Shown here in pieces: positions 1-64,000 of a stretch of DNA of 64,000 nucleotides. The notes under the pieces are model-generated. The model did no database searches. It was not told where the DNA came from and saw nothing but the letters and a program-made list of their open reading frames with translations. Source of the stretch: Candidatus Poribacteria bacterium (GTDB taxonomy: Bacteria; Poribacteria; WGA-4E; WGA-3G); the NCBI GenBank assembly GCA_026706025.1, contig JAPOZO010000020.1, forward strand, positions 62,001 through 126,000. The letters run 5' to 3'. Both the position numbers and the translations under genes were made by a program. The stretch's first letter is position 1; each line of letters begins with the position of its first letter.

Positions 1-589
1 CGGTTTTCTCCGAGGCATTTTTATAGTATTCGGCGGCTTGTTTGTAAGATATGTAAGCGTCATTCAACTCACCAGTAGCTTCAAAGAACATACCAGAAAG
101 GTGTGCAAGGAACCCTGTTCCGAAGAAATCGTATTTCTCGTCTTCACCCTTGAAATAGTTGATGAGTGCCGTAGCGCGGCGACACTCTACCAATGCATCA
201 TCCTGTTGATTTAGGTAGAAGTAGTTGAGCGCGCGATAGTAGTGACTCAAAAGCCGTTCATACTGCGTAGCAGAATATGGACGTAATTTGTCGGAGGTGA
301 CCAGTGAACCCAACTCTTTTGAAACGCTTTTGGTATAGCGATCTTCCGCGATATCCTCGGCTGTGCCAAGTGCCTTACTGCTCTCCGCAAAGTTGTTAGC
401 ATAATGGGCGACCAGCCCCAGTTCAAATTGGTACGGGATATCCGGTTCTTTCGGTGCTTTTTTTTGAAGATAGATGTAGGCATCTTCTGGCTTGCCTGTT
501 TCCAAAGGTTCTATGACTTCTTGAAACTTATAGCCAGCACAGCCTATCATCAAACAGGTAATAAGCAGAAAGGGGAGTGTTTTGATCAT
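1..589 (-). CDS. COG3014-like TPR lipoprotein, partial (3' end off window)
   Basis: A minus-strand reading frame stays open from an ATG at 587-589 to the window edge, about 196 codons. The start has a GGAG four bases upstream. The N-terminus is a signal peptide with a lipobox ending in Gly16-Cys17, so it is a predicted lipoprotein. The body is helical and TPR-like, with tetratricopeptide-style spacing around YYRALNYFYLNQQDDALVECRRA. It lies directly downstream of the LpoB-like gene on the same strand; COG3014-type lipoproteins and LpoB are neighbours in other bacteria, which supports the call. Function is unknown, probably envelope-associated. The C-terminus is not visible. Confidence 0.7.
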   Translation of the reverse strand, partial: MIKTLPFLLITCLMIGCAGYKFQEVIEPLETGKPEDAYIYLQKKAPKEPDIPYQFELGLVAHYANNFAESSKALGTAEDIAEDRYTKSVSKELGSLVTSDKLRPYSATQYERLLSHYYRALNYFYLNQQDDALVECRRATALINYFKGEDEKYDFFGTGFLAHLSGMFFEATGELNDAYISYKQAAEYYKNASEKT

Positions 590-617
590 CGGTCTCCGTG
601 GATTTTAAAGAGCGTCG

Positions 618-640
618 TGGGCAGGCACGGGACCTGCCCA
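618..640. repeat. Intergenic hairpin between the two lipoprotein genes
   Basis: TGGGCAGG at 618-625 pairs with CCTGCCCA at 633-640 across a 7-base loop, an 8-bp perfect stem. There is no T-run on either side, so it could be a small palindromic repeat or an RNA-processing structure and not a classical terminator. Confidence 0.5.
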
Positions 641-699
641 AACAAATAGGATCAACAAATCAGGCGTAGGGGCCGCCAAACAGAAGTGTCGCGAACGTC

Positions 700-1332
700 C
701 TACATTTTAAACTTGCTTCGTCCAATAAACTTTTTAATCTTTTCCTGACCGATCCAGATCTTCTCGTTGGTCTCAATATTTGTCAAGGTGAGATCTGTCT
801 GATAGAAGACGACCTGATCGCCGCCCTCGCGGTCCTCAATGGTGTTAATTTCACCTGTCATCATGTAATCGGCACCGAGTTCGCGCCCCATCCGTTTAAC
901 GGTTTCGAGTGCAGCGAATTCTCCTTGGTCGGCGCGTTCTTCGCGAATCTCGCTACGTTCACTCGAACTTGATACAGTGCGGACCTTCCCCGAATTAATG
1001 AAGGCACGCTCAATATCGGTTATAAATGTAGCGACAGGGATATGTTCCATGCTTTTATTGCGAATGCCGCCCACAATCACAACCGGTTTCCCACCGGTAT
1101 TTATACCGTGATCGTTTATCCATGGATGATTCAAGCAATCGCCAATAATTTTATTAGCAACCATGCGAGAATCTGTGTCATTCCAACGTCCGGACAAGTC
1201 TATTGTGGTGTCGGCAGCAACACGGGTAACTTGTTTAGAGGAACTACAACCGCTAAAAACTATTATTCCGATGAGGAAGGCACAAATTGTAAGCCTATAA
1301 ACGATAGACTTGACTGTCAAAATTTTATCCAT
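700..1332 (-). CDS. lpoB: LpoB-like penicillin-binding-protein activator lipoprotein
   Basis: This 210-residue protein begins with a signal peptide and lipobox FSGC (Cys29). The mature part opens with the DLSGRWNDTDSR segment and continues with the mixed alpha/beta fold typical of the LpoB/PBP-activator family (DIERAFINSGKVRTV, GADYMMTGEINTIED, VFYQTDLTLTNIETNEKIW). In Enterobacteria LpoB is an outer-membrane lipoprotein that stimulates PBP1B. Here the homology is to the wider family, so the PBP partner is not known. AGGAG lies upstream of the ATG. The COG3014-like gene follows on the same strand, 110 bp away, likely one transcript. Confidence 0.8.
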   Translation of the reverse strand: MDKILTVKSIVYRLTICAFLIGIIVFSGCSSSKQVTRVAADTTIDLSGRWNDTDSRMVANKIIGDCLNHPWINDHGINTGGKPVVIVGGIRNKSMEHIPVATFITDIERAFINSGKVRTVSSSSERSEIREERADQGEFAALETVKRMGRELGADYMMTGEINTIEDREGGDQVVFYQTDLTLTNIETNEKIWIGQEKIKKFIGRSKFKM

Positions 1333-1354
1333 TAGAAATACTCCTTTTTTAATA

Positions 1355-1498
1355 GTTTTCAGTTGTCAGTTATCAGTTTTCAGTTAAGAGGCCTCTTTTA
1401 ACTGACAACTCTCATTGCGAGGCAAACTGACAATTGACAACTATTCCTCTGACAACTGAAAGGTTTTTCGCAGAAAAACCGAACTGACAACCGACAAC
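1355..1498. repeat. CAGTTNTCAGTT-type interspersed inverted repeat, copy 1
   Basis: The left half repeats TCAGTT(G/A)TCAGTT several times and the right half carries the complement (AACTGACAACT and variants), so the whole gap can fold into a long imperfect hairpin. A second element with the same building blocks fills 48938-49080. It looks like a non-coding dispersed repeat; no transposase or terminal target duplication is visible. Confidence 0.65.
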
Positions 1499-1503
1499 CC
1501 TCG

Positions 1504-3291
1504 TTAGAAATCCAAGTCGGCTTCCTGAACGATTTTGTCGACGAAGGTATCAAGTGCCATCGCGCCGATGTCGCCTTCATCTCGGCTTCGGACGCTAACC
1601 GTGCGACTCTCCTCCTCACGTCCACCGATAATTAACATATACGGCACACGTTGCAAACGGGCTTGACGGATCTTCGCGCCGATCTTATCATCGCTGTTAT
1701 CCAACGTAACGCGACACCCCTTTTGCAGCAGGAGTTGCTCGACCTCTCTACCGTAGTCAACGAAACGTTGGCTAATCGTCATCACAACGCATTGCACCGG
1801 AGAGAGCCATGTCGGGAAGGCACCCGCATAATGCTCAATGAGCATCGCAATGAACCGTTCAAAACTCCCACAAATCGCACGGTGGATAACCACAGGACGC
1901 TTTTCAGACCCGTCGGATGCGACATAGATCAGATCAAACCGTTCAGGGAGTTGGAAATCGAGTTGCACGGTGGCACACTGCACATCTCTGTTCAGTGAAT
2001 CCCGAACTTGAAAATCGAGTTTCGGACCGTAGAACGCCGCTTCACCGGGATCGACGGTATACTCAACCTGATTGTTCTTCAACACATCTTCAAGTATCAC
2101 CTCCGCGCGATTCCAAACGTCCACGTCCCCCATAAACTTCTCCGGATTACGTGTACTCAAATCGCATCGGAAGGGCAAATCGAAAGTACCATAAATCCTT
2201 TGGAAAAGCCCAAGGATACGTTCATATTCATCGGCGATCTGGTCTTCGGTGACGAAGTTGTGAGCGTCATCCTGACACATTTGGCGGACGCGCGATAAGC
2301 CAGTCAGCGTGCCTGTGGCTTCGTTGCGATGCAGCACACCTTGGTCGTGCAGGCGATAGGGCAGATCACGGTAGCTATGGCGCGCACTTTTATAAATGAG
2401 CATGTGCGCCGGACAGTTCATCGGTTTGAGTGCACTGACCGAATCGCCATCTTCGCTTTCAACGACAAACATATCGTCTTTATAGTGTTCCCAATGTCCA
2501 GAGGTTTCCCAGAGGCTGCTGTCATAGATGAGCGGTGTCCGGACCTCCTGATACCCTTCGCTGAGATAGAGTTTTCGCACCTTTTCAGACAAGAGATTAT
2601 AGATAAGTGCGCCTTTCGGAAGCCAAAATGCACTCCCCGGCGACTCTGGGTGCATCTGAAATATTTCAAGCTCGCGTCCGAGTTTACGGTGGTCGCGTTT
2701 GGCGGCTTCCTCGCGTTGTGTCAAATATGCCTGAAGGTCGGCTTTGGTCTCCCATGCGGTGCCGTAAATGCGTTGCAACTGCTCGCGATTGCTATCACCG
2801 CGCCAATAGGCTCCAGAAACGCGGAGCAGTTTGAAATATCGGCATTCGCTCGTTTTTTCAACGTGCGGTCCTTTGCATAAATCTGTGAAATCACCGTTGT
2901 GATAGATAGAGACACCTTCGTCAGCGACACCCTCATCGCTCGCGCTAACTTCCCGATCAGAGATGCCATCGATTAATTCGAGTTTGAATTTCTGGTCTCG
3001 TTCACCGAACCATGTACGGGCAGTATCATAGGTCCAGGTCTCCTGTTCAAAAGGCACATTGGCTTTAATCATCGCCTTCATGTGCTTTTCGATTTCTGGG
3101 AAATCTTCGGGTGTAATCGGACGCGGCACCTCCATATCGTAATAGAACTCGTTTTCAATCGGCGGTCCGATTGCGAGTTTTACAGTCTGTTCGCCATCTG
3201 GAAATAGTTGTTGTACGGCATACGCCATAATGTGCGCGGTCGAATGACGTAAGCGTTGTAAGTAATCTTCAGGTTGATTGGGTTCACGCAT
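1504..3291 (-). CDS. thrS: Threonine--tRNA ligase lacking the TGS domain
   Basis: This class II synthetase charges tRNA-Thr. It has 595 residues, shorter than the roughly 640 of E. coli ThrRS, because it begins directly in the editing domain (RHSTAHIMA, the HxxxH site near residues 16-20, and later DLCKGPHVE with the conserved Cys and His). The catalytic core shows motif 2 (LHRNEATGTLTGLSRVRQM) and the zinc ligands: Cys in NCPAHM, His in DDAHNF, His in VIHRAICGSFERF. The C-terminal anticodon-binding domain is complete. No in-frame upstream extension could supply a TGS domain before the intergenic gap, so absence of TGS looks real. Upstream SD is weak. Confidence 0.97.
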   Translation of the reverse strand: MREPNQPEDYLQRLRHSTAHIMAYAVQQLFPDGEQTVKLAIGPPIENEFYYDMEVPRPITPEDFPEIEKHMKAMIKANVPFEQETWTYDTARTWFGERDQKFKLELIDGISDREVSASDEGVADEGVSIYHNGDFTDLCKGPHVEKTSECRYFKLLRVSGAYWRGDSNREQLQRIYGTAWETKADLQAYLTQREEAAKRDHRKLGRELEIFQMHPESPGSAFWLPKGALIYNLLSEKVRKLYLSEGYQEVRTPLIYDSSLWETSGHWEHYKDDMFVVESEDGDSVSALKPMNCPAHMLIYKSARHSYRDLPYRLHDQGVLHRNEATGTLTGLSRVRQMCQDDAHNFVTEDQIADEYERILGLFQRIYGTFDLPFRCDLSTRNPEKFMGDVDVWNRAEVILEDVLKNNQVEYTVDPGEAAFYGPKLDFQVRDSLNRDVQCATVQLDFQLPERFDLIYVASDGSEKRPVVIHRAICGSFERFIAMLIEHYAGAFPTWLSPVQCVVMTISQRFVDYGREVEQLLLQKGCRVTLDNSDDKIGAKIRQARLQRVPYMLIIGGREEESRTVSVRSRDEGDIGAMALDTFVDKIVQEADLDF

Positions 3292-3496
3292 TGCGGTTTA
3301 CTCTCTATATGTCCATTCGTGTAGGTTTCAAAATTGGTCTTAATAGACTTAACGTCTCTTTTTCTGCATCGTTTACGAAATAATTTTACATGATATAGGT
3401 GGGAAATGCCAATTAAAAAATCCGTAAGATTAAAACCGCTGCGTTTCCGGTGGATTTATTGGAGTGATGGTAAACCCTACTATGTAAAGGACGCTG

Positions 3497-4663
3497 TTAT
3501 TCCAAATCACATAGTACGCCAGCGTAGTTTCCACTAACGGCTATACTCATCGGGTGGGATGTTCCGAGTGTTGTGACAGCTAAAAAACGATCCGTGTGAC
3601 TTTCAACAAGGTCAATAATAGAGAAGAAACCCTTTGCATTTAAGGCATAAAGCCGATCCCCTGAAATTTGAAAATCTGTAAGAGCACCCACTTTATCCTC
3701 AGCGGATATCTTATGGCTCCATTGGTCTTGAGCGACCAAAAGCACGTTTCCTGCGTCAGCGGCATAAACATCTGTACGTTTTCCAAGATTGACCGTGTAG
3801 AGATACGCGAGACAGTTTCCCGTCACGTCGTAGTGCTCAAGCATACCGCCACGCCGCACGTAGTTTGATCTTGGCCAGACAATCGTAATATCCGGATTTG
3901 CGCCGCTGTAATTAGCAAATACCAGATAGTCCTTTGAAAATCGGATCTTCCCATATCTACCACCACATAACTCCAGGAAGTTGCCATTTTGATACGCAAG
4001 TAGTACTTGCCAAGACTTGGCTCTCTGAATCGGTTTTACTGTGGAACCTTTAGGTATAAGCCCTAAAAACCAGAATTGCGGCAATGCAACGGCATCAACG
4101 AATTGGGGGTTCTCTCCTGCTAAATCAAAGATGTGCAGATGGTCGTCGGTATCCATAACATATAGGTAAGATTCATGAACGTCAAAATCTTTGATTTTAT
4201 TTCTATGATTTAAGCGTACAGTAGATTGGAATGCTGGACGCGTCGGATTTGAGACATCGACGACATAAATCCTATAACGACTCTCCACATAAACCTGATG
4301 TCCAGATACGCGTGCCTTGCCAATATCATCGGAGAACGCGAGAGATGTCATATAGTCTGGATGCTGGGGGTCAGAAAGTTCAATGATGTGCAGGTGCTGT
4401 GCTGTCGTAACATAAGCGTACTTCCCTGAAAAGACGACATTGTTGTTTGGACTGACGCGAAAGGGTAGTTGAATGGAACCCGCGCGTGTCGGATTTTCCA
4501 CATCTGTAGTGTCTACTACAATAAAAATGCTTTCTTGTGGTTTCGCAGGTGTAACGGGTTTTTGCCGCTGCTCAAGAACACGCAAACTGCAACCCATATT
4601 AATAACGGTAATTAGCAGGACTATAACAATAGCAATGGTTGATTTGGCAAAAATTGTTCGCAC
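3497..4663 (-). CDS. LVIVD-repeat beta-propeller lipoprotein
   Basis: This 388-residue protein starts at GTG (4661-4663) behind a strong GAGGAGG. It has a signal peptide with lipobox INMGC (Cys25). The body is made of repeats of about 40 residues with the pattern ...VYVESRYRIYVVDVSNPTRPAF, YLYVMDTDDHLHIFDLAGENP, the LVIVD repeat of predicted beta-propellers. It is probably a surface lipoprotein binding a protein or glycan; no catalytic residues are recognisable. It stands alone between thrS and the tRNA cluster. Confidence 0.75.
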   Translation of the reverse strand: MRTIFAKSTIAIVIVLLITVINMGCSLRVLEQRQKPVTPAKPQESIFIVVDTTDVENPTRAGSIQLPFRVSPNNNVVFSGKYAYVTTAQHLHIIELSDPQHPDYMTSLAFSDDIGKARVSGHQVYVESRYRIYVVDVSNPTRPAFQSTVRLNHRNKIKDFDVHESYLYVMDTDDHLHIFDLAGENPQFVDAVALPQFWFLGLIPKGSTVKPIQRAKSWQVLLAYQNGNFLELCGGRYGKIRFSKDYLVFANYSGANPDITIVWPRSNYVRRGGMLEHYDVTGNCLAYLYTVNLGKRTDVYAADAGNVLLVAQDQWSHKISAEDKVGALTDFQISGDRLYALNAKGFFSIIDLVESHTDRFLAVTTLGTSHPMSIAVSGNYAGVLCDLE

Positions 4664-4884
4664 TGTTTTCCTCCTCTGAATGACCGTAGCAAAGTTCTCT
4701 GAGCTTGACTGTTAGTTGCGAAAGATGCTGCAATTTCTATGCCAAGACCCAATACGCTGAATGTGTTGATAAGTTTGGCATTTCAGGGCTGGAATTGCAC
4801 GAAAAAGGGCAATCAGTTCAAAAAATGCACAAAGCGGTGCAGTTTTAGGAGTTCAGAAGAATTGGGACAAAAATTTTGGAAGGA

Positions 4885-4958
4885 TGGGCGGTACAGGACT
4901 TGAACCTGTGACCTCTTGCATGTCAAGCAAACGCTCTAGCCACCTGAGCTAACCGCCC
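4885..4958 (-). tRNA. tRNA-Val (anticodon GAC)
   Basis: The acceptor stem GGGCGGT/ACCGCCC pairs fully with discriminator A; D stem GCTC/GAGC; anticodon stem TTTGC/GCAAG with loop TTGACAT, giving GAC; T arm ACAGG-TTCAAGT-CCTGT. CCA is not encoded. It is the last of three tRNAs on the minus strand. Confidence 0.96.
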
Positions 4959-4979
4959 GTCTCTGGAGAGAGGTGATGG

Positions 4980-5051
4980 AGGTGGCGGTCGGAATCGAAC
5001 CGACGAGTAAGAGCTTTGCAGGCCCTGGCCTTACCACTTGGCTACGCCACC
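4980..5051 (-). tRNA. tRNA-Cys (anticodon GCA)
   Basis: Acceptor GGTGGCG/CGCCACC with discriminator U, as expected for tRNA-Cys. The anticodon loop CTGCAAA gives GCA. T arm GTCGG-TTCGATT-CCGAC. It lies 21 bp from tRNA-Val and 9 bp from tRNA-Gly, so the three are probably processed from one transcript. Confidence 0.96.
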
Positions 5052-5060
5052 AAAAGATGG

Positions 5061-5132
5061 AGCGGGAGACGAGATTTGAACTCGCGACCTCCACCTTGGC
5101 AAGGTGGAGCTCTACCACTGAGCTACTCCCGC
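5061..5132 (-). tRNA. tRNA-Gly (anticodon GCC)
   Basis: Acceptor GCGGGAG/CTCCCGC with discriminator U, anticodon stem CCACC/GGTGG, loop TTGCCAA giving GCC, and T arm GCGAG-TTCAAAT-CTCGT. It is the first tRNA of the cluster, about 45 nt downstream of the predicted start of transcription. Confidence 0.96.
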
Positions 5133-5184
5133 ATGATTTTGACAATTCGCGCAGAAAAGATGCAGCGACTTCAAAAGCATATAT

Positions 5185-5213
5185 AGTTTAATATATTTGC
5201 TTTTAAATGTCAA
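5185..5213 (-). promoter_or_regulatory. Sigma70-type promoter of the tRNA Gly-Cys-Val cluster
   Basis: Read on the minus strand, TTGACA (5208-5213) is followed after exactly 17 bases by TAAACT (5185-5190). The surrounding 80 bp is AT-rich and the element sits between the argJ stop and tRNA-Gly, so it most likely drives the tRNA cluster independently of argJ. Confidence 0.75.
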
Positions 5214-5277
5214 ATTAATTTTCAATTTAAATAGCAAACTTTGAATCGTTGTTAAATTTTTGATGCTTTGCTGCAAT

Positions 5278-6483
5278 CTATGTACGATAATCGGCGTTGA
5301 TTCGGATGTAATCGTAGGAATAATCACATGTCCACATTGTAACCGTTGCGTCACCGGCACGTAGATCAATCGTAATCCGCACCGGATCCTTGGCGAACAA
5401 GGCAGTGGCTTTGTCCTCATCGTAGCTAGCGTCCATTCCGTTTTTGACGAGTTGATAATCGGCGAGATAGACATCCACCTGATATGGATCAAATTCCGCC
5501 CCTGATTTTCCGATCGCCATCATGATACGTCCCCAATTCGCATCGTTGGCGAAGACAGCGGTTTTAACGAGCGGCGACTCTGCGACAGCACGTGCCGCTT
5601 TCTCAGCGTCATCGCGGTTTTTTGCGCGCTTAACGACCACCTCGACGAGTTTTGTCGCACCTTCGCCGTCGCGGGCGAGCATCTTGACCAGCTCCGTGCA
5701 GACGAACAGAAGTCCGTCACAAAAAGCCTCGTAATCTTCTCCGTCTACTGCAACAATTTCGGTATGGTCCGCGTGTCCAGTCGCCAGAATCAGCACTGTG
5801 TCATTGGTGCTGCGGTCGGTGTCAACGGTCAAAAGGTTATAGGTATCATCTACAACGCGGTTCAGGGCAGTTTGGAGTGTCTCAGCATTGATTTTCGCAT
5901 CCGTTGTCAGATAAGAAAGCATTGTCGCCATATTTGGTGCGATCATACCGGAACCTTTCGCAATGCCACCAATCCTCACAGGAGCACCCTCAATTTCCAC
6001 TTCTATAGCGACAGATTTCGGATGTGTATCCGTCGTCATAATCGCTTCTGCAGCATCACTTCCACCTTCGGGACTAAGCGCGCTTGCAGCGACTCGAATC
6101 CCGTTTTCAATCTTATCCATCGGCAACTGCTGTCCGATAACACCCGTAGAGGATACCAGCACGAGTTCAGCGTCTATACCGAGTTGTTCAGCGGCTGTAG
6201 ATGCCATCCGTCGTGCGTTCGCCATGCCAACCTCACCCGTACAAGCGTTGGCGTTTCCGCTATTGACAATAACGGCTTGCGCTTGACCAGCCTTGAGATG
6301 CTCGCGGCAGACGATGACAGGCGCGGCGGTAACGCTGTTCTTTGTGAAAACTCCGGCAGCTGTCGCTGGCGTATCGGTGACGATGAGTGCCACGTCTTTC
6401 GCTTCCGCGGCTTTTATACCGGCATGAACACCCGCTGCTCGGACACCCGAAACAGCGGTAATCCCGTCTTCTATCTGTTTCAT
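5278..6483 (-). CDS. argJ: Bifunctional glutamate N-acetyltransferase / amino-acid acetyltransferase
   Basis: ArgJ recycles acetyl groups from N-acetylornithine to glutamate and can also make N-acetylglutamate from acetyl-CoA, in arginine biosynthesis. The 401-residue length fits. The self-cleavage region IMTTDTHPK, where the new N-terminal Thr is the nucleophile, is present, as are GSGMIAPNMATML and the DRSTNDTVL segment; the C-terminus ends NADYRT as in the family. AGGAG lies before the ATG and a consensus promoter lies 33 bp upstream. No other arg gene is in the window. Whether it is mono- or bifunctional cannot be read from the sequence. Confidence 0.96.
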   Translation of the reverse strand: MKQIEDGITAVSGVRAAGVHAGIKAAEAKDVALIVTDTPATAAGVFTKNSVTAAPVIVCREHLKAGQAQAVIVNSGNANACTGEVGMANARRMASTAAEQLGIDAELVLVSSTGVIGQQLPMDKIENGIRVAASALSPEGGSDAAEAIMTTDTHPKSVAIEVEIEGAPVRIGGIAKGSGMIAPNMATMLSYLTTDAKINAETLQTALNRVVDDTYNLLTVDTDRSTNDTVLILATGHADHTEIVAVDGEDYEAFCDGLLFVCTELVKMLARDGEGATKLVEVVVKRAKNRDDAEKAARAVAESPLVKTAVFANDANWGRIMMAIGKSGAEFDPYQVDVYLADYQLVKNGMDASYDEDKATALFAKDPVRITIDLRAGDATVTMWTCDYSYDYIRINADYRT

Positions 6484-6515
6484 GAAACGCTCCTTAGCGA
6501 TAAAGTGTGGTGAAA

Positions 6516-6544
6516 ATTATACTACGTCTTGAACGAAATGTCAA
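6516..6544 (-). promoter_or_regulatory. argJ: Consensus sigma70-type promoter of argJ
   Basis: On the minus strand TTGACA (6539-6544) and TATAAT (6516-6521) are separated by 17 bases, a perfect match to the vegetative consensus. It lies in the divergent argJ/aminotransferase spacer. No arginine-operator palindrome is obvious around it. Confidence 0.8.
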
Positions 6545-6620
6545 AAGGTAAAATTAAAAAGCAAATAAAACGGAAATATGCTATACTTATTCACAAATAC
6601 CGCAATAACGAGGGAAAAAA

Positions 6621-7967
6621 ATGCACACCATTTTAGAACGTTATCAAAAAACTTTTGCGAAAGATAGAGAAATGTCGCAGGCTGCAAACCACCTGTTTCC
6701 AGATGGTGTGACGCACGACGGACGCTATATGACCCCTTTTCCGATTTACGTTACCCGTGCCGGTGGATCGAAAAAATCGGGACTTGATGATAAGGAATTC
6801 ATTGACTACTGGGCAGGACACGGGGCGTTGCTCCTCGGACATAATCCGCCAGAAGTTGTGGAAGCGGTAACGACGCAGATGCACCGAGGTACACATTACG
6901 GTGCCTGTCATCCGTTGGAACTGGAATGGGGTTCGCTCGTAACGCAGCTGGTCCCGTCAGCGGAGCGCGTCCGGTTTGTCAGTTCCGGTACGGAGGCGAC
7001 ACTGATGGCGATCCGCCTCGCTCGCACTTATACAGGGAAAAATAAAGTGCTGAAATTCACCGGACATTTTCACGGTTGGCATGACAGTCTCATCTTAGGC
7101 GCGTATCCGCCTTTCGATATGAGCGTTCCAGGCATTCCACAAGACGTGAAAGGGACAACGCTATTATCTCCACCGAACGATATTGATGCTGTCGAAACCT
7201 TATTGAAAACAGACAAAGACATCGCCTGTGTGATCCTTGAACCGACGGGTGCCTCTTTCGGCATTGTCCCGACGAATGGGACGTTTTTGAAGCAGCTACG
7301 TGAGTTGACAGAAGCGTACGGTGTTTTATTGATTTTCGACGAGGTTATCACAGGGTTCCGGGTCGCACCCGGCGGTGCGCAAGCGCATTACAACGTTACA
7401 CCGGATATGACAACCCTCGCAAAAATTTTGGCAGGTGGACTCCCTGGCGGCGCGCTCGTCGGCAAAACCGAGATTCTCGAACTCATTTCAATGAAATCGG
7501 AAAGCGACGGCTTGAAGATGCCGCACCCTGGCACTTTTAACGCGAATCCGCTCTCTGCTGCCGCGGGGATCGCTATGCTCAATATCGTCAAGACAGGTGA
7601 ACCGCATAAGCAGGCACATCGGACGGCAGACCGACTTCGCACGGAATTGAACAGCATTATTGACGATTACAAACTCGACTGGGTGGTTTACGGCGAATTT
7701 TCGGGGATTAGACTGCTCATCGGGCACGGTGAAAAAGATGTCCGTGCCTCCGATTTCGATCCATACACATGGGATTATCGGAAACTAAAAGGCAATAGCG
7801 ATCCGGATATGCAGGAGCGTCTCCGGTGCGGTCTGTTGCTGAACGGTATTGATCTTGCCAGCAACGGTGGGATGACAACAGCAGCGCACACGGAAGAAGA
7901 TATTACGAAAACGGTCGCAGCATTTGCGCAGACGCTTGAATGGCTGAAGGCAGAGAACGCGCTTTAA
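6621..7967 (+). CDS. Class III aminotransferase, glutamate-1-semialdehyde aminomutase-like
   Basis: This 448-residue PLP enzyme resembles HemL: AANHLFPDGVTHDGRYMTPFPIYVTRA at the N-terminus, VSSGTEATLMAIRLAR (phosphate-binding region), HFHGWHDS, LIFDEVITGFRVAPGGAQ (PLP-ring Asp), and the Schiff-base Lys in TLAKILAGGLPGGALVG. It differs from true HemL in its start and in a longer C-terminal half (YGEFSGIRLLIG). HemL-like paralogues with other amino-ketone substrates are common, and no other tetrapyrrole gene is near, so I leave the substrate open. GAGGG precedes the ATG; a TATACT -10-like box is at 6582-6587 without a good -35. Confidence 0.85.
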   Translation: MHTILERYQKTFAKDREMSQAANHLFPDGVTHDGRYMTPFPIYVTRAGGSKKSGLDDKEFIDYWAGHGALLLGHNPPEVVEAVTTQMHRGTHYGACHPLELEWGSLVTQLVPSAERVRFVSSGTEATLMAIRLARTYTGKNKVLKFTGHFHGWHDSLILGAYPPFDMSVPGIPQDVKGTTLLSPPNDIDAVETLLKTDKDIACVILEPTGASFGIVPTNGTFLKQLRELTEAYGVLLIFDEVITGFRVAPGGAQAHYNVTPDMTTLAKILAGGLPGGALVGKTEILELISMKSESDGLKMPHPGTFNANPLSAAAGIAMLNIVKTGEPHKQAHRTADRLRTELNSIIDDYKLDWVVYGEFSGIRLLIGHGEKDVRASDFDPYTWDYRKLKGNSDPDMQERLRCGLLLNGIDLASNGGMTTAAHTEEDITKTVAAFAQTLEWLKAENAL

Positions 7968-7988
7968 AAATTTACCCCGGATCCGGTA

Positions 7989-8009
7989 GGTGCGGTTTCT
8001 AACCGCACC
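7989..8009. repeat. Perfect 9-bp hairpin after the aminotransferase gene
   Basis: GGTGCGGTT and AACCGCACC form a 9-bp stem with a TCT loop, 22 bp after the stop codon. A run of T and A follows 25 bp later and not directly, so it may be a palindromic intergenic repeat that acts as a weak terminator or mRNA 3' end. Confidence 0.6.
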
Positions 8010-8082
8010 GGGGACTGTTAGGGGATTGCTCAATTATTTTTTATTTTTATCAAGCACGCTACGGAAAAGACAAGGAGCATGA

Positions 8083-9066
8083 ATGAAGACGATTACGTAT
8101 CGCGACGCGCTCAAGGAAGCGTTGGCAGAGGAGATGGAACGCGACGACGCGGTCTTTCTGATGGGCGAGGACATCGCCGAATACGGCGGTGCCTATAAAG
8201 TGACGGACGGATTGTTCAAAGACTTCGGGAAGGATCGCATCCGAAACACGCCGATCTCCGAAGCCGCTATTATCGGCACTGCACTCGGCGCAGCGGTTAC
8301 AGGGATGCGTCCGGTTGCCGAACTGATGTACATTGATTTCACTGCGGTCGGGATGGACCAGATCGTGAACCAGGTCGCGAAGATTCGTTATATGGTCGGC
8401 GGACAGTTAGATGTACCCCTCGTGATTCGGACGCAGGGCGGTGCGGGTCGATCCTCTGCAGCACAGCACGCACAGAGCCTTGAAGCCTGGTTCGTGCATA
8501 TCCCAGGGCTGCTGGTCGTGATGCCCTCTACACCCTACGACGCAAAAGGGTTACTGAAAACAGCCATCCGAGACGACAACCCGATCATGTTCATTGAGCA
8601 CAAACTCCTCTACACAGAAGAGGGGGAGATTCCTGAGGAAGAGTACACGATTCCGTTGGGCGTAGCGGATGTCAAACGCGAAGGTGAGGACATCACGATT
8701 CTCGCAACATCACGGATGGTCCTGAACGCGCTTATTGCTGCAGATACACTCGCTGACGAAGGTATCTCTGCCGAAATTATTGATCCGCGAACGCTGATGC
8801 CACTTGATAAAGACAGCATCCTTGACTCTGTCCGGAAAACGAATCGGCTGCTCATTGCACACGAAGCGGTTGGTCGGGCAGGGTTCGGTGCGGAGATCGC
8901 AGCACTTGTGGTCCGTGAGGCGTTTGATTACCTTGATGCACCGATTGAGCGGGTCGCAGCGATGCCGGTGCCTGTTCCTTTCGCACCCGTGATGGAGAAT
9001 TTCGTTATTCCGAACGCGGAGCAGATCACTGATGCAGCACGGAAGCTCGTCCGTTATGAAATATAG
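8083..9066 (+). CDS. 2-oxoacid dehydrogenase E1 component, beta subunit
   Basis: This 327-residue protein has the full transketolase-like beta subunit layout: YRDALKEALAEEMERDDAVFLMGEDIAEYGGAYKVT at the N-terminus, the PISEAAIIGTALGAAVTGMRPVAELMY segment, RTQGGAGRSSAAQHAQSLEAWFVHIPGL, and the C-terminal domain with DPRTLMPLD and EAVGRAGFGAEIAA. With an alpha subunit it forms the thiamine-diphosphate E1 of pyruvate, acetoin or branched-chain 2-oxoacid dehydrogenase. The alpha, E2 and E3 genes are not adjacent, so the substrate is open. GGAG at 8074-8077 favours the ATG at 8083 over the out-of-frame ATG at 8079. A small abandoned gene start follows at 9090. Confidence 0.93.
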   Translation: MKTITYRDALKEALAEEMERDDAVFLMGEDIAEYGGAYKVTDGLFKDFGKDRIRNTPISEAAIIGTALGAAVTGMRPVAELMYIDFTAVGMDQIVNQVAKIRYMVGGQLDVPLVIRTQGGAGRSSAAQHAQSLEAWFVHIPGLLVVMPSTPYDAKGLLKTAIRDDNPIMFIEHKLLYTEEGEIPEEEYTIPLGVADVKREGEDITILATSRMVLNALIAADTLADEGISAEIIDPRTLMPLDKDSILDSVRKTNRLLIAHEAVGRAGFGAEIAALVVREAFDYLDAPIERVAAMPVPVPFAPVMENFVIPNAEQITDAARKLVRYEI

Positions 9067-9108
9067 AACAGGTTTCAAGGGAGGTACTTATGGAACGAAA
9101 CATGAAGG

Positions 9109-9423
9109 CTAAAGTTCCAACCATTGGCGCACTGCTTTCTCAACAGCGGATAACTGGTCAGGCAGGAGGTCTCCTAACTTTCTTAAAAGCTTCGCCTCCG
9201 AAACAGTGATCAGACTTTGTGTATCGAAAGCACCGGTCTCCAGAAATTTTGTTTTTATACGGATTTCAAACCTTGAATCGCGTGTGCTTGTTGTATGTGT
9301 CACAACAGTGACAAGCGCGCGATCTCGAACAAGGGCAGGTGTGCTGATAACGAGACAAGGTCTAACTTTTGCTACCATGCCGAGATCAACCAGCCAAACT
9401 TCTCCTCGCTTTTGCTTCGGCAT
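9109..9423 (-). CDS. MazF/PemK-family endoribonuclease toxin
   Basis: From the Met at 9421-9423 the protein is 104 residues, the usual size. It starts MPKQKRGEVWLVDLGMVAKVRPCLVIS, the beta-strand and loop with the conserved RGEVW and RPCLVIS of the PemK/MazF fold, followed by VTVVTHTTS and the GAFDTQSLITV strand. An upstream in-frame extension to 9486 reads through the antitoxin and carries no family residues, so I trimmed it. The antitoxin gene is upstream and overlaps by 38 bp, the typical arrangement. Expected activity is sequence-specific mRNA cleavage. Confidence 0.88.
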   Translation of the reverse strand: MPKQKRGEVWLVDLGMVAKVRPCLVISTPALVRDRALVTVVTHTTSTRDSRFEIRIKTKFLETGAFDTQSLITVSEAKLLRKLGDLLPDQLSAVEKAVRQWLEL

Positions 9424-9607
9424 CCTCTGCCTCCGTTTTATCATGCTCAAGGAACAGCGCATCAGCGATTTCCGCGAGTGCCTCATCTGTTAAAGGTGGG
9501 ATATCCAGCATAGCCATGCGCTTTATGATTTCAGAGGCAAGGGCGTGTTTTTCAATCTCAGGAAGTTGGTTGAACGCCTCTAATATGTTCTGTGGGGCTG
9601 TGTTCAT
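9386..9607 (-). CDS. Antitoxin partner of the MazF-like toxin
   Basis: This 73-residue protein with an acidic, flexible C-terminus (EHDKTEAEDAEAKARRSLAG) and a helical N-terminus (ILEAFNQLPEIEKHALASEIIKR) has the general make-up of a type II antitoxin. It precedes and overlaps the toxin gene. GGAGGT lies upstream of the ATG. The specific antitoxin family is not certain; function is inferred mainly from position. Confidence 0.72.
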   Translation of the reverse strand: MNTAPQNILEAFNQLPEIEKHALASEIIKRMAMLDIPPLTDEALAEIADALFLEHDKTEAEDAEAKARRSLAG

Positions 9608-9706
9608 TTGGGACCTCCGCGCAGTGAGAATATAAAACTTATGTCAATTATACATAACGTGTTGGCGAAATTCAAGGCTTTTTAGCGGGCAGAATTTGTG
9701 TAAAAT

Positions 9707-10939
9707 TTAGGTATCCTCTGTATTCACTAACTTCTGATACGCCCGCGTCAAATTGAAAGCGATTGGTGTCCACACTATCGCTGCCACCATCGCCGTAATT
9801 GAGAACGCGATGCCCGGAATCGTCTGTATACCCAACCGCACTAACTCAATCACGCCCGCACTACCACCCTTCCCGAACCGATATCCAAACGAATCATTGA
9901 TCTGTTTCGCGCGATAGCGAGAATCATAAGAGAGCGGCATATAGAACAACTCTTTCGCTGCCCGGAAAATCGAATAATCTAAGGCTTTAAAAATCATGTA
10001 TGCCGCTGTCCCGCTCCGAAGCGATGGAGAAATCGTCAGCACCAGACTACTGACGAGGTGAACCACCGGGACACTTACATGAATAATGCGGAGCGCGACA
10101 AATCTGAGTGCCAACGGCACAACCACCAACTGCAAAATACCAGCGATCAGTCCGAGGTTTCCATAGACATCACCGAAAAACGCCGTTCGCATGTCTTTAT
10201 CCGGTATCTGCGTTTCCGCCAATCCATTGAAACGGAGATCAAGGACAGTGGAGACGACTTGCGTGCTTAAGATCAATATGCCGATAAAAAGTAGGTATCT
10301 GGAACGAAAGAGCGTGCCTATGCCGAGATGCCCAAGCTTCCCACCCGCCTCTTCTTCACTCGGTTTTGGCTCACCACCGAACCGATAAGCGATCACACCG
10401 AACACCGCTGTGGGAACGAGGGATGCCGCTGTGAAAAGGAGTAAAGTCTCAGATCCTAACACCTCTGCCCATCTGCTTACAAGTTTACCACCGGCAAATG
10501 AACCCATGGACGCAACGGCACAGAAAGGTCCGTTAATTCGCTTTGCTTGTTCGGTTGTCAGTACACTATTGACAAACGACCAAAACTGCTCAATGACAAT
10601 CACGATGTAGGCTTCACGGAACACATAGATAACCGCCGCAGCAAAATGCATGCCACGGACAAGTGCTGCGTAACAAGCGAGAATCAAAATAGCAGAAAAG
10701 AGTGAGGTTATCGCCAAAGCCCGCGACGCCCCCTGCCGCGATAGGAGACGACCGTAGCAGTACAGCATCACGATCATACTCGGTGGGATCGCGACCATGC
10801 CACGCGAAAGATTTTCTGCACCATAGGCATCAATGAACAGGGAAGAGGATACGGAACGGATAAACTCGTAACCGAACAACACAAAAGCTGCGGCACTACT
10901 AATCGCGATGGCGGCGTAAATAAGTCGTCGTGGAAACAT
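9707..10939 (-). CDS. MFS-type membrane protein, ADP/ATP (NTP/NDP) translocase-like
   Basis: This 410-residue integral membrane protein has about 11-12 hydrophobic segments. The stretch YIVIVIEQFWSFVNSVLTTEQAKRINGPF with the following GSFAGGKLVSRWAE, and the later YDSRYRAKQINDSFGYRFGKGGSAGV, match the pattern of the TLC/Npt nucleotide transporter family, which also occurs in free-living bacteria. Substrate is therefore only inferred; a generic MFS carrier is the alternative. It lies 29 bp downstream of a PhyH gene on the same strand and may share its transcript. Confidence 0.65.
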   Translation of the reverse strand: MFPRRLIYAAIAISSAAAFVLFGYEFIRSVSSSLFIDAYGAENLSRGMVAIPPSMIVMLYCYGRLLSRQGASRALAITSLFSAILILACYAALVRGMHFAAAVIYVFREAYIVIVIEQFWSFVNSVLTTEQAKRINGPFCAVASMGSFAGGKLVSRWAEVLGSETLLLFTAASLVPTAVFGVIAYRFGGEPKPSEEEAGGKLGHLGIGTLFRSRYLLFIGILILSTQVVSTVLDLRFNGLAETQIPDKDMRTAFFGDVYGNLGLIAGILQLVVVPLALRFVALRIIHVSVPVVHLVSSLVLTISPSLRSGTAAYMIFKALDYSIFRAAKELFYMPLSYDSRYRAKQINDSFGYRFGKGGSAGVIELVRLGIQTIPGIAFSITAMVAAIVWTPIAFNLTRAYQKLVNTEDT

Positions 10940-10968
10940 AAGTTGGAGGATCCCTTCAAAAAACTGCG

Positions 10969-11796
10969 TTACCGTTCTGGAATTTTATCTTCCGTTGGAC
11001 GGGGGTTATGAACCCAATGCCCATTTGGATCTTTGCCTCTGGCGACAATCGCGCGTTGGTTCCAATCATTTGCTGCGTGGACTTCAGGCGGCACGAACCG
11101 CATCGTCAACCCACAACGCCGCCGATCTGATGTGTTCGGTTCAGAACCGTGCAACAGCAGATCCGAATGCAACGACATCTGTCCGGCTTTCATTTCAAAT
11201 GGATGGGGTGCGTCTCCATATTGTGTCGCTCCATGTACTGTCTGACCCAGCACATTCTTTTCCTCAGCGGCACTGCGTTCAAATGCAATCTGCCCATGCA
11301 GATGAGACTTCGGAATAACAGTCATCGCACCGTTTTCAACCTCGGCATCGTCAATAGCGAGCCATACGGTGACAGTCTTACTTGGAGAGAGGGGCCAATA
11401 GGAGGCATCCTGATGCCAACTCACCTGTTTCACATCCCCCGGCAGCTTGCAGAAGTAGTGTGTCCCCCAACAGATTAGCGTTTCACCAAGGAGATCTTGC
11501 ACATAATCCAAGATTCTTTTTTCCGTAACAAGGTCGTGGAGACCGGTACAAGTGGTGTGCCATCCGTTGATGGAGTAGCTATTCATCCCTGCTGCCAGTG
11601 CCTTTTCCATAAGTTGATCAAAATAGGCACGGTGTTCGGCGATCTCCGCTTCCGAAAAAACATCTAAGGGTGAGATAAACCCGTTTTCATTGAAGTGTGC
11701 GATTTGGGCGCGTGTTAACGTTGATGGATTCTCGTTTTTAACCGGAAAAAACTGTAGTGTTCGCTTGAGTTCCGGCATTGCATCCGTAATTGGCAT
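10969..11796 (-). CDS. Phytanoyl-CoA dioxygenase (PhyH) family protein
   Basis: This 275-residue Fe(II)/2-oxoglutarate dioxygenase has a complete facial triad: HQD in VSWHQDASYWPLSP and the distal His in LLLHGSEPNTSDRRRCGLTMRF, with the Arg that binds 2-oxoglutarate in the same segment. ENGAMTVIPKSHLHG is the family's core strand-turn. The substrate is unknown; PhyH paralogues hydroxylate lipids, small metabolites or osmolytes. The membrane transporter-like gene follows directly. Confidence 0.9.
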   Translation of the reverse strand: MPITDAMPELKRTLQFFPVKNENPSTLTRAQIAHFNENGFISPLDVFSEAEIAEHRAYFDQLMEKALAAGMNSYSINGWHTTCTGLHDLVTEKRILDYVQDLLGETLICWGTHYFCKLPGDVKQVSWHQDASYWPLSPSKTVTVWLAIDDAEVENGAMTVIPKSHLHGQIAFERSAAEEKNVLGQTVHGATQYGDAPHPFEMKAGQMSLHSDLLLHGSEPNTSDRRRCGLTMRFVPPEVHAANDWNQRAIVARGKDPNGHWVHNPRPTEDKIPER

Positions 11797-12004
11797 CGGC
11801 GCGTCCTCGTTTCTTTGCGTAGGTCAGAAGTTTGTATTGCAGGTATAATACCAAATTTGGGGACTGTTGTCAATTTTGTTTGTCCGAATCGGCGAAAATT
11901 CCACTTGACTTTTAGGGTGAATGGACTTATATTAATCAAACAGTGTGTTAGCATTCCCTTGGACAGAAGAAAACAGACCTACCTACTTAGAAGAACACTA
12001 AAAA

Positions 12005-12985
12005 ATGGACGAAAAACGAGCGAGTGGACGCTATTATACACGTGGGAACCCGTTCCTGTTGGAACCCTTCCAGACGTGGGCAAAAGCGTCTGATTTAGCA
12101 CAACAGATAACTTTAGAGCCGTTCGCAGGTGCGAAAGACATTCCACAATTGATTGATGCAGCAAACCTGCAATGCCGGGGTTGGGCATTTTTCGACATTC
12201 AACCCGGAGCAGAGCGGATTGCACAACGTGACACCCTCGCCGACTTTCCTAAAGGATTTAACGTTTGCATTACCAATCCACCGTGGTTGGCGCGGAATTC
12301 CGCAACGCGCCGCGGTTTACCTTTTCCAGAAGCGACTTCCTACGATGATCTCTACAAATACGCACTTGAGCAGTGCCTGACGCATTGTGGGTGGGTCGCA
12401 GCGATCATCCCAGAGGCGTTTATTCGGAGCGGTCTTTTCCTGAAACGGCTGCACGATTTCATCTCTTTAGTCCCACAAACGCAAGATAAGACCAATTACC
12501 CCCCTGATAAGGGGGGCAGGGGGGTTTCAGTTATGTTTGAAGACACTGAACACCCTGTGGGTCTCGCACTGTTTGCACCGGACGCGACATCAGATGTAAG
12601 GATATGGCGCAACAATCAGTTTCTTGGCACTATGAGCGAACTCCGCAGACACTTGCCACTGCCTTCCTCCAATCGTGAGATTGTATTCAACGATCCAGAG
12701 GGGAATCTCGGACTCATCGCCATTGATAACACCGTTTCTGCGTCTATCCGTTTTTGTCCACCAGAAGAACTGAAAGATTATCCGATCCGTGTCCACTGCC
12801 GTTCCATAACGAAAATCGGCATGCCGTGGCGCGTGGATATAGATGTGCTTAATGCGCGTTTAACAACAATCCGCGAGAAAACCCATGATGTTTTCTTAAC
12901 AGCATTCAAAGGCATGCGCCGTGATGGACACTACCGACGGCGGTTAGATTGGGCATTGTCGCGTGCAATTGTTGATATGGAGTAG
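12005..12985 (+). CDS. N6-adenine DNA methyltransferase-like protein (orphan)
   Basis: This 326-residue protein has the amino-methyltransferase catalytic motif NPPW (VCITNPPWLARNSA) after an N-terminal SAM-binding region (YYTRGNPFLLEPF, LEPFAGAKDIPQLIDAA), as in type IIG/Eco57I-like enzymes, but it is much shorter and lacks a recognisable target-recognition domain. No restriction nuclease gene is adjacent. Codons around 12493-12528 are a G/C-palindromic repeat read in frame, giving a Pro/Gly-rich insertion near residues 163-175. It may be an orphan methylase or a decayed remnant of a larger one. SD is weak. Confidence 0.65.
   Translation: MDEKRASGRYYTRGNPFLLEPFQTWAKASDLAQQITLEPFAGAKDIPQLIDAANLQCRGWAFFDIQPGAERIAQRDTLADFPKGFNVCITNPPWLARNSATRRGLPFPEATSYDDLYKYALEQCLTHCGWVAAIIPEAFIRSGLFLKRLHDFISLVPQTQDKTNYPPDKGGRGVSVMFEDTEHPVGLALFAPDATSDVRIWRNNQFLGTMSELRRHLPLPSSNREIVFNDPEGNLGLIAIDNTVSASIRFCPPEELKDYPIRVHCRSITKIGMPWRVDIDVLNARLTTIREKTHDVFLTAFKGMRRDGHYRRRLDWALSRAIVDME
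12493..12528. repeat. G/C palindromic repeat inserted in frame in the methylase gene
   Basis: CCCCCCT (12499-12505) and AGGGGGG (12510-12516) form a perfect 7-bp stem over a GATA loop, followed by a second run of six G at 12519-12524. This is the form of small dispersed palindromes known in intergenic DNA of several phyla, here inside a coding sequence and a multiple of three. Confidence 0.75.
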
Positions 12986-12988
12986 AAA

Positions 12989-13306
12989 ATGAACACCCAA
13001 AAACTGGTCTGCGTCTTACTTTTGATAACACTCATGACTTCTGCAGGATGTGTGCCCGGCGATGGCAAACACACTGCCGAGAAACCCGCCGGATTCTTCT
13101 GGGGCATCTGGCACGGTTGGATCGCGCCAATCTCTTTAATATGGGGAATTTTTAATCCAGATATTCGCGTCTATGAACCCCAAAATACAGGATGGTGGTA
13201 TGATTTTGGGTTTTACATGGCCATCATCAGTGGCTTCGGCGGTATCTCCCTTACGCGGCGGAAACGTAAAAAGACTGTAGTGCAGACGAGCGTTAATACT
13301 AATTAA
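12989..13306 (+). CDS. Small conserved lipoprotein with one membrane segment
   Basis: This 105-residue protein has a signal peptide and lipobox SAGC (Cys21). The conserved core GFFWGIWHGWIAPISLIWGIF, then NPDIRVYEPQNTGWWYDFGFYMAIISGFGG, is a recognisable small family found in many bacteria, with a C-terminal hydrophobic helix and a basic tail (TRRKRKK). Function is unknown. It starts 3 bp after the methylase stop and may be translationally coupled. Confidence 0.65.
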   Translation: MNTQKLVCVLLLITLMTSAGCVPGDGKHTAEKPAGFFWGIWHGWIAPISLIWGIFNPDIRVYEPQNTGWWYDFGFYMAIISGFGGISLTRRKRKKTVVQTSVNTN

Positions 13307-13333
13307 GGACACTAAAGCCGAGGAGAGGATGCG

Positions 13334-14932
13334 ATGAAAACTTTTGAGACGCGAGGTCCTGTAGATGCCGCGCGAAATTATGTCGTCAAGCGGACGACGG
13401 AACTTGCAGATTTCGTCGATCGCGTTAAACAGGGACGCTACATCGTCATCTTCGCGCCACGGCAGACAGGCAAAACAACTTTTTTCCGGTGGGCATTAGA
13501 TGCCCTCACAGCCGAGGGTATAACTTATTTCCCGATTCAATTGAATTTTGAAGCCTATAAAAACCTGAACGCTTCCGTTTTTTACAGTGAACTCTACCAG
13601 GATATACGTGAACAAATTGGAAAGATTTTTCAAAAACGGGGACACGTGCTATCGGGAGCACTTCATCAATATCTTCAAGGGTTCCAGGTAACCGATCATC
13701 TGTCAATGCTACGCTTCTTTACGGAACTTGAAAATCTGCTAAAACCGCAGCGACTTGTAATGATAATTGACGAGTTTGATGGCATTCCGCAAACTGTTGT
13801 GAGCGATTTTCTGCACTCGCTTCGCCGCATCTACCTCTCCGGTGTAGATTCACGCTGCCCTTTCAGTCTCGGCATCGTCGGTGTTAAGAGTATAACACAA
13901 CTTAACTATGACCGTTCTATTTCACCCTTTAATATTCAGGACGAGTTCGCTTTGCCTAACTTTACGCTTGAACAGGTTCGTGAGCTTCTTGGGCAGTATA
14001 CTGAGGCAGTCGGGCAGTCTTTCACTCCAGAGGTCACTGAAGCACTCCATAGACAGACAGCCGGTCAGCCGTTCCTTGTAAACCGATTCGCACAGATACT
14101 TACTGAAGAATTGAACATTCCAAAAACCGAGTGCATCGACATGACGCACTTTTCAGAAGCGCACACGCGGTTGCTGCGCGAACGGAACGTCAACATTCAG
14201 CATCTCATAACCAATATCCGAAGGGAGCCACGTTTTAAAACCCTTCTGATGGGAATTGTTTCCCGCGATAGAGGTGTGGATTTTAATCTGGATAACGAAT
14301 TTATTTCGGAGCTCGCTACTTATGGTATCCTCGCGGAAGGTGCTGACGGAATGTGTGAGGTCGTCAATCCGATTTATCAGTATCGCATCATGAAAGCGTT
14401 CCAACCCCTGATAAACGGACTGGAGTGTGAATACTTCCCTGAGGACGCGGAAACCGATTTCTTAGATTACCTCACATCCAATGGGCAAATTCGCCTGCAG
14501 CCCTTACTTGATAACTTTCAGAATTTTATCGCACGTGTGGGATATAAAATTCTGCAGGTGCCAGAGACTCCAAAAGAGTTCGTTGGACAATACCTCCTTT
14601 TTGCCTATCTTGAGCAGTTTGTACGGTTGGTGAAGGGACGAATGTACCTTGAAGTGCAAGCAGGACGTGGTAGAATGGATCTGCTTATTCTGCACAATTC
14701 GCGAAAGTATATCGTTGAAACCAAAATTTGGGAGGGAGAGCGATCCTATAGAGCAGGCAAGAAGCAACTCGCGGCATACATGCAGTTGGAGGATGCAGCG
14801 GAGGGATATTATGTTGTGTTCGATCATCGGAAAAATCCCGGTCCGCGGATGGAAACAGAAATTATTGAAGGTTTCGCTATCCGGAGCTACGTCATTCCTG
14901 TCATGCAAGAACCGCCCTCACAAGTGATATAG
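13334..14932 (+). CDS. AAA-like ATPase fused to a PD-(D/E)XK nuclease-like domain
   Basis: This 532-residue protein has an N-terminal ATPase: Walker A APRQTGKTT (residues 41-49) and Walker B RLVMIIDEFDGI (about 135-146), followed by a winged-helix-like region (QPFLVNRFAQILTEELN). The C-terminal 130 residues read GRMDLLILHNSRKYIVETKIW, the Asp and ExK of a PD-(D/E)XK fold. Such AAA-like/PD-(D/E)XK proteins are abundant and multi-copy in some free-living bacteria, with unproven functions; mobile-element or defence roles are suspected. GAGGAG upstream. No partner gene is obvious. Confidence 0.8.
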   Translation: MKTFETRGPVDAARNYVVKRTTELADFVDRVKQGRYIVIFAPRQTGKTTFFRWALDALTAEGITYFPIQLNFEAYKNLNASVFYSELYQDIREQIGKIFQKRGHVLSGALHQYLQGFQVTDHLSMLRFFTELENLLKPQRLVMIIDEFDGIPQTVVSDFLHSLRRIYLSGVDSRCPFSLGIVGVKSITQLNYDRSISPFNIQDEFALPNFTLEQVRELLGQYTEAVGQSFTPEVTEALHRQTAGQPFLVNRFAQILTEELNIPKTECIDMTHFSEAHTRLLRERNVNIQHLITNIRREPRFKTLLMGIVSRDRGVDFNLDNEFISELATYGILAEGADGMCEVVNPIYQYRIMKAFQPLINGLECEYFPEDAETDFLDYLTSNGQIRLQPLLDNFQNFIARVGYKILQVPETPKEFVGQYLLFAYLEQFVRLVKGRMYLEVQAGRGRMDLLILHNSRKYIVETKIWEGERSYRAGKKQLAAYMQLEDAAEGYYVVFDHRKNPGPRMETEIIEGFAIRSYVIPVMQEPPSQVI

Positions 14933-14976
14933 AGAAATTCTAAAGAGATAGCATTAATAGAGGAGGAATCTAACCC

Positions 14977-15969
14977 ATGAAAGTCTTAGTCATCGGTGGG
15001 ACAGGCAACATCAGCCGTGGGATTGTTGCTGCCCTGCAACACCGAAACCATGAAGTTGTCCTATTTAACCGTGGACAGCATAGGGACGCACCGCCGCCAG
15101 ATGTCCGCATCATCCACGGGGACCGACAACAACGCGACGATTTTGAGGCGAAAGTCGGTGCGGAAAATTGGGATGCTGTCATCGATATGATTAGTTTCAA
15201 TGCCGAAGATGCCGCTTCCGCACTCCGCGCATGTCAAGGACGCGTCGGACACTTCGTCCACTGCTCAACGGTGATGACCTACGGACCGCCGTTCAGCGGG
15301 ATTAACCTCCCAGAGACCGCACCGTTGGAAGGGGAGTCAGGTTACGGACTCGGCAAAGTCGCAGCGGATAATTTGCTGTTAGAAGCACACGCACGCGATG
15401 GGTTTCCGGTAACCATCTTCAAACCGTCATATACCCACGGGCCAGGGATGAATCTCCTGCGTCAAGTCGGCGGAGATGGCGGTTGGATTGATCGGTTGCG
15501 GAAGGGCAAACCGATCCTCTCCGCAGGCGACGGATTAAATTATTTTCAATTCCTGTCATCTCGCGACGCAGGTTTTGCGTTTACAGATATACTCGGTAAA
15601 TCCGACTGCTTCGGCGAGATATACAACATCGTCCACCCACAAGCACGGACGTGGGACGAGTGGCACCGTGCAGCGGCAGACGCACTCGGCGTTGATATAG
15701 AGATTGTGCATGTATCGCAAGAGACGCTCATCGCGATGTCACCAGAACGATTCAGTGGATTGCGGGGGAACTTCGGGCATACACAAATCTTCAGCCACGA
15801 AAAACTTGCAGCAGCGTTACCTGAATTCAGTCCGAAAATCCCGGTTACAGAGAGTGTCGCAGAAAATATCGCGTGGATGGACAAACACAATCTGGTCCCA
15901 GATAGCGATGCAGACGATCTGGAAGATCAGGTTATTGAAGCAGTTCGCAATCTACCGCGTATCCGGTAG
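14977..15969 (+). CDS. NAD-dependent epimerase/dehydratase (SDR)
   Basis: This 330-residue extended SDR has the Rossmann nucleotide motif MKVLVIGGTGNISRG at the start, a VHCSTVMTYGPP segment carrying the active-site Ser, and the catalytic YGLGKVAAD (YxxxK) about 40 residues later. The C-terminal half is variable. It is preceded by GAGGAGG and followed after 14 bp by a PhyH gene, so the two are probably cotranscribed and act on the same small-molecule or sugar substrate. No specific substrate can be named. Confidence 0.88.
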   Translation: MKVLVIGGTGNISRGIVAALQHRNHEVVLFNRGQHRDAPPPDVRIIHGDRQQRDDFEAKVGAENWDAVIDMISFNAEDAASALRACQGRVGHFVHCSTVMTYGPPFSGINLPETAPLEGESGYGLGKVAADNLLLEAHARDGFPVTIFKPSYTHGPGMNLLRQVGGDGGWIDRLRKGKPILSAGDGLNYFQFLSSRDAGFAFTDILGKSDCFGEIYNIVHPQARTWDEWHRAAADALGVDIEIVHVSQETLIAMSPERFSGLRGNFGHTQIFSHEKLAAALPEFSPKIPVTESVAENIAWMDKHNLVPDSDADDLEDQVIEAVRNLPRIR

Positions 15970-15983
15970 CACAGAGGTGAAAT

Positions 15984-16796
15984 ATGCTACAAATCAGATC
16001 AGCGTTAGACTCAGAAAGACTCGACATTGTTGAGCAAGACTTGCGCGAAGTCGGTTTCCACATCATCGAAAATGTGATTACCGACGATGAAGCAGACGAA
16101 GCACGCGAAGCAATCTGGAAATTAGTTGAAGAAGACATCGAAAACGGATTTGACCACAGTTACGGTGACGGTAAAATCCGACGCGTCTGGGCAATCGTCG
16201 GAAAATCTCCCATCTTCCGTTATTTTATTCAGCACCCGACCGTCGTTGCCGTATGGAAACGGATGCTCGGTGAGGATGTCATCGCCTCCACATTTACGGC
16301 GAATATCGTTGGACCCGGCGCACCCGAAGGCGGTTGGCATATTGACTACCCGTATTGGGCGATGCAATCGCCTTTCCCATCGGGTTCAATAACCGGACAA
16401 ACCGTCTGGATGTTGGACGACTTTACGGAAGCAAACGGTGCAACGGCGTGCATCGCAGGTTCACACAAAACGCTCCGCCGTCCCGAATTGGGGGAAGCAG
16501 AAGGGCTTGAGAGCAGCGTCGCTGTCGCACCGAAAGGCTCTATCATGTTCACAAACGGTGCAATCTGGCATCAGTCTCGGGCGAACCTCACGGACACACC
16601 GCGCGTCGGGTTGCTCGGTATGTATAACCGATCGGTCATCTATCCGCAAGAGGATATGCCGCGGCAGTTGACTGACGAGGCGTTAGCAGGCGAAAGCGAT
16701 GTACTTAAGCAGCTGCTGGGCAGAAATATCCAGTTCCGCGATCCAAATCACGGACAGAATTGGCATCGTACGGAGAACGGATTTCGCCAAGCATAG
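15984..16796 (+). CDS. Phytanoyl-CoA dioxygenase (PhyH) family protein
   Basis: This 270-residue protein has HID in GGWHIDYPYWAM, the core GATACIAGSHKTLRRPE and the distal His in NGAIWHQSRANLTDTPRVGLL with the 2-oxoglutarate Arg. The facial triad is therefore intact. It begins 14 bp after the SDR gene with AGAGGTGA as SD, and is likely in the same operon. It is a separate subgroup from the PhyH protein at 10969 and from the one at 49473, judged by motif context. Confidence 0.9.
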   Translation: MLQIRSALDSERLDIVEQDLREVGFHIIENVITDDEADEAREAIWKLVEEDIENGFDHSYGDGKIRRVWAIVGKSPIFRYFIQHPTVVAVWKRMLGEDVIASTFTANIVGPGAPEGGWHIDYPYWAMQSPFPSGSITGQTVWMLDDFTEANGATACIAGSHKTLRRPELGEAEGLESSVAVAPKGSIMFTNGAIWHQSRANLTDTPRVGLLGMYNRSVIYPQEDMPRQLTDEALAGESDVLKQLLGRNIQFRDPNHGQNWHRTENGFRQA

Positions 16797-16851
16797 CGAC
16801 TTTTAAAGCGTTTCTGACCAAACGAGTAACCTCGTTTCTATGGAGGTATGT

Positions 16852-17436
16852 ATGTCATCTACTGCAGCGCAAACTTATTTGACCCCTGAGGAATACCTTG
16901 CTTGGGAACGCAAGGCAGATATCAAGCATGAATACTTGCGCGGGGCAATAATCGCTATGTCCGGTGCAAGTCGCGCACATAGTCTCATTGTGACGAATAT
17001 CTCTGGAGAACTTTATATCCAGTTGAAAGGCGGAACGTGTGAAGTCCACACCAACGATATGCGGGTTCGGACTAGTCCAGAGACTTCCTACTTCTACCCT
17101 GATGTTGTCGTTGTTTGTGATAAACCTCGCTTTGAGGATAACACTTTTGATACACTCCTGAACCCGATTGTTTTAGTAGAAGTACTTTCTCCATCAACCC
17201 AAGTGTATGATCGTGGAGAGAAGTTCAAACACTATCAGCAACTTGCATCTCTGCGAGAATACATCCTTGTTTCACAAGACGAAGTAGGAGTTGAACGTTA
17301 CCGTCGGCAAGGCACGGAATGGCAACCCGCCGAATTCCGATCACTTGAAGATGTGCTGTCGCTTACCTCAATTGATTGTGAATTGTCCTTAGAGGACATT
17401 TATGGGCGTGTCGAATTTCGTGAAAATCAACTGTAG
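16852..17436 (+). CDS. Uma2-family PD-(D/E)XK endonuclease-like protein
   Basis: Starting from the ATG at 16852, which follows a GGAGG at 16842-16846, the protein has 194 residues and opens TYLTPEEYLAWERKADIKHEYLRGAIIAMSG, the family N-terminus. The nuclease-like core shows YFYPDVVVVC (Asp) and LNPIVLVEVLSPST (Glu). The ATG at 16840 lies inside the SD and is not credible. Uma2 (DUF820) proteins are numerous in some phyla and their biological role is poorly known. Confidence 0.9.
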   Translation: MSSTAAQTYLTPEEYLAWERKADIKHEYLRGAIIAMSGASRAHSLIVTNISGELYIQLKGGTCEVHTNDMRVRTSPETSYFYPDVVVVCDKPRFEDNTFDTLLNPIVLVEVLSPSTQVYDRGEKFKHYQQLASLREYILVSQDEVGVERYRRQGTEWQPAEFRSLEDVLSLTSIDCELSLEDIYGRVEFRENQL

Positions 17437-17509
17437 GCAGCGGTGCTAATCCCGTTGTAAAAGGTCTCTATTCATCTGACAAATCCGCAATTCAGTAAGG
17501 AAAACATTT

Positions 17510-18553
17510 ATGCCAACAATATCTCATGATGTTTTGAGAAAGTTTGTATACGATATATATCGCGGTGCTGGTGGTACAGAAGAAGATGCGCGCATCGTCA
17601 GCGACCACGTCGTCGATTCTAACCTCGCAGGTCACGATTCACACGGTGTTATCAACGCGCCGAACTACATCGGTGGCATGGCAGGCGGACCCGCCACAGA
17701 CAAAATGGAGATTGTCAGGCAAAGTGGTGCTGCTACCGTCATCAACGCTAACGGTGCGCTCGGTATGGTTGCCGCACGGAAAGCGATGGAGATGGCTGTC
17801 GAAAAAGCAGGAAGCTGCACCATCGGCGCGGTCGGTTTACACCGATGTGGACACGCAGGCAGGATGGGCGAGTACCCACCGATTGCGGCGCGTGCTGGTA
17901 TGATCGGGGTCGTCTTGCTCAATGGTGGCGGACGGTTTATGCATCCGCACGGTGGCACCTCTCGTAGGCTACCGCCAAACCCGATTGCGATCTCAGTACC
18001 ACGTCAAGATGGCGAACCGCTCCTGCTTGATATGACGCTCAGCGTGGTCGCAGGCGGGAAGCTGCTCGTCCAGACGGCTCGTGGTGAATCCATACCGGAA
18101 GGATGGATGATAGATGCTGAAGGCAAACCGCTCACGGACCCGAACGCCTTTCGTGAACGTCCGCAGGACACAGCCGTTATGCCGCTCGGTGGTTTTCAGT
18201 TCGGACACAAAGGGTTCGGACTCGGCGTGATGATCGATGCTATTGCTGGCGGACTCTCTTGGGCAGGATGTAGCCGTGAACAACCGACGCGAGGGGCAAG
18301 CGGCATCGTAATGTTCGCTATCAAAATCGAGGATTTCATCGACTTAGCGGACTATGAACAGGAGATCGCATATCTTGTAGAGTGGGTGAAGTCGTCTGCC
18401 CGATTGCCAGGTGTTGACGAAATCTATGTTCCGGGAGAATTCGAGGAACGGAGCCGCGAGAAACGCCTGCGCGAAGGGATACCGATTGAGGAACCGACTT
18501 GGAACCGCCTCGTTGAAGCCGCGGAACGTTTCGATATTGAGATACCCGTATAA
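17510..18553 (+). CDS. Ldh-family (malate/L-lactate/ureidoglycolate-type) dehydrogenase
   Basis: This 347-residue protein has the whole layout of the LDH2/MDH2 family of NAD(P)-dependent oxidoreductases, unrelated to classical LDH: GTEEDARIVSDHVVDSNLAGHDSHGV with the conserved catalytic His, INANGALGMVAARKAMEMAVEKA, and HKGFGLGVMIDAIAGGLSWAG near the C-terminus. Members act on malate, lactate, ureidoglycolate or keto-sugar acids. No diagnostic neighbour fixes the substrate here. Confidence 0.9.
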   Translation: MPTISHDVLRKFVYDIYRGAGGTEEDARIVSDHVVDSNLAGHDSHGVINAPNYIGGMAGGPATDKMEIVRQSGAATVINANGALGMVAARKAMEMAVEKAGSCTIGAVGLHRCGHAGRMGEYPPIAARAGMIGVVLLNGGGRFMHPHGGTSRRLPPNPIAISVPRQDGEPLLLDMTLSVVAGGKLLVQTARGESIPEGWMIDAEGKPLTDPNAFRERPQDTAVMPLGGFQFGHKGFGLGVMIDAIAGGLSWAGCSREQPTRGASGIVMFAIKIEDFIDLADYEQEIAYLVEWVKSSARLPGVDEIYVPGEFEERSREKRLREGIPIEEPTWNRLVEAAERFDIEIPV

Positions 18554-18706
18554 TACGCATAAATACACGCCGTGGGTTCTCTGTCCACCAAACCAGCGAT
18601 TATAGGCGCATTATTATTTTCGCAATATCTTCGTATTTGGGCACCAATGGATATAATGTGTACAGAGCAGGCACATACTGTCTGCCACAATCAATAGGAG
18701 AAAAAA

Positions 18707-19309
18707 ATGAGAATCCTAAGCAGCTTAGTCGTTCTGCTCATCGGTTTTACAGGATGCGTTGTGCTGAACCAGTTGAACCAGTCTGTTGAAGAAATTGCCC
18801 CCTCACGCCTCACCTGTGCATCAAACCCGGAATTCGTGGATGGCAATCTGGAGACGGTGAGTTCATTTGCAGTAAATGGGTTCGTCCGAAAAGCGTATCA
18901 AATTTTTGACGGTGAGACTCGGAGGCAGACGTACGCACAACGGCGCTACATCACACAAGTTGAAGGCAACCGTCGCACAGAAGCGATTATCAAACTCGAT
19001 GCACCGACCTATGTTTCTTACGTGGAGGTCTATCCGGCATCACGGCACATCCCGAATTTCGCAATGATGACAACAACCGACGATCCACCCCGCTTTGATG
19101 TCGCCTTCGAGCGAGTCGCCGACAAGCAGCACAAAGATATAGAAGGATTGACCCCGGTTCGCTTCCAAATTGGACGAGAAGTCCTCTATCTACGGATGAG
19201 TGCAGACGGGATTGAAGATAAACAGAATTCTACCCGAAACATAAACTCAAGCGTTGAGATCCCGCTAAAAGGTGGCGAGATTCGCGAAGTCAGATTTTTC
19301 GGCAGGTAG
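18707..19309 (+). CDS. Paralogous lipoprotein 1 of 3, discoidin-like core
   Basis: This 200-residue protein has lipobox GFTGC (Cys17). The mature part follows the pattern ...RLTCASNPEFVDGNLETVSSFAVNGF ... EAIIKLDAPTYVSYVEVYPASRHIPNFAM ... VRFQIGREVLYLRMSADGIEDKQNSTRN ... IPLKGGEIREVRFFG. VDGNLET with VEVYPAS and IREVRFFG is reminiscent of F5/8 type C (discoidin) beta-sandwiches, though the match is weak. It is the first of three head-to-tail copies. AGGAG upstream. Confidence 0.6.
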   Translation: MRILSSLVVLLIGFTGCVVLNQLNQSVEEIAPSRLTCASNPEFVDGNLETVSSFAVNGFVRKAYQIFDGETRRQTYAQRRYITQVEGNRRTEAIIKLDAPTYVSYVEVYPASRHIPNFAMMTTTDDPPRFDVAFERVADKQHKDIEGLTPVRFQIGREVLYLRMSADGIEDKQNSTRNINSSVEIPLKGGEIREVRFFGR

Positions 19310-19398
19310 GCCCTCTAATGGCAGGTGCACCCTACAAGCAGCCAAGGTGAACTTATGGGTGCACTTTACAATCCTCTAAACAAGGAGGCGGCAGCAAC

Positions 19399-20100
19399 AT
19401 GGATAAAATCTCGACACGTTATAACTTCGGACATAGCCTGAAAATGTCCGTTTATATCGCAGGGATGGTGTTAATGCTAAGTATTGCTGGTTGTGTAGCA
19501 TCTCAGGGGCAATCTGGAACGGGAATTCTGCAGTCGCGTCTATCTTGGCTTCAGGGGACACCTATTGAGGAGATTACTGCTTCACAATTGACCTGTGAAA
19601 CCCATCCTGAAATAGTGGACGGTAACTTGGAAACGGTTGCGACTTTTTCAGTCCAAGGGACAGTCACAAAGAAGTATGAGGTCGTGGAACGCAGCAGGCG
19701 TTCATTTGGCAGGGGGCAGTATATAACGGATCTTGAGGGAACAATCCGATGTGAGATTGTGATTAAACTCGAAAAACCGATGTACGTGAATACTGTCGAA
19801 GTGTACCCCGCCTCGCGCATCCCTAATTTGGCACTGAGCACAACATTGGAAGCCTCCGGTTATCATCTCGGTCAATCCGGAACAGGATTTCAACCGGTGC
19901 ATGATAAACAGCATAGAGATGTAGGAGGCACAAAACCTGTTAAATTCAGCGTTGCGCGGGAAGTGCTCTATCTGCGTGTGACAGCGGACGCAATAGAAGA
20001 CCGGCAGAACGCGACACGGAACGATGACAAGGAAATTAACATCCCTCTGAAAGGGGCTTCAATCCGAGAGATCAAAATTTACGGGAAGAAGCAATCGTAA
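19399..20100 (+). CDS. Paralogous lipoprotein 2 of 3, discoidin-like core
   Basis: This 233-residue protein shares the mature pattern of its neighbours (QLTCETHPEIVDGNLETVATFSVQGT, VNTVEVYPASRIPNLAL, VREVLYLRVTADAIEDRQNATRN-type strand, IPLKGASIREIKIYG). Lipobox SIAGC lies at Cys32; an internal Met16 would shorten the signal peptide, but the GGAGG fits the first ATG. It has a longer linker after the lipobox than the other copies. Confidence 0.6.
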   Translation: MDKISTRYNFGHSLKMSVYIAGMVLMLSIAGCVASQGQSGTGILQSRLSWLQGTPIEEITASQLTCETHPEIVDGNLETVATFSVQGTVTKKYEVVERSRRSFGRGQYITDLEGTIRCEIVIKLEKPMYVNTVEVYPASRIPNLALSTTLEASGYHLGQSGTGFQPVHDKQHRDVGGTKPVKFSVAREVLYLRVTADAIEDRQNATRNDDKEINIPLKGASIREIKIYGKKQS

Positions 20101-20133
20101 GAAGATTTTCTACATCTGGTAGGGAGAAAAAAA

Positions 20134-20727
20134 ATGAGAATACAAGTATTCAGCATTTTATTGGTTCTAATATGCAGTGTTATGGGGTGTGCGATGCTGC
20201 AAGAGGTGCCACTTATTGAAATTCCGGCATCGCGGCTCACCTGTGATCGAATCCCTGAGATTGTAGATGGCGACTTGAAAACAGTTGGCACCTTTGCAGC
20301 ACAAGGATCCATCAAAAAAGAATTTGTTGGAAGTATAGTAAAGGGGGTATCTCAGCCGCTGCAGTACCAGCGTCGGGTGGAAGGTAGTCTCAAAACGGAA
20401 ACCTTGATCAAATTGGACACACCCAGTTATATTAAGTATGTTGAAGTCTATCCGGCATCAACCATCCGTAACCTCGCTTTGGATGTTGGCATAAAACGCC
20501 CGAACCAGAAACTCTCGTTTGAGGCAGTAGAGGATAAACGCGGCATAAAAGTGGAAGGGACACTGCCAGTAAGATTCAAGGTTGAGCGGGAAATTCATCA
20601 TTTGCGATTGACAGCAAATGCCTTGGAAGACCCCGAAAACGTCCGACACGACGACGAAGAACGTAAAATGTGGATTCCACTCAAGGGTGCTGCGATTCGA
20701 GAAGTCAAATTCTATGGACGAAAATAA
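20134..20727 (+). CDS. Paralogous lipoprotein 3 of 3, discoidin-like core
   Basis: This 197-residue protein has lipobox SVMGC (Cys19) and the same mature pattern: RLTCDRIPEIVDGDLKTVGTF, IKYVEVYPASTIRNLAL, VEREIHHLRLTANALEDPEN, IPLKGAAIREVKFYG. The three copies have diverged strongly outside these blocks. The cluster ends here; the next gene is phoH after 188 bp. Confidence 0.6.
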   Translation: MRIQVFSILLVLICSVMGCAMLQEVPLIEIPASRLTCDRIPEIVDGDLKTVGTFAAQGSIKKEFVGSIVKGVSQPLQYQRRVEGSLKTETLIKLDTPSYIKYVEVYPASTIRNLALDVGIKRPNQKLSFEAVEDKRGIKVEGTLPVRFKVEREIHHLRLTANALEDPENVRHDDEERKMWIPLKGAAIREVKFYGRK

Positions 20728-20776
20728 AAACCGCTTGATTTTTCTTTAATGACATTGTAGAATAAAAATAAGTTCA

Positions 20777-20789
20777 TAGGACTTACGCA
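20777..20789. repeat. TAGGACTTACGCA dispersed short repeat, copy 1
   Basis: The 13-mer TAGGACTTACGCA recurs identically at 54519-54531, both in intergenic AT-rich DNA. Here it is followed by AAACTTACGTAACGC, a partial second copy. The 20728-20915 gap holds nothing else that I recognise besides the phoH SD. Confidence 0.55.
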
Positions 20790-20915
20790 CAATGGGCTAA
20801 AACTTACGTAACGCGTAAAATTTGACTTTTTTTTCTAATTTTGTTAAGTTAAGCAGCATAGGCACGGGAAACTTGCGTGTCTCCCACATAAACAAACTGG
20901 AGGATTAGAATTCTA

Positions 20916-21932
20916 TTGCAAAAACAAGAATCAAAGGGTGTTCCCATACAGAGCAACGCTGAAGTGCAAGCCCTGTTCGGGCATAGCGATGCCTTCTTAA
21001 AAATTATTGAAGACAATTTCGATGCCCGCGTTGTTTTGAAAAGTGACAACATCGCTATCATTGGCGAAAACGTCACAGAAGTCAACCGGGTGACAACGGT
21101 TCTCGAATCACTTCTTCACCGCATTCGGAAAGGAGAAAGCATTCAGGCAACTGATGTCAACTATGCGATTCGTGCATCCAGGGTCGATGAACGAGATACC
21201 TTAGGTGACACAGGTGCCGAGTCTATTCCGGTATTCTCAAAACGCGGTGTCATCCGTCCAAAGACCGCTGGTCAAAGAAGGTATGTGGAAGCGATGAAAC
21301 ACAACGACCTTGTGTTCGGTATCGGACCCGCCGGAACAGGGAAAACATATCTCGCCATGGCGATGGCGGTCTCCGCACTCAAAAGTGGACAGGTGAGTCG
21401 TATCATCTTGACGCGACCCGCCGTTGAAGCTGGTGAGAAACTCGGTTTTTTACCCGGCGATATTGCCGACAAGGTGCATCCATACCTACGTCCGTTATAC
21501 GATGCGCTCTACGATATGATGCCACCCGAAGCACTCGACAAATACATCGAACGAAATGTTATTGAGGTCGCACCGATCGCTTTCATGCGAGGCAGAACGC
21601 TCAACAACTCGTTTGTTGTCCTTGATGAAGCGCAAAATGCTACGATTGAGCAGATGAAGATGTTCCTCACCCGCCTCGGTTTTGACTCAAAAGCCGTGGT
21701 CACAGGCGACATTACGCAGACAGATCTACCGACACACAAAATTTCAGGACTCGCAGATGCACAAGAGGTGCTTTCAGGAATCAACGGCATTGAGTTCATC
21801 TATTTTTCAAGGGTTGATGTTGTCCGACATGAACTCGTCCAACGTATCGTCGAAGCTTATGAACAGGCATCACCACACAATAAGGGACGGAACGGCGGGA
21901 ACCCGCCAAGTGCGTCCGATGCAGAAGAATAA
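20916..21932 (+). CDS. phoH: PhoH-family ATPase
   Basis: This 338-residue cytoplasmic P-loop ATPase has a KH-like N-terminal part (FGHSDAFLKIIEDNFDARVVLKSDNI), Walker A GPAGTGKTYLAMAMAV, and the Walker B LDEAQNAT followed by TRLGFDSKAVVTGD. The start is TTG at 20916 with GGAGG at 20899-20903, a slightly long 12-base gap. ybeY follows after 5 bp. phoH-ybeY-corC is a widely conserved neighbourhood linked to rRNA processing and RNA metabolism. Confidence 0.93.
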   Translation: MQKQESKGVPIQSNAEVQALFGHSDAFLKIIEDNFDARVVLKSDNIAIIGENVTEVNRVTTVLESLLHRIRKGESIQATDVNYAIRASRVDERDTLGDTGAESIPVFSKRGVIRPKTAGQRRYVEAMKHNDLVFGIGPAGTGKTYLAMAMAVSALKSGQVSRIILTRPAVEAGEKLGFLPGDIADKVHPYLRPLYDALYDMMPPEALDKYIERNVIEVAPIAFMRGRTLNNSFVVLDEAQNATIEQMKMFLTRLGFDSKAVVTGDITQTDLPTHKISGLADAQEVLSGINGIEFIYFSRVDVVRHELVQRIVEAYEQASPHNKGRNGGNPPSASDAEE

Positions 21933-21937
21933 CCGTT

Positions 21938-22426
21938 TTGATTCGCGTTAGGAATACAAGTAACAATACCACCTTTGACGTAGAAGTCATTCACAACGCA
22001 GTGCTCGCGACACTAAAAGCACATGATGCAGAGGCGTGTGAAGTCAGTGTCCTCTTAACAGACGATGCTGACATTAAACATCTCAACCGCGACTATCGAG
22101 GCGTTGATGCGCCGACAGATGTGCTGGCTTTTGCGATGCGTGAGGGTGAAGATGGGAATGTGAACCCGAATGTACTCGGTGATCTCGTTATATCCCTCGA
22201 AACGGCATCGCGGCAATTGACAACAGGCGATCAGTTCAGCGCGACTCGCAGTAGTCTTGAAACCGAAAAACAGGGGACAACCTACGACACTCTTGAAATC
22301 GAAGTCGCGTTACTCGCGATACACGGTGCACTTCATCTGCTTGGCTACGACCATCAAACACAAGAAGAAGCCACAGTTATGTTTCAAAAGCAGAATACCA
22401 TCTTCGGTTTATTGAGGAAACCATAG
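21938..22426 (+). CDS. ybeY: Endoribonuclease YbeY, rRNA maturation
   Basis: This 162-residue protein has the zinc signature HGALHLLGYDH (HxxxHxxxxxH) and the upstream LNRDYRGVDAPTDVLAFAM segment. YbeY is needed for 16S rRNA 3' maturation and ribosome quality control. The start is TTG at 21938, 5 bp after the phoH stop. Residues about 95-115 form a longer variable loop than usual before the catalytic helix. Confidence 0.94.
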   Translation: MIRVRNTSNNTTFDVEVIHNAVLATLKAHDAEACEVSVLLTDDADIKHLNRDYRGVDAPTDVLAFAMREGEDGNVNPNVLGDLVISLETASRQLTTGDQFSATRSSLETEKQGTTYDTLEIEVALLAIHGALHLLGYDHQTQEEATVMFQKQNTIFGLLRKP

Positions 22427-22480
22427 CACGATTGTTCGCTAACTTTTGAGCACCAGTTTGTAGGGGGTGTAATTTTACGT

Positions 22481-23752
22481 TTGGACGACCTATTAGTCAT
22501 CAAACTCGTTAGTTTAGGTATAATCTTAATTCTCAGTGCGCTGTTTTCAACTGCCGAAGCGTTGCTCGCTCGGTTAACGCGAGACGATATTCTCAAGTTC
22601 GCCGAGGAAGGCGGCAAACGTTATGAAGTGTTAACATCACTGCTGCACCATCCGCGCCGTTACTCGTTAACTATTATCACGGCAAAAACAATTCTGATAG
22701 TAGCAGGCGTTACGGTGCTTATGACATTTTGGAAAACATATCCAGTCGCGAGTGCAGCCCTCGCAGTCGCCTGCTTTGTCATCTTTACCGAATTGTTTCC
22801 CAAAAACTATGTACGGGGCAGTACTGGCGCAGCAACCATCCGGGCGCTCAGTGCCCTCCGTGCCATCTACTGGTGCGGATTCCTTGTTTTAATCCCGCTC
22901 AATTTCCTCGCCAACCTCATCGTCCGAATCTTCGGCGGCAAAGCCACATCTGCACAAGATACCCTCGTATCTCCAGAAGTGTTAGAGACACTCGACAATG
23001 TCGCCGATAGCCAAGAAATCTTAGAGCCAGACGACCGAGAGATGATCGCCAGAATTTTAGACCTGCCCGATAAAGTTGCCAGAGAAATCATGGTCGCACG
23101 CACCGATATGATATGCCTTGAAGTCGCAACCCCTGAAACCGAAGTTTTACAGACCGCAATCACCTCCAGGCATACGCGTATCCCGATATACGAAGAGACA
23201 ATTGATCAAATTGTTGGGATCCTGCACGTCAAAGATATGTTGGATTGTTGGGCAAGAGGTAAGCCGGTCAACCTGAGAGAACTTATCGTCGATCGAAGTC
23301 CTTTTTTCACGCCGGAGAGTAAGAATATCTCAGAACTCTTTCGGGAGCTTCGCGAGCATAAGCAACACATGGCGATCGTTGTAGACGAATACGGTGGCAC
23401 CGCCGGAATCATAACACTCGAAAACATCATCGAAGAAATCGTCGGTGAAATTCAAGATGAAGACGAAATCGACGAACAAGATGACTACATTGAGATAGCA
23501 CCTAACACCTATTCCGTTGATGCGCGACTAAATCTTATTGAATTGAACGAAAAACTCGGCACCGAACTTGAAGCAGAAAACATTGATACAATCGGTGGGT
23601 TCGTTGTAGACTATCTCGGTCGTGTGCCTGAACAGGGGACCCAATTTACCTACCGCGGTATCCGGTTCACCATATTTGAGGCAGACGAACGACGCATCCA
23701 AAGGATTCATCTTGAAATGCCGGAAATTAACGATAGTGATGACGCGTTTTAA
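22481..23752 (+). CDS. HlyC/CorC-family transporter-like protein with DUF21, CBS pair and CorC_HlyC domain
   Basis: This 423-residue protein begins with 3-4 membrane helices (DUF21/CNNM, residues about 5-150, with the STAEALLARLTRDDI motif), then a CBS pair (REIMVARTDMICLEV ... RIPIYEETIDQIVGILHVKDMLD and HKQHMAIVVDEYGGTAGIITLENIIEEIVGEIQDEDE) and a C-terminal CorC_HlyC domain. The family is linked to Mg2+/Co2+ efflux and is regularly found after ybeY. The start is TTG at 22481, the third TTG start in a row. Confidence 0.92.
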   Translation: MDDLLVIKLVSLGIILILSALFSTAEALLARLTRDDILKFAEEGGKRYEVLTSLLHHPRRYSLTIITAKTILIVAGVTVLMTFWKTYPVASAALAVACFVIFTELFPKNYVRGSTGAATIRALSALRAIYWCGFLVLIPLNFLANLIVRIFGGKATSAQDTLVSPEVLETLDNVADSQEILEPDDREMIARILDLPDKVAREIMVARTDMICLEVATPETEVLQTAITSRHTRIPIYEETIDQIVGILHVKDMLDCWARGKPVNLRELIVDRSPFFTPESKNISELFRELREHKQHMAIVVDEYGGTAGIITLENIIEEIVGEIQDEDEIDEQDDYIEIAPNTYSVDARLNLIELNEKLGTELEAENIDTIGGFVVDYLGRVPEQGTQFTYRGIRFTIFEADERRIQRIHLEMPEINDSDDAF

Positions 23753-23773
23753 AACCATCACAATAACACCGCT

Positions 23774-23878
23774 CATCTGTCGGAATGCCTTTCTTTTCTC
23801 GGAGGGGTTTGTAAGCCCGATCCGTTGGACTATTCGGTTTCTTGTAGGCGGGGTTTGTAACGTTGATCTGTCGGAATG
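23774..23878. repeat. Imperfect two-copy direct repeat in the corC-tRNA gap
   Basis: The 13-mer ATCTGTCGGAATG occurs at 23775-23787 and 23866-23878, and between them GGGGTTTGTAA occurs twice. The two halves look like diverged copies of one roughly 90-bp dispersed element. No ORF spans it. Confidence 0.5.
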
Positions 23879-23956
23879 TCTTGGTTTCCCCAGCGAGGTG
23901 ACATCTATGTAAAATCTTTTGACGACATATTTACACACCCAGAAGATGGAATTAAT

Positions 23957-23985
23957 TTGACAAAGTCCATCAGAGAAGGTATAAT
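23957..23985 (+). promoter_or_regulatory. Perfect consensus sigma70-type promoter of tRNA-Pro
   Basis: TTGACA (23957-23962) and TATAAT (23980-23985) are separated by exactly 17 bases. Transcription would start about 6 nt before the tRNA, so there is almost no 5' leader. It may also supply recO. Confidence 0.88.
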
Positions 23986-23997
23986 TAAGCGTAAGAA

Positions 23998-24072
<75 letters not shown>

Positions 24073-24111
24073 TCTTTTCCCATTTGTGATAACACTTTTA
24101 TACCCAAAGTT

Positions 24112-24879
24112 ATGGCAGCCCAAAAAACCCAAGCGATTGTCATTCGCACCTTTCCCCTTAAAGAATTCCACAAAATCATTACTTTCTACACGCCTGACTT
24201 CGGAAAAGTCAAAGCAGTCGCTTACGGCGTGAAAAGTCCAAAAAGCAAACTCGGCGGGAGTTTAGAACTCCTCAACCACGGCACGCTCCTCTTTCAGCAC
24301 CGCGAAAACCGAGAATTGCAGAACATCACTGATTTTAATTTGATTGACGGGTTTGATGTCATTCGCTCGGATTTCACGCGTATCACCTATGGCTGCTACT
24401 TCGCTGAACTCGTGGAGAGCATCGCATCAGAGGGTGTCGCCAACCCTGAAATTTTCGATTTACTTCGAACCACCTGTCAATTTTTAGGACATGTTGATGA
24501 TGTTCCCTTGCTCGCCAGAGGGTTTGAGATTAAGTTCTTGGATTGTGCGGGCTACGCCCCGGAACTCTCGCGCTGTGTGCATTGTGGTTCAGATGTCCAA
24601 GGTGCCGCGGCAAATAGATTCGGGATTGCGTTCAGCATCCGGTACGGTGGTGTGCTTTGTGCCGATTGCAAAAATCGAGATGGTGCTGCTTTTACAATCT
24701 CCCCCGGTAGTTGTGAATTGTTAAAGATGCTTCGGAAATCCGAATGGGAACGGTTCAACCGAATTCGCGCCTCTACCCGCAACCATCAAGAACTGAAACG
24801 GGGACTCGGCAGTTTTATTGAATATCATACCGAACGCACCTTAAAAAGCCTCCGGTTCATTGAAAACGTCTTAGATTAG
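24112..24879 (+). CDS. recO: DNA repair protein RecO
   Basis: This 255-residue protein has the N-terminal OB fold (QAIVIRTFPLKEFHKIITFYTPDFGKVKAVAYGVKSPKSKLGGSLE) and the C-terminal helical domain with a four-Cys zinc site: CVHC and later CADC. RecO loads RecA with RecR in the RecF pathway. The first ATG is used; no strong SD is visible, and the tRNA-Pro promoter is the nearest one. Length fits the family. Confidence 0.94.
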   Translation: MAAQKTQAIVIRTFPLKEFHKIITFYTPDFGKVKAVAYGVKSPKSKLGGSLELLNHGTLLFQHRENRELQNITDFNLIDGFDVIRSDFTRITYGCYFAELVESIASEGVANPEIFDLLRTTCQFLGHVDDVPLLARGFEIKFLDCAGYAPELSRCVHCGSDVQGAAANRFGIAFSIRYGGVLCADCKNRDGAAFTISPGSCELLKMLRKSEWERFNRIRASTRNHQELKRGLGSFIEYHTERTLKSLRFIENVLD

Positions 24880-25015
24880 ATTTTGGAATGACTTCCGCCA
24901 TGCAAACATTACCCAGCAATCCAAGGCTGCCCGTGTGCGAATGTGTCGGGTTTTCAACTATGTACTTATGTCAAACTTACGTTACTTCAAACATTGCAAA
25001 AGAGGGAACGCACTT

Positions 25016-28000
25016 ATGAAAAAGAATGATATGTTCAAGAAGGTAGTATTACTCGCGCTAAGTGTGGTGTGTGTCGTGATGGTAGGCATCCGAGACCTGT
25101 CTGCTGCCATCACCGGAAAGGTTTCTGGTATAATCACCGCCGAAGCGACGAATGAACCGCTCGCAAACGTCACGGTAACAATCGTCGGAACAAGCAGCAC
25201 CGCAACGACAAACGATGCTGGCTACTATGTGATGACGAATATCCCACCCAGTGGGTATGACGTGAAAGTTGAACTAACCGGTTACAGTTCTGAGACCGTA
25301 GAAGGTGCGAAAGTCCTTGCCGGGCTTACCACAACTCTCAACTTCGCCCTGAAGGCATCTGAGGTTGCCACGCTTGAAAGCATAACAGTGACGGCTGTTA
25401 AGCCGCTCATTAAGAAGGATGTCACGCAGACGACACGGATTATTGAAGCAGAAGATATCGAAGCGATGCCTCGTGATAGCGTGAACGGCATTCTCCAGAC
25501 ACTCCCGGGCGTTTCGGTACTCAATTCAACGGGTTCGCTTCATGTCCGTGGCGGCAGGTCAACAGAGGTGAAATATCTGATTGACGGTATCCCCATCAGT
25601 GATCCGATCGGCGGAAGTTTAGGCTTGAATATTAGTGCGAAATCGCTTGAGCAGATGGAAGTCATCACGGGCGGATTCAACGCCGAATACGGCGATGCCC
25701 AATCCGGTATCGTTAACCTCATCACGAAGGCAGGTTCACACAAATTTTCTGGTCGGTTCAGGTACCGCGTTGGACAGTGGGGGACACACCACGGTGATCC
25801 GCTATATGGTCCGTGGTTGGATCCTGATAACGGATTCCGACCGGTTGCGATTGAACCTTTCAGAGGTATCTTCCTCGGCAAACCTTACGATTACCAAACA
25901 CCGTATCGCGGAGAAGATGTTACTGTCGCAGAATTAGCAGAACGAGAAGGCGATGAGCAGATAATCTTCACAGAGATTGTCCCCGGCGTTTACGCCGACA
26001 GGGCGGAAAACCCACTTCAACCTGTGATAGACCCAGAAACAGATGAACCGAGCGTAAATGAAGAAACCGGCGAAGCCATCATGGCACGCCAACCTTACAA
26101 GGATGCCGATGGCACTGTTATCGACTATGAAAAGAAACAGGTTACGCTGTTAGATGGTTATGTTGTGGACTTGAACCAGTATAGTGGGGTATTCAATGAT
26201 ACCAAAGCGTATGATCTGTCTCCGAGCCACATTGGGGAATTTGCGCTCAGTGGACCGATATGGGGCAATCGCTTGACTTTCGCTTTTGACAGCCAGTTGC
26301 GGAGCGATGAGAGTTATCTACCGAATAGCGACGGATTGGGATACACTTTTCAGGGGAAAATGAAGTTTGAAGTGACACCGAGTATCAAACTCTCCGCAAG
26401 TGGGCTTTTCGATCAGCGGGAATCCAACTCCTATGGTGGCAGCCTCCGTTTTTGGCCCAGCGCAATCCCAGTGAGTACGAGAGATGCCCGCAGTCTCTCC
26501 GTCCAACTTTCACACAATATCAACTCAGGCACATTTTATACTTTGACCTTGGGTCAATTCCATCGCGCCGTTGCGAGTCATCAACCCGATAAAGTGTGGG
26601 ATCCGTTGGACAAGACATTTGATGAGAACGCTTGGGACCCCGAAAAGACACCTGAGCAGAACGAAGAAGAAGGCAGAATCAGAAATCCGCCCCAACAGGC
26701 GTACAACGATACAACCTATTTCATCGCGGGGGATGACAACTCCTGGACGACTCGCGAGGCGACAACCTCAATATTGCGGGGGAATTTTGCAAGCCAAGTT
26801 ACAGCGAACCACTTGATTCAGACAGGTGTCGAATTCTTGGCGTACGATATCTATAATCTCGGGACGACAAACTATGGAAGTTCCAACCTCTACATGGAGT
26901 TTTATGATGTCCAGCCGCAATCTTTGAGTATGTATGTCCAAGACAAGATGGAGTATGAAGGGATGATCGTCAACGCCGGGTTACGATATGACCTGTATAA
27001 TCCCGATGGGGTCTCACCCGCGGACCCATTGGATCCGCTGGAACTTAACGACGACGGCACAATCAAATTGGACAAAGAGACTTATAAAGTTGGACTACCG
27101 ATTATCAAAGATCCTGTTAAGGCTTCTACCAAACACATGGTCTCGCCACGCCTCGGTATCTCCTACCCGATTACCGACCGGACGAAATTGCACTTCACGT
27201 ATGGGCATTACTACCAGATCCCGCGCGGTGATGATCTCTACGAAAACCTTAGTTTCGATATGCGGGGTGCCATCCGAAGAAGAGGCAACCCTGACCTCAA
27301 TCCAGAGAGAACTATCGGCTATGAAGTTGGCGTTATACGGCAATTCACTGATGACTTAACAATTGATTTAACTGGATTCACCAAGGATATCAATAAACTC
27401 GTTAACAGTGTGCATGTCACTCCTGACGTAGAGACTAATGATTATAGTTACTTCCTTAATGATGAATTCGACGGTGTCACCCACGGTATCTACGGCAGAG
27501 TTCAGGGATTTGAACTCACGATCCGCAAGTGGCGCACGGGACGGAGTCGGGTTTCTGGTATGCTGAGTTATACCTATTCTGTTGCGAAGGGTAAAGGTTC
27601 GAGTCGGAATTTGGGCTATCTCACTTATTATCGGCAGCAGCCAGATGTAACCGAAAGCCATCCGTTGGCATGGGATCAGCGTCACATCTTTTCTGGAACG
27701 CTGGATATTCAATTGCCGTTTGATGCTGCTGTCAATTTGATTGGTAGCTACGGCAGCGGTTTGCCCTATACACCGAATCCGCGAGCACCCATCAAACCCG
27801 ACATCAACTCCAAGCGTTATCCAGCAACGTACAATGTTGATGCACTCCTCAGCAAACGGAGCCGGATTGGTGGGTTGACCTACACGCTCTTCGTGGATAT
27901 TCGGAATGTCTTCAACACGAAAAACCTTGACGATATCTTAGACGCAGTGACGTATGACCGATACGGCATCCCGCTCAGCAGCCAGAAACATTCACATCCG

Positions 28001-28054
28001 CTATCGTGGAGTTCCCCGCGGTTGGTTATGATGGGTGTGAGTTTGGATTTTTAG
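25016..28054 (+). CDS. TonB-dependent outer-membrane receptor with carboxypeptidase-like N-domain
   Basis: From the ATG at 25016 (AGAGGG upstream) the protein has 1012 residues. It has a signal peptide (KKVVLLALSVVCVVMVGIRDLSA), then a CarboxypepD_reg-like domain (VSGIITAEATNEPLANVTVTIVGT), a plug domain (DSVNGILQTLPGVSV, LHVRGGRSTEVKYLIDGIPISDP, IVNLITKAGSHKFSG) and a long beta-barrel ending LVMMGVSLDF with a terminal Phe. The layout is that of SusC-like/TonB receptors. The ligand is unknown; no SusD-like gene is adjacent. An in-frame ATG at 24935 lacks SD and signal-peptide sense and was rejected. Confidence 0.9.
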   Translation: MKKNDMFKKVVLLALSVVCVVMVGIRDLSAAITGKVSGIITAEATNEPLANVTVTIVGTSSTATTNDAGYYVMTNIPPSGYDVKVELTGYSSETVEGAKVLAGLTTTLNFALKASEVATLESITVTAVKPLIKKDVTQTTRIIEAEDIEAMPRDSVNGILQTLPGVSVLNSTGSLHVRGGRSTEVKYLIDGIPISDPIGGSLGLNISAKSLEQMEVITGGFNAEYGDAQSGIVNLITKAGSHKFSGRFRYRVGQWGTHHGDPLYGPWLDPDNGFRPVAIEPFRGIFLGKPYDYQTPYRGEDVTVAELAEREGDEQIIFTEIVPGVYADRAENPLQPVIDPETDEPSVNEETGEAIMARQPYKDADGTVIDYEKKQVTLLDGYVVDLNQYSGVFNDTKAYDLSPSHIGEFALSGPIWGNRLTFAFDSQLRSDESYLPNSDGLGYTFQGKMKFEVTPSIKLSASGLFDQRESNSYGGSLRFWPSAIPVSTRDARSLSVQLSHNINSGTFYTLTLGQFHRAVASHQPDKVWDPLDKTFDENAWDPEKTPEQNEEEGRIRNPPQQAYNDTTYFIAGDDNSWTTREATTSILRGNFASQVTANHLIQTGVEFLAYDIYNLGTTNYGSSNLYMEFYDVQPQSLSMYVQDKMEYEGMIVNAGLRYDLYNPDGVSPADPLDPLELNDDGTIKLDKETYKVGLPIIKDPVKASTKHMVSPRLGISYPITDRTKLHFTYGHYYQIPRGDDLYENLSFDMRGAIRRRGNPDLNPERTIGYEVGVIRQFTDDLTIDLTGFTKDINKLVNSVHVTPDVETNDYSYFLNDEFDGVTHGIYGRVQGFELTIRKWRTGRSRVSGMLSYTYSVAKGKGSSRNLGYLTYYRQQPDVTESHPLAWDQRHIFSGTLDIQLPFDAAVNLIGSYGSGLPYTPNPRAPIKPDINSKRYPATYNVDALLSKRSRIGGLTYTLFVDIRNVFNTKNLDDILDAVTYDRYGIPLSSQKHSHPLSWSSPRLVMMGVSLDF

Positions 28055-28088
28055 TGAAATCAAACTGAAGTTTTAGGAGCGAAAGAAA

Positions 28089-28748
28089 TTGGAACTCAAT
28101 TACTATATGAAATTGTTTTCAATTATGTTTCCAATTGCGCTTGGAATCACGGCAATCTTTTCTTTTTACATTGGATTGCGAGGTATTTTAAGCAAGACAC
28201 CCTTCATGATCTCAAATAGGTGGTTTTTGGCAACAATACTTGTTGCTTTCATTCCATTACCGGTAATCTTATTGCCGCTTTTATCGGCGTCCGGCAGCAG
28301 TTCCGATATATATTTCATGAAGTGGCTAATCGCCATTCTATGTGGGTTGGTCCTCTCTGTAATCCTGATGGTATGGTATTCACTGAGAGGTTATGTCGTA
28401 TATGGGGTTACAGATGTATCGTTTCGGGAAACACTCCTCGCAGCTCTTGAGAAACTGCAGTTACCCTATGAAGAAAGTCTTTCTGCAATACGGCTTACAT
28501 CTATTCAGGCAGATTTGCAAGTGTCTGTTCAGTCGTGGATGGGAACTGGTATTGTCAAGGTCAAACAGCGCGCACATCGTTCTGCTCTCAGAGAGATTGT
28601 TAATACGATGAATGAATACTTCCGTACATTATCTGTATCTACAAATATAATTCCTTATATTTTCTTTCTGGTTATAGGAATATTTGAAGTTCTTTTTGTA
28701 ATTGCTATGTTCTTTTTCTTAAACCATGTTATAACCTTTCCCGGTTGA
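28089..28748 (+). CDS. Membrane protein of unknown function
   Basis: This 219-residue protein starts at TTG 28089 after GGAGC. It has about four hydrophobic segments: residues near 10-33, 45-68, 78-100 and 190-215, with a soluble stretch of about 80 residues between the third and fourth (VSFRETLLAALEKLQLPYEESLSAIRL). I do not recognise a family. Codon use is AT-richer than in the receptor gene before it. It opens the accessory stretch. Confidence 0.6.
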   Translation: MELNYYMKLFSIMFPIALGITAIFSFYIGLRGILSKTPFMISNRWFLATILVAFIPLPVILLPLLSASGSSSDIYFMKWLIAILCGLVLSVILMVWYSLRGYVVYGVTDVSFRETLLAALEKLQLPYEESLSAIRLTSIQADLQVSVQSWMGTGIVKVKQRAHRSALREIVNTMNEYFRTLSVSTNIIPYIFFLVIGIFEVLFVIAMFFFLNHVITFPG

Positions 28749-28835
28749 TAAGGAATGTGGTAAACCTGCGCTAACAACTATTGAAAGTATGCATCGCAGA
28801 TGCATATGGATATGAATTTTAGAAGGAAATTTTTA

Positions 28836-29975
28836 ATGAAGGAAGTTAACATAGCAGAGGCTGATATTAACACTGTAGCAACTGAGATAATGAAGTTTGC
28901 ATCGGATCTTCCAAGCCCGGAAGATTTGCTGGATTCCCGCTCTCCTGCTGTTAAAGTTATTGACTGTGTCCTTTCACTCAACAGACCATACGATTCGTTC
29001 GTGGTGCCCCGGTTGAAAATTTTTATCAGCAATCATCCGGACATACAACAGATTACCGAGTTGGCTGAGCTCATGACAAGTTATTCAACACCGCATGCGT
29101 TCGTGCAACAGGAACTCAATTATAATCACGAGGATCGTGCAAGGATTCTGTATGAGGTAGTCATGTTCCTTTGTGAAATTGTTCAGCAAACACCAACGAT
29201 CTTTGAAGAGAAGGCTCTCAAGCAGTGGGTAGTGCAAGCACAGTCCCAGACCGACAGATTAAACATCAGAGGTTTTGGGCCTGCTGGTTTTCAGTACCTC
29301 TGCATATTGTTCGGTGTGGATACTACGAAACCTGATATCTATATTATTAGATTTGTGTCTGATGTCTTAGACCGAATTGTATCGGATTTAGAAGCACATG
29401 CCCTCTTGGAAGCAGCCTGTGAACGCTTGGGGCTCTCTGTCAGGGCAGTTGACAGTTACATTTGGAACAGAGGTGCACGGCCAGCAGAGACAATTGACAT
29501 AGCTACACTGGATGGCGAGTTGCCCCCCGAGTCCAACGAAACCGAGGAGAGTGCTAACGAAGCTTTACCGCTTGTGTCAACGTTTGATTATACGTATAAA
29601 CCTGTATCAACGTCAAGCCTTGTTTTCAAGATTGCTGAGAGGTGCTGGTGGCGCAAAACGTCAAACAAAAACCTCGCAAACATGTTTAATATAAATATCA
29701 AAAAACTTCAATCCTTATTTTGTACCGACATGTATAAGCAGAGCGTCTTTAATCTAATGTGTGTTCAGTATAATAGCGAAGGATTTGAAAAATGGGTACA
29801 GAGGTATGAAAAGGAGTATCAAAGTGGTATGGCTCCCGTTTTTTCACAACGGATGAAGTTGGATAAAGCGAACCATGAAAAAATGCTTGCTGGTGTTCGC
29901 GCTTTTCACGCGGCAGCTAAAGAAGGTGTAAAAGTTAAGGTTATGAAACAGCGTCAAGATCCTTACAAGAATTGA
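28836..29975 (+). CDS. Unknown protein with an HhH-like segment
   Basis: The start at 28836 has AAGGAA in good spacing; an in-frame ATG 36 bp upstream does not. The 379-residue protein has a central stretch RGFGPAGFQYLCILFGVDTTKPDIYIIRF (about residues 146-171) that reads like the helix-hairpin-helix and following Asp of the endonuclease III/HhH-GPD fold (GxGxxxAxxx...D-x-x-I-x-R). No Fe-S Cys cluster follows. The C-terminal 150 residues (WWRKTSNKNLANMFNINIKKLQS ...) are unassigned. Similarity to DNA glycosylases is weak and by eye only. Confidence 0.5.
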   Translation: MKEVNIAEADINTVATEIMKFASDLPSPEDLLDSRSPAVKVIDCVLSLNRPYDSFVVPRLKIFISNHPDIQQITELAELMTSYSTPHAFVQQELNYNHEDRARILYEVVMFLCEIVQQTPTIFEEKALKQWVVQAQSQTDRLNIRGFGPAGFQYLCILFGVDTTKPDIYIIRFVSDVLDRIVSDLEAHALLEAACERLGLSVRAVDSYIWNRGARPAETIDIATLDGELPPESNETEESANEALPLVSTFDYTYKPVSTSSLVFKIAERCWWRKTSNKNLANMFNINIKKLQSLFCTDMYKQSVFNLMCVQYNSEGFEKWVQRYEKEYQSGMAPVFSQRMKLDKANHEKMLAGVRAFHAAAKEGVKVKVMKQRQDPYKN

Positions 29976-30021
29976 GGCGATCCTCCGCTACATAGAAAAT
30001 CAAGGGTTATTGGAATACGAT

Positions 30022-30097
30022 AGCCCCGTAGGGGTGGCATCTGTGTAGAACCTTGGGGGGCCAAAACCATAAGCCCCGTAGGGGCGGCATTTGTATA
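30022..30097. repeat. AGCCCCGTAGGGG direct repeats
   Basis: Two near-identical copies of a 26-bp unit beginning AGCCCCGTAGGGGYGGCAT lie at 30022-30047 and 30072-30097, 50 bp apart. CCCCGTAGGGG contains the small palindrome CCCC-GTA-GGGG. They fill the gap between the HhH-like gene and the nuclease-XRE gene. Confidence 0.75.
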
Positions 30098-30123
30098 ACG
30101 TAAAACATTAAAAGGAAATTGAA

Positions 30124-30954
30124 ATGTTGAATGTCGGTGAACAACTTGTATCCTCGTACTTGCGATATATCCGGCAATGCGATTTTATAGAAACAAACTT
30201 ACCTACTGAATCACAGGGTGAAATCGACGTTGTCGGGCTAAACATGTCAAAACAACAGGTTTACGTTTGTGAGGTAGCTATTCATATAAGAGGACTCCAA
30301 TATACTACAAATGATGTCAAAAACGGCATCAAGACCAGGAGGCCCGATAACGTTCAAAGACTTACAGATAAATTCTCCAGAGGCATTAAACACGCTTGCA
30401 AGCATTGGAATCAATACGATCGCCATTTTATGTTTTGGAGTCCGATAATTAACACAAGTCAGATGCGACATCTTGAAGAAATTAAAGCAAATGTCAAGGA
30501 GCAGTATAGCGTTGCAATTGAGTTTATAGTCAATGAAAGGTTTCAAGCGTGTTTAGCGGAACTGAGAAATTATGCAGCAGACAAAACCTTCGAGTTCCTA
30601 TGTCCGTTGATGCGCCTGATGCAAATAGAAGAGCATATAGACCAACATTTAAAAAAATTAACTCACATGCGAGGGCATGAATCTACATCTACTTTAACAA
30701 AAGAATCTGATAAGGGAATGGATGAGTCGGGACCCGCGACTGTCACGGCACCGGCTACTGAATTTTCGCTCACCGGGCCCGAGATGAAGGCTTTACGGAA
30801 AAAGGCTAAACTAACTCAAAGTGCTGTAGCGGTCAAGCTAGGTATGAAACCCAGCAGCAGTGCTGCGATAAGTGATTGGGAGACCGAACGTGTAAAGGTG
30901 CCAGCCAAGCACCACGCTACACTGCTGTCTTTATATGAGCCAGTGAATACGTAG
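30124..30954 (+). CDS. PD-(D/E)XK nuclease-like domain fused to a C-terminal XRE helix-turn-helix
   Basis: This 276-residue protein has an N-terminal nuclease-like core: Glu6 in GEQLVSSYLRYIRQC, then SQGEIDVVGL with Asp35, then VYVCEVAIHIRGLQY with Glu50. The catalytic Lys of the classical ExK is Ala here, with His54 close by. FMFWSPIIN lies after the core. Residues about 217-275 are an XRE-type HTH (LTGPEMKALRKKAKLTQSAVAVKLGMK ... SAAISDWE). A low-complexity linker joins the two. Function is unknown; a DNA-guided nuclease, regulator or defence component is plausible. AAGGAAA upstream of ATG. Confidence 0.65.
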   Translation: MLNVGEQLVSSYLRYIRQCDFIETNLPTESQGEIDVVGLNMSKQQVYVCEVAIHIRGLQYTTNDVKNGIKTRRPDNVQRLTDKFSRGIKHACKHWNQYDRHFMFWSPIINTSQMRHLEEIKANVKEQYSVAIEFIVNERFQACLAELRNYAADKTFEFLCPLMRLMQIEEHIDQHLKKLTHMRGHESTSTLTKESDKGMDESGPATVTAPATEFSLTGPEMKALRKKAKLTQSAVAVKLGMKPSSSAAISDWETERVKVPAKHHATLLSLYEPVNT

Positions 30955-31113
30955 GTTGGATTGATGGAACCGTGAATTCACCCAAATTATGAGTGAAACC
31001 CAACACATTAACTAAAAACAGGTTTCACTGTCTAAACAAAGTGATCCGGATCTTTTCCGCTGAAAAAGCACACAGTGATATGTGCGAAATTATATCTGTT
31101 AAAGAGATTATAT

Positions 31114-31740
31114 ATGCCGTTTGTTGTTGAACTGTATTTTGACCCCGCAACCGAAGCGTCCGTTCGTGATGCGTGGAAAGCGATTGATGAAGCAGGGATT
31201 AGCGATTCTATGCCCAAAGGTGGTTATCGTCCGCATGTATCGCTTGGGGTGTGCGATCATCTTGACACAGATTCACTTGCACAGGAGTTTTCAACATTTG
31301 CGGAGGGTGTTGCGCCGTTTCGATTGTCTTTTCCGAACATAGGTGTTTTTTCTACATCGGAAGGGGTTGTTTACTTAGGCGTAACGGTTACTGAGGCGTT
31401 GCTGCGTGTTCACGCGGCATTTCATAAAATCTTCAAAAGGTACGCAAGGGAACAACGGGAATATTACACTGTTGGACAGTGGGTGCCGCATTGCACACTC
31501 GCTTTCGGTTTGTCAGAGACGCAGATTGTTGAAGCAGTAGCTGTTTGTCGGCGAATTGTTTTACCGACTTCTACGGAAATTCGAGAAATTGGTGTGGTGG
31601 AGGTTTCTCCTACAAGTTGTCAAACACTGTTTTCGTGCAGCCTCAAAACGACTGATAAAACTGAACTTAATGACGAATTGCGTCCAGGGTATGATGAAAC
31701 ACTGCCCAAAAACGGCATTCGGGGGAAATACGCGAAATAA
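31114..31740 (+). CDS. 2'-5' RNA ligase/cyclic phosphodiesterase-like protein with captured antitoxin tail
   Basis: From the ATG at 31114 the protein has 208 residues. Two HxS/T motifs, PHVSL and PHCTL, about 90 residues apart, are those of the 2H phosphoesterase/LigT-like superfamily. The fold should end near SCSLK; the last 30 residues (TDKTELNDELRPGYDETLPKNGIRGKYAK) match the N-terminus of the antitoxin gene at 32483 almost exactly. The tail is therefore an in-frame acquisition. A GTG at 31075 is an alternative start without clear SD. Confidence 0.72.
   Translation: MPFVVELYFDPATEASVRDAWKAIDEAGISDSMPKGGYRPHVSLGVCDHLDTDSLAQEFSTFAEGVAPFRLSFPNIGVFSTSEGVVYLGVTVTEALLRVHAAFHKIFKRYAREQREYYTVGQWVPHCTLAFGLSETQIVEAVAVCRRIVLPTSTEIREIGVVEVSPTSCQTLFSCSLKTTDKTELNDELRPGYDETLPKNGIRGKYAK
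31648..31737 (+). repeat. 90-bp duplicated antitoxin 5' segment inside the ligase-like gene
   Basis: This segment aligns without gaps to 32483-32572, with about 77 of 90 bases identical by eye. The antitoxin start codon ATG corresponds to ACG here, so the copy is read only as the tail of the upstream gene. Identity stops at the TAA that ends that gene. Confidence 0.85.
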
Positions 31741-31769
31741 TACAATAATCAATAAGGGCGGAATTTACC

Positions 31770-32165
31770 ATGAAAACGCATGAATTCACACTTATTTTGA
31801 CAGCCGACCCCAATGAAGAGGAGGCAGATCGGCTCTATAGCATTTTTGATGACGGAACGATTGCCACCATTGATGGGGTTCCTCAAATTCATTTTCATCG
31901 TGAGGCCTTTTCCTTAGAGTCCGCTATTGTTTCCGCGCTACTGGAGGTACGAAAAGCAGGTTTTGATGCTGTTCGTGTACTCATCAACCCAAAAGTTATA
32001 CTTGGAGCAATAGGCACTATAGATTTGCGGGAACGCGGCATTGACGAAGCACAAGCGGCAGAAATGCGGGCACGCCTTGCCTCCTTTGCCGAAGATTGGG
32101 AAAGCCCGGAAATGGATATCTATGACAACTACGATGAGGAAAAAGCCAAATTACAAGCGCGGTGA
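31770..32165 (+). CDS. Hypothetical protein ending in a MazE-like antitoxin segment
   Basis: This 131-residue protein has an N-terminal part (MKTHEFTLILTADPNEEEADRLYSIFDDGTIATIDGVPQIHFHREAFSLESAIVSALLEVRKAGFDAVRV) of a small conserved but unnamed family. The last 50 residues (LRERGIDEAQAAEMRARLASFAEDWESPEMDIYDNYDEEKAKL) read like the C-terminal part of antitoxins that overlap a MazF gene. A truncated MazF start lies exactly there in the next frame. It may be a true antitoxin fusion or a chimera left by deletion. Confidence 0.55.
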   Translation: MKTHEFTLILTADPNEEEADRLYSIFDDGTIATIDGVPQIHFHREAFSLESAIVSALLEVRKAGFDAVRVLINPKVILGAIGTIDLRERGIDEAQAAEMRARLASFAEDWESPEMDIYDNYDEEKAKLQAR

Positions 32166-32193
32166 TATCATTTTAGTGCTCCAAAACAATTGA
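32134..32193 (+). pseudogene. 5' remnant of a MazF/PemK toxin gene
   Basis: In the frame shifted from the preceding gene, an ATG at 32134 opens MRKKPNYKRGDIILVLQNN and then stops at 32191-32193. KRGDIILVL is the first strand of MazF-type toxins (usually followed by FPNS). Only about 19 residues remain, so the toxin is lost. The overlap with the antitoxin-like gene is that of an intact pair. Confidence 0.6.
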
Positions 32194-32217
32194 TACAGCA
32201 TTTTCTAAGTTGACACA

Positions 32218-32490
32218 ATGGAATTTGAATGGAACTCCAACAAAGCAACAAGTAACCTTGCTAAACACGATGTATCTTTTCAGGAAGCATCAACCGTATT
32301 TGGTGATCCTTTGGCATTTACATTCCCTGATCCAGATCATTCACATGATGAAACACGATACATAACAATTGGCGAGTCAATACAAGGACGGTTGCTTATT
32401 ATCTCTCATACGGATATTGAGCAACAAATCCGAATTATTAGTGCCCGTAAATTGACACGCCAAGAAAGGAAGATATACGAAAATGACTGA
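32218..32490 (+). CDS. brnT: BrnT-family ribonuclease toxin
   Basis: This 90-residue protein fits BrnT throughout: FEWNSNKATSNLAKHDVSFQEASTVFGDPLAFTFPDPDHSHDETRYITIGESIQGRLLIISHTD ... IRIISARKLTRQERKIYE. BrnT is a RelE-fold toxin of a type II system. It overlaps the following antitoxin gene by 8 bp, so the two are translationally coupled. Confidence 0.93.
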   Translation: MEFEWNSNKATSNLAKHDVSFQEASTVFGDPLAFTFPDPDHSHDETRYITIGESIQGRLLIISHTDIEQQIRIISARKLTRQERKIYEND

Positions 32491-32716
32491 TAAAACTGAG
32501 CTTAATGACGAACTGCGTCCTGAGTATGACGAAACGTTGTTAAAAAACGGCATTCGCGGGAAATACGCGAAGCAATATGCTGCTGGAACAAATATCGTCC
32601 GACTTGATCCAGACATTGCTGCTGCTTTCCCAAGCGAAGAAGCCGTTAATGAGGCTTTACGCTTTGTCTTAAAAGTAATGGATGATGCTAAAAACCTCGC
32701 GCGTCATGCCGATTGA
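32483..32716 (+). CDS. BrnA-like antitoxin
   Basis: This 77-residue protein has an N-terminal DELRPEYDETLLKNGIRGKYAK segment and a C-terminal part with a DPDIAAAFPSEEAVNEALRFVL helix pattern like a ribbon-helix-helix antitoxin of the BrnA type. It overlaps brnT by 8 bp. Its first 30 codons are the source or sibling of the tail on the upstream ligase-like protein. Confidence 0.82.
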   Translation: MTDKTELNDELRPEYDETLLKNGIRGKYAKQYAAGTNIVRLDPDIAAAFPSEEAVNEALRFVLKVMDDAKNLARHAD

Positions 32717-32789
32717 TAACGGATTGAGGTCAGCCAACTTCTTGGGTAAACTTTCGCGCCAACTAAATCTAAGTTAGTAAGAAAACAAA

Positions 32790-34598
32790 ATGATTTTTGA
32801 GGAAGCCCGTTCAAAAATAAGCGAGCCGCTCGTAATTAAAATTATTCTACTCTGCATCCTAATTGCCTCTGGGGCTTTGGTGGTGCGGAATGTTGGACAC
32901 AGTGGAATCACCTATTGGGATGAAGGATTTCACGCGGTCGTGGCGCGGAATTTGACGAAACATCCGCTCAAATTCACGCTCTACGACCAACCGTGGCTCC
33001 CTTACGACTACAAAGGGTGGGGCGAGAACCACATCTGGCTGCATAAACCGCCTGTCGCTATGTGGACGATCTGGATCTCGCACCTGATTTTCGGTATCAA
33101 CACGTTCGCGCTCCGGTTGCCATCTGCAATCAGCCTTGTTGTCGTCGCGTGGCTGACGTATCGAATCGCCTCGGATCTCTTTGACAAACGGGCAGGACTC
33201 ATTGCCGCGTTTCTTGTCGGATTCAATCCGTTTCTGTTCGCGTCTGTTCACGGCTATCGCTATTCGGATCACATTGACATAGCGTTGCTACTCTGGGTAC
33301 AGGTCTCGTGTTGGTTCCTGCTCCGGGCAGTTCGGACTGGAAAGCGGAGGAATTACATCTTATCGGGTGTAGCGATGGGGATCGCGTACCTCTCAAAAAG
33401 CTACCTTGCCTGTATCACCTTCGGTATCGCGCTCGTCGTTTGGGGTGTTGTGAAAGGGAAACAGATCTATCATAAGAGACGCGCTTCAGATGACAGCGTG
33501 CAAAGCGAAACAATAGACGAAAAGATCCGACTCAGAGACATCGGTATACAACTTTTGGCGGCAATTGCGACAGTGACACCGTGGGTTACCTATTGTCTGT
33601 ACTTCTATCGAAAGGAATTCCTATGGGAACATAAACGCGTCCTCGACCATCTTAACACCGATGTCGAAAGCTGGGGGGCGAGTTGGGATCGACCGCTGTT
33701 TGACTATATGCCGCTGTTTTATCCGGTGTTCTATGCTGCCCTTTTCGCGGTGGTTTTGTGTCTATTAGTCGTTATGTTCAGACGCTGGAATTTAGCCGAA
33801 CTGTTTGTGTTAGCGTGGGGTATCGGGGTCATCGTCCCGCACACACTCGCAGAAACAAAAACGCCATCAGCTACAATGATCGCCGTGTCACCCTTGTTGA
33901 TCTGCTTGGCAGCGGTTATTAGTCGCGCATGGCAACGACGGGATTGGATTTATACCGCAATTTGGTGTGCTGGGATGCTTGTGATTACAATCATCTCCGG
34001 TGGACGCACATTAGTCAAGGGACGAGACCAATTTGATGGACTGAAAAAAATCGCGCCCTTTATTGAGACGAATTTCTGGATTGTTGAGCAACTGATTGGA
34101 TTCGGCATCCTGCTCGCTGTTTTTGCTGGCATATATGTGTTGGTTCGTCAGTATAACTGGCAAAAATGGCTATGGCTTGGACTGCGGATAGTCGCATTGG
34201 CGATTGCTTTGTTCTATGCGGGGGGCTATGTGCGCGCCGCATATAAAGTCACGGAACGGAACAGCAAAATCCCGCTCTATGAAAAGAGTGGGCCACGTCT
34301 ACAACGTGAGATGCCAGATAATGCCTGCTTTTTTCTCGATGATGAACGCGTCGGCGCGCATTTCGATCTGATGTATTATGCTGACCGGTCAACATATCAG
34401 ATTTTTAATCGACACATGTCAACGCCTCGTGACTTCGAGAGCCAAGCCAAGACAGCACGCAAAGCAGGTGCGATTCCGTATCTCTTTTCTGTCAAGGACA
34501 CAGCGTACAATTATCCGCTGTTCATTGAAGGTGAGATAGATGTCGGAAATGGAGAAACACGACGGTATCGGGTTTTTGAAATTACGGAAAGTCAATAA
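32790..34598 (+). CDS. GT39/ArnT-like membrane glycosyltransferase
   Basis: This 602-residue polytopic protein has a first helix then ITYWDEGFHAVVARNLTKH, the Asp-Glu motif in the first periplasmic loop of PMT/ArnT-type GT-C transferases, followed by HIWLHKPPVAMWTIWISHLIFGINTFALRLPSAI. About ten further helices follow and a C-terminal soluble domain of 130 residues. Such enzymes use polyprenyl-phosphate sugars to glycosylate lipids or proteins. The acceptor cannot be told from context. Confidence 0.88.
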   Translation: MIFEEARSKISEPLVIKIILLCILIASGALVVRNVGHSGITYWDEGFHAVVARNLTKHPLKFTLYDQPWLPYDYKGWGENHIWLHKPPVAMWTIWISHLIFGINTFALRLPSAISLVVVAWLTYRIASDLFDKRAGLIAAFLVGFNPFLFASVHGYRYSDHIDIALLLWVQVSCWFLLRAVRTGKRRNYILSGVAMGIAYLSKSYLACITFGIALVVWGVVKGKQIYHKRRASDDSVQSETIDEKIRLRDIGIQLLAAIATVTPWVTYCLYFYRKEFLWEHKRVLDHLNTDVESWGASWDRPLFDYMPLFYPVFYAALFAVVLCLLVVMFRRWNLAELFVLAWGIGVIVPHTLAETKTPSATMIAVSPLLICLAAVISRAWQRRDWIYTAIWCAGMLVITIISGGRTLVKGRDQFDGLKKIAPFIETNFWIVEQLIGFGILLAVFAGIYVLVRQYNWQKWLWLGLRIVALAIALFYAGGYVRAAYKVTERNSKIPLYEKSGPRLQREMPDNACFFLDDERVGAHFDLMYYADRSTYQIFNRHMSTPRDFESQAKTARKAGAIPYLFSVKDTAYNYPLFIEGEIDVGNGETRRYRVFEITESQ

Positions 34599-34600
34599 TT

Positions 34601-34777
34601 ATGGAGATTAAACTAATCAAAACTGAAGCAGACTATGAAGCTGCACTGAAGGAAATAGAACAACTGTGGGGGGCGCGCTACGGGTCGCCGGAAGGGGATA
34701 AACTTGATGTGCTTGTTACACTCGTAGAGGCTTATGAAGAAGCGCATTATCCCATTCCACCAGAAAGAACGACCTAA
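34601..34777 (+). pseudogene. Truncated HigA-like antitoxin (N-terminal part only)
   Basis: This 58-codon frame begins 3 bp after the glycosyltransferase stop and reads MEIKLIKTEADYEAALKEI ... GDKLDVLVTLVEAYEEAHYPIPP, which is the conserved N-terminus of HigA/XRE-type antitoxins. It stops where the HTH domain should start, so it cannot bind DNA as a normal HigA does. No HigB toxin gene is adjacent. Confidence 0.72.
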
Positions 34778-34900
34778 GAAATCGTAAATGGTTTTATATC
34801 CATTTATGATTTTCATCGGAATCATTTTTCGACTATATTTCCATTTAGAACGGTTTATTACTACAACCTTCAATGAAGAACATACGAGGTAAACGAAATT

Positions 34901-37882
34901 ATGAAACTATTACGATATACACTATTCCTATCCACAATTTTAGCACTCGCCGCATTACCGGCAAGTGCACAAGTGGATTGGAAAGCGCTTGACGTAGGTA
35001 ACCTATCGTCTGCTATCTTTAACACCGGGGTCGTCGGATATCCGAGTAATCCGACTGCAAACCCTTCAGGCTGGTGGCCCGCAGGAACAAACGACTCCTA
35101 TATCTTTGAAGGCGATATATGGATCGGTGCGAAAAAAGGCGGCGAGGTCGGCGTTTCTGAGGCAGATGGTAGACAAAGTGAAATCTGGCCCACTGAGGAC
35201 GCGCCGGAAGTCATCTCAAACAAACCCGGAACGACAACAAAAGAGACACCCACGAGCCAAGCCATCATGTTCAGATGCTCTGACATGAACCCCGATGCAA
35301 ACAAAGGCTTGATTCTCGGATTAGAGATTGAAGTCAACGGGTTCCAATGGAGTTATGCACCGCTCTACGACTTTTTTATTCTTGAGTACAACGTCAAAAA
35401 TGTCGGTAGTGACACGCTTGAAGACGTGTTTATGGCGTTCCGTTACGATGTAGATGTCTCCAGTAACGAAACAGGGACGGCGAGTTACTCCGCCGATGAC
35501 TTCGTCGCACTTGACCAGACCCCGGACGCGCTCAACCCTGTGGCCCATCCGAACCGTTATCTCTCTTACGGATACTCCAACGCCTCCGCGCCTGGGTATA
35601 TAGGTTTACGCGTATTGGATGCATACAGAGGGGATAACCCAGAGGATACTACCGCAAAAATTCCTTTCACGGCACACAAACGGATTACCATATCCACAGA
35701 TCCATCAACCGACGCGGAGATATACGCGTTAATTAGTACGCCGGGTGTCGAACCGCTCCCTGCAAACTACGACGATCAACGCTTCGTCCAGTCTTATGGA
35801 CCCGTTGAATCACTTGCCCCCGGAGATTCGTTCAACGTTATTATCGCAGTCGCGATCGGTGAAGGACTTGCCGGTTTACAAGCCTCCGCAGACTGGGCAC
35901 AAAAACTATATGATGACGACTACGTCGCTCCAGCACCACCGCCCTCCCCGCTGGTAACGGCTTACCCTGCTGATGGACAAGTAACCCTCGTCTGGGAAAG
36001 TGAGGGACGTTGGGTTGATGCAGGAGTCAGTAAAGATATCGAAGAATATGTTGACGTGACCGATCCAGAAAAAATCTTTGAAGGGTATCGGGTCTACAGA
36101 CGCGATGTTGCTTACGACGAATCCACTGGTAATCCTGTTGAAGACTGGACAATGCTGATGGAGTTCGACAAACCGAGCGCGACCGGTAATTTTTTTACAG
36201 TGTCGCACGTCGGTAAGCAGTCAGACGCTAAGATTGAAAGCATAGGCGATGAACCCTTTTTCGCGAGTTTCTTCAAAAATGCCGTTTATATGATTAAATT
36301 CAATTCGAGCACCAGTTTTGAAGTCGTTAACACAACGCTTTGGGAAGTAATGCCTTATAATGCGGAATTTCCAGCAGACGGTGGCGGATATGTTGTTATC
36401 AAAGATCCAAACACAGCCGAACCGCATCCCGATGGTACATACCGCTCTGGTGCCCGAATCTATTTTGGTGGGCTTTATGTACAAATCAGCGATGGTCCCT
36501 CAGGACCCCCTGTCGCTGGCGACATCTTCCGGGTTGTTTCCACGCCTTCACAAGCACTCGGTGAAGATGCAGGCATCAAGAATTTTTATACCGATGAAGG
36601 ACTCACCAACGGACTCGAATACACCTATGCCGTCACTTCTTACGACACAGGCAACCCTAAAAAAGCATTGATTGCGATGGAGAGCAGTCAGATTGAGACG
36701 ATGGTACATGTCGTGCCACGTGCGCAACCGGCTGGATACCGTGAACCGACCGCTAATATAGAACAACACGGACAGGGAAGCGTTACCGTTGAACCGATGG
36801 TGCTTGCTCCGAACAAGGTCACAGGGCACCAATATAAAATCGTCTGGTCCGGTGCAAAACAGATAGATGCGTCGGCATATATCACCGGGCCCGGTTATCA
36901 ACCCCCCTCTTATGAAATTGTCAACACGACGACAAACCAAACCGTCGTCGAGCAACAATCCTTTGACTGGTATGACCCCGGGCATCAAGCAGCCGTTGAA
37001 GCCCTTTCGCCAATGTTTGACGGCATCGTTTTGAAGATAACAGGGGCCGATGTATCTTACGGTACTCCGGACGAAAACCCGATTCTTGACGTTAAACTAA
37101 CAGCAGGTACAGTGACGGATTGGGCGGTGGACATTCAATCCCCCGGCTTTGGTGAGAATACATGGCCCAACGTCTGGTGGTCAACGTATTACCGTCCGCA
37201 TACATATTCAATCACGTTTACTGACGATACACACGTCAAGGTGGTAGACGAAGACACGGGTGAAGAAATTCAGTTCAGTGACCAACGTGCCGAGGGATAC
37301 GCAATTCTGACGGGTTCAGGCTGGCGTGATGAATACGTCCGTGCGGATACACCCGATTTCTTCCGAATTTACATCCGAGGTGGATACGTCTATATCAGGG
37401 ATCCGAATCAGGAGATTTCCGCTGGTGATGTCTTCACTGTTGAGATGGGCGGTATCAGCGCGCCACGAGATGGCGACGAATTCCTTTTGACAACAAAAGA
37501 GGAGACACTGGACGCTGAAAACATTGAAGCGGATCTCGGAAAAATCCGCGTCGTGCCAAATCCTTATTTCGTTACGAATAGGGCAGTACTCTCGGAAGGA
37601 ACGGACAAGATCTTTTTCACGCACCTGCCACCACACTGTACCATTCGGATTTACACTTTGGCAGGCGAATTAGTTCGGACAATCGAACACGAAAGTACTG
37701 AACTTTACAGCCCGGATGACCGTTCGGCACAAGGCGACAAGGGTGGGACAGCATCCTTTGAACTCCTCAATCGCTACAATCAAGCACTCGCGAGCGGCAT
37801 CTATATCTATCATGTTGAAGCTCGCGACGAAAGTGACACAGTCGTCGGCAACAAAATCGGTAGATTCGCTATTATTCGATAA
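34901..37882 (+). CDS. Large exported protein with Fn3-like region and T9SS-like C-terminal tail
   Basis: This 993-residue protein has a signal peptide (LLRYTLFLSTILALAALPASA), a long beta-rich body with blocks such as FFILEYNVKNVGSDTLEDVFMAFRYDVDVS and fibronectin-III-like VTLVWESEG and LEYTYAVTSYDTGN, and a C-terminus VPNPYF ... IRIYTLAGELVRTIEHES ... LASGIYIYHVEA ... GKFAIIR-like ending. That tail resembles the FlgD-like/Por secretion sorting domain. The PorV-like gene follows 12 bp later, which supports export by a type IX-like route. Function otherwise unknown. Confidence 0.8.
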   Translation: MKLLRYTLFLSTILALAALPASAQVDWKALDVGNLSSAIFNTGVVGYPSNPTANPSGWWPAGTNDSYIFEGDIWIGAKKGGEVGVSEADGRQSEIWPTEDAPEVISNKPGTTTKETPTSQAIMFRCSDMNPDANKGLILGLEIEVNGFQWSYAPLYDFFILEYNVKNVGSDTLEDVFMAFRYDVDVSSNETGTASYSADDFVALDQTPDALNPVAHPNRYLSYGYSNASAPGYIGLRVLDAYRGDNPEDTTAKIPFTAHKRITISTDPSTDAEIYALISTPGVEPLPANYDDQRFVQSYGPVESLAPGDSFNVIIAVAIGEGLAGLQASADWAQKLYDDDYVAPAPPPSPLVTAYPADGQVTLVWESEGRWVDAGVSKDIEEYVDVTDPEKIFEGYRVYRRDVAYDESTGNPVEDWTMLMEFDKPSATGNFFTVSHVGKQSDAKIESIGDEPFFASFFKNAVYMIKFNSSTSFEVVNTTLWEVMPYNAEFPADGGGYVVIKDPNTAEPHPDGTYRSGARIYFGGLYVQISDGPSGPPVAGDIFRVVSTPSQALGEDAGIKNFYTDEGLTNGLEYTYAVTSYDTGNPKKALIAMESSQIETMVHVVPRAQPAGYREPTANIEQHGQGSVTVEPMVLAPNKVTGHQYKIVWSGAKQIDASAYITGPGYQPPSYEIVNTTTNQTVVEQQSFDWYDPGHQAAVEALSPMFDGIVLKITGADVSYGTPDENPILDVKLTAGTVTDWAVDIQSPGFGENTWPNVWWSTYYRPHTYSITFTDDTHVKVVDEDTGEEIQFSDQRAEGYAILTGSGWRDEYVRADTPDFFRIYIRGGYVYIRDPNQEISAGDVFTVEMGGISAPRDGDEFLLTTKEETLDAENIEADLGKIRVVPNPYFVTNRAVLSEGTDKIFFTHLPPHCTIRIYTLAGELVRTIEHESTELYSPDDRSAQGDKGGTASFELLNRYNQALASGIYIYHVEARDESDTVVGNKIGRFAIIR

Positions 37883-37894
37883 CAGGAGAACCAC

Positions 37895-38959
37895 ATGCGA
37901 TATATAACTTATACGCTTTTATTTACACTTCTGGCACTGTGGGTTGTTCCCGGTTATGCCACAACCAATGTCGGCACAGCGGGTGCCCAGTTTCTAAAAA
38001 TCGGTCCCGGCGCGCGGGTTGATAGTCTCGGCGGTGCGTTTGGCGGGCTTGCCAACGATGTAACCAGTATCTACTGGAACCCAGCAGGCATAAGCCAACT
38101 CGAAAAAACCAGTTTCTCGGACACACAAATATTCTGGCTTGCCGATGTCCGCTACAACTATCTCGCGTTCGCCACCCCGATAAAAAACGTCGGCACTTTG
38201 GGCGCAAGCGTCACATTCCTCAATGTCCCTGATACGGAGATTACCACACTCACGAAGCCCGATGGCACTGGACTTTGGTATTCCGCTTATGATACCGCAG
38301 TTTCTTTGGCGTATGCCAGACAACTCTATGCGAAAGAATCCGGCGTTAAACTCTCCTTCGGTATCAACGCCAAATACATCCACCAGCAGATTCATCGAGA
38401 AAGTGCTAACGGTGTTGCGATTGATGTCGGGACGCTATACCATACCGGGTGGCGGAGTCTACGTATCGGGATGTGTTTCTCAAATTTCGGACCGGAGATG
38501 CGTTTCAGCGGGCCCGATCTGGAAAGCGGATCCGAAATAGCTGGTGATCCAAGGACATCAGACTACCGTCCATTTCCAGATACAACGAACCCGGCGCGGA
38601 CAGCGGCGTTAGAAACAATTGAGTTTCCGCTGCCCTCCAATTTTCGACTCGGTATCGCCTATGATATCATTGATACTGGCGATAACCTCCTCACGCTCGC
38701 GCTTGATGCGAACCATCCGAACGACAACAGTGAACGGTTGAACATCGGTATGGAGTACTGGTTTAAAAAGATGGCGGCGATTCGCGGCGGCTACAAATTC
38801 CGGTTGGGCGAAGATTGGCGGGATGATGAAGAGGGACTCACGCTCGGCTTAGGTATCCACCTGACACTCGGCAAGAGGTTGCTCGCACTTGACTACGCTT
38901 ATGCTGACTTTGGACGGTTACAACAAGCACATCGGGTGAGTTTGGGGTTACAGTTCTAA
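37895..38959 (+). CDS. PorV/PorQ-family outer-membrane protein
   Basis: This 354-residue protein has a signal peptide and the family start TTNVGTAGAQFLKIGPGARVDSLGGAFGGLANDVTSIYWNPAGISQLEKTSFS, then repeating beta-barrel strands to a C-terminal Phe (VSLGLQF). In Bacteroidota PorV and PorQ serve type IX secretion. Here it lies in operon with a protein carrying a sorting-domain-like tail. Other T9SS core genes are not in the window. Confidence 0.9.
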   Translation: MRYITYTLLFTLLALWVVPGYATTNVGTAGAQFLKIGPGARVDSLGGAFGGLANDVTSIYWNPAGISQLEKTSFSDTQIFWLADVRYNYLAFATPIKNVGTLGASVTFLNVPDTEITTLTKPDGTGLWYSAYDTAVSLAYARQLYAKESGVKLSFGINAKYIHQQIHRESANGVAIDVGTLYHTGWRSLRIGMCFSNFGPEMRFSGPDLESGSEIAGDPRTSDYRPFPDTTNPARTAALETIEFPLPSNFRLGIAYDIIDTGDNLLTLALDANHPNDNSERLNIGMEYWFKKMAAIRGGYKFRLGEDWRDDEEGLTLGLGIHLTLGKRLLALDYAYADFGRLQQAHRVSLGLQF

Positions 38960-39097
38960 AGCCGCGTCTGCTGCTTGTTGATGACCGATCCATGAATATC
39001 TTTGGCGCGCTCTGAAACCCTTTGCTAAAACAGAAGTCGTTATGCTATAATGGATATAAATCAATGCGTTAACACCCTTTGAAAAGGGGAGATAAAA

Positions 39098-39325
39098 ATG
39101 GAAAACGAACATCTCACACTTGAAGAGATGGCGGAGAAATATCCTGATGAATGGCTCTTCATCGTTGATTGTGAACATAGCAAAAATACGGAATTGTTAT
39201 CAGGACGCGTCTTAGTCCATAGCAAATCCCGTACAGATATTTATAACGCCTCAGGGCAGTACAAAGGTGGTGCAGCAATACGTTATACTGGTAAACCTCC
39301 AGAAGGGATGGGTTATTTGTTGTAA
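39098..39325 (+). CDS. Small conserved protein, partner of a lost aspartyl protease
   Basis: This 75-residue protein (LTLEEMAEKYPDEWLFIVDCEHSKNTELLSGRVLVHSKSRTDIYN ... YTGKPPEGMGYLL) matches small cytoplasmic proteins that I associate with an overlapping retroviral-type aspartyl protease gene. Its stop TAA overlaps an ATG, and what follows is a protease remnant. Function unknown. AAGGGGAGA upstream. Confidence 0.6.
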   Translation: MENEHLTLEEMAEKYPDEWLFIVDCEHSKNTELLSGRVLVHSKSRTDIYNASGQYKGGAAIRYTGKPPEGMGYLL

Positions 39326-39446
39326 TGGCGCGTATTCCGTTTAATCTCTCGCTTGGGTTAACGGTGTATTAGGTCTGAATTTTCTGAGGCATTTTGATGT
39401 CAATATCTCATTCTCAACCGGAACGATTGAACTTCTTCCACGTTAA
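39325..39446 (+). pseudogene. Remnant of a retroviral-type aspartyl protease gene
   Basis: An ATG at 39325 overlaps the preceding stop and opens MARIPFNLSLGLTVY, which ends at TAG. In another frame the DNA reads NGVLGLNFLRHFDVNISFSTG and ends IELLPR at TAA 39444-39446, which is the C-terminal motif of such proteases (GLDFLRHFDV-type). The middle, with the catalytic DTG, is missing. A deletion with a frameshift explains both ends. Confidence 0.65.
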
Positions 39447-39510
39447 TCCGATCTCGAAGAACATCACTTCCAACAGCAGGTTCTGAAAACTTGCAAACCC
39501 TACGAAAAAT

Positions 39511-40917
39511 ATGACAGACAAACCGAACATCGTTTATCTTCTCGCGGATCAGATCCGAGCATGCTCGTTGCCGATATACGGCGACACACAGATTGAAACA
39601 CCGCATATTGATCGACTCGCGCGAGAAGGCACCGTCTTCTCAAACGCAATCGCCACCGCGCCCGTCTGCACCCCGTACCGCTCCATGCTACTCACGGGAC
39701 GGCATCCGCAGACGACGGGACACCTCATCAACTTCGTCAAAACCCGGCACGACGAAATCGGACTCGGCGACGTTTTCAACCGAAACGGTTACCGGACCGC
39801 GTGGGTCGGCAAATGGCATCTCCACACCGGCTCATTCCCAGAAATCGGCGGACGCGACTATGTTCCCGAAGGACGCGACCGTCTCGGCTTCCAACATTGG
39901 CGCGGTTATAACTTCCACACGGATTATTTCAACGGCACTGTGAACCTCGACAAGGACTGGCGGAACGAAAGGTGGGACGGCTACGAAACTGATGCGCTGA
40001 ACCGATACGCCTTCCAGTTCATGGATGACGTGGCAGACGATACCCCGTTTTGTCTATTTATCTCCCCGCACCAAGCACACTCCACGCCTTACGAGTTCGC
40101 GCCGGAGGAATACTATGACCGACTGCCCGCCGAACTCGAACTACCGGAGAACGTTCCAACTTCGGTTCGAGAACAGTCGTTGAATATCTACCGACACTAC
40201 CTCGCGATGGTGCTAACGGTGGACGATATGCTCGGCGAGTTGATGGCGTATCTCGAAAGAACCGGACGCGTCGAAAACACGCTGCTCGTCTTCGGATCCG
40301 ATCACGGCACGCAGGGCGGCGCACAAGGCATTAATTTCTGGGCAAAGCGCGAACCTTACGAAGAATCCATCAAAGTACCATTGATTATGCGGCTGCCCGG
40401 CGTTTTCGATGGAAACCACCGCACCTGTGATACGCTCACATCCCCCGTAGACCTGTTCCCATCGCTCTGTGGGTTATGCGATATTCAGCCACCGCGAACT
40501 GTTGAAGGCTACGATCTCTCCGCCTCTTGGCGCGGCGAGACCGACACCTTTGAGCAGGACGCTGTCTTGACAATGAACTTCGGTGCAACCTACGACTATC
40601 TCGTAGATGGTAACGAATGGCGCGGTGCCCGCACAAAGACGCACAGTTACGCACGCTGGCTCGACGGCAAACGGATGCTATATGACATAGCAGCAGATCC
40701 ACTCCAGATGAACAACCTTATTGGCAGACCCGAAGCAAAAGCGTTGGCAGACGAAATGGAGAATACTCTCACAAGCCTGATGGATGCCCGTAATGACACG
40801 CTCCAACCCGCGACAAACTATACGGATTGGTATGACACACAACGCCGCATTGTCCGTAACGCCCATGGCCCCCTCGGCGACCCAGAGGACGAACCCGACT
40901 GGTCATTATTAAAATGA
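39511..40917 (+). CDS. Sulfatase (formylglycine-dependent type)
   Basis: This 468-residue protein has the metal-binding start NIVYLLADQ, TPHIDRLAREGTVFSNAIATAPVCTPYRSMLLTGRHP with the CxPxR signature (CTPYR) whose Cys becomes formylglycine, GKWHLH, and the SDHGTQGG metal site. No signal peptide is visible, so it is probably cytoplasmic, which is common for type I sulfatases of this kind. Substrate is unknown; the maturase is not in the window. Confidence 0.93.
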   Translation: MTDKPNIVYLLADQIRACSLPIYGDTQIETPHIDRLAREGTVFSNAIATAPVCTPYRSMLLTGRHPQTTGHLINFVKTRHDEIGLGDVFNRNGYRTAWVGKWHLHTGSFPEIGGRDYVPEGRDRLGFQHWRGYNFHTDYFNGTVNLDKDWRNERWDGYETDALNRYAFQFMDDVADDTPFCLFISPHQAHSTPYEFAPEEYYDRLPAELELPENVPTSVREQSLNIYRHYLAMVLTVDDMLGELMAYLERTGRVENTLLVFGSDHGTQGGAQGINFWAKREPYEESIKVPLIMRLPGVFDGNHRTCDTLTSPVDLFPSLCGLCDIQPPRTVEGYDLSASWRGETDTFEQDAVLTMNFGATYDYLVDGNEWRGARTKTHSYARWLDGKRMLYDIAADPLQMNNLIGRPEAKALADEMENTLTSLMDARNDTLQPATNYTDWYDTQRRIVRNAHGPLGDPEDEPDWSLLK

Positions 40918-41035
40918 TTTGACAATATCCTAAAATAAACGTCGGTTTGAAAAACGGTGGGATGATAATTAGGGGATTGTCGTTAGTTTTCAGCGAATTC
41001 CAATCGAATCTGAAATCCTATGATTCTATAAAAGT

Positions 41036-41176
41036 TCAAAGTCCCTTGAAAAAGAAAGGTAGATCACTGTCAGCAAGGTATTCCTCCACTGTTAATTGGA
41101 GATAGTCAATTGCTGCTTCCCGATCATTAGCAAGCCTTCTAATTTGATACTCGCGCCAGTTTCCCATTTCTCTCAT
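41036..41176 (-). pseudogene. Truncated HigA-like/addiction-module antitoxin
   Basis: This 46-residue frame has a strong AAGGAGG seven bases before its ATG (41174-41176). WREYQIRRLANDREAAIDYLQLTVEEYLADSDLPFFFKGL matches the N-terminus of COG3636-type antidote proteins and then stops before the HTH. Its ATGA overlaps the stop of a toxin remnant. Confidence 0.6.
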
Positions 41177-41290
41177 GGGTGTGCCTCCTTATATTCTCGC
41201 CAATAGGTTTCTGCGCGTTCAATATCCCGCGCTTGGGATGCCTGGTCCGTATCATAGATTATATACAAGCCGGAATATAGAAAACTCAAC
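41173..41290 (-). pseudogene. 3' remnant of a RelE/HigB-like toxin (COG3657 type)
   Basis: The minus frame ends ...ASQARDIERAETYWREYKEAHP and stops at 41173-41175, four bases into the antitoxin start. That is the C-terminal pattern of addiction-module killer proteins (GGDKSTQxxDIxxAxxYWxxY). No start codon or N-terminal domain precedes it; a different gene ends at 41286. Confidence 0.6.
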
Positions 41291-41516
41291 CTGTCGCTAC
41301 GAGTGCCTCCTGCGCTTTGCGAGGCAGTTCGAGAAAAATGAAATAAGATTCAGGATATAAATAATCCTCCTGGGATTCATCAACGATTCGCAGGTATCCC
41401 TCTTGCGCTGCCTTTTCGTCCGGCAAAATTTGGTAGAGCTTTCGTTTCTCTAAGTCTTCACAACCATTATTTTCGATGCAAAGCACAAATTGCATTTCTG
41501 ATAATTTCTTTTGCAT
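41286..41516 (-). CDS. Small conserved hypothetical protein, second of a pair
   Basis: This 76-residue protein contains MQFVLCIENNGCEDLEKRKLYQILPDEKAAQEGYLRIVDESQEDYLYP and ESYFIFLELP. It looks like a small family that occurs with the preceding WRKLKG-type gene in Cyanobacteria and Chloroflexi. It starts 5 bp after that gene stops. Met8 is an alternative start. Function unknown. Confidence 0.6.
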   Translation of the reverse strand: MQKKLSEMQFVLCIENNGCEDLEKRKLYQILPDEKAAQEGYLRIVDESQEDYLYPESYFIFLELPRKAQEALVATG

Positions 41517-41520
41517 TGTT

Positions 41521-41754
41521 TTAATCCAAGAATCGTTTGATTTTCATCTTTTTTCTCCCAATTCCATGGGCTTCATACCAATGAATCTCTGCTCTTCGGA
41601 TACTGCCTTCCGTCAGACGAATATAAGCAGTTCCCTTAAGTTTCCGCCATCTTCCAGAACCGTATTGTTCACGGAGCCTCCGAATCTCACGAATTTGTCG
41701 CCCTACTGCGATTGTCTCAATATCCTCAATTCTGCCGATAATTTCAAAGTACAT
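41521..41754 (-). CDS. Small conserved hypothetical protein, first of a pair
   Basis: This 77-residue protein (MYFEIIGRIEDIETIAVGRQIREIRRLREQYGSGRWRKLKGTAYIRLTEGSIRRAEIHWYEAHGIGRKKMKIKRFLD) has a strongly basic C-terminus. I recall similar proteins, usually uncharacterised, in other phyla with the same partner. It may be a toxin-like or RNA-binding protein; nothing in the sequence proves this. Confidence 0.62.
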   Translation of the reverse strand: MYFEIIGRIEDIETIAVGRQIREIRRLREQYGSGRWRKLKGTAYIRLTEGSIRRAEIHWYEAHGIGRKKMKIKRFLD

Positions 41755-41929
41755 TGGTTACTAAAAGGTGTCTTCTTATGAGATTTGATGAAGTCCTTCC
41801 TCAAGCATAAAGAGAAGTTCGGCAGTATATGGAATTGGGTTTCGTTAATACATCTTGTCAATTATATCTTGCATGTATTGAATTGTCAAGGAGAGTCTGT
41901 AAAAACTGTAAAGACCTCTTGAAAATCTA

Positions 41930-41959
41930 TTGCTTAAAGAAATCTGTTTATGTTACAAT
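41930..41959 (+). promoter_or_regulatory. Predicted promoter of glyQS
   Basis: TTGCTT (41930-41935) and TACAAT (41954-41959) are 18 bases apart. Transcription would start near 41967, about 40 nt before the ATG at 42009 and after the upstream ATG at 41829. It therefore supports the shorter protein. No T-box is recognisable in this short leader. Confidence 0.55.
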
Positions 41960-42008
41960 AGATACGCATCAATCAATTCAAAACGGAGCGTGCAAAGAAA
42001 AAATAGAT

Positions 42009-45000
42009 ATGACACTTCAAGAAATAATTTTAGCGTTAGAGAAATTTTGGGCAGACCACGGCTGCATCATCCAACAACCGTGCGATATAGAAGTCGGCGC
42101 AGGCACGTTTAACCCAGCAACCTTCCTACGATGCCTCGGTCCAGAACCGTGGCAGACAGCCTACGTAGAACCTGTCCGCCGTCCAACTGATGGCAGGTAT
42201 GCCGAAAATCCTTTCCGCGTCGGTGCCTATTACCAATATCAGGTAATCCTCAAACCCGCGCCTGAAAATGTGCTACCCCTCTACCTTGAGAGCCTTTACA
42301 GTCTCGGTATCTCTCCCCGTAAAAACGACATCCGCTTTGTCGAAGACGACTGGGAATCACCGACGCTCGGTGCGTCCGGACTCGGTTGGGAAGTCTGGTG
42401 GAACGGTGCGGAAGTCACACAGTTCACCTATTTCCAACAGATGGGAAGCATCGATCTCGACCCGATCTGTGCTGAGATAACCTACGGACTTGAACGCATC
42501 GCGCTCTATCTGCAAGATGTAGATGACTTTTTCGACATCCGCTGGAATGAACACGTTAACTACGGGGATGTGCATCGGCAAAGCGAGGTGGAATACTCGA
42601 CTTATAATTTTCAGAAGGCAGACGTAGAGATGCTCTTTGAGTTGTTCAGCACCTACGAGAGGGAAACCCATGCCTGCTTGGATGCTGGGTTAGTCCTACC
42701 AGCAACCGATCATGTTTTAAAATGCTCGCATACCTTCAATATGTTAGATGCTCGCGGTGTTATTAGCGTCACAGAACGGGTGAGCTACATCGAACGCGTG
42801 CGGCGACTCGCACAACGGATCGCACGCGCTTACGTCAAACAGCGCGAAGAGATGGAACATCCCCTCATGGGACGTTTCAGTACAGGAACTGATACAGCGG
42901 ATTCACCCATTACAAAAAGCGAAACCGCTTCACAATCACCTCAAGAAACCGTTGATCTCTTATTTGAAATCGGTACGGAAGAGATACCCGCGAGTTATGT
43001 CCCGCCTGCCCTTGTGCAGCTGCGCGAAATCGCAACCGAGTCCCTAACGAACCACAGAATCCCGTTCGGTGAAATCGAAACATTTGGTACACCGCGCCGT
43101 ATTACGCTCAGCATCAAAGACCTGAAGACTCTTCAAGAGAGCGAAGAGACAGAAGTCGTGGGACCGCCGAAACGGATCGCCTACGATGAAAACGGTGAAC
43201 CGACAAAAGCAGCAATCGGCTTCGCAAAGACGCAAGGCGTTGAACTCTCAGCACTCCGTATCGTTGAAACCGAACGAGGAGAATACATCGCCGCCTCAAA
43301 ACTCGAAAAAGGCGTTGCAGCGCGAGAGGTATTGCAAGTGCTTCTACCCGAATGGATCGAGGTGCTGCGTTTTCCGAAAACTATGCGCTGGGAAACCAAA
43401 TCTGAAGAACCGCGTGCTTTCGCCCGATTCGCCCGCCCGATTCGTTGGCTGGTCGCACTGTTAGGAAATGAGGTCATCAACTGTACCTACGGTGCCGCAC
43501 GCGCAGGACGCGTAACCTATGGACACCGTTCCCTGCACCCTGACCCAATAACCTTGACATCGGCGAACTTAGCCGCATACATAGACGCACTGCGTGCGGT
43601 GGATGTGGTTGTCTGTCCCAAGGAGCGACGCGAGACAATCAAAAAACAGGTAACATCCATTTTAAAAATAGAGGATAATCTCCCGAAACTTGATGACGAA
43701 CTGCTGGATACGGTGAACTACCTTGTGGAGAACCCGCAACCCATCGTCGGCAATTTCAGTGAATCGCATCTGGAGCTACCGCCTGAAGTGCTAATTACCG
43801 CGATGAAGAAGCATCAACGCTATTTTCCGATGTGGAAAAACGAATCAGAACTGGCGGCGAAATTCATCACGATCTCCAACGGAACGGACGGAAATTTCGA
43901 CGGCGTTCAGCACGGCAACGAACGCGTCCTTCGCGCAAGACTCAACGATGCCGAGTTCTTCTACAAGGAAGACCAGAAAACCAGCCTCGCTGATAAAGTC
44001 GAACGTCTGGGAGCGGTCATCTTTCACGCCAAACTTGGATCACTCTTAGATAAAGCGAAACGGCTTAAAGCGTTAGTTAAACGCATCGGGGCAGAACTAC
44101 AGGTATCAGAAGAGATAATCGCGCACACAGAACGTGCCGCCTGGCTCTGTAAGGCAGATTTAACGACGCAAATGGTCATCGAATTTCCAACCTTACAGGG
44201 TATCACTGGAAGATACTATGCACGCAATTCAGGAGAACCCGAACCGGTTGCCACTGCTATCGCTGAGCATTATCAACCGCTCGGGGCGGATACACCGCTC
44301 CCCGAAACCGAAGTCGGCGCGCTTCTCGCCATCGCTGATAAGCTCGACACCATCGTCGGATACTTCGGGATAGAAGAACGTCCCACAGGTTCGCAAGACC
44401 CGTACTCTCTACGACGACACGCACTCGGTACAATCCGTATCCTACAAGACCGACAGTTACTGCTCTCTTTGGATGCTGTTGTAGAAAAGGCAATTTCGCT
44501 CTACACGGTGCCGTTGGCAGACGATACACAAACCAGTGTTCTCGGTTTTATCAAAGAACGCCTACGCGTCATCTTACAAAACCAGCAATACGCACCTGAT
44601 CTCGCCGATGCGGTCTTGGCTGTCGGTGATGTCAACATCATTGATATTCACAAACGCGCCAGCGCGCTTGCCGAATTTCGCTTGACATCAAACTTTGAGG
44701 AAGTGTATAATGCCCTCAATCGAGTTCTGAGGATTTTGCCGCCGAGCGTGCCAGAGACCGTAGACACGACACTGCTGCAAGACGACGCGGAAAAGCAACT
44801 CTTTGACCGTATCACTGCGGCAGAATCCGGCTTCAAACAGAGCATTCAGGAACGCGATTACACTAAACTTTTAGCACAACTTGCCACTTTACAACCCGCA
44901 ATTGACAGTTTCTTTGATGATATTCTGGTTATGGCGGAGGAACCGGCACTGCGCGCGAACCGATTGGCGTTGTTGAACCGAATCGGACGGAACATCTATG

Positions 45001-45041
45001 CCATCGCAGACTTAACAAAACTCGTGATCGCGGGGAATTAA
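42009..45041 (+). CDS. glyQS: Glycine--tRNA ligase, fused alpha and beta subunits
   Basis: From the ATG at 42009 the protein has 1010 residues. Residues 1-290 are Gly[69 protein letters not shown]. From about 318 the GlyS part starts, [19 protein letters not shown], through HD-type and RNA-binding regions to the end. Usually these are two genes; fused forms are known, for example in chlamydiae. The extra 60 in-frame codons upstream contain a promoter and no homology. Confidence 0.96.
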
Positions 45042-45088
45042 ATACAAGAGACATCTGAACGCGCCTGCTGATACTATAGGAGAAAGGT

Positions 45089-48000
45089 ATGAAACAACAG
45101 CGAATTTGTAATATATTGAGAATCGGTATCCATCTCCCACTCATTGCTGCTATTGTCCTTCTAATTGCGTGTGGTGAGAAAGAGAATAGGGATATTATTG
45201 AGGCGCGAGCCGCTATCATCCGCGGAGATTATACCGCTGCACAGGCGGCAGTCGAAAAAACAGATTCCGGGAACGAGGAGGCACGACATCTGAAAGCCTT
45301 CCTACAGAACCGGGCACGCCCCGAGACAGCGGCTTGGCACCAAGCGATTGTCCAAGCCAATGCTTATCTTGAAACACTTGCTGCCGACATCCTCGCGATC
45401 TCAGTGTTGGAAGACCCGGACTCCGACGATCTCGACCAACAGGAACGGCTCATCCGCGCGCAGAACTCTATCTCTGGACTCTTCGTCGTGTCGCTTGCGG
45501 AGGCGGTCGAAAAGCGAGCAGAATTGCTAACAGAGCTCGTCGCTCACCCGGATTCTGCTGTCGTCCAAGGACTTTTAGCAGCGGAGAAATGCTATCAGCC
45601 GGACGCACGTGCAGCCGTTGCACAACTTATGGAGACATTGGGAAGCGGGAATACAGTTATTGAATTGCTGCAGCAAGCAGTACGCCACAAGGACCCCGCT
45701 ATACAAAAAGAGGCGGTCCGCTTTCTTGGCGCGATGCAGAAACCCGAACTCATTCTAACCTTTGAAGACGCGCTGATGGAAACAGTGAATACACCAGAAG
45801 TCGCGTACAGAGCAATTGTCGCGCTTGAACAATTGGCAAGTTCAGGTGCAGCCGATGGGGTTGCTATTGTGCCGGGTCTTCAACTTGCACTTAAAAATAA
45901 TAGTGCGCAGGTCAGAATGCACGCCGCGAAATTACTCGGTAGCATCCAAGACGAAACCGCTATCCCCGACCTTGTTCGACTGATCGCAGACCCGAACAAT
46001 TACGTCAAAGATACAGCCATAGATGCGCTCAACCGTATAGGAGACCCCGCAACTGCACCGCTCCTTGAGGTTTTAGCAACGAAAGCGCGAAACCTGATTC
46101 CCGATGAGGATACTGGTTTCACTACAGACTATCAATACATCGCGAGTGCTTACATTGACGATCTGTGGATGAAAAAATACCGAATCGGCACACAAGCCGC
46201 CGCAATCCAAACGCTCGGACTCCTCAAAGCGGAAGCAGCTGTTCGACCGCTGATAAAAGAGTTAGCAAACGAAGAATTACAAGGTAATGCCTTGGCAGCA
46301 CTCGTTGAAATGCGCGGTGTTGCTGTCCCACCTATGTTTGACGCGCTCAAAAACGACACAAATGAAATCCGGATAAGGATCGCAGAGGCACTCGGAACAA
46401 TCGGGGACCGGCGCGCAATCACACCGCTTATTGACGCATTAAATAACGATCCCCATAAAGAGGTAAAAGCGTTGACAGCGATAGGACTCGGCAATATGCG
46501 TGCGCGTCGCGCGGTTCCGGCACTTACGGAGGCACTCTCCTACGACGATACCACTGCCACTAACGCTGCGGAGGCTCTCGGGAAAATCGGAGTAACGACA
46601 GAAGAATCCGTCGAAAAATTGATTATCATGGCAATGGATAAGCAGATGCGGGAAACCCTCCGGCTTGCGGCTATCGCTGCGCTCTGGCAACTCAAACCTG
46701 AGGAAGCCACACAACCGATGCTTCTTCTCATGTTCAGTGATGAAACCAGCCCAATCATACGTGCCAACGCCGTCAAGGTCCTGAGCCGTATCAAGGCACC
46801 CGAAACTACGCCTGTGTTGCTTTGGGTACTGTCTACACAATTCGACGAGATCTCGGACTTTCAGCGGCACATGAAACGAGAGTATAAAACACTTGACGCG
46901 CTCCGAACACAGGTCGAGTCCTTCCAGATTCAGTGGACAGTTGATTACCCGCGCGCAAACTATCGGACATGGGGTGAACTCAAACCGATACCGAGCCTCG
47001 TGCGGAGTGAAGTCGCTCACGCACTCGGTATCGTCAAAGGGGACACCGTCGTAGAACCGCTTGTTCGTGCACTTGAGGATGATGGGCGGGCAACAGTACG
47101 CCAGAGCGCAGCGTGGGCACTCGGTGAAGTCAAGGGAGATGTCGCAACAACGGCTCTTATCACTGCATTGAAAAAAGATAAACAAGGGGTCGTCCGACAA
47201 GAAGCAGCCATCGGTCTCGGAAAAATTAAAGGGCAGCGGGTCATTGATCCGTTGTTAGCCGCACTACGAGGCGATAAATACGAAACAACTCGATTCCAAG
47301 CAGCGGTAGCACTCCGAGAAATTCAGGCATCGGATAAGGGACTTGTCGATATTTTGAAGAAAGGTTTGGGAAGTTTTGATGACGGCTACGAAGTCCTCTC
47401 CGTGCAAAACGAGGTCATCGGTGCATTAATCAAAGACGGAAACGACGCAACAGCAGAATTTGTTCTCGATGCGCTTAAATCCACTGATGATGAGTGGACG
47501 CGCTGGGCATGCGTCCACATTCTTGGGGCGACTGCGAAAAAAGTTGCTGCCGATGCGATGCTTGAGGAACTCAAACATCCGAGTTATGTTGTCCGGAAGC
47601 GGGCGGCAAACTCGCTCGGTGGTTTTAAAGAACGCCGTCTTGTTGAACCCCTCATCGCTGTACTCGAAAACACTGATGAGATGAAATCCATTCGGGCATC
47701 TGCAATCATCTCACTCGGTGTCCTCAAAGATGAACGCGCCGCTGCACCACTTCTGACAGCACTCTCCGATGAAAACGCTGAGATCCGATTGCAAGCCGCC
47801 GCCGCTTTAGGAACCCTCAGAGATGCAAAAGCGGTTGCCAAACTCAGCGAAATGGTCGAAAATCCGCTGGAGCCGGACAATGTCCGTGCCGCTGCAGTGG
47901 CTGCCCTCGGTAATATCGGCGATAAATCGGTTGAAGATGTTTTGATTCGGGCACTCGACATCCAGGTCGGAGACATCGCCAACAATGCCATAATTGCACT

Positions 48001-48937
48001 CGGCAAACTCGAAAGTGAAACGGCAATTCCAAGGCTAATCGCTATTCTTGAAGATAAACGGATACCGTTGAACGCAGATACAGCAGTATTAGCAAATGCT
48101 TCTACACGCACAAAAGCCGCACGCGCACTCGGCACAATCGGCGGTTCCCGCGCAGCCGAAGCCCTCGGCAGGCGACTCATCGACGATACAGAATACATCG
48201 TCGCACTTGAGGATGCAGGAAACAGACAAAACCTCGGACTTGATGATCGGAGGCGCAATTGGAGTTGGCGGATTTTTGTTATTGCTGCCAAGAAACTGGA
48301 TCTACCTGCTTTCGTTGCATCGAGAATGGCGGAACGCGCCGCGGATAAATGGGAAAGCAACCCCGTCAGAAATGCCGCGATGGTTGCCTTAGGACGTTGC
48401 AAAACGGCAGATGCAGCACTGGATGTATCCGATCTCAGAGCGCGGTTATCCGATCCAGATGTGGACATCCGAAAACCCACAGCGCTCGCCGTCGGGGAAG
48501 CCGGACTTTTGGAGTTTATACCAGACCTTGTGCAGATGATGAAGGGCGAAACCGAAGCCGATAAGGATACCCGCCGAGCTGCGACGCAAGGACTCAGGGA
48601 ATTGGCGGATCCCTCAACAACCGACGCACTCATCGAAGTCATGAACAACGACGATAATCACGTGGAAATCCGACGCGATGCCTCTCGGGCATTGGGTGAC
48701 ATCGGATCCGACAAAGCCGTAACGGCACTGGTGGAGAAACTCAGAGCCTTACACGAAGCGCAAATTACGAGAGGATTCCGACTTGATGTCATCAAGGCAC
48801 TCGGCGACGCTAAAAACACAAACGCTGTTTCACTGCTTGAAACGATTCTCCAAGACCAGGACGCAGAAATCCATTTCCAAGCAGCATCAGCACTCTTTGA
48901 GATTACAGGTGAAGGCTACGGTTATAACCGCATATAA
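45089..48937 (+). CDS. Very large HEAT-repeat lipoprotein
   Basis: This 1282-residue protein has lipobox LLIAC (Cys28). Most of the length is HEAT/PBS-lyase-like repeats of about 31 residues, for example AVRPLIKELANEELQGNALAALVEMRG, AIPDLVRLIADPNNYVKDTAIDALNRIGD and AVTALVEKLRAL. More than 25 repeats are seen by eye, so it should form a long superhelical scaffold tethered to a membrane. No catalytic domain is visible. AGGAGAAAGG before ATG. Confidence 0.85.
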   Translation: MKQQRICNILRIGIHLPLIAAIVLLIACGEKENRDIIEARAAIIRGDYTAAQAAVEKTDSGNEEARHLKAFLQNRARPETAAWHQAIVQANAYLETLAADILAISVLEDPDSDDLDQQERLIRAQNSISGLFVVSLAEAVEKRAELLTELVAHPDSAVVQGLLAAEKCYQPDARAAVAQLMETLGSGNTVIELLQQAVRHKDPAIQKEAVRFLGAMQKPELILTFEDALMETVNTPEVAYRAIVALEQLASSGAADGVAIVPGLQLALKNNSAQVRMHAAKLLGSIQDETAIPDLVRLIADPNNYVKDTAIDALNRIGDPATAPLLEVLATKARNLIPDEDTGFTTDYQYIASAYIDDLWMKKYRIGTQAAAIQTLGLLKAEAAVRPLIKELANEELQGNALAALVEMRGVAVPPMFDALKNDTNEIRIRIAEALGTIGDRRAITPLIDALNNDPHKEVKALTAIGLGNMRARRAVPALTEALSYDDTTATNAAEALGKIGVTTEESVEKLIIMAMDKQMRETLRLAAIAALWQLKPEEATQPMLLLMFSDETSPIIRANAVKVLSRIKAPETTPVLLWVLSTQFDEISDFQRHMKREYKTLDALRTQVESFQIQWTVDYPRANYRTWGELKPIPSLVRSEVAHALGIVKGDTVVEPLVRALEDDGRATVRQSAAWALGEVKGDVATTALITALKKDKQGVVRQEAAIGLGKIKGQRVIDPLLAALRGDKYETTRFQAAVALREIQASDKGLVDILKKGLGSFDDGYEVLSVQNEVIGALIKDGNDATAEFVLDALKSTDDEWTRWACVHILGATAKKVAADAMLEELKHPSYVVRKRAANSLGGFKERRLVEPLIAVLENTDEMKSIRASAIISLGVLKDERAAAPLLTALSDENAEIRLQAAAALGTLRDAKAVAKLSEMVENPLEPDNVRAAAVAALGNIGDKSVEDVLIRALDIQVGDIANNAIIALGKLESETAIPRLIAILEDKRIPLNADTAVLANASTRTKAARALGTIGGSRAAEALGRRLIDDTEYIVALEDAGNRQNLGLDDRRRNWSWRIFVIAAKKLDLPAFVASRMAERAADKWESNPVRNAAMVALGRCKTADAALDVSDLRARLSDPDVDIRKPTALAVGEAGLLEFIPDLVQMMKGETEADKDTRRAATQGLRELADPSTTDALIEVMNNDDNHVEIRRDASRALGDIGSDKAVTALVEKLRALHEAQITRGFRLDVIKALGDAKNTNAVSLLETILQDQDAEIHFQAASALFEITGEGYGYNRI

Positions 48938-49080
48938 ACAGTTATCAGTTATCGGTTATCGGTCATCAGTTAAGAGATGTTTTGTGACAATCTCCTGTAA
49001 CTTGTGGACTTCAGTGAGCAGTCTATTGTTACAGAATTCCTCTTTAACTGAAAACTGAAAACTGATAACCGACAACTACT
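48938..49080. repeat. CAGTTNTCAGTT-type interspersed inverted repeat, copy 2
   Basis: ACAGTTATCAGTTATCGGTTATCGG on the left and AACTGAAAACTGAAAACTG on the right can pair over the whole gap. Building blocks are the same as in 1355-1498 but the internal sequence differs. Confidence 0.65.
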
Positions 49081-49095
49081 AAAAAGGAGATTTTT

Positions 49096-49419
49096 ATGGC
49101 TTTTTTTGAATTAAGGCAGTACAGAACGAAACCCGGTCAACGCGAAAACTGGGTGAAATACATGGAAGAAACGGTACTCCCATTCCAGATATCTAAAGGA
49201 ATGGTTGTGATTGGCAGTTTCATCGGTGAAGAAGAGGACGATCTCTACGTTTGGATCCGACGGTTCGAGAGCGAAGAACAGCGAGAGCAGCTCTACGCAG
49301 CGGTCTATGAAGATGATCGGTGGAAAAACGAGATGTCACCACGCGTCGGTGAACTGATTGATAGAGAACAAATCGTTGTCACACGGCTTGAACCCACTTC
49401 GCGCTCGGCACATCAATAA
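49096..49419 (+). CDS. NIPSNAP-family protein
   Basis: This 107-residue dimeric alpha-beta barrel protein has the family pattern FFELRQYRTKPGQRENWVKYMEETVLPFQISKGMVVIGSFIGEEEDDLYVWIRRFESEEQREQLYAAVYEDDRW. Bacterial NIPSNAP proteins are small stand-alone ferredoxin-like domains of unclear role, often near PhyH or sugar-metabolism genes. It precedes a PhyH gene by 53 bp; the gap contains a GGCACAC/GTGTGCC hairpin. Confidence 0.9.
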   Translation: MAFFELRQYRTKPGQRENWVKYMEETVLPFQISKGMVVIGSFIGEEEDDLYVWIRRFESEEQREQLYAAVYEDDRWKNEMSPRVGELIDREQIVVTRLEPTSRSAHQ

Positions 49420-49472
49420 GACAGAGACTACGGCACACGGCGTGTGCCTGCTACCTTTAACGGAGGTGTCTC

Positions 49473-50219
49473 ATGAGCCCTGAAGAAAAATATTTGTTTG
49501 ATCTATGGGGATATGTGAATATTGAAGGCGTTTTAGGCGATGAAGCACTCGCGGAATTGAACGCCCTGATTGATGCCCAAGATTATCCGGATCCAGTGGA
49601 TGATAATGTTCATTCGCAGCGATTTGGTGGCTTCCTAAGTTGGGAAAACGACGCGTTCCGTAAACTGCTTAACCATCCGCGTATTATGCCGTGCTTAGCG
49701 GAGGTCGTCGGTCCTAAGTTTCGGCTCGATCACGTCTACGGCATCTTAATGATAGAAGGCAACCCAGGCGGAACACTCCACGGTGGCGGCACGCCTTATG
49801 ATCCGTCGCAGTACTACGTCTTCCGAAACGATCGGATGTATAACGGACTAACTGTCGTCTCGTGGGCGTTAACCGATATGCTGCCTGGACACGGTGGTTT
49901 CTGTTGCATCCCGGGTAGCCATAAGAGCAACTACCCGTGTCCGCCGGAATTCCGACCGGTGGTAGACAACAAAACCTGCATGGCACCCGTGCATCAGAAG
50001 GCCGGCGATGTGGTGATCTTCACCGAAGCATTGACACACGGCACGCTCCCATGGACGGCTACACACGAACGCCGCTCAATTTTATTCAAGTATTCACCAG
50101 GACACGCCTCATGGGGACAAGGCAGATACGATGACGAACTTCGCAACCTGATGTCGGAAGAGGATCAGAAGTTAATGCTGGAACCGCCTTACGTTGCACA
50201 CCGTAAACCGGTCGTCTAA
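49473..50219 (+). CDS. PhyH-family protein with HxG in place of HxD
   Basis: This 248-residue protein has the PhyH core GLTVVSWALTDMLPGHGGFCCIPGSHKSNYPCP and the distal HGTLPWTATHERRSILFKYSPGHASWG. At the first metal site, where the other two PhyH proteins of the window read WHQD or WHID, this one reads LHGGGTPYDP, so the carboxylate ligand is Gly. Loss of the carboxylate is known from the related Fe/2OG halogenases (HxA/HxG) and also from inactive members. GGAGG before ATG. Confidence 0.82.
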   Translation: MSPEEKYLFDLWGYVNIEGVLGDEALAELNALIDAQDYPDPVDDNVHSQRFGGFLSWENDAFRKLLNHPRIMPCLAEVVGPKFRLDHVYGILMIEGNPGGTLHGGGTPYDPSQYYVFRNDRMYNGLTVVSWALTDMLPGHGGFCCIPGSHKSNYPCPPEFRPVVDNKTCMAPVHQKAGDVVIFTEALTHGTLPWTATHERRSILFKYSPGHASWGQGRYDDELRNLMSEEDQKLMLEPPYVAHRKPVV

Positions 50220-50319
50220 ACGTGAGTCGCGTTAACAGAGAGCGTTCTACGTCTTTCTGCTGGTGAGGTTTTCAACCTCGCCTACTGACTGCTGATGGCT
50301 GACTGCTGACAGCCAATCT

Positions 50320-51465
50320 CTACCAATCCGCGACGCTGCCATCGGTATCATAATAGTACTCGCCGCCGAGTTCTTCAGGGTAGGTGTTAAGTGTCTGTTC
50401 TGCCTCGTTCGCATCAATTTCAAAGCCGAGTCCGGGTTTCGTCGGCAATTCAATGTGTCCATCTGTAACCTGCCAATCCTCAATAAACAGACCGTCCCCT
50501 AACCCGGCATCAATCTGTTCTTGGATCAGGAAATTCGGCACAACGGCATCCACATGAAGGGAGGCAGAGAAAGCAACGGGACCGATAGCACAATGCGGGG
50601 CGATGTGCATATAGTAGACCTCCGCCATGTTCGCAATCTTCTTCAGTTCAGTAATGCCACCGGCATGGGAGGTATCGGGCTGTAAGTAAGCGACCGCCTG
50701 TTTCTCGAATATCTCGCGAAACCCCCAACGCGTCAGCAGCCGTTCACCCGTCGCAATCGGGAACGGCACATGGTCGGAGATCAGTTTGAGCGCGTCTACA
50801 TTCTCTTGTGGAATAGGTTCCTCGACGAACATCGGACGCATCCCTTTAAGTTCATGACAAATCTCAACGGCGAGCGCAGGGGTCATCTTACTGTGGAAGT
50901 CAAACGCAAGTTCGACTTCGGGTCCCACCCACTCGCGCATGAGATAGGCGCGTTCTACAAATTCGTCAATAACCGCGGGAGGTTCGTGTCCACGCCACTT
51001 GCCACCGGGACCGCTTTTAAATGCCGTATAACCGCCTTTTTGCTGTAAAAATTCGAGGCGTTCTTTCGCAGCAGCTTTGCCTTCGTCAGTTAAGCTCCCG
51101 ATGCCCCAGTGTGCATAGACGCGGATACGGTCGCGTACAGCACCACCTAAGAGTTGATAGGCAGGTACATCGTAGTATTTGCCAGCGATGTCCCACAACG
51201 CCTGATCAATGCCGGACAAAGCGGACATCAAGATATTACCGCCTCGGAAGAATGCGGAACGATAAACGTGTTGCCAGTGGTGTTCAATCCGTAACGGATC
51301 TTTACCGATAAAATAGTCGGCAAGTTCCGTAACAGCCATACACGTGCTTCTCGGTTTACCTTCAAGCGTGGTTTCACCCCATCCGACGATACCGGTATCT
51401 GTCGTGATCTTAACGAGCCGCGTCCGGCGACGCGGGTAAAATTGTTCAATAGTCGCAATTTTCAT
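50320..51465 (-). CDS. Galactonate dehydratase-like enolase-superfamily enzyme
   Basis: This 381-residue protein follows DgoD of the mandelate-racemase subgroup: LVKITTDTGIVGWGETTLEGK, ELADYFIGKDPLRIEHHWQHVYRSAFFRGGNILMSALSGIDQALWDIAGK, metal ligands Asp in LAFDFHSKM, Glu in FVEEPIPQENVD and Glu in PIATGERLLTRWGF, with the catalytic His in YMHIAPHCAIGPVA. The expected reaction is dehydration of an aldonic acid; D-galactonate is the best guess. It is minus strand and alone, but the glycerate kinase 2 kb on fits sugar-acid catabolism. Confidence 0.85.
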   Translation of the reverse strand: MKIATIEQFYPRRRTRLVKITTDTGIVGWGETTLEGKPRSTCMAVTELADYFIGKDPLRIEHHWQHVYRSAFFRGGNILMSALSGIDQALWDIAGKYYDVPAYQLLGGAVRDRIRVYAHWGIGSLTDEGKAAAKERLEFLQQKGGYTAFKSGPGGKWRGHEPPAVIDEFVERAYLMREWVGPEVELAFDFHSKMTPALAVEICHELKGMRPMFVEEPIPQENVDALKLISDHVPFPIATGERLLTRWGFREIFEKQAVAYLQPDTSHAGGITELKKIANMAEVYYMHIAPHCAIGPVAFSASLHVDAVVPNFLIQEQIDAGLGDGLFIEDWQVTDGHIELPTKPGLGFEIDANEAEQTLNTYPEELGGEYYYDTDGSVADW

Positions 51466-51633
51466 TTTTTAACTATGGCCTCCTGGACACCGCTCCATTT
51501 CATTACGCGGTGGTTTCTGATTAGGTCTCAACTCTGTTTGGTAATTTTGATGTTTCTTTACCTGTAGCTCGTAATGTAATGGAGAGCGGATTTACGGAAT
51601 GTGCCTCAAAGGTTCAAAATCACGTTGTTTAAC

Positions 51634-51672
51634 CGCAAGGAAAATTAAAAATTCGCAAGGAAAATTAAAAAT
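51634..51672. repeat. Tandem duplication of the sulfatase ribosome-binding region
   Basis: CGCAAGGAAAATTAAAAAT occurs at 51634-51652 and 51654-51672, period 20, immediately before the ATG at 51673. Each copy has an AAGGAA that can act as a Shine-Dalgarno. Confidence 0.8.
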
Positions 51673-53010
51673 ATGTCCTCACAACCGAATGTTCTTTTTA
51701 TGATTGCTGATGACCATCGATGGGATGCTATCGGCGGTATGGGTGACCCGACCGTTAAGACGCCTACTATGGATTCACTCATGGCACGCGGGACAACCTT
51801 CCGCCAGACACACATTATGGGTTCACTTGTCGGAGCAGTCTGTGTACCGAGTCGTGCTGCTGTCCTCACCAGTGCTAATCTTTTTCGTAGCGGCGGAAAC
51901 CAGATTAACCCAGATTTGGCTGTCTGGCCACAAGTCATGCGCGAGGCAGGGTATCACACATTTTTTTCCGGCAAATGGCATAATGATAGACAAACATTTA
52001 GCAATAGTTTTGACGATGGCGGGTCAATTTTCTTCGGTGGCATGGGCAATCAATATAAAGTGCCAATTTTCGATTTTGATCCGACAGGAAAATATCCGCA
52101 AGATGATAGGTATATTGGTGATAAGTTTTCTACGGAACTGTTTACAGACTCAGCGGTGCAATTTATAGAAAACTACGACCAAACGGATCCATTTTTCCTT
52201 TACCTCTCCTTTACTTCACCGCATGATCCTCGGACACCGCCAGGAGAATACGCGACGATGTATAAACCTGAGGATGTCCCTGTTCCAGAAAACTTCCTCC
52301 CGGAACACCCGTTTGACAACGGGGAAATGCGGATTCGTGATGAAGTGCTGGCAGAATTCCCACGCACCCCTGAAATCGTTCAACAACATATCGCCGATTA
52401 CTACGGTATGATTACCAGCCAAGATGCCGAAATGGGACGCTTGCTAAACACATTGGAAGCCAACGGACATCTTGACAACACCATTGTCATCTATACCGCT
52501 GACCACGGACTCGCTGTTGGACAACACGGGCTGCTCGGCAAACAGAATCTCTATGACCACAGCATCCGTGTACCTTCCATATTTGCCGGACCGGGAATCC
52601 CCGAAGGCACAACAGTTGATGCACTCACTTACCTCTACGATGTCTTTCCGACCGTCTGTGACCTAACCAGTGTCGAGTGTCCGGATACGACTGAAGGGTG
52701 TAGTTTAGTACCCCTGATGGAGGGGTGTGTGGATCAGGTTCGTCCTACAGTCTTCGCGGCGTACAAAGATATTCACCGCACCATCAGCGATGGTCGTTGG
52801 AAACTGATCCGTTATTATGTCTCTGAAGAGACTGGTAAAGGCACAGATTACATCCAACTCTTCGATCTGGAGCAGGATCCTTGGGAAACAACAAACCTCG
52901 CGGGCCTGCCTGAGCATGCCGACCGCATCCGCTCACTTGCTGCTGATATGAAAATGTGGCAAACCGAGGCGGACGATTTCATGAAAGACACACCGATATT
53001 GTTACAGTAG
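51673..53010 (+). CDS. Sulfatase (formylglycine-dependent type)
   Basis: This 445-residue protein has NVLFMIADDHRWDAI at the N-terminus, AVCVPSRAAVLT with the CxPxR signature (CVPSR), GKWHNDRQTF and the YTADHGLAVGQHGLLGKQNLYDHSIRVPS segment. A signal peptide is absent. It differs clearly from the sulfatase at 39511 in its insertions. Its TAG stop is the first codon of the 41-bp tandem repeat. Confidence 0.93.
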   Translation: MSSQPNVLFMIADDHRWDAIGGMGDPTVKTPTMDSLMARGTTFRQTHIMGSLVGAVCVPSRAAVLTSANLFRSGGNQINPDLAVWPQVMREAGYHTFFSGKWHNDRQTFSNSFDDGGSIFFGGMGNQYKVPIFDFDPTGKYPQDDRYIGDKFSTELFTDSAVQFIENYDQTDPFFLYLSFTSPHDPRTPPGEYATMYKPEDVPVPENFLPEHPFDNGEMRIRDEVLAEFPRTPEIVQQHIADYYGMITSQDAEMGRLLNTLEANGHLDNTIVIYTADHGLAVGQHGLLGKQNLYDHSIRVPSIFAGPGIPEGTTVDALTYLYDVFPTVCDLTSVECPDTTEGCSLVPLMEGCVDQVRPTVFAAYKDIHRTISDGRWKLIRYYVSEETGKGTDYIQLFDLEQDPWETTNLAGLPEHADRIRSLAADMKMWQTEADDFMKDTPILLQ

Positions 53011-53199
53011 TAGGCACGCGCCGTCGTGCCGTAAGCAGTTGGATACAGTAGTAGGCACGCGCCGTCGTGCCGTAAGCAGTTGGATACAGTAGTAGGCACG
53101 CGCCGTCGTGCCGTAAGCAGTTGGATACAGTAGTAGGCACGCGCCGTCGTGCCGTAAGCAGTTGGATACAGTAGTAGGCACGCGCCGTCGTGCCGTAAT
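53008..53199. repeat. 41-bp tandem repeat, four full copies and one partial copy
   Basis: Unit starts at 53008, 53049, 53090, 53131 and 53172. Copies look identical. The unit contains GGCACG-CGCCGT-CGTGCC, a 6-bp stem with 6-base loop, so the mRNA could form a string of hairpins. The last copy ends near 53199. The minus strand of the unit is open in more than one frame, which makes shadow ORFs. Confidence 0.95.
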
Positions 53200-53254
53200 G
53201 CATTAGAGAAGACTGGAAGATTAGAAGGGCAGCCTTCTTTTCTTCCCACCTTCC

Positions 53255-54403
53255 TTAACTCCCCTGTCCACTATGACCAATAGCAATCAATCGTGCAGCC
53301 TGCTCCGCGGTGTCAGCGATCAACCGCGACGCGTCTCCGACAGCATCTTCAAGAGACATCGGCTCTTGTACGATACCCAACATCGCATCAATGCCAGCCT
53401 CGTAAACGGCTTCGGCCCCTTCAGCGATACCGCCTGCAATCGCAATCACAGGGATATTATGCGTCTTTGCGACCTTTGCAACACCGACAGGTGTTTTCCC
53501 GAACGCCGTCTGAAAATCGAGTTGCCCCTCACCCGTAAAAACGACAGAAGCACCTTTCACGCGTTCCTTGAGGTCAACGGCATCAACCATAATATCAATA
53601 CCGAGTTGTAATTCAGCGTTGAGAAACGCCATCAGTCCTGCTCCTAATCCGCCCGCGGCCCCTGCCCCCGGGATGTCGTTAAAGGATTTACCGAGTGTCC
53701 GTGCCAAGACTTCATCAAAATGTGCGAGATGCGCGTCCAACGTCTCAATCATTTCAGGCGTGGCACCCTTTTGTGGTCCATAAACGTGTGACGCGCCTTC
53801 GGGGCCGGTCAACGGATTGTTGACATCACAAGCGACAACGGTCTCTGTTTCAGCAACCGCTGGATGTAAACCCGATACATCTATTGACGCTAATTGTCCG
53901 AGTCCACCACCACCACGCGAAATCTGTTTGCCGTTTGCATCCAACAACCGAACACCGAGTGCCTCCGCCATACCGGCTCCGCCATCGTTCGTCGCGCTGC
54001 CGCCGATACCGATGATTAAGCGTCTACATCCGGCTTCCAAAGCGGTGTGGATCAGCTGCCCAGTGCCGTAGGTGGTGGTGTGGAACGGATTCCGTTCATG
54101 CGGTGCGACAAGCGTGAGACCGGAAGCGGATGCCATCTCAATGACAGCGGTTTCTCCGTCTGCGAGGATGCCGAATTGTGCATCAACTTCATTTTCCAGC
54201 GGTGCAAGCACGCGTTGTATTCGGAGATGTCCCCCGGTGGCATCAACGAGCGACTGCACAGTCCCTTCGCCACCGTCTGCCATCGGGATTTTGTCAATAA
54301 TAGCATCAGGAAACACGCGACGGAGCCCCTGCTCAATCGCACACGCAGCTTCGAGTGCACTCACGCTTCCCTTGAATGAATCAGGCGCAACTACAATTTT
54401 CAT
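53255..54403 (-). CDS. Glycerate kinase (GlxK/GarK family)
   Basis: From the ATG at 54401-54403 the protein has 382 residues, the usual size, starting MKIVVAPDSFKGSVSALEAACAIEQGL. IIGIGGSATNDGGAGMAEALG and the YGPQKGATPEMI segment are family-typical. It phosphorylates glycerate to 2- or 3-phosphoglycerate. An in-frame upstream extension to 54487 has no homology. Together with the galactonate dehydratase it points to sugar-acid use. Confidence 0.92.
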   Translation of the reverse strand: MKIVVAPDSFKGSVSALEAACAIEQGLRRVFPDAIIDKIPMADGGEGTVQSLVDATGGHLRIQRVLAPLENEVDAQFGILADGETAVIEMASASGLTLVAPHERNPFHTTTYGTGQLIHTALEAGCRRLIIGIGGSATNDGGAGMAEALGVRLLDANGKQISRGGGGLGQLASIDVSGLHPAVAETETVVACDVNNPLTGPEGASHVYGPQKGATPEMIETLDAHLAHFDEVLARTLGKSFNDIPGAGAAGGLGAGLMAFLNAELQLGIDIMVDAVDLKERVKGASVVFTGEGQLDFQTAFGKTPVGVAKVAKTHNIPVIAIAGGIAEGAEAVYEAGIDAMLGIVQEPMSLEDAVGDASRLIADTAEQAARLIAIGHSGQGS

Positions 54404-54518
54404 AACGGATAATCTATCACAAACACTGCAATCTGTCAAGTTCAGATGATAACTAATTATTCTTACGATTTCTCCGAGATTATGCACCTTTTTCGCTGAT
54501 AAATTGTTTCATTAATAA

Positions 54519-54531
54519 TAGGACTTACGCA
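54519..54531. repeat. TAGGACTTACGCA dispersed short repeat, copy 2
   Basis: Identical to 20777-20789. It lies in the 290-bp gap between glycerate kinase and the first sigma-factor fusion gene. That gap also holds the regulatory element at 54577-54621. Confidence 0.55.
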
Positions 54532-54576
54532 AATCCCTTGTGGGTGTCAATCCACAAATTCCAGATTTTTTTCAAA

Positions 54577-54621
54577 TTATGCGAATTTTCAGCCCAAAGT
54601 TTCGTCTTTAATAATAGAGGG
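54577..54621 (+). promoter_or_regulatory. Conserved upstream element of sigma-fusion gene 1
   Basis: TTATGC at 54577-54582 is followed after 18 bases by TTCGTCTTTAATAATAGAGG. The same arrangement with the same 18-base distance lies at 58605-58649 upstream of the second sigma-fusion gene. CGTC is typical of ECF -10 elements, so an ECF-type promoter read by the encoded sigma factor is possible. Neither block has been tested. Confidence 0.55.
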
Positions 54622-54693
54622 TATGAACCGTATCGGACCGCGTAATTTTACAAGATTCGGTCACGACCCAACTGTTCTTTAGGAGGGCACTTC

Positions 54694-56898
54694 ATGGAAA
54701 AAGAAAGCGATGTTCAACTCATTCAGAGAATATTATCGGGTGATGAAGCGGCGTTTGGTGTTTTGGTCGACAAGCACCAGAGAAGTGTCCACGCCCTTGC
54801 GTGGCGGAAGGTCGGCGATTTCCACGATGCCGAGGAGATTACACAGGACACGTTCCTTCAGGTGTACAAAAAACTACCGACACTTAAAGACCCTTATAAA
54901 TTTGCTGGATGGTTGTATGTCATCGCAAACCGGCTCTGCATTGATTGGATACGGAAGAAAAATCTTGCGATACAATCGCTGGAGGACACATCTGTGGAAG
55001 AAATTGAGAAAGCCTCTTATACCCATCACGTATCGGAGCAGTCGGAAATAACTATCTCTGAACGTCGCCGTGAGATCGTCAAAAAACTTCTCGCAAAACT
55101 ACCAGAGAGTGAGCGGACAGTCATGACGCTCCATTACCTCGGCGAAATGACCGTCAAAGAAATTAGCAAGTTCTTGGGGGTCTCAGTCAGTGCGATTCAG
55201 AACCGACTGTATCGGGCACGAAAACGGTTAAAAGCGAAAGAAGAATCCCTCGTTCAAGAAGTTCTCGGTAGTGTGCAGATACCGGCAAGTATCAAACAAA
55301 ACATCATGCGGCGGGTCGCCGACATAAAACTTACACCGTCTCCAACTCCAAAACCGTTGCTCCCATGGGTCGCTTTCGGCACCGCCGTGGTTTTGGTTGC
55401 CTTATTGCTCGGTGTCAGCAATCAACATCTCATCCGTTTTCAGAGACCCTATAGTTTTGAGGCAGCCTCTGAACCTACCATTGAGATCGTTGATACCGAT
55501 ATCGTTCTTGATATTGTGTCAAAACCTGCTGTGCGAAATCAGGTGGGACGTGCGACGCTTACTCGTAAAACCAATGGTGCCAGTACACAAGTTTCTCACA
55601 CAGGGTCAACGCCCAACACATTAAAAAATTCACGAAGGCAGCTGTCGGTCATGGAAAAAGTCCAAACGCGTAGCCTGCCTTCCGTTACGGCACCTTGGAC
55701 AGAATGGTTCGTCAATAAGCATCATCTGTCCCCTGCAGAAATGACGGTATCTCACGATATGTTTTGGAGTCCTGAGTTTGGATTACGCTTTCAAAGAACA
55801 GATGAAGGTGTTTCACTTGTCGGGGATTGGATAGAAGCACGCAGACAACAGGAAGCGTTGCTTGATTTAAATCCGAATACGATACTCCTATGTGAGGTGA
55901 ATATGCGAGGGGCTGATCCTGGGTCACCCTTTTTGAAAGAACTTTATAGCAGTGATGATTTCCCCTGGATCACAGACGCATCTGGCGAAATCATTCTTGG
56001 GGTACCTGCGGAGCAATATACAGATTTACTCATAGATTTTACACACCCCATCGCCCAAGATATTATTGTTGATCAAGCCATCGCTGTTGCTGAAAGTGGG
56101 TTATGGGATGGTATCCTTTTCGGTTACTGGGATGAAAAAGAGGTCGTACTTGAAGGTTATCGTTCTTATGCGGCAGAACAGAAGGCTCGAGAATCCATAC
56201 TTAAACGTATTCGTAATGCTGTCGAAGACGATTTTCTGATAATTGTTGGCGGTACAGGTCAGTTGAGTTTTGGGACGCCTTATGTCAACGGTATTATCCT
56301 GTACAGCGACCATCAAGACTTTAGTAATGATCAACGGACGGGACTTATTGAACTCGAAAGTAACCTGCTCTGGGCGGAAGAAAACCTACGTGAACCGAGA
56401 ATCAATTATTTGCAAGCTAAAGGTGTTGCCAGTGAATTGCCATTGAACCCAACAAACCAGCAGGCAATGCGTTGTTTTACAACCCTTTCTCTGACGCATT
56501 CTGATGGATATTTTCTTTATACTATGGGTGTTGACTGGGGAGAACCGCACCGGCACGATGATTTTTATTGGAATTATCCTCACAAACATACGGATTGGGA
56601 TTATTGGAACCAACATACAAATTCGCACGACACTTTTCTGCACGCGCATGGAGGTGTCCATTATTGGTATGACTTTTGGGATGCCGACCTCGGACATCCC
56701 ATTGGGAAGAAGGGGCGGTTGTACCTGAACCGGGACGGCTTATTCATCCGAGAATTCACCAAGGGATGGGTAATTTACAACCGCAGTGGGAAAGCACAGA
56801 AGATCCAACTACCAGCATTTGCGACCGGTGTCGCCAGTGGTATCATTGGCACATCACACACCGTCCCAGATTTAGACGGTGAGATTTATTTGAAGTAG
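54694..56898 (+). CDS. ECF sigma factor - transmembrane helix - glycoside-hydrolase-like domain fusion
   Basis: This 734-residue protein begins with an ECF sigma factor: sigma2 (residues 8-90, DAEEITQDTFLQVYKKL) and sigma4 (about 125-180, LPESERTVMTLHYLGEMTVKEISKFLGVS). One membrane helix lies at 223-241 (LPWVAFGTAVVLVALLLGV), then a linker and, from about 322, a TIM-barrel-like domain resembling putative glycosyl hydrolases (GHL15-like, by eye). The strand that reads DGIFID in the secreted paralogue reads DGILFG here (Gly477), and NGVFTE reads NGIILY, so two candidate acidic residues are lost. A His-rich loop precedes YDFWDADLGHPIG. AGGAGGG upstream. The TAG stop is followed in frame by a dockerin remnant. 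Confidence 0.8.
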   Translation: MEKESDVQLIQRILSGDEAAFGVLVDKHQRSVHALAWRKVGDFHDAEEITQDTFLQVYKKLPTLKDPYKFAGWLYVIANRLCIDWIRKKNLAIQSLEDTSVEEIEKASYTHHVSEQSEITISERRREIVKKLLAKLPESERTVMTLHYLGEMTVKEISKFLGVSVSAIQNRLYRARKRLKAKEESLVQEVLGSVQIPASIKQNIMRRVADIKLTPSPTPKPLLPWVAFGTAVVLVALLLGVSNQHLIRFQRPYSFEAASEPTIEIVDTDIVLDIVSKPAVRNQVGRATLTRKTNGASTQVSHTGSTPNTLKNSRRQLSVMEKVQTRSLPSVTAPWTEWFVNKHHLSPAEMTVSHDMFWSPEFGLRFQRTDEGVSLVGDWIEARRQQEALLDLNPNTILLCEVNMRGADPGSPFLKELYSSDDFPWITDASGEIILGVPAEQYTDLLIDFTHPIAQDIIVDQAIAVAESGLWDGILFGYWDEKEVVLEGYRSYAAEQKARESILKRIRNAVEDDFLIIVGGTGQLSFGTPYVNGIILYSDHQDFSNDQRTGLIELESNLLWAEENLREPRINYLQAKGVASELPLNPTNQQAMRCFTTLSLTHSDGYFLYTMGVDWGEPHRHDDFYWNYPHKHTDWDYWNQHTNSHDTFLHAHGGVHYWYDFWDADLGHPIGKKGRLYLNRDGLFIREFTKGWVIYNRSGKAQKIQLPAFATGVASGIIGTSHTVPDLDGEIYLK

Positions 56899-56931
56899 GT
56901 TTCATCACCAACCGATGTCAACGGTGATGGT
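56899..56931 (+). pseudogene. Partial dockerin repeat after the stop of sigma-fusion 1
   Basis: In frame after the TAG at 56896-56898 the DNA reads VSSPTDVNGDGVDN, the first Ca-binding half of the dockerin-like repeat of the neighbouring secreted paralogues, and then loses the pattern. Confidence 0.65.
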
Positions 56932-56959
56932 GTTGATAATAAATTAAAAAGGATTAACG

Positions 56960-58450
56960 ATGCATAAAATAAAGTCTATTTTACTATTTATGATGCTTGG
57001 GTTTTTTTCCCTTTCTTCAACGCCTGCTGAAGAAGCGAAACTGTCGGTAATAGAACGGCTGAATGCGAGAAATTTCCCCTCACTTTTCGCGGCGTGGGCT
57101 GGGTGTCACTATATACCACCGGACGCAAATTGGACTGAAAGGCGACACGATTTGGTGTGGGGGCACCGTATCCCAGAAGGACGGTTTGAAAAAATTGATG
57201 GCAAGATTGTCCTCACTGGGGATGTTGAGGCTGCAAGAGAAAGGTGGTCAGAACACCGTCGGTATAACCCGAATATGATATTCCTCATGGATATTCCTTT
57301 CTCCGTTGCCCCACTCGAGGGTAGCAAAAACACATTATTTGGAGAAATTTTTCCAGATGATTGGCCTTTCATGATAATCCACGAAACAGGTGAGGAAGTT
57401 TTAGGGTTTACAGGTGATCACGTAAACCCACAGTCACGACTCATAGATTTCACACATATAGAGGCACAAAAAGTGATTGTCGGGATGGCGAAAGCCGTAG
57501 ATGATAGTGAATTCTTTGACGGCATCTTTATTGATTGGTGGGATGAAACAGGTTTGACATTAGATGGTTACAGAACACTTGAGGAAGAATTTGAAGCACG
57601 TATACATATCCTGCAATCTATTCGGGATGTTGTGAGCGATGATTTTCTGATCGTTGTCAATTCAAATCATGAAGGCGCAAAGTATTCTGCCCCCTATATT
57701 AATGGTGTGTTCACGGAGACGTTTCGTCATGCAATGCCTGATGACTTTGAACATCTTTCTATGCTGTGGCTTGAGGAGGGTTTCCGCTGGGTTGAATCAG
57801 AGTGTCGCTTCCCACAGATACCGTGTTTTGAAGCAGAAGGAATTGGGATTCAATCCCCGATGAGTCCTGAAAACCTACAGGCTATGCGGTGCTTAACAGC
57901 GTTGTATTTGACGCATTCGGACGGATTTTTTACTTACACGATGGGCGTTAATTTACGTGATAGACAGAATCACGTACATGATAGTCATTGGGTTGGTGGG
58001 CCTGACCATGATGACCTACACGCAAGAAGCATTGTTCATGAGCACCATCACGAGCATTACTGTTACGATTTTTGGTATGCCGACTTGGGTCGTCCGATAG
58101 GAGAGAAATTTCAACGTTATGAGGATAGAGAAGGTCTGTTTATCCGTGAGTTCACTAACGGCTGGGCAGTCTATAATCGGAGCGGAGAAGAGCAGATTGT
58201 CAAGCTTCCCGTCAAATCAAGTGGCGTAGAAAGCCGGATTACCGCTATTGAACACACTATTCCTGATTTAGATGGCGAGATTTTTTTGAAAACCCTCATC
58301 GTGGCGGCGGATGTCAATGGTGATGGCGTGGTGAATGTCTTGGATCTCGTGATAGTCGCTAACGCTTTTGGTGAATCCGAACCGGATCTGAATGGCGATG
58401 GGATAGTCAACGTCTTGGATCTCGTGATAGTCGCGAATGCGTTTGAGTAA
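56960..58450 (+). CDS. Secreted glycoside-hydrolase-like protein with two dockerin-like repeats
   Basis: This 496-residue protein has a signal peptide ([20 protein letters not shown]), then the same domain as in the sigma fusions: [44 protein letters not shown] with Asp192, [38 protein letters not shown], a His-rich loop and [18 protein letters not shown]. The C-terminus is [21 protein letters not shown] and a second [13 protein letters not shown] copy, with the DxNxDGxxNxxD calcium pattern of type I dockerins. It carries the candidate catalytic acid that the sigma fusions lack. Enzymatic activity is inferred, substrate unknown. Confidence 0.82.
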
Positions 58451-58518
58451 GAAACCAGAAATCATAGGAGACACCTCTTCGGAACTGACAAAGTTCAAAC
58501 AACACCCGCATTTTTGTT

Positions 58519-58547
58519 AGACGAGGTCATCGTGCCTCGTCTTTTCT
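58519..58547 (+). terminator. Rho-independent terminator after the secreted GH-like gene
   Basis: AGACGAGG (58519-58526) pairs with CCTCGTCT (58535-58542) over an 8-base loop and is followed by TTTCTCCTTTTT. It separates the first sigma/secreted pair from the second sigma-fusion gene. Confidence 0.85.
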
Positions 58548-58604
58548 CCTTTTTGCAAGTAGAAAACCCGCCTATATTCCTCATAAATTTACATTTTTTG
58601 CTTT

Positions 58605-58649
58605 TTATGCAGTTTTTCTGCTCGTAAATTCGTCTTTAATAATAGAGGG
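58605..58649 (+). promoter_or_regulatory. Conserved upstream element of sigma-fusion gene 2
   Basis: TTATGC at 58605-58610 and, 18 bases later, TTCGTCTTTAATAATAGAGG, matching 54577-54621. The downstream bases also agree partly (GTATCG in both). It is followed 100 bp later by the TTG start, so an untranslated leader of about 100 nt is expected. Confidence 0.55.
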
Positions 58650-58748
58650 GATAACTGTATCGTATTTCTTAATGCTGCAATCTTCAAGATTTGATTCAGT
58701 TTTTAGCAAATATGAACACACCGCAATTTGTTCGTTGGGAGAGGAATC

Positions 58749-61421
58749 TTGGAAAGAGTAGACGATGTTCAACTGATTCGTAGGGTTTTATCGGGTGACG
58801 ACGCAGCGTTTAATACTTTGGTTGAAAAGTATGAAAAAGGCGTTCACGCCCTCGCGTGGCGGAAGGTTGGTGATTTTCACGATGCTGAAGATATTACGCA
58901 AGATGCCTTTCTCCAAGCGTACAAAAAACTCGCGACACTCAAAAATCCGCATCAATTTGTGGGGTGGCTATATGTCATTACAAATAATCTATGCACCGAT
59001 TGGCTCCGAAAGAAGAAACCTGCGATGCGATCGCTGGAGGAGATGTCTGTGAAAGAAATAGACGATGTAACCTATGCGCGTTATGTGGCGGAACACCGTG
59101 AGTCAGAAGCGACTGAACGTCGCCATGAAATTGTCAAAAAACTTCTTGAAAAGCTGCCAGAGAGCGAACGCACGGTCGTAACCCTTTACTATCTCGGTGA
59201 AATGACGATGAAGGAGATTAGCAAGTTCTTAGGGGTCTCTGTCAAAACGATAAGTAGTCGTCTGCATCGGGCGCGCAAACGTTTAAAACAGCAAGAAGAT
59301 CTCTTTGTCCAAGAGTTTCTCGGCGGTGTACAGTTATCAGCGAATGTAAGACCGAACATTATGCGGCGAATCGCTGACATTAACCCGACACCGACCGCAG
59401 CTGGAAAACCGTTGCTCCCATGGGCAGCTGTCGGTACTGCCGTGGTTTTGGTTGCGTTATTGCTCGGTGTGAGCAATCAACACCTCCTCCGTTTTCAGAG
59501 ACCCTATAGTTTCGAGGCTGCATCTGAACCGACAGTCGAAATTATTGAGGCACCTATTGTGCTTGATATCGCCATAAAACCGGCCGTACGAAATCAGATC
59601 GGGCGGACCGTCGCCAGTGAAACTCGCGGTGCTGGCTTGCAAGCTGCTGACCGGGATTCAACGCCCAGTGCCGCGGAGGATTCACTCAGCGTTTCGGAGG
59701 CGCATTGGATGCCGGATCCCGCACTGCGACAGGCGATTCGCGAAAAACTTGATATTCCGTCAGATGTCCCTTTGACCGAAGCATATCTTCAACGACGCTT
59801 GACAAGCCTTGATGTGCGAGGCAAAGAGATTGCCGATCTTACAGGTATAGAGCATGCGACCGATTTGCAGGCACTTGTTCTGATAGAGAACAAGATTCAC
59901 GATATATCACCTTTGTCCGGTCTAACGGAACTCGGTTTTCTTGATCTGGGAGGCAACCAGATTTCAGACCTCCGCCCGCTCGCAGCACTCACGCGTTTAG
60001 AGACTTTACACATTTGGCGGAACGAAATAGAAAATATTTCGCCACTCACTGGGTTAGTCAATCTGAAAAAGTTGTCAATACAGAATAACGATATTAGGGA
60101 TTTTTCACCCCTCAATGGGTTGTGTCACTTAGAGGTTGTAAAAATTAAAGGCAATTTTCGGGTCGGCGATTATATACCGAGGGTTGCAGTAGCACCGCGT
60201 ATCAAAGAGAGAGATTACCCGTCAATCTTTGCAGCGTGGGCGGGGAACAATATTCTCAACTTACCAAACTTATCTGATGATGAAGCCGTCACACATCACG
60301 ATCTGTTTTGGGGTGGACCGGGGTTTCACCTGCAATGGCATCCCACACCTGAAGGAATGCGGCTCTTTGGCAGAATAGACGATGCGCACTGGAAAAGAGA
60401 GTATCTTCTTTCACAAAATCCTAACTTTGTAAGACTTGTGAGTCTTGACTACACGGATGCTAATCTTGGGGATTATCCTGAAGATTGGCCGTATTGGATA
60501 AGAGATAAGAACGGCAATCGCGTTCGCGTTTACGCTGGTGCTTCAGACTGCCTGATAGACTTTACACACCCTGTCGTTCAGGATATTCTCGTTCAGAAAG
60601 CCGTTGCTGTAGCAAAATGTGGTCTCTACGACGGTATCTTCTTGGGGCGGTGGCAGGAAGATGAGGCTACGCTTAATAATGACCAAGGTGTTTATTATCG
60701 AAGTGTTGAAGCCGAGGGGGCGGCAAGAGTCTCTATGGTACGCCGTATCCGTGAGTTTGTTGGTGACGATTTTCTGATTATCGTCAAAACGAACCAGCGT
60801 CCAGCACCCCTTTCGGCACCCTACGTTAATGGGATGTTCATGGAAGCGATTCTGGACGAACAGGACACAGGTTACACGCATGCTGGACTCCGTGAAATTG
60901 AAAGCACGTTATTATGGTCGGAGCAGAATTTTCGTGAACCACAAATAAATGCGCTTGAAGGGCGTGGCATATCGCTTGAGCCACCAGATTCCCCGCGTAA
61001 CCAGCAAAGGATGCGCCTCATTACAACCCTGAGTCTCACACATTCCGATGGCTACGTTTGTTACAACATCGGGGTAATGGGCATCATCCATGAACATGAA
61101 TACGAGATCTGGCCAGGACATGAGAGGGCGCATATAGAAGGCAAATCGCATCTTCACAACCACCAACACTATTGGTATCCATTTTGGGATGCCCCATTGG
61201 GTCGCCCTGTGGGCAAGAAGGCGCAACTTTATCATAATAGTCAGGGACATAGGGTTGAGGGTTTATTTATACGTGAGTTCACCAATGGTTGGGCGGTCTA
61301 CAATCGCAGCGGAAAGGCACGGGATATACAACTCCCCATGCAAGCCACTGGTGTCGCAAGCGGGACTATTGGTGTTAATCACACCCTCTCTGATTTAGAC
61401 GGTGAGATTTATCTGAAATAG
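58749..61421 (+). CDS. ECF sigma factor - transmembrane helix - LRR - glycoside-hydrolase-like fusion
   Basis: The start is the TTG at 58749 after GGAGAGG; it aligns with the paralogue's Met (MERVDDVQL against MEKESDVQL), while the TTG at 58728 does not. Of 890 residues, 1-180 are the ECF sigma factor, about 223-241 the membrane helix (almost identical to paralogue 1), about 317-475 internalin-like LRRs opening with WMPDPALRQAIREKL, and about 485-890 the GH-like domain. Here DGIFLG (Gly633) replaces DGIFID, but MFMEA keeps the second acid. The TAG stop is followed in frame by a full dockerin repeat. Confidence 0.8.
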   Translation: MERVDDVQLIRRVLSGDDAAFNTLVEKYEKGVHALAWRKVGDFHDAEDITQDAFLQAYKKLATLKNPHQFVGWLYVITNNLCTDWLRKKKPAMRSLEEMSVKEIDDVTYARYVAEHRESEATERRHEIVKKLLEKLPESERTVVTLYYLGEMTMKEISKFLGVSVKTISSRLHRARKRLKQQEDLFVQEFLGGVQLSANVRPNIMRRIADINPTPTAAGKPLLPWAAVGTAVVLVALLLGVSNQHLLRFQRPYSFEAASEPTVEIIEAPIVLDIAIKPAVRNQIGRTVASETRGAGLQAADRDSTPSAAEDSLSVSEAHWMPDPALRQAIREKLDIPSDVPLTEAYLQRRLTSLDVRGKEIADLTGIEHATDLQALVLIENKIHDISPLSGLTELGFLDLGGNQISDLRPLAALTRLETLHIWRNEIENISPLTGLVNLKKLSIQNNDIRDFSPLNGLCHLEVVKIKGNFRVGDYIPRVAVAPRIKERDYPSIFAAWAGNNILNLPNLSDDEAVTHHDLFWGGPGFHLQWHPTPEGMRLFGRIDDAHWKREYLLSQNPNFVRLVSLDYTDANLGDYPEDWPYWIRDKNGNRVRVYAGASDCLIDFTHPVVQDILVQKAVAVAKCGLYDGIFLGRWQEDEATLNNDQGVYYRSVEAEGAARVSMVRRIREFVGDDFLIIVKTNQRPAPLSAPYVNGMFMEAILDEQDTGYTHAGLREIESTLLWSEQNFREPQINALEGRGISLEPPDSPRNQQRMRLITTLSLTHSDGYVCYNIGVMGIIHEHEYEIWPGHERAHIEGKSHLHNHQHYWYPFWDAPLGRPVGKKAQLYHNSQGHRVEGLFIREFTNGWAVYNRSGKARDIQLPMQATGVASGTIGVNHTLSDLDGEIYLK

Positions 61422-61502
61422 GAAACCGGTTCATCTGTGGATGTCAATGGTGATGGTGTCGTGAATATACAGGATTTAGTTATTGTGGCGAATGCGTTTT
61501 GA
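61422..61502 (+). pseudogene. Complete dockerin-like repeat in frame after the stop of sigma-fusion 2
   Basis: After TAG (61419-61421) the same frame reads [19 protein letters not shown] and VIVANAF, then TGA at 61500-61502. The repeat is intact at the protein level, so the loss is a single stop codon or the repeat is reached by readthrough. It lies just before the next gene. Confidence 0.75.
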
Positions 61503-61518
61503 ATAAGGAGATTCGCTG

Positions 61519-63543
61519 ATGACAATAAAAGAAAAATTGTGTAAATCGTTAGGGCTTCAGTTTTTGCTTTTATCCGTTATGGGCATATTTGTCTATAACA
61601 CTTTTGCCTACGCAGAAAATGAAGAAGAGTGGATGCCGGATCCTGCACTCCGAGAGGCTGTCCGGGAAAAACTTGGTGTTCCCGCAGATACCCCCTTGAC
61701 ACAGGCGTATGTTCAACTACGCCTAACAAGTCTTCGGGCTATAAATAAGGGGATTGTTGATCTTACCGGCTTAGAGCATGCAACTGATTTGCAGTTCCTT
61801 GTTCTGCCACAGAACAAGATCAGCGATTTATCTCCTTTGTCAGGCCTAACAGGACTTGTTTTTTTGGATTTAGGAACCAACGAAATTACAGACCTATCAC
61901 CGCTTGCGGGGTTAGAAAGTCTTGAATTGCTGGGATTGTCGAATAACCAAATCGTAGATGTTTCGCCGCTTGCGGGATTGGTGAACCTAAAAAAGCTTTC
62001 ACTTGTTAGCAATCAGATTCCAGACCTATCGCCGCTTGTGGGATTAGAGAATCTTGAAAATCTTGAGATCTATGGCAATACAAAGAATTTGCTTTCCACG
62101 CTTCCCCTATCAAAGCTGATGCAATTCGGATACGATGAAACCTGTGACTTAGAGGGTGTCCCGATCCCTGAGCGAGTTGAGAATCGCGAATATCCCTCAA
62201 TTTTCGGAGCATTCGGGGGAGGGATAATCATCAACTTACCAGAGCTAACATGGAGGGAAGCCTGGGCATATCATGACCTGACCTGGAGTGGCCTGCTGTT
62301 TAATTCCACGATGTGGCTTTCAACATCTGAAGGTCTAAAACACTTGGTGCATATTGAAACCGCCAGGAAACAGCGGGATGACCTACTTTCTCGCAACCCG
62401 AACATGATTTTTATTGTTGCGATGAACTATTGGGCTGCAAACCCCGGTGAGTATCCAGACGATTGGCCCTATTGGGCACGAGACGAATTGGGGAATATAA
62501 TTCAGGCGGAGGATCATGGGACACTTCTTATTGACTTCACATACCCTGGATATCAAGACTATATGGTGAGACGAGCGGTTGCGCTTGCGAAATGCGGACT
62601 CTTTGATGGCATTTTTTTCGATGTGTGGCGAGATGATTGGCGCAACAGGGAGATGGCTCCCTACTATACTTATGATGTCCACGAAGCAGCGATTACAATG
62701 CTTCGGCGGATCCGCGAGGGAGTTGATGAAGTCAGAGACGACTTTCTGATCATTGTCAACACCAATCGCTCCAAGATCCCACGTTCGGCACCCTACGTAA
62801 ATGGAACTTTCATGGAAACTATAGACCCTTATTCTCATGCAGGTCTGGCAGAGATTGAAAGCACCTTGCTCTGGGCAGAGCAGAATCTTCGGGAGCCCCA
62901 GATCAATTGTTTAGAGGGTTGGGCAGATAAAACAGAGCCGCTTGACAGTCCAAGAAACCAACAATGGATGCGACTTTTTACAACAATGGGTCTAACGCAT
63001 TCAGACGGCTATGTGAATTTCGTCAGCGGAATCTTATCTCCAGAACATGAGCATCTTTCTGATATATGGAAAGAACACTCGAAAACACACGATCGAGGCA
63101 TAAAACATTCGCATCTCCATGACCATATTTGGGATAACTTCTATGACGCTCCGTTGGGTCTTCCAGTCGGCGGCGATGAAACGAAGGGTCAACTTTACGA
63201 GAACCGAGAAGGTTTATTCATCCGAGAGTTCACCAACGGTTGGGCGGTGTATAATCGCAGTGGCACGGAACAGCAGATTGAGTTCTCTGAAGCGGTGTCC
63301 GGCGTTGAAAGTGGTGTGAAGGAGAAACACTCGCACGTGCTACCTGACTTAGATGGTGAGATTTATCTGAAATCAGAATCAGGGTTAGAAACCGCTCCTA
63401 CCGTGGATGTCAACGGCGATGGCGTTGTGAATATCCAAGATTTAGTGATAGTCGCGAATGCGCTTGGCGAAACGGAGCCCGATCTCAATGGCGATGGTGT
63501 TGTGAATATACAAGATTTAGTGATTGTAGCAAATGCATTTTGA
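61519..63543 (+). CDS. Secreted LRR - glycoside-hydrolase-like protein with two dockerin-like repeats
   Basis: This 674-residue protein has a signal peptide (LGLQFLLLSVMGIFVYNTFAYA), then WMPDPALREAVREKLGV and four to five internalin-like LRRs (LSGLTGLVFLDLGTNEITDLSPL and so on), then the GH-like domain with FDGIFFDVW (Asp368) and NGTFMET, and finally [21 protein letters not shown] with DLNGDGVVNIQDL, the dockerin pair. It equals sigma-fusion 2 with a signal peptide in place of the sigma factor and membrane helix. AAGGAG before ATG. Confidence 0.82.
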   Translation: MTIKEKLCKSLGLQFLLLSVMGIFVYNTFAYAENEEEWMPDPALREAVREKLGVPADTPLTQAYVQLRLTSLRAINKGIVDLTGLEHATDLQFLVLPQNKISDLSPLSGLTGLVFLDLGTNEITDLSPLAGLESLELLGLSNNQIVDVSPLAGLVNLKKLSLVSNQIPDLSPLVGLENLENLEIYGNTKNLLSTLPLSKLMQFGYDETCDLEGVPIPERVENREYPSIFGAFGGGIIINLPELTWREAWAYHDLTWSGLLFNSTMWLSTSEGLKHLVHIETARKQRDDLLSRNPNMIFIVAMNYWAANPGEYPDDWPYWARDELGNIIQAEDHGTLLIDFTYPGYQDYMVRRAVALAKCGLFDGIFFDVWRDDWRNREMAPYYTYDVHEAAITMLRRIREGVDEVRDDFLIIVNTNRSKIPRSAPYVNGTFMETIDPYSHAGLAEIESTLLWAEQNLREPQINCLEGWADKTEPLDSPRNQQWMRLFTTMGLTHSDGYVNFVSGILSPEHEHLSDIWKEHSKTHDRGIKHSHLHDHIWDNFYDAPLGLPVGGDETKGQLYENREGLFIREFTNGWAVYNRSGTEQQIEFSEAVSGVESGVKEKHSHVLPDLDGEIYLKSESGLETAPTVDVNGDGVVNIQDLVIVANALGETEPDLNGDGVVNIQDLVIVANAF

Positions 63544-63559
63544 GTCAGGAGATTATCCT

Positions 63560-64000
63560 ATGACAATGAAAAAGATATTGTGTAAATCGTTATGTCTTCA
63601 GTTAACATTCATATCTGTTATGGGTATGTTTGTCTACAATGCTTCCATCTATGCCGAAGCTGCTGAGGCGTGGATGCCGGATCCGATTCTCCGAATGGCA
63701 GTTCGTCAGGAACTGAAAATAGATGCTGATACACCCTTGACGAAAGCGGATATGTCTCGATTGCTTGTGTTGGCATCAAATAGAGTGGACATAACCGCAG
63801 AGCTCAGTGATCTAACCGGTTTGGAGTATGCTGTAAACCTTCACTCTCTTCTTCTTTGGGATCATCGTGTGCGGGACCTGCGTCCGATTGCGGATTTGAC
63901 GAACCTCAGATTCCTTGGTTTCAACAGGGGTCCGATTTCAGATATAACGCCTCTTGCAGGTCTTGTGAACCTTGAGACGCTAACTATATGGGGCAACCAG
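63560..64000 (+). CDS. Fifth family member, signal peptide and LRR start (partial)
   Basis: The frame from ATG 63560 (AGGAG upstream) stays open to the edge, 147 codons. It reads a signal peptide very like that of the preceding gene (ILCKSLCLQ, VMGMFVYN), then WMPDPILRMAVRQELKI and internalin-like LRRs (LTNLRFLGF, ITPLAGLVNLETLTIWGNQ). A GH-like domain and dockerin may follow outside the window. Spacer and signal peptide show that this is a tandem copy of the 61519 gene. Confidence 0.75.
   Translation, partial: MTMKKILCKSLCLQLTFISVMGMFVYNASIYAEAAEAWMPDPILRMAVRQELKIDADTPLTKADMSRLLVLASNRVDITAELSDLTGLEYAVNLHSLLLWDHRVRDLRPIADLTNLRFLGFNRGPISDITPLAGLVNLETLTIWGNQ

Follow-up and report, generated by a model that had tools for sequence, protein, structure and literature searches.

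Can a PhyH-family protein that carries glycine in place of the iron-binding carboxylate still be an active Fe(II)/2-oxoglutarate (2OG) enzyme, and if so, of which kind? The question is raised by a gene of Candidatus Poribacteria located at positions 49473..50219 (+ strand) of a 64,000-nucleotide stretch of contig JAPOZO010000020.1, which is referred to as the window. The gene encodes a 248-aa protein with a PhyH fold, which we assign to a HygX-like subfamily. The original prediction had left three options for this protein: a halogenase, a pseudoenzyme, or an enzyme with a shifted metal ligand, namely the Asp of a nearby TPYDP motif.

The LHGGG motif

The window protein scored 50.9 bits against the Pfam profile PF05721 (PhyH), for which the cut-off is 22. 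Its LHGGG motif comprises residues 102–106 (49776..49790, +), with H103 as the first iron-binding histidine (codon 49779-49781, +) and G105 at the position of the HxD aspartate (codon 49785-49787, +; both by codon arithmetic). According to the alignments, the distal iron histidine H189 (50037..50039, +) and R200 (50070..50072, +) are invariant; R200 is the arginine that, going by the family, is expected to bind 2OG. Four residues ahead of the distal histidine (position −4), within VIFTEALTHG, lies E185 (50025..50027, +), the proposed carboxylate of the metal site. The HxD/E...H facial triad is absent and HGG...H stands instead; the Pfam PhyH model does not require the triad.

We confirmed that glycine, not aspartate, occupies the second position after the first iron histidine (i+2). 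The alignment of this site had been made by eye, and it held in MAFFT alignments of three sequence sets, which placed H103 under the first histidine of the HxD motif of canonical PhyH proteins. The window encodes two further PhyH proteins, and these do carry HxD, in the form of WHQD (10969-11796, −) and WHID (15984-16796, +), so the contrast that first drew attention to the protein is real. H103, G104, and G105 were kept in 79 of 79 close rows, i.e., 78 Poribacteria-type orthologue rows, non-independent as two locus sources overlap, and one row from Latescibacterota (L110, 42–43% identical), which excludes a sequencing accident. Purifying selection on the protein is strong, with a median dN/dS of 0.029 (32 usable of 42 comparisons, 10 being saturated).

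An excess of PhyH genes in the phylum Poribacteria has already been published (PMC3909097), and the genome under study holds 150 matches to PF05721. Among its 150 PhyH rows with both histidines aligned, 31 lack D or E at i+2. The feature therefore typifies a group and not a single odd gene.

Kinship with HygX and gene neighbourhood

By sequence, predicted structure, and tree, the window protein belongs with HygX, the hygromycin B oxygenase. HygX from Streptomyces hygroscopicus (u75123/u75124) was the top PDB match in a search with the single sequence (E = 6e-12), the next distinct protein following at 0.017. A profile search against the PDB returned HygX at 8e-52, a value that is partly circular and inflated because the underlying alignment, A1, contained the HygX orthologue L163. 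This orthologue, from Streptomyces sp. SAT1, is located in a plasmid region of aminoglycoside type together with APH(7'')-Ia, known as the gene for hygromycin phosphotransferase. For structural comparison, we used an AlphaFold model based on 27 varied rows (window protein and related loci) that included no HygX sequence (pLDDT 67.6, pTM 0.73); its HGG loop is weak, with pLDDT < 50 for residues 102–111. An earlier model with pLDDT 48.7 was discarded. It was based on alignment A2, whose 46 mostly near-identical rows stood for the window protein, L110, and 44 loci out of the orthologue set L061-L109. With the HygX-free model, Foldseek listed HygX at ranks 1–16 (best E = 9e-17; next protein 1e-12), and VIA-align listed it at ranks 1–4 (Z = 21.8 to 21.1), a small lead over GriE at rank 5 (20.3). 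In the careful tree, which retained 69 of 71 rows after removal of L243 (misaligned) and L163 (HygX duplicate), HygX and the window protein fell into one clade that was split from canonical PhyH proteins at a bootstrap/SH-aLRT support of 96/96.

The window protein shows the HygX-like signature, LHGx plus ExxxH. In HygX, the corresponding stretches are LHGG and, around the distal histidine, NEALMHG (H102, G104, E202, and H206), and the titles of its PDB entries (4xc9, 4xca, 4xcb, 4zpi set) name bound iron (4zpi), nickel with 2OG (4xca), and hygromycin B. As HygX is iron-bound in spite of LHGG, a lost HxD carboxylate does not equal a lost metal in this branch. Both proteins share the PhyH fold, LHGG at the site of HxD, a NEALxHG-type Glu at −4, and an N-terminal YxFDxxGF-like motif. 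However, they are only 22–27% identical, and their surroundings differ: the HygX orthologue lies in the aminoglycoside-type region, and the window gene has NIPSNAP, mandelate racemase-like, and sulfatase genes as neighbours. The abstract of a structural study of HygX (McCulloch 2015, PNAS) is said to mention variation in its metal coordination, and a paper by Li from 2018 reportedly deals with oxidative cyclisation in hygromycin. The reaction of HygX is reported to be an orthoester-forming oxidative cyclisation (PMC8234114). A literature search, which reached few subscription papers, found no paper describing an ExxxH signature for the HygX-like clade.

The relationship to HygX also bears on the option that the protein is catalytically dead and retained as a binding protein. 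The loss of the textbook carboxylate speaks for such a pseudoenzyme; however, both histidines, the expected 2OG arginine R200, and E185 are invariant, the median dN/dS is as low as 0.03, and HygX binds iron and 2OG with the same residues. Human AspH works without a carboxylate ligand as well. We consider a pseudoenzyme very unlikely.

Regarding the gene neighbourhood, a gene for a NIPSNAP-family protein (49096..49419, +) is located 53 nt upstream of the PhyH gene. It adjoins the PhyH gene in 49 of 49 loci (L061-L109); no such gene was detected in L110 or L141-L146. The downstream neighbour encodes a mandelate racemase/enolase-superfamily protein (50320..51465, −), and a similar gene occurs within 1.3 kb in 27 of the same 49 loci; a sulfatase is present in 38 of them, and a glycerate kinase also lies downstream in many. 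The context of distant orthologues, covered by ten hand-picked neighbours of which two gave no Pfam match, includes Gfo/Idh/MocA genes (near L141, L142, and L144), an amidohydrolase (L141), an acetoacetate decarboxylase-like gene and a second PhyH gene (L142), a xylose-isomerase-like barrel (L145), and an alpha-L-fucosidase (Latescibacterota L110). Taken together, these neighbours weakly hint at sugar or sugar-acid chemistry.

All but one of the 49 close orthologues (loci L061-L109) come from records named Candidatus Poribacteria. The exception, L075, lies on a 3.8-kb contig labelled Rhodothermaceae, with an orthologue of 93% identity together with the NIPSNAP gene; this is probably a misbinned Poribacteria contig. 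On viral contigs, neither a profile scan, a DNA-pattern scan (three unrelated matches), nor a canonical-PhyH scan gave a confirmed relative. Two repeat structures were observed in the surrounding DNA. The 17-bp near-perfect palindrome GGCACACGGCGTGTGCC (49432-49448) lies between the NIPSNAP and PhyH genes and is single-copy in the window at ≤ 2 mismatches. A perfect 41-bp tandem repeat of 4.8 copies (53003-53198) is flanked by the sulfatase gene and the glycerate kinase gene and gives rise to a repetitive ORF (52848-53249, −).

Glu185 and the iron site

Alignment A1 consists of 30 diverse rows that are 27–81% identical to the window protein, and its invariant residues are D10, G13, R84, H103, G148, H150, G178, E185, H189, G190, and R200. 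The window protein has 32 acidic residues, and at just two of these positions, D10 and E185, every one of the 30 rows carries an acid; D135 (29/30) and D86 (28/30) come next. The suggestion of a shifted ligand was probably right in kind, with E185 (FTEALTHG) as the likely residue; the Asp of TPYDP, i.e., D110 (49800..49802, +, by codon arithmetic), does not fit the part. Although D110 is Asp in 79 of 79 close rows, it is acidic in just 14 of the 30 diverse relatives, it is replaced by Asn in L142 and L143 (65–66% identical), and the loop differs in HygX. We give its being the ligand almost no chance.

A parallel to E185 is found in human AspH, a hydroxylase with an HxG...H motif (PMC10947486). 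Its iron is held by two histidines, D721, at −4 from H725, holds a water at the carboxylate site, and the enzyme does not halogenate (PMC13168262). E185 and H189 are spaced as D721 and H725, and HxG together with an acid at −4 is common to both proteins; AspH differs by its Asp in place of Glu and by its protein substrate. AspH belongs to the Pfam family Asp_Arg_Hydrox (PF05118), whereas the window protein matched only PhyH and, below threshold, 2OG-FeII_Oxy_5. A gene search for Asp_Arg_Hydrox in this genome gave no match, the controls being equally silent. Since AspH comes from another family, the shared spacing is an analogy.

On the basis of this analogy and of the kinship with HygX, the window protein is probably an active Fe(II)/2OG oxygenase of the two-His, HygX type, with E185 taking the place of the missing carboxylate either directly or via a water molecule. 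For the role of E185 and for the activity, reaction, and substrate class of the protein, we infer the following course. H103 and H189 would hold Fe(II), and 2OG, held by R200, would chelate the iron. E185 would supply its carboxylate from the other side, as a direct ligand or as a water holder like D721 of AspH. O2 activation would lead to a ferryl species and hydrogen abstraction, followed by hydroxylation or oxidative ring closure of the substrate, which is probably carbohydrate-like.

The acid at −4 also separates the window protein from the halogenases it was compared with. If it were an Fe/2OG halogenase, G105 would free the site for chloride, and the ferryl species would pass Cl to a substrate carbon. 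HxG is indeed known from 2OG halogenases such as BesD and WelO5, and the setting in a marine sponge would suit this reading. The plant halogenase DAH is distinguished by an exchange of Asp for Gly at this site, and mutating the Gly back to Asp turned the enzyme into a hydroxylase (PMC7170919). However, replacing the carboxylate by Gly was not by itself enough to make a BesD-like hydroxylase halogenate efficiently (PMC13244439), and HxG oxygenases exist in the form of HygX, which has the same motif, and AspH. The comparison with SyrB2-type enzymes that had been proposed for this protein was made with SyrB2 and CytC3. Both were aligned through the paralogue L021; their first site is WHQA, and the distal histidine lies in FWSTLMH and FWSNTMH, respectively, which places Ser at −4. 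They resemble the window protein in having a PhyH-like fold and no carboxylate at i+2 (HxA in their case), and G105 agrees with the SyrB2-type pattern of Ala or Gly at this position; E185, in contrast, departs from their pattern of no carboxylate at −4. SyrB2 and CytC3 act on carrier-bound amino acids. Similarity of the window protein to the chlorinating enzymes is only marginal, with 11.4 bits against NCBIfam TIGR01762 (chlorin-enz) at a cut-off of 226.3, which no protein of this genome passes. Furthermore, the i+2 residue varies in the clade: 55 rows contain G (29), S (7), A (7), and D (7), and Q, N, E, V, and H once each, with Gln found in L144, which is 55% identical to the window protein. 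We judge a halogenase to be unlikely. Canonical PhyH proteins (PHYH, PHYHD1, and EctD) have the fold, the two histidines, and the arginine in common with the window protein and differ from it by the presence of HxD.

HxD and the acid at −4 among PhyH proteins

A census of the 150 PhyH rows of the genome revealed 112 rows with HxD/E and no acid at −4, 26 with the acid at −4 and no HxD, seven with both, and five with neither. The acid at −4 is thus rare among HxD/E rows (7/119), and Fisher's test for an exchange between the two gave p = 6e-18, a value that ignores the relatedness of the rows. Two trees took relatedness into account. The quick tree comprised 147 rows, remaining from a starting alignment of 154 after removal of three rows without an aligned histidine pair (151 left) and four short ones. 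Its three supported independent pairs had, on average, Glu and HxD changing in opposite ways in 1.3, in the same way in 0.0, and with no difference in the rest, which is not significant. The careful tree yielded four independent pairs, with averages of 1.5 for opposite change, 2.5 for no difference, and 0.0 for change in the same way, likewise not significant.

A clade with 100/100 support holds the L050 type, the HRD type beside L051, Glu-keeping relatives of both, and the L051 type. In the L050 type, HRD is combined with Thr at −4 (L263-L292, 30 of 30 loci); the type next to the L051 gene likewise has HRD, with Ser or Pro at −4. Judged from their sequences, HxD was regained or kept in these two types, and Glu is absent. 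Among their relatives L058, L318-L323, L326, L327, L330, and L334, those whose residues were read lack HxD and have Glu. The L051 type has neither acid: all 25 loci (L293-L317) read HGG, with Pro at −4. Both acids are found in L032, L152, and L159 (HAD plus Glu) and in the Cupriavidus plasmid locus L161 (HHE plus Glu); these may be intermediates of a ligand exchange.

Rows with both acids or with neither imply that the Glu at −4 may have another role. E185 might serve substrate binding or the fold, leaving a bare two-His site with water in what would still be an oxygenase; the lack of a significant exchange in the phylogenetic tests is in line with this. However, the residue is Glu in 30 of 30 rows despite identities of 27–81%, and it lies near the distal histidine with the spacing of D721 and H725 in AspH, so that we regard this role as rather improbable. 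Within the preferred reading of E185 as a replacement for the lost carboxylate, a narrower version can be put forward tentatively, in which E185 is a direct iron ligand and the clade runs on an H...ExxxH triad. The relocated carboxylate would then stand in for HxD throughout a large branch of the PhyH family, with a return to HxD in the L050 lineage.

Some paralogues were noteworthy in their own right. The HGG plus Pro paralogue at G000:C92:4798-5613 (L051, L293-L317) stands directly behind an HxD paralogue. PhyH paralogues with WHQH or WHSH, located at G000:C3:49801-50385 (L177) and G000:C32:80630-81948 (L244, two genes), have a third histidine at the carboxylate position and possibly form a three-His site. 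In the HygX-like paralogue L059 (G000:C73:26311-27003, ORF at +387), Gln is aligned with the distal histidine and with the 2OG arginine; this may be a genuine pseudoenzyme, unless the alignment is at fault.

Genome mining for 2OG halogenases makes use of HxG as a marker. The clade described here, with 26 of the 150 PhyH rows of a single genome, combines a missing HxD carboxylate with an acid at −4, so HxG alone misleads. The residue at −4, which is Ser in SyrB2 and CytC3 and an acid in HygX-like proteins and AspH, offers a simple sequence filter. It points to paralogues with neither acid as better halogenase candidates, and by its sequence the L051 type would be such a candidate ahead of the window protein. 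If E185 is indeed a direct iron ligand, the HGG plus Pro paralogues of the L051 type would be genuine open-site enzymes and possibly new halogenases.
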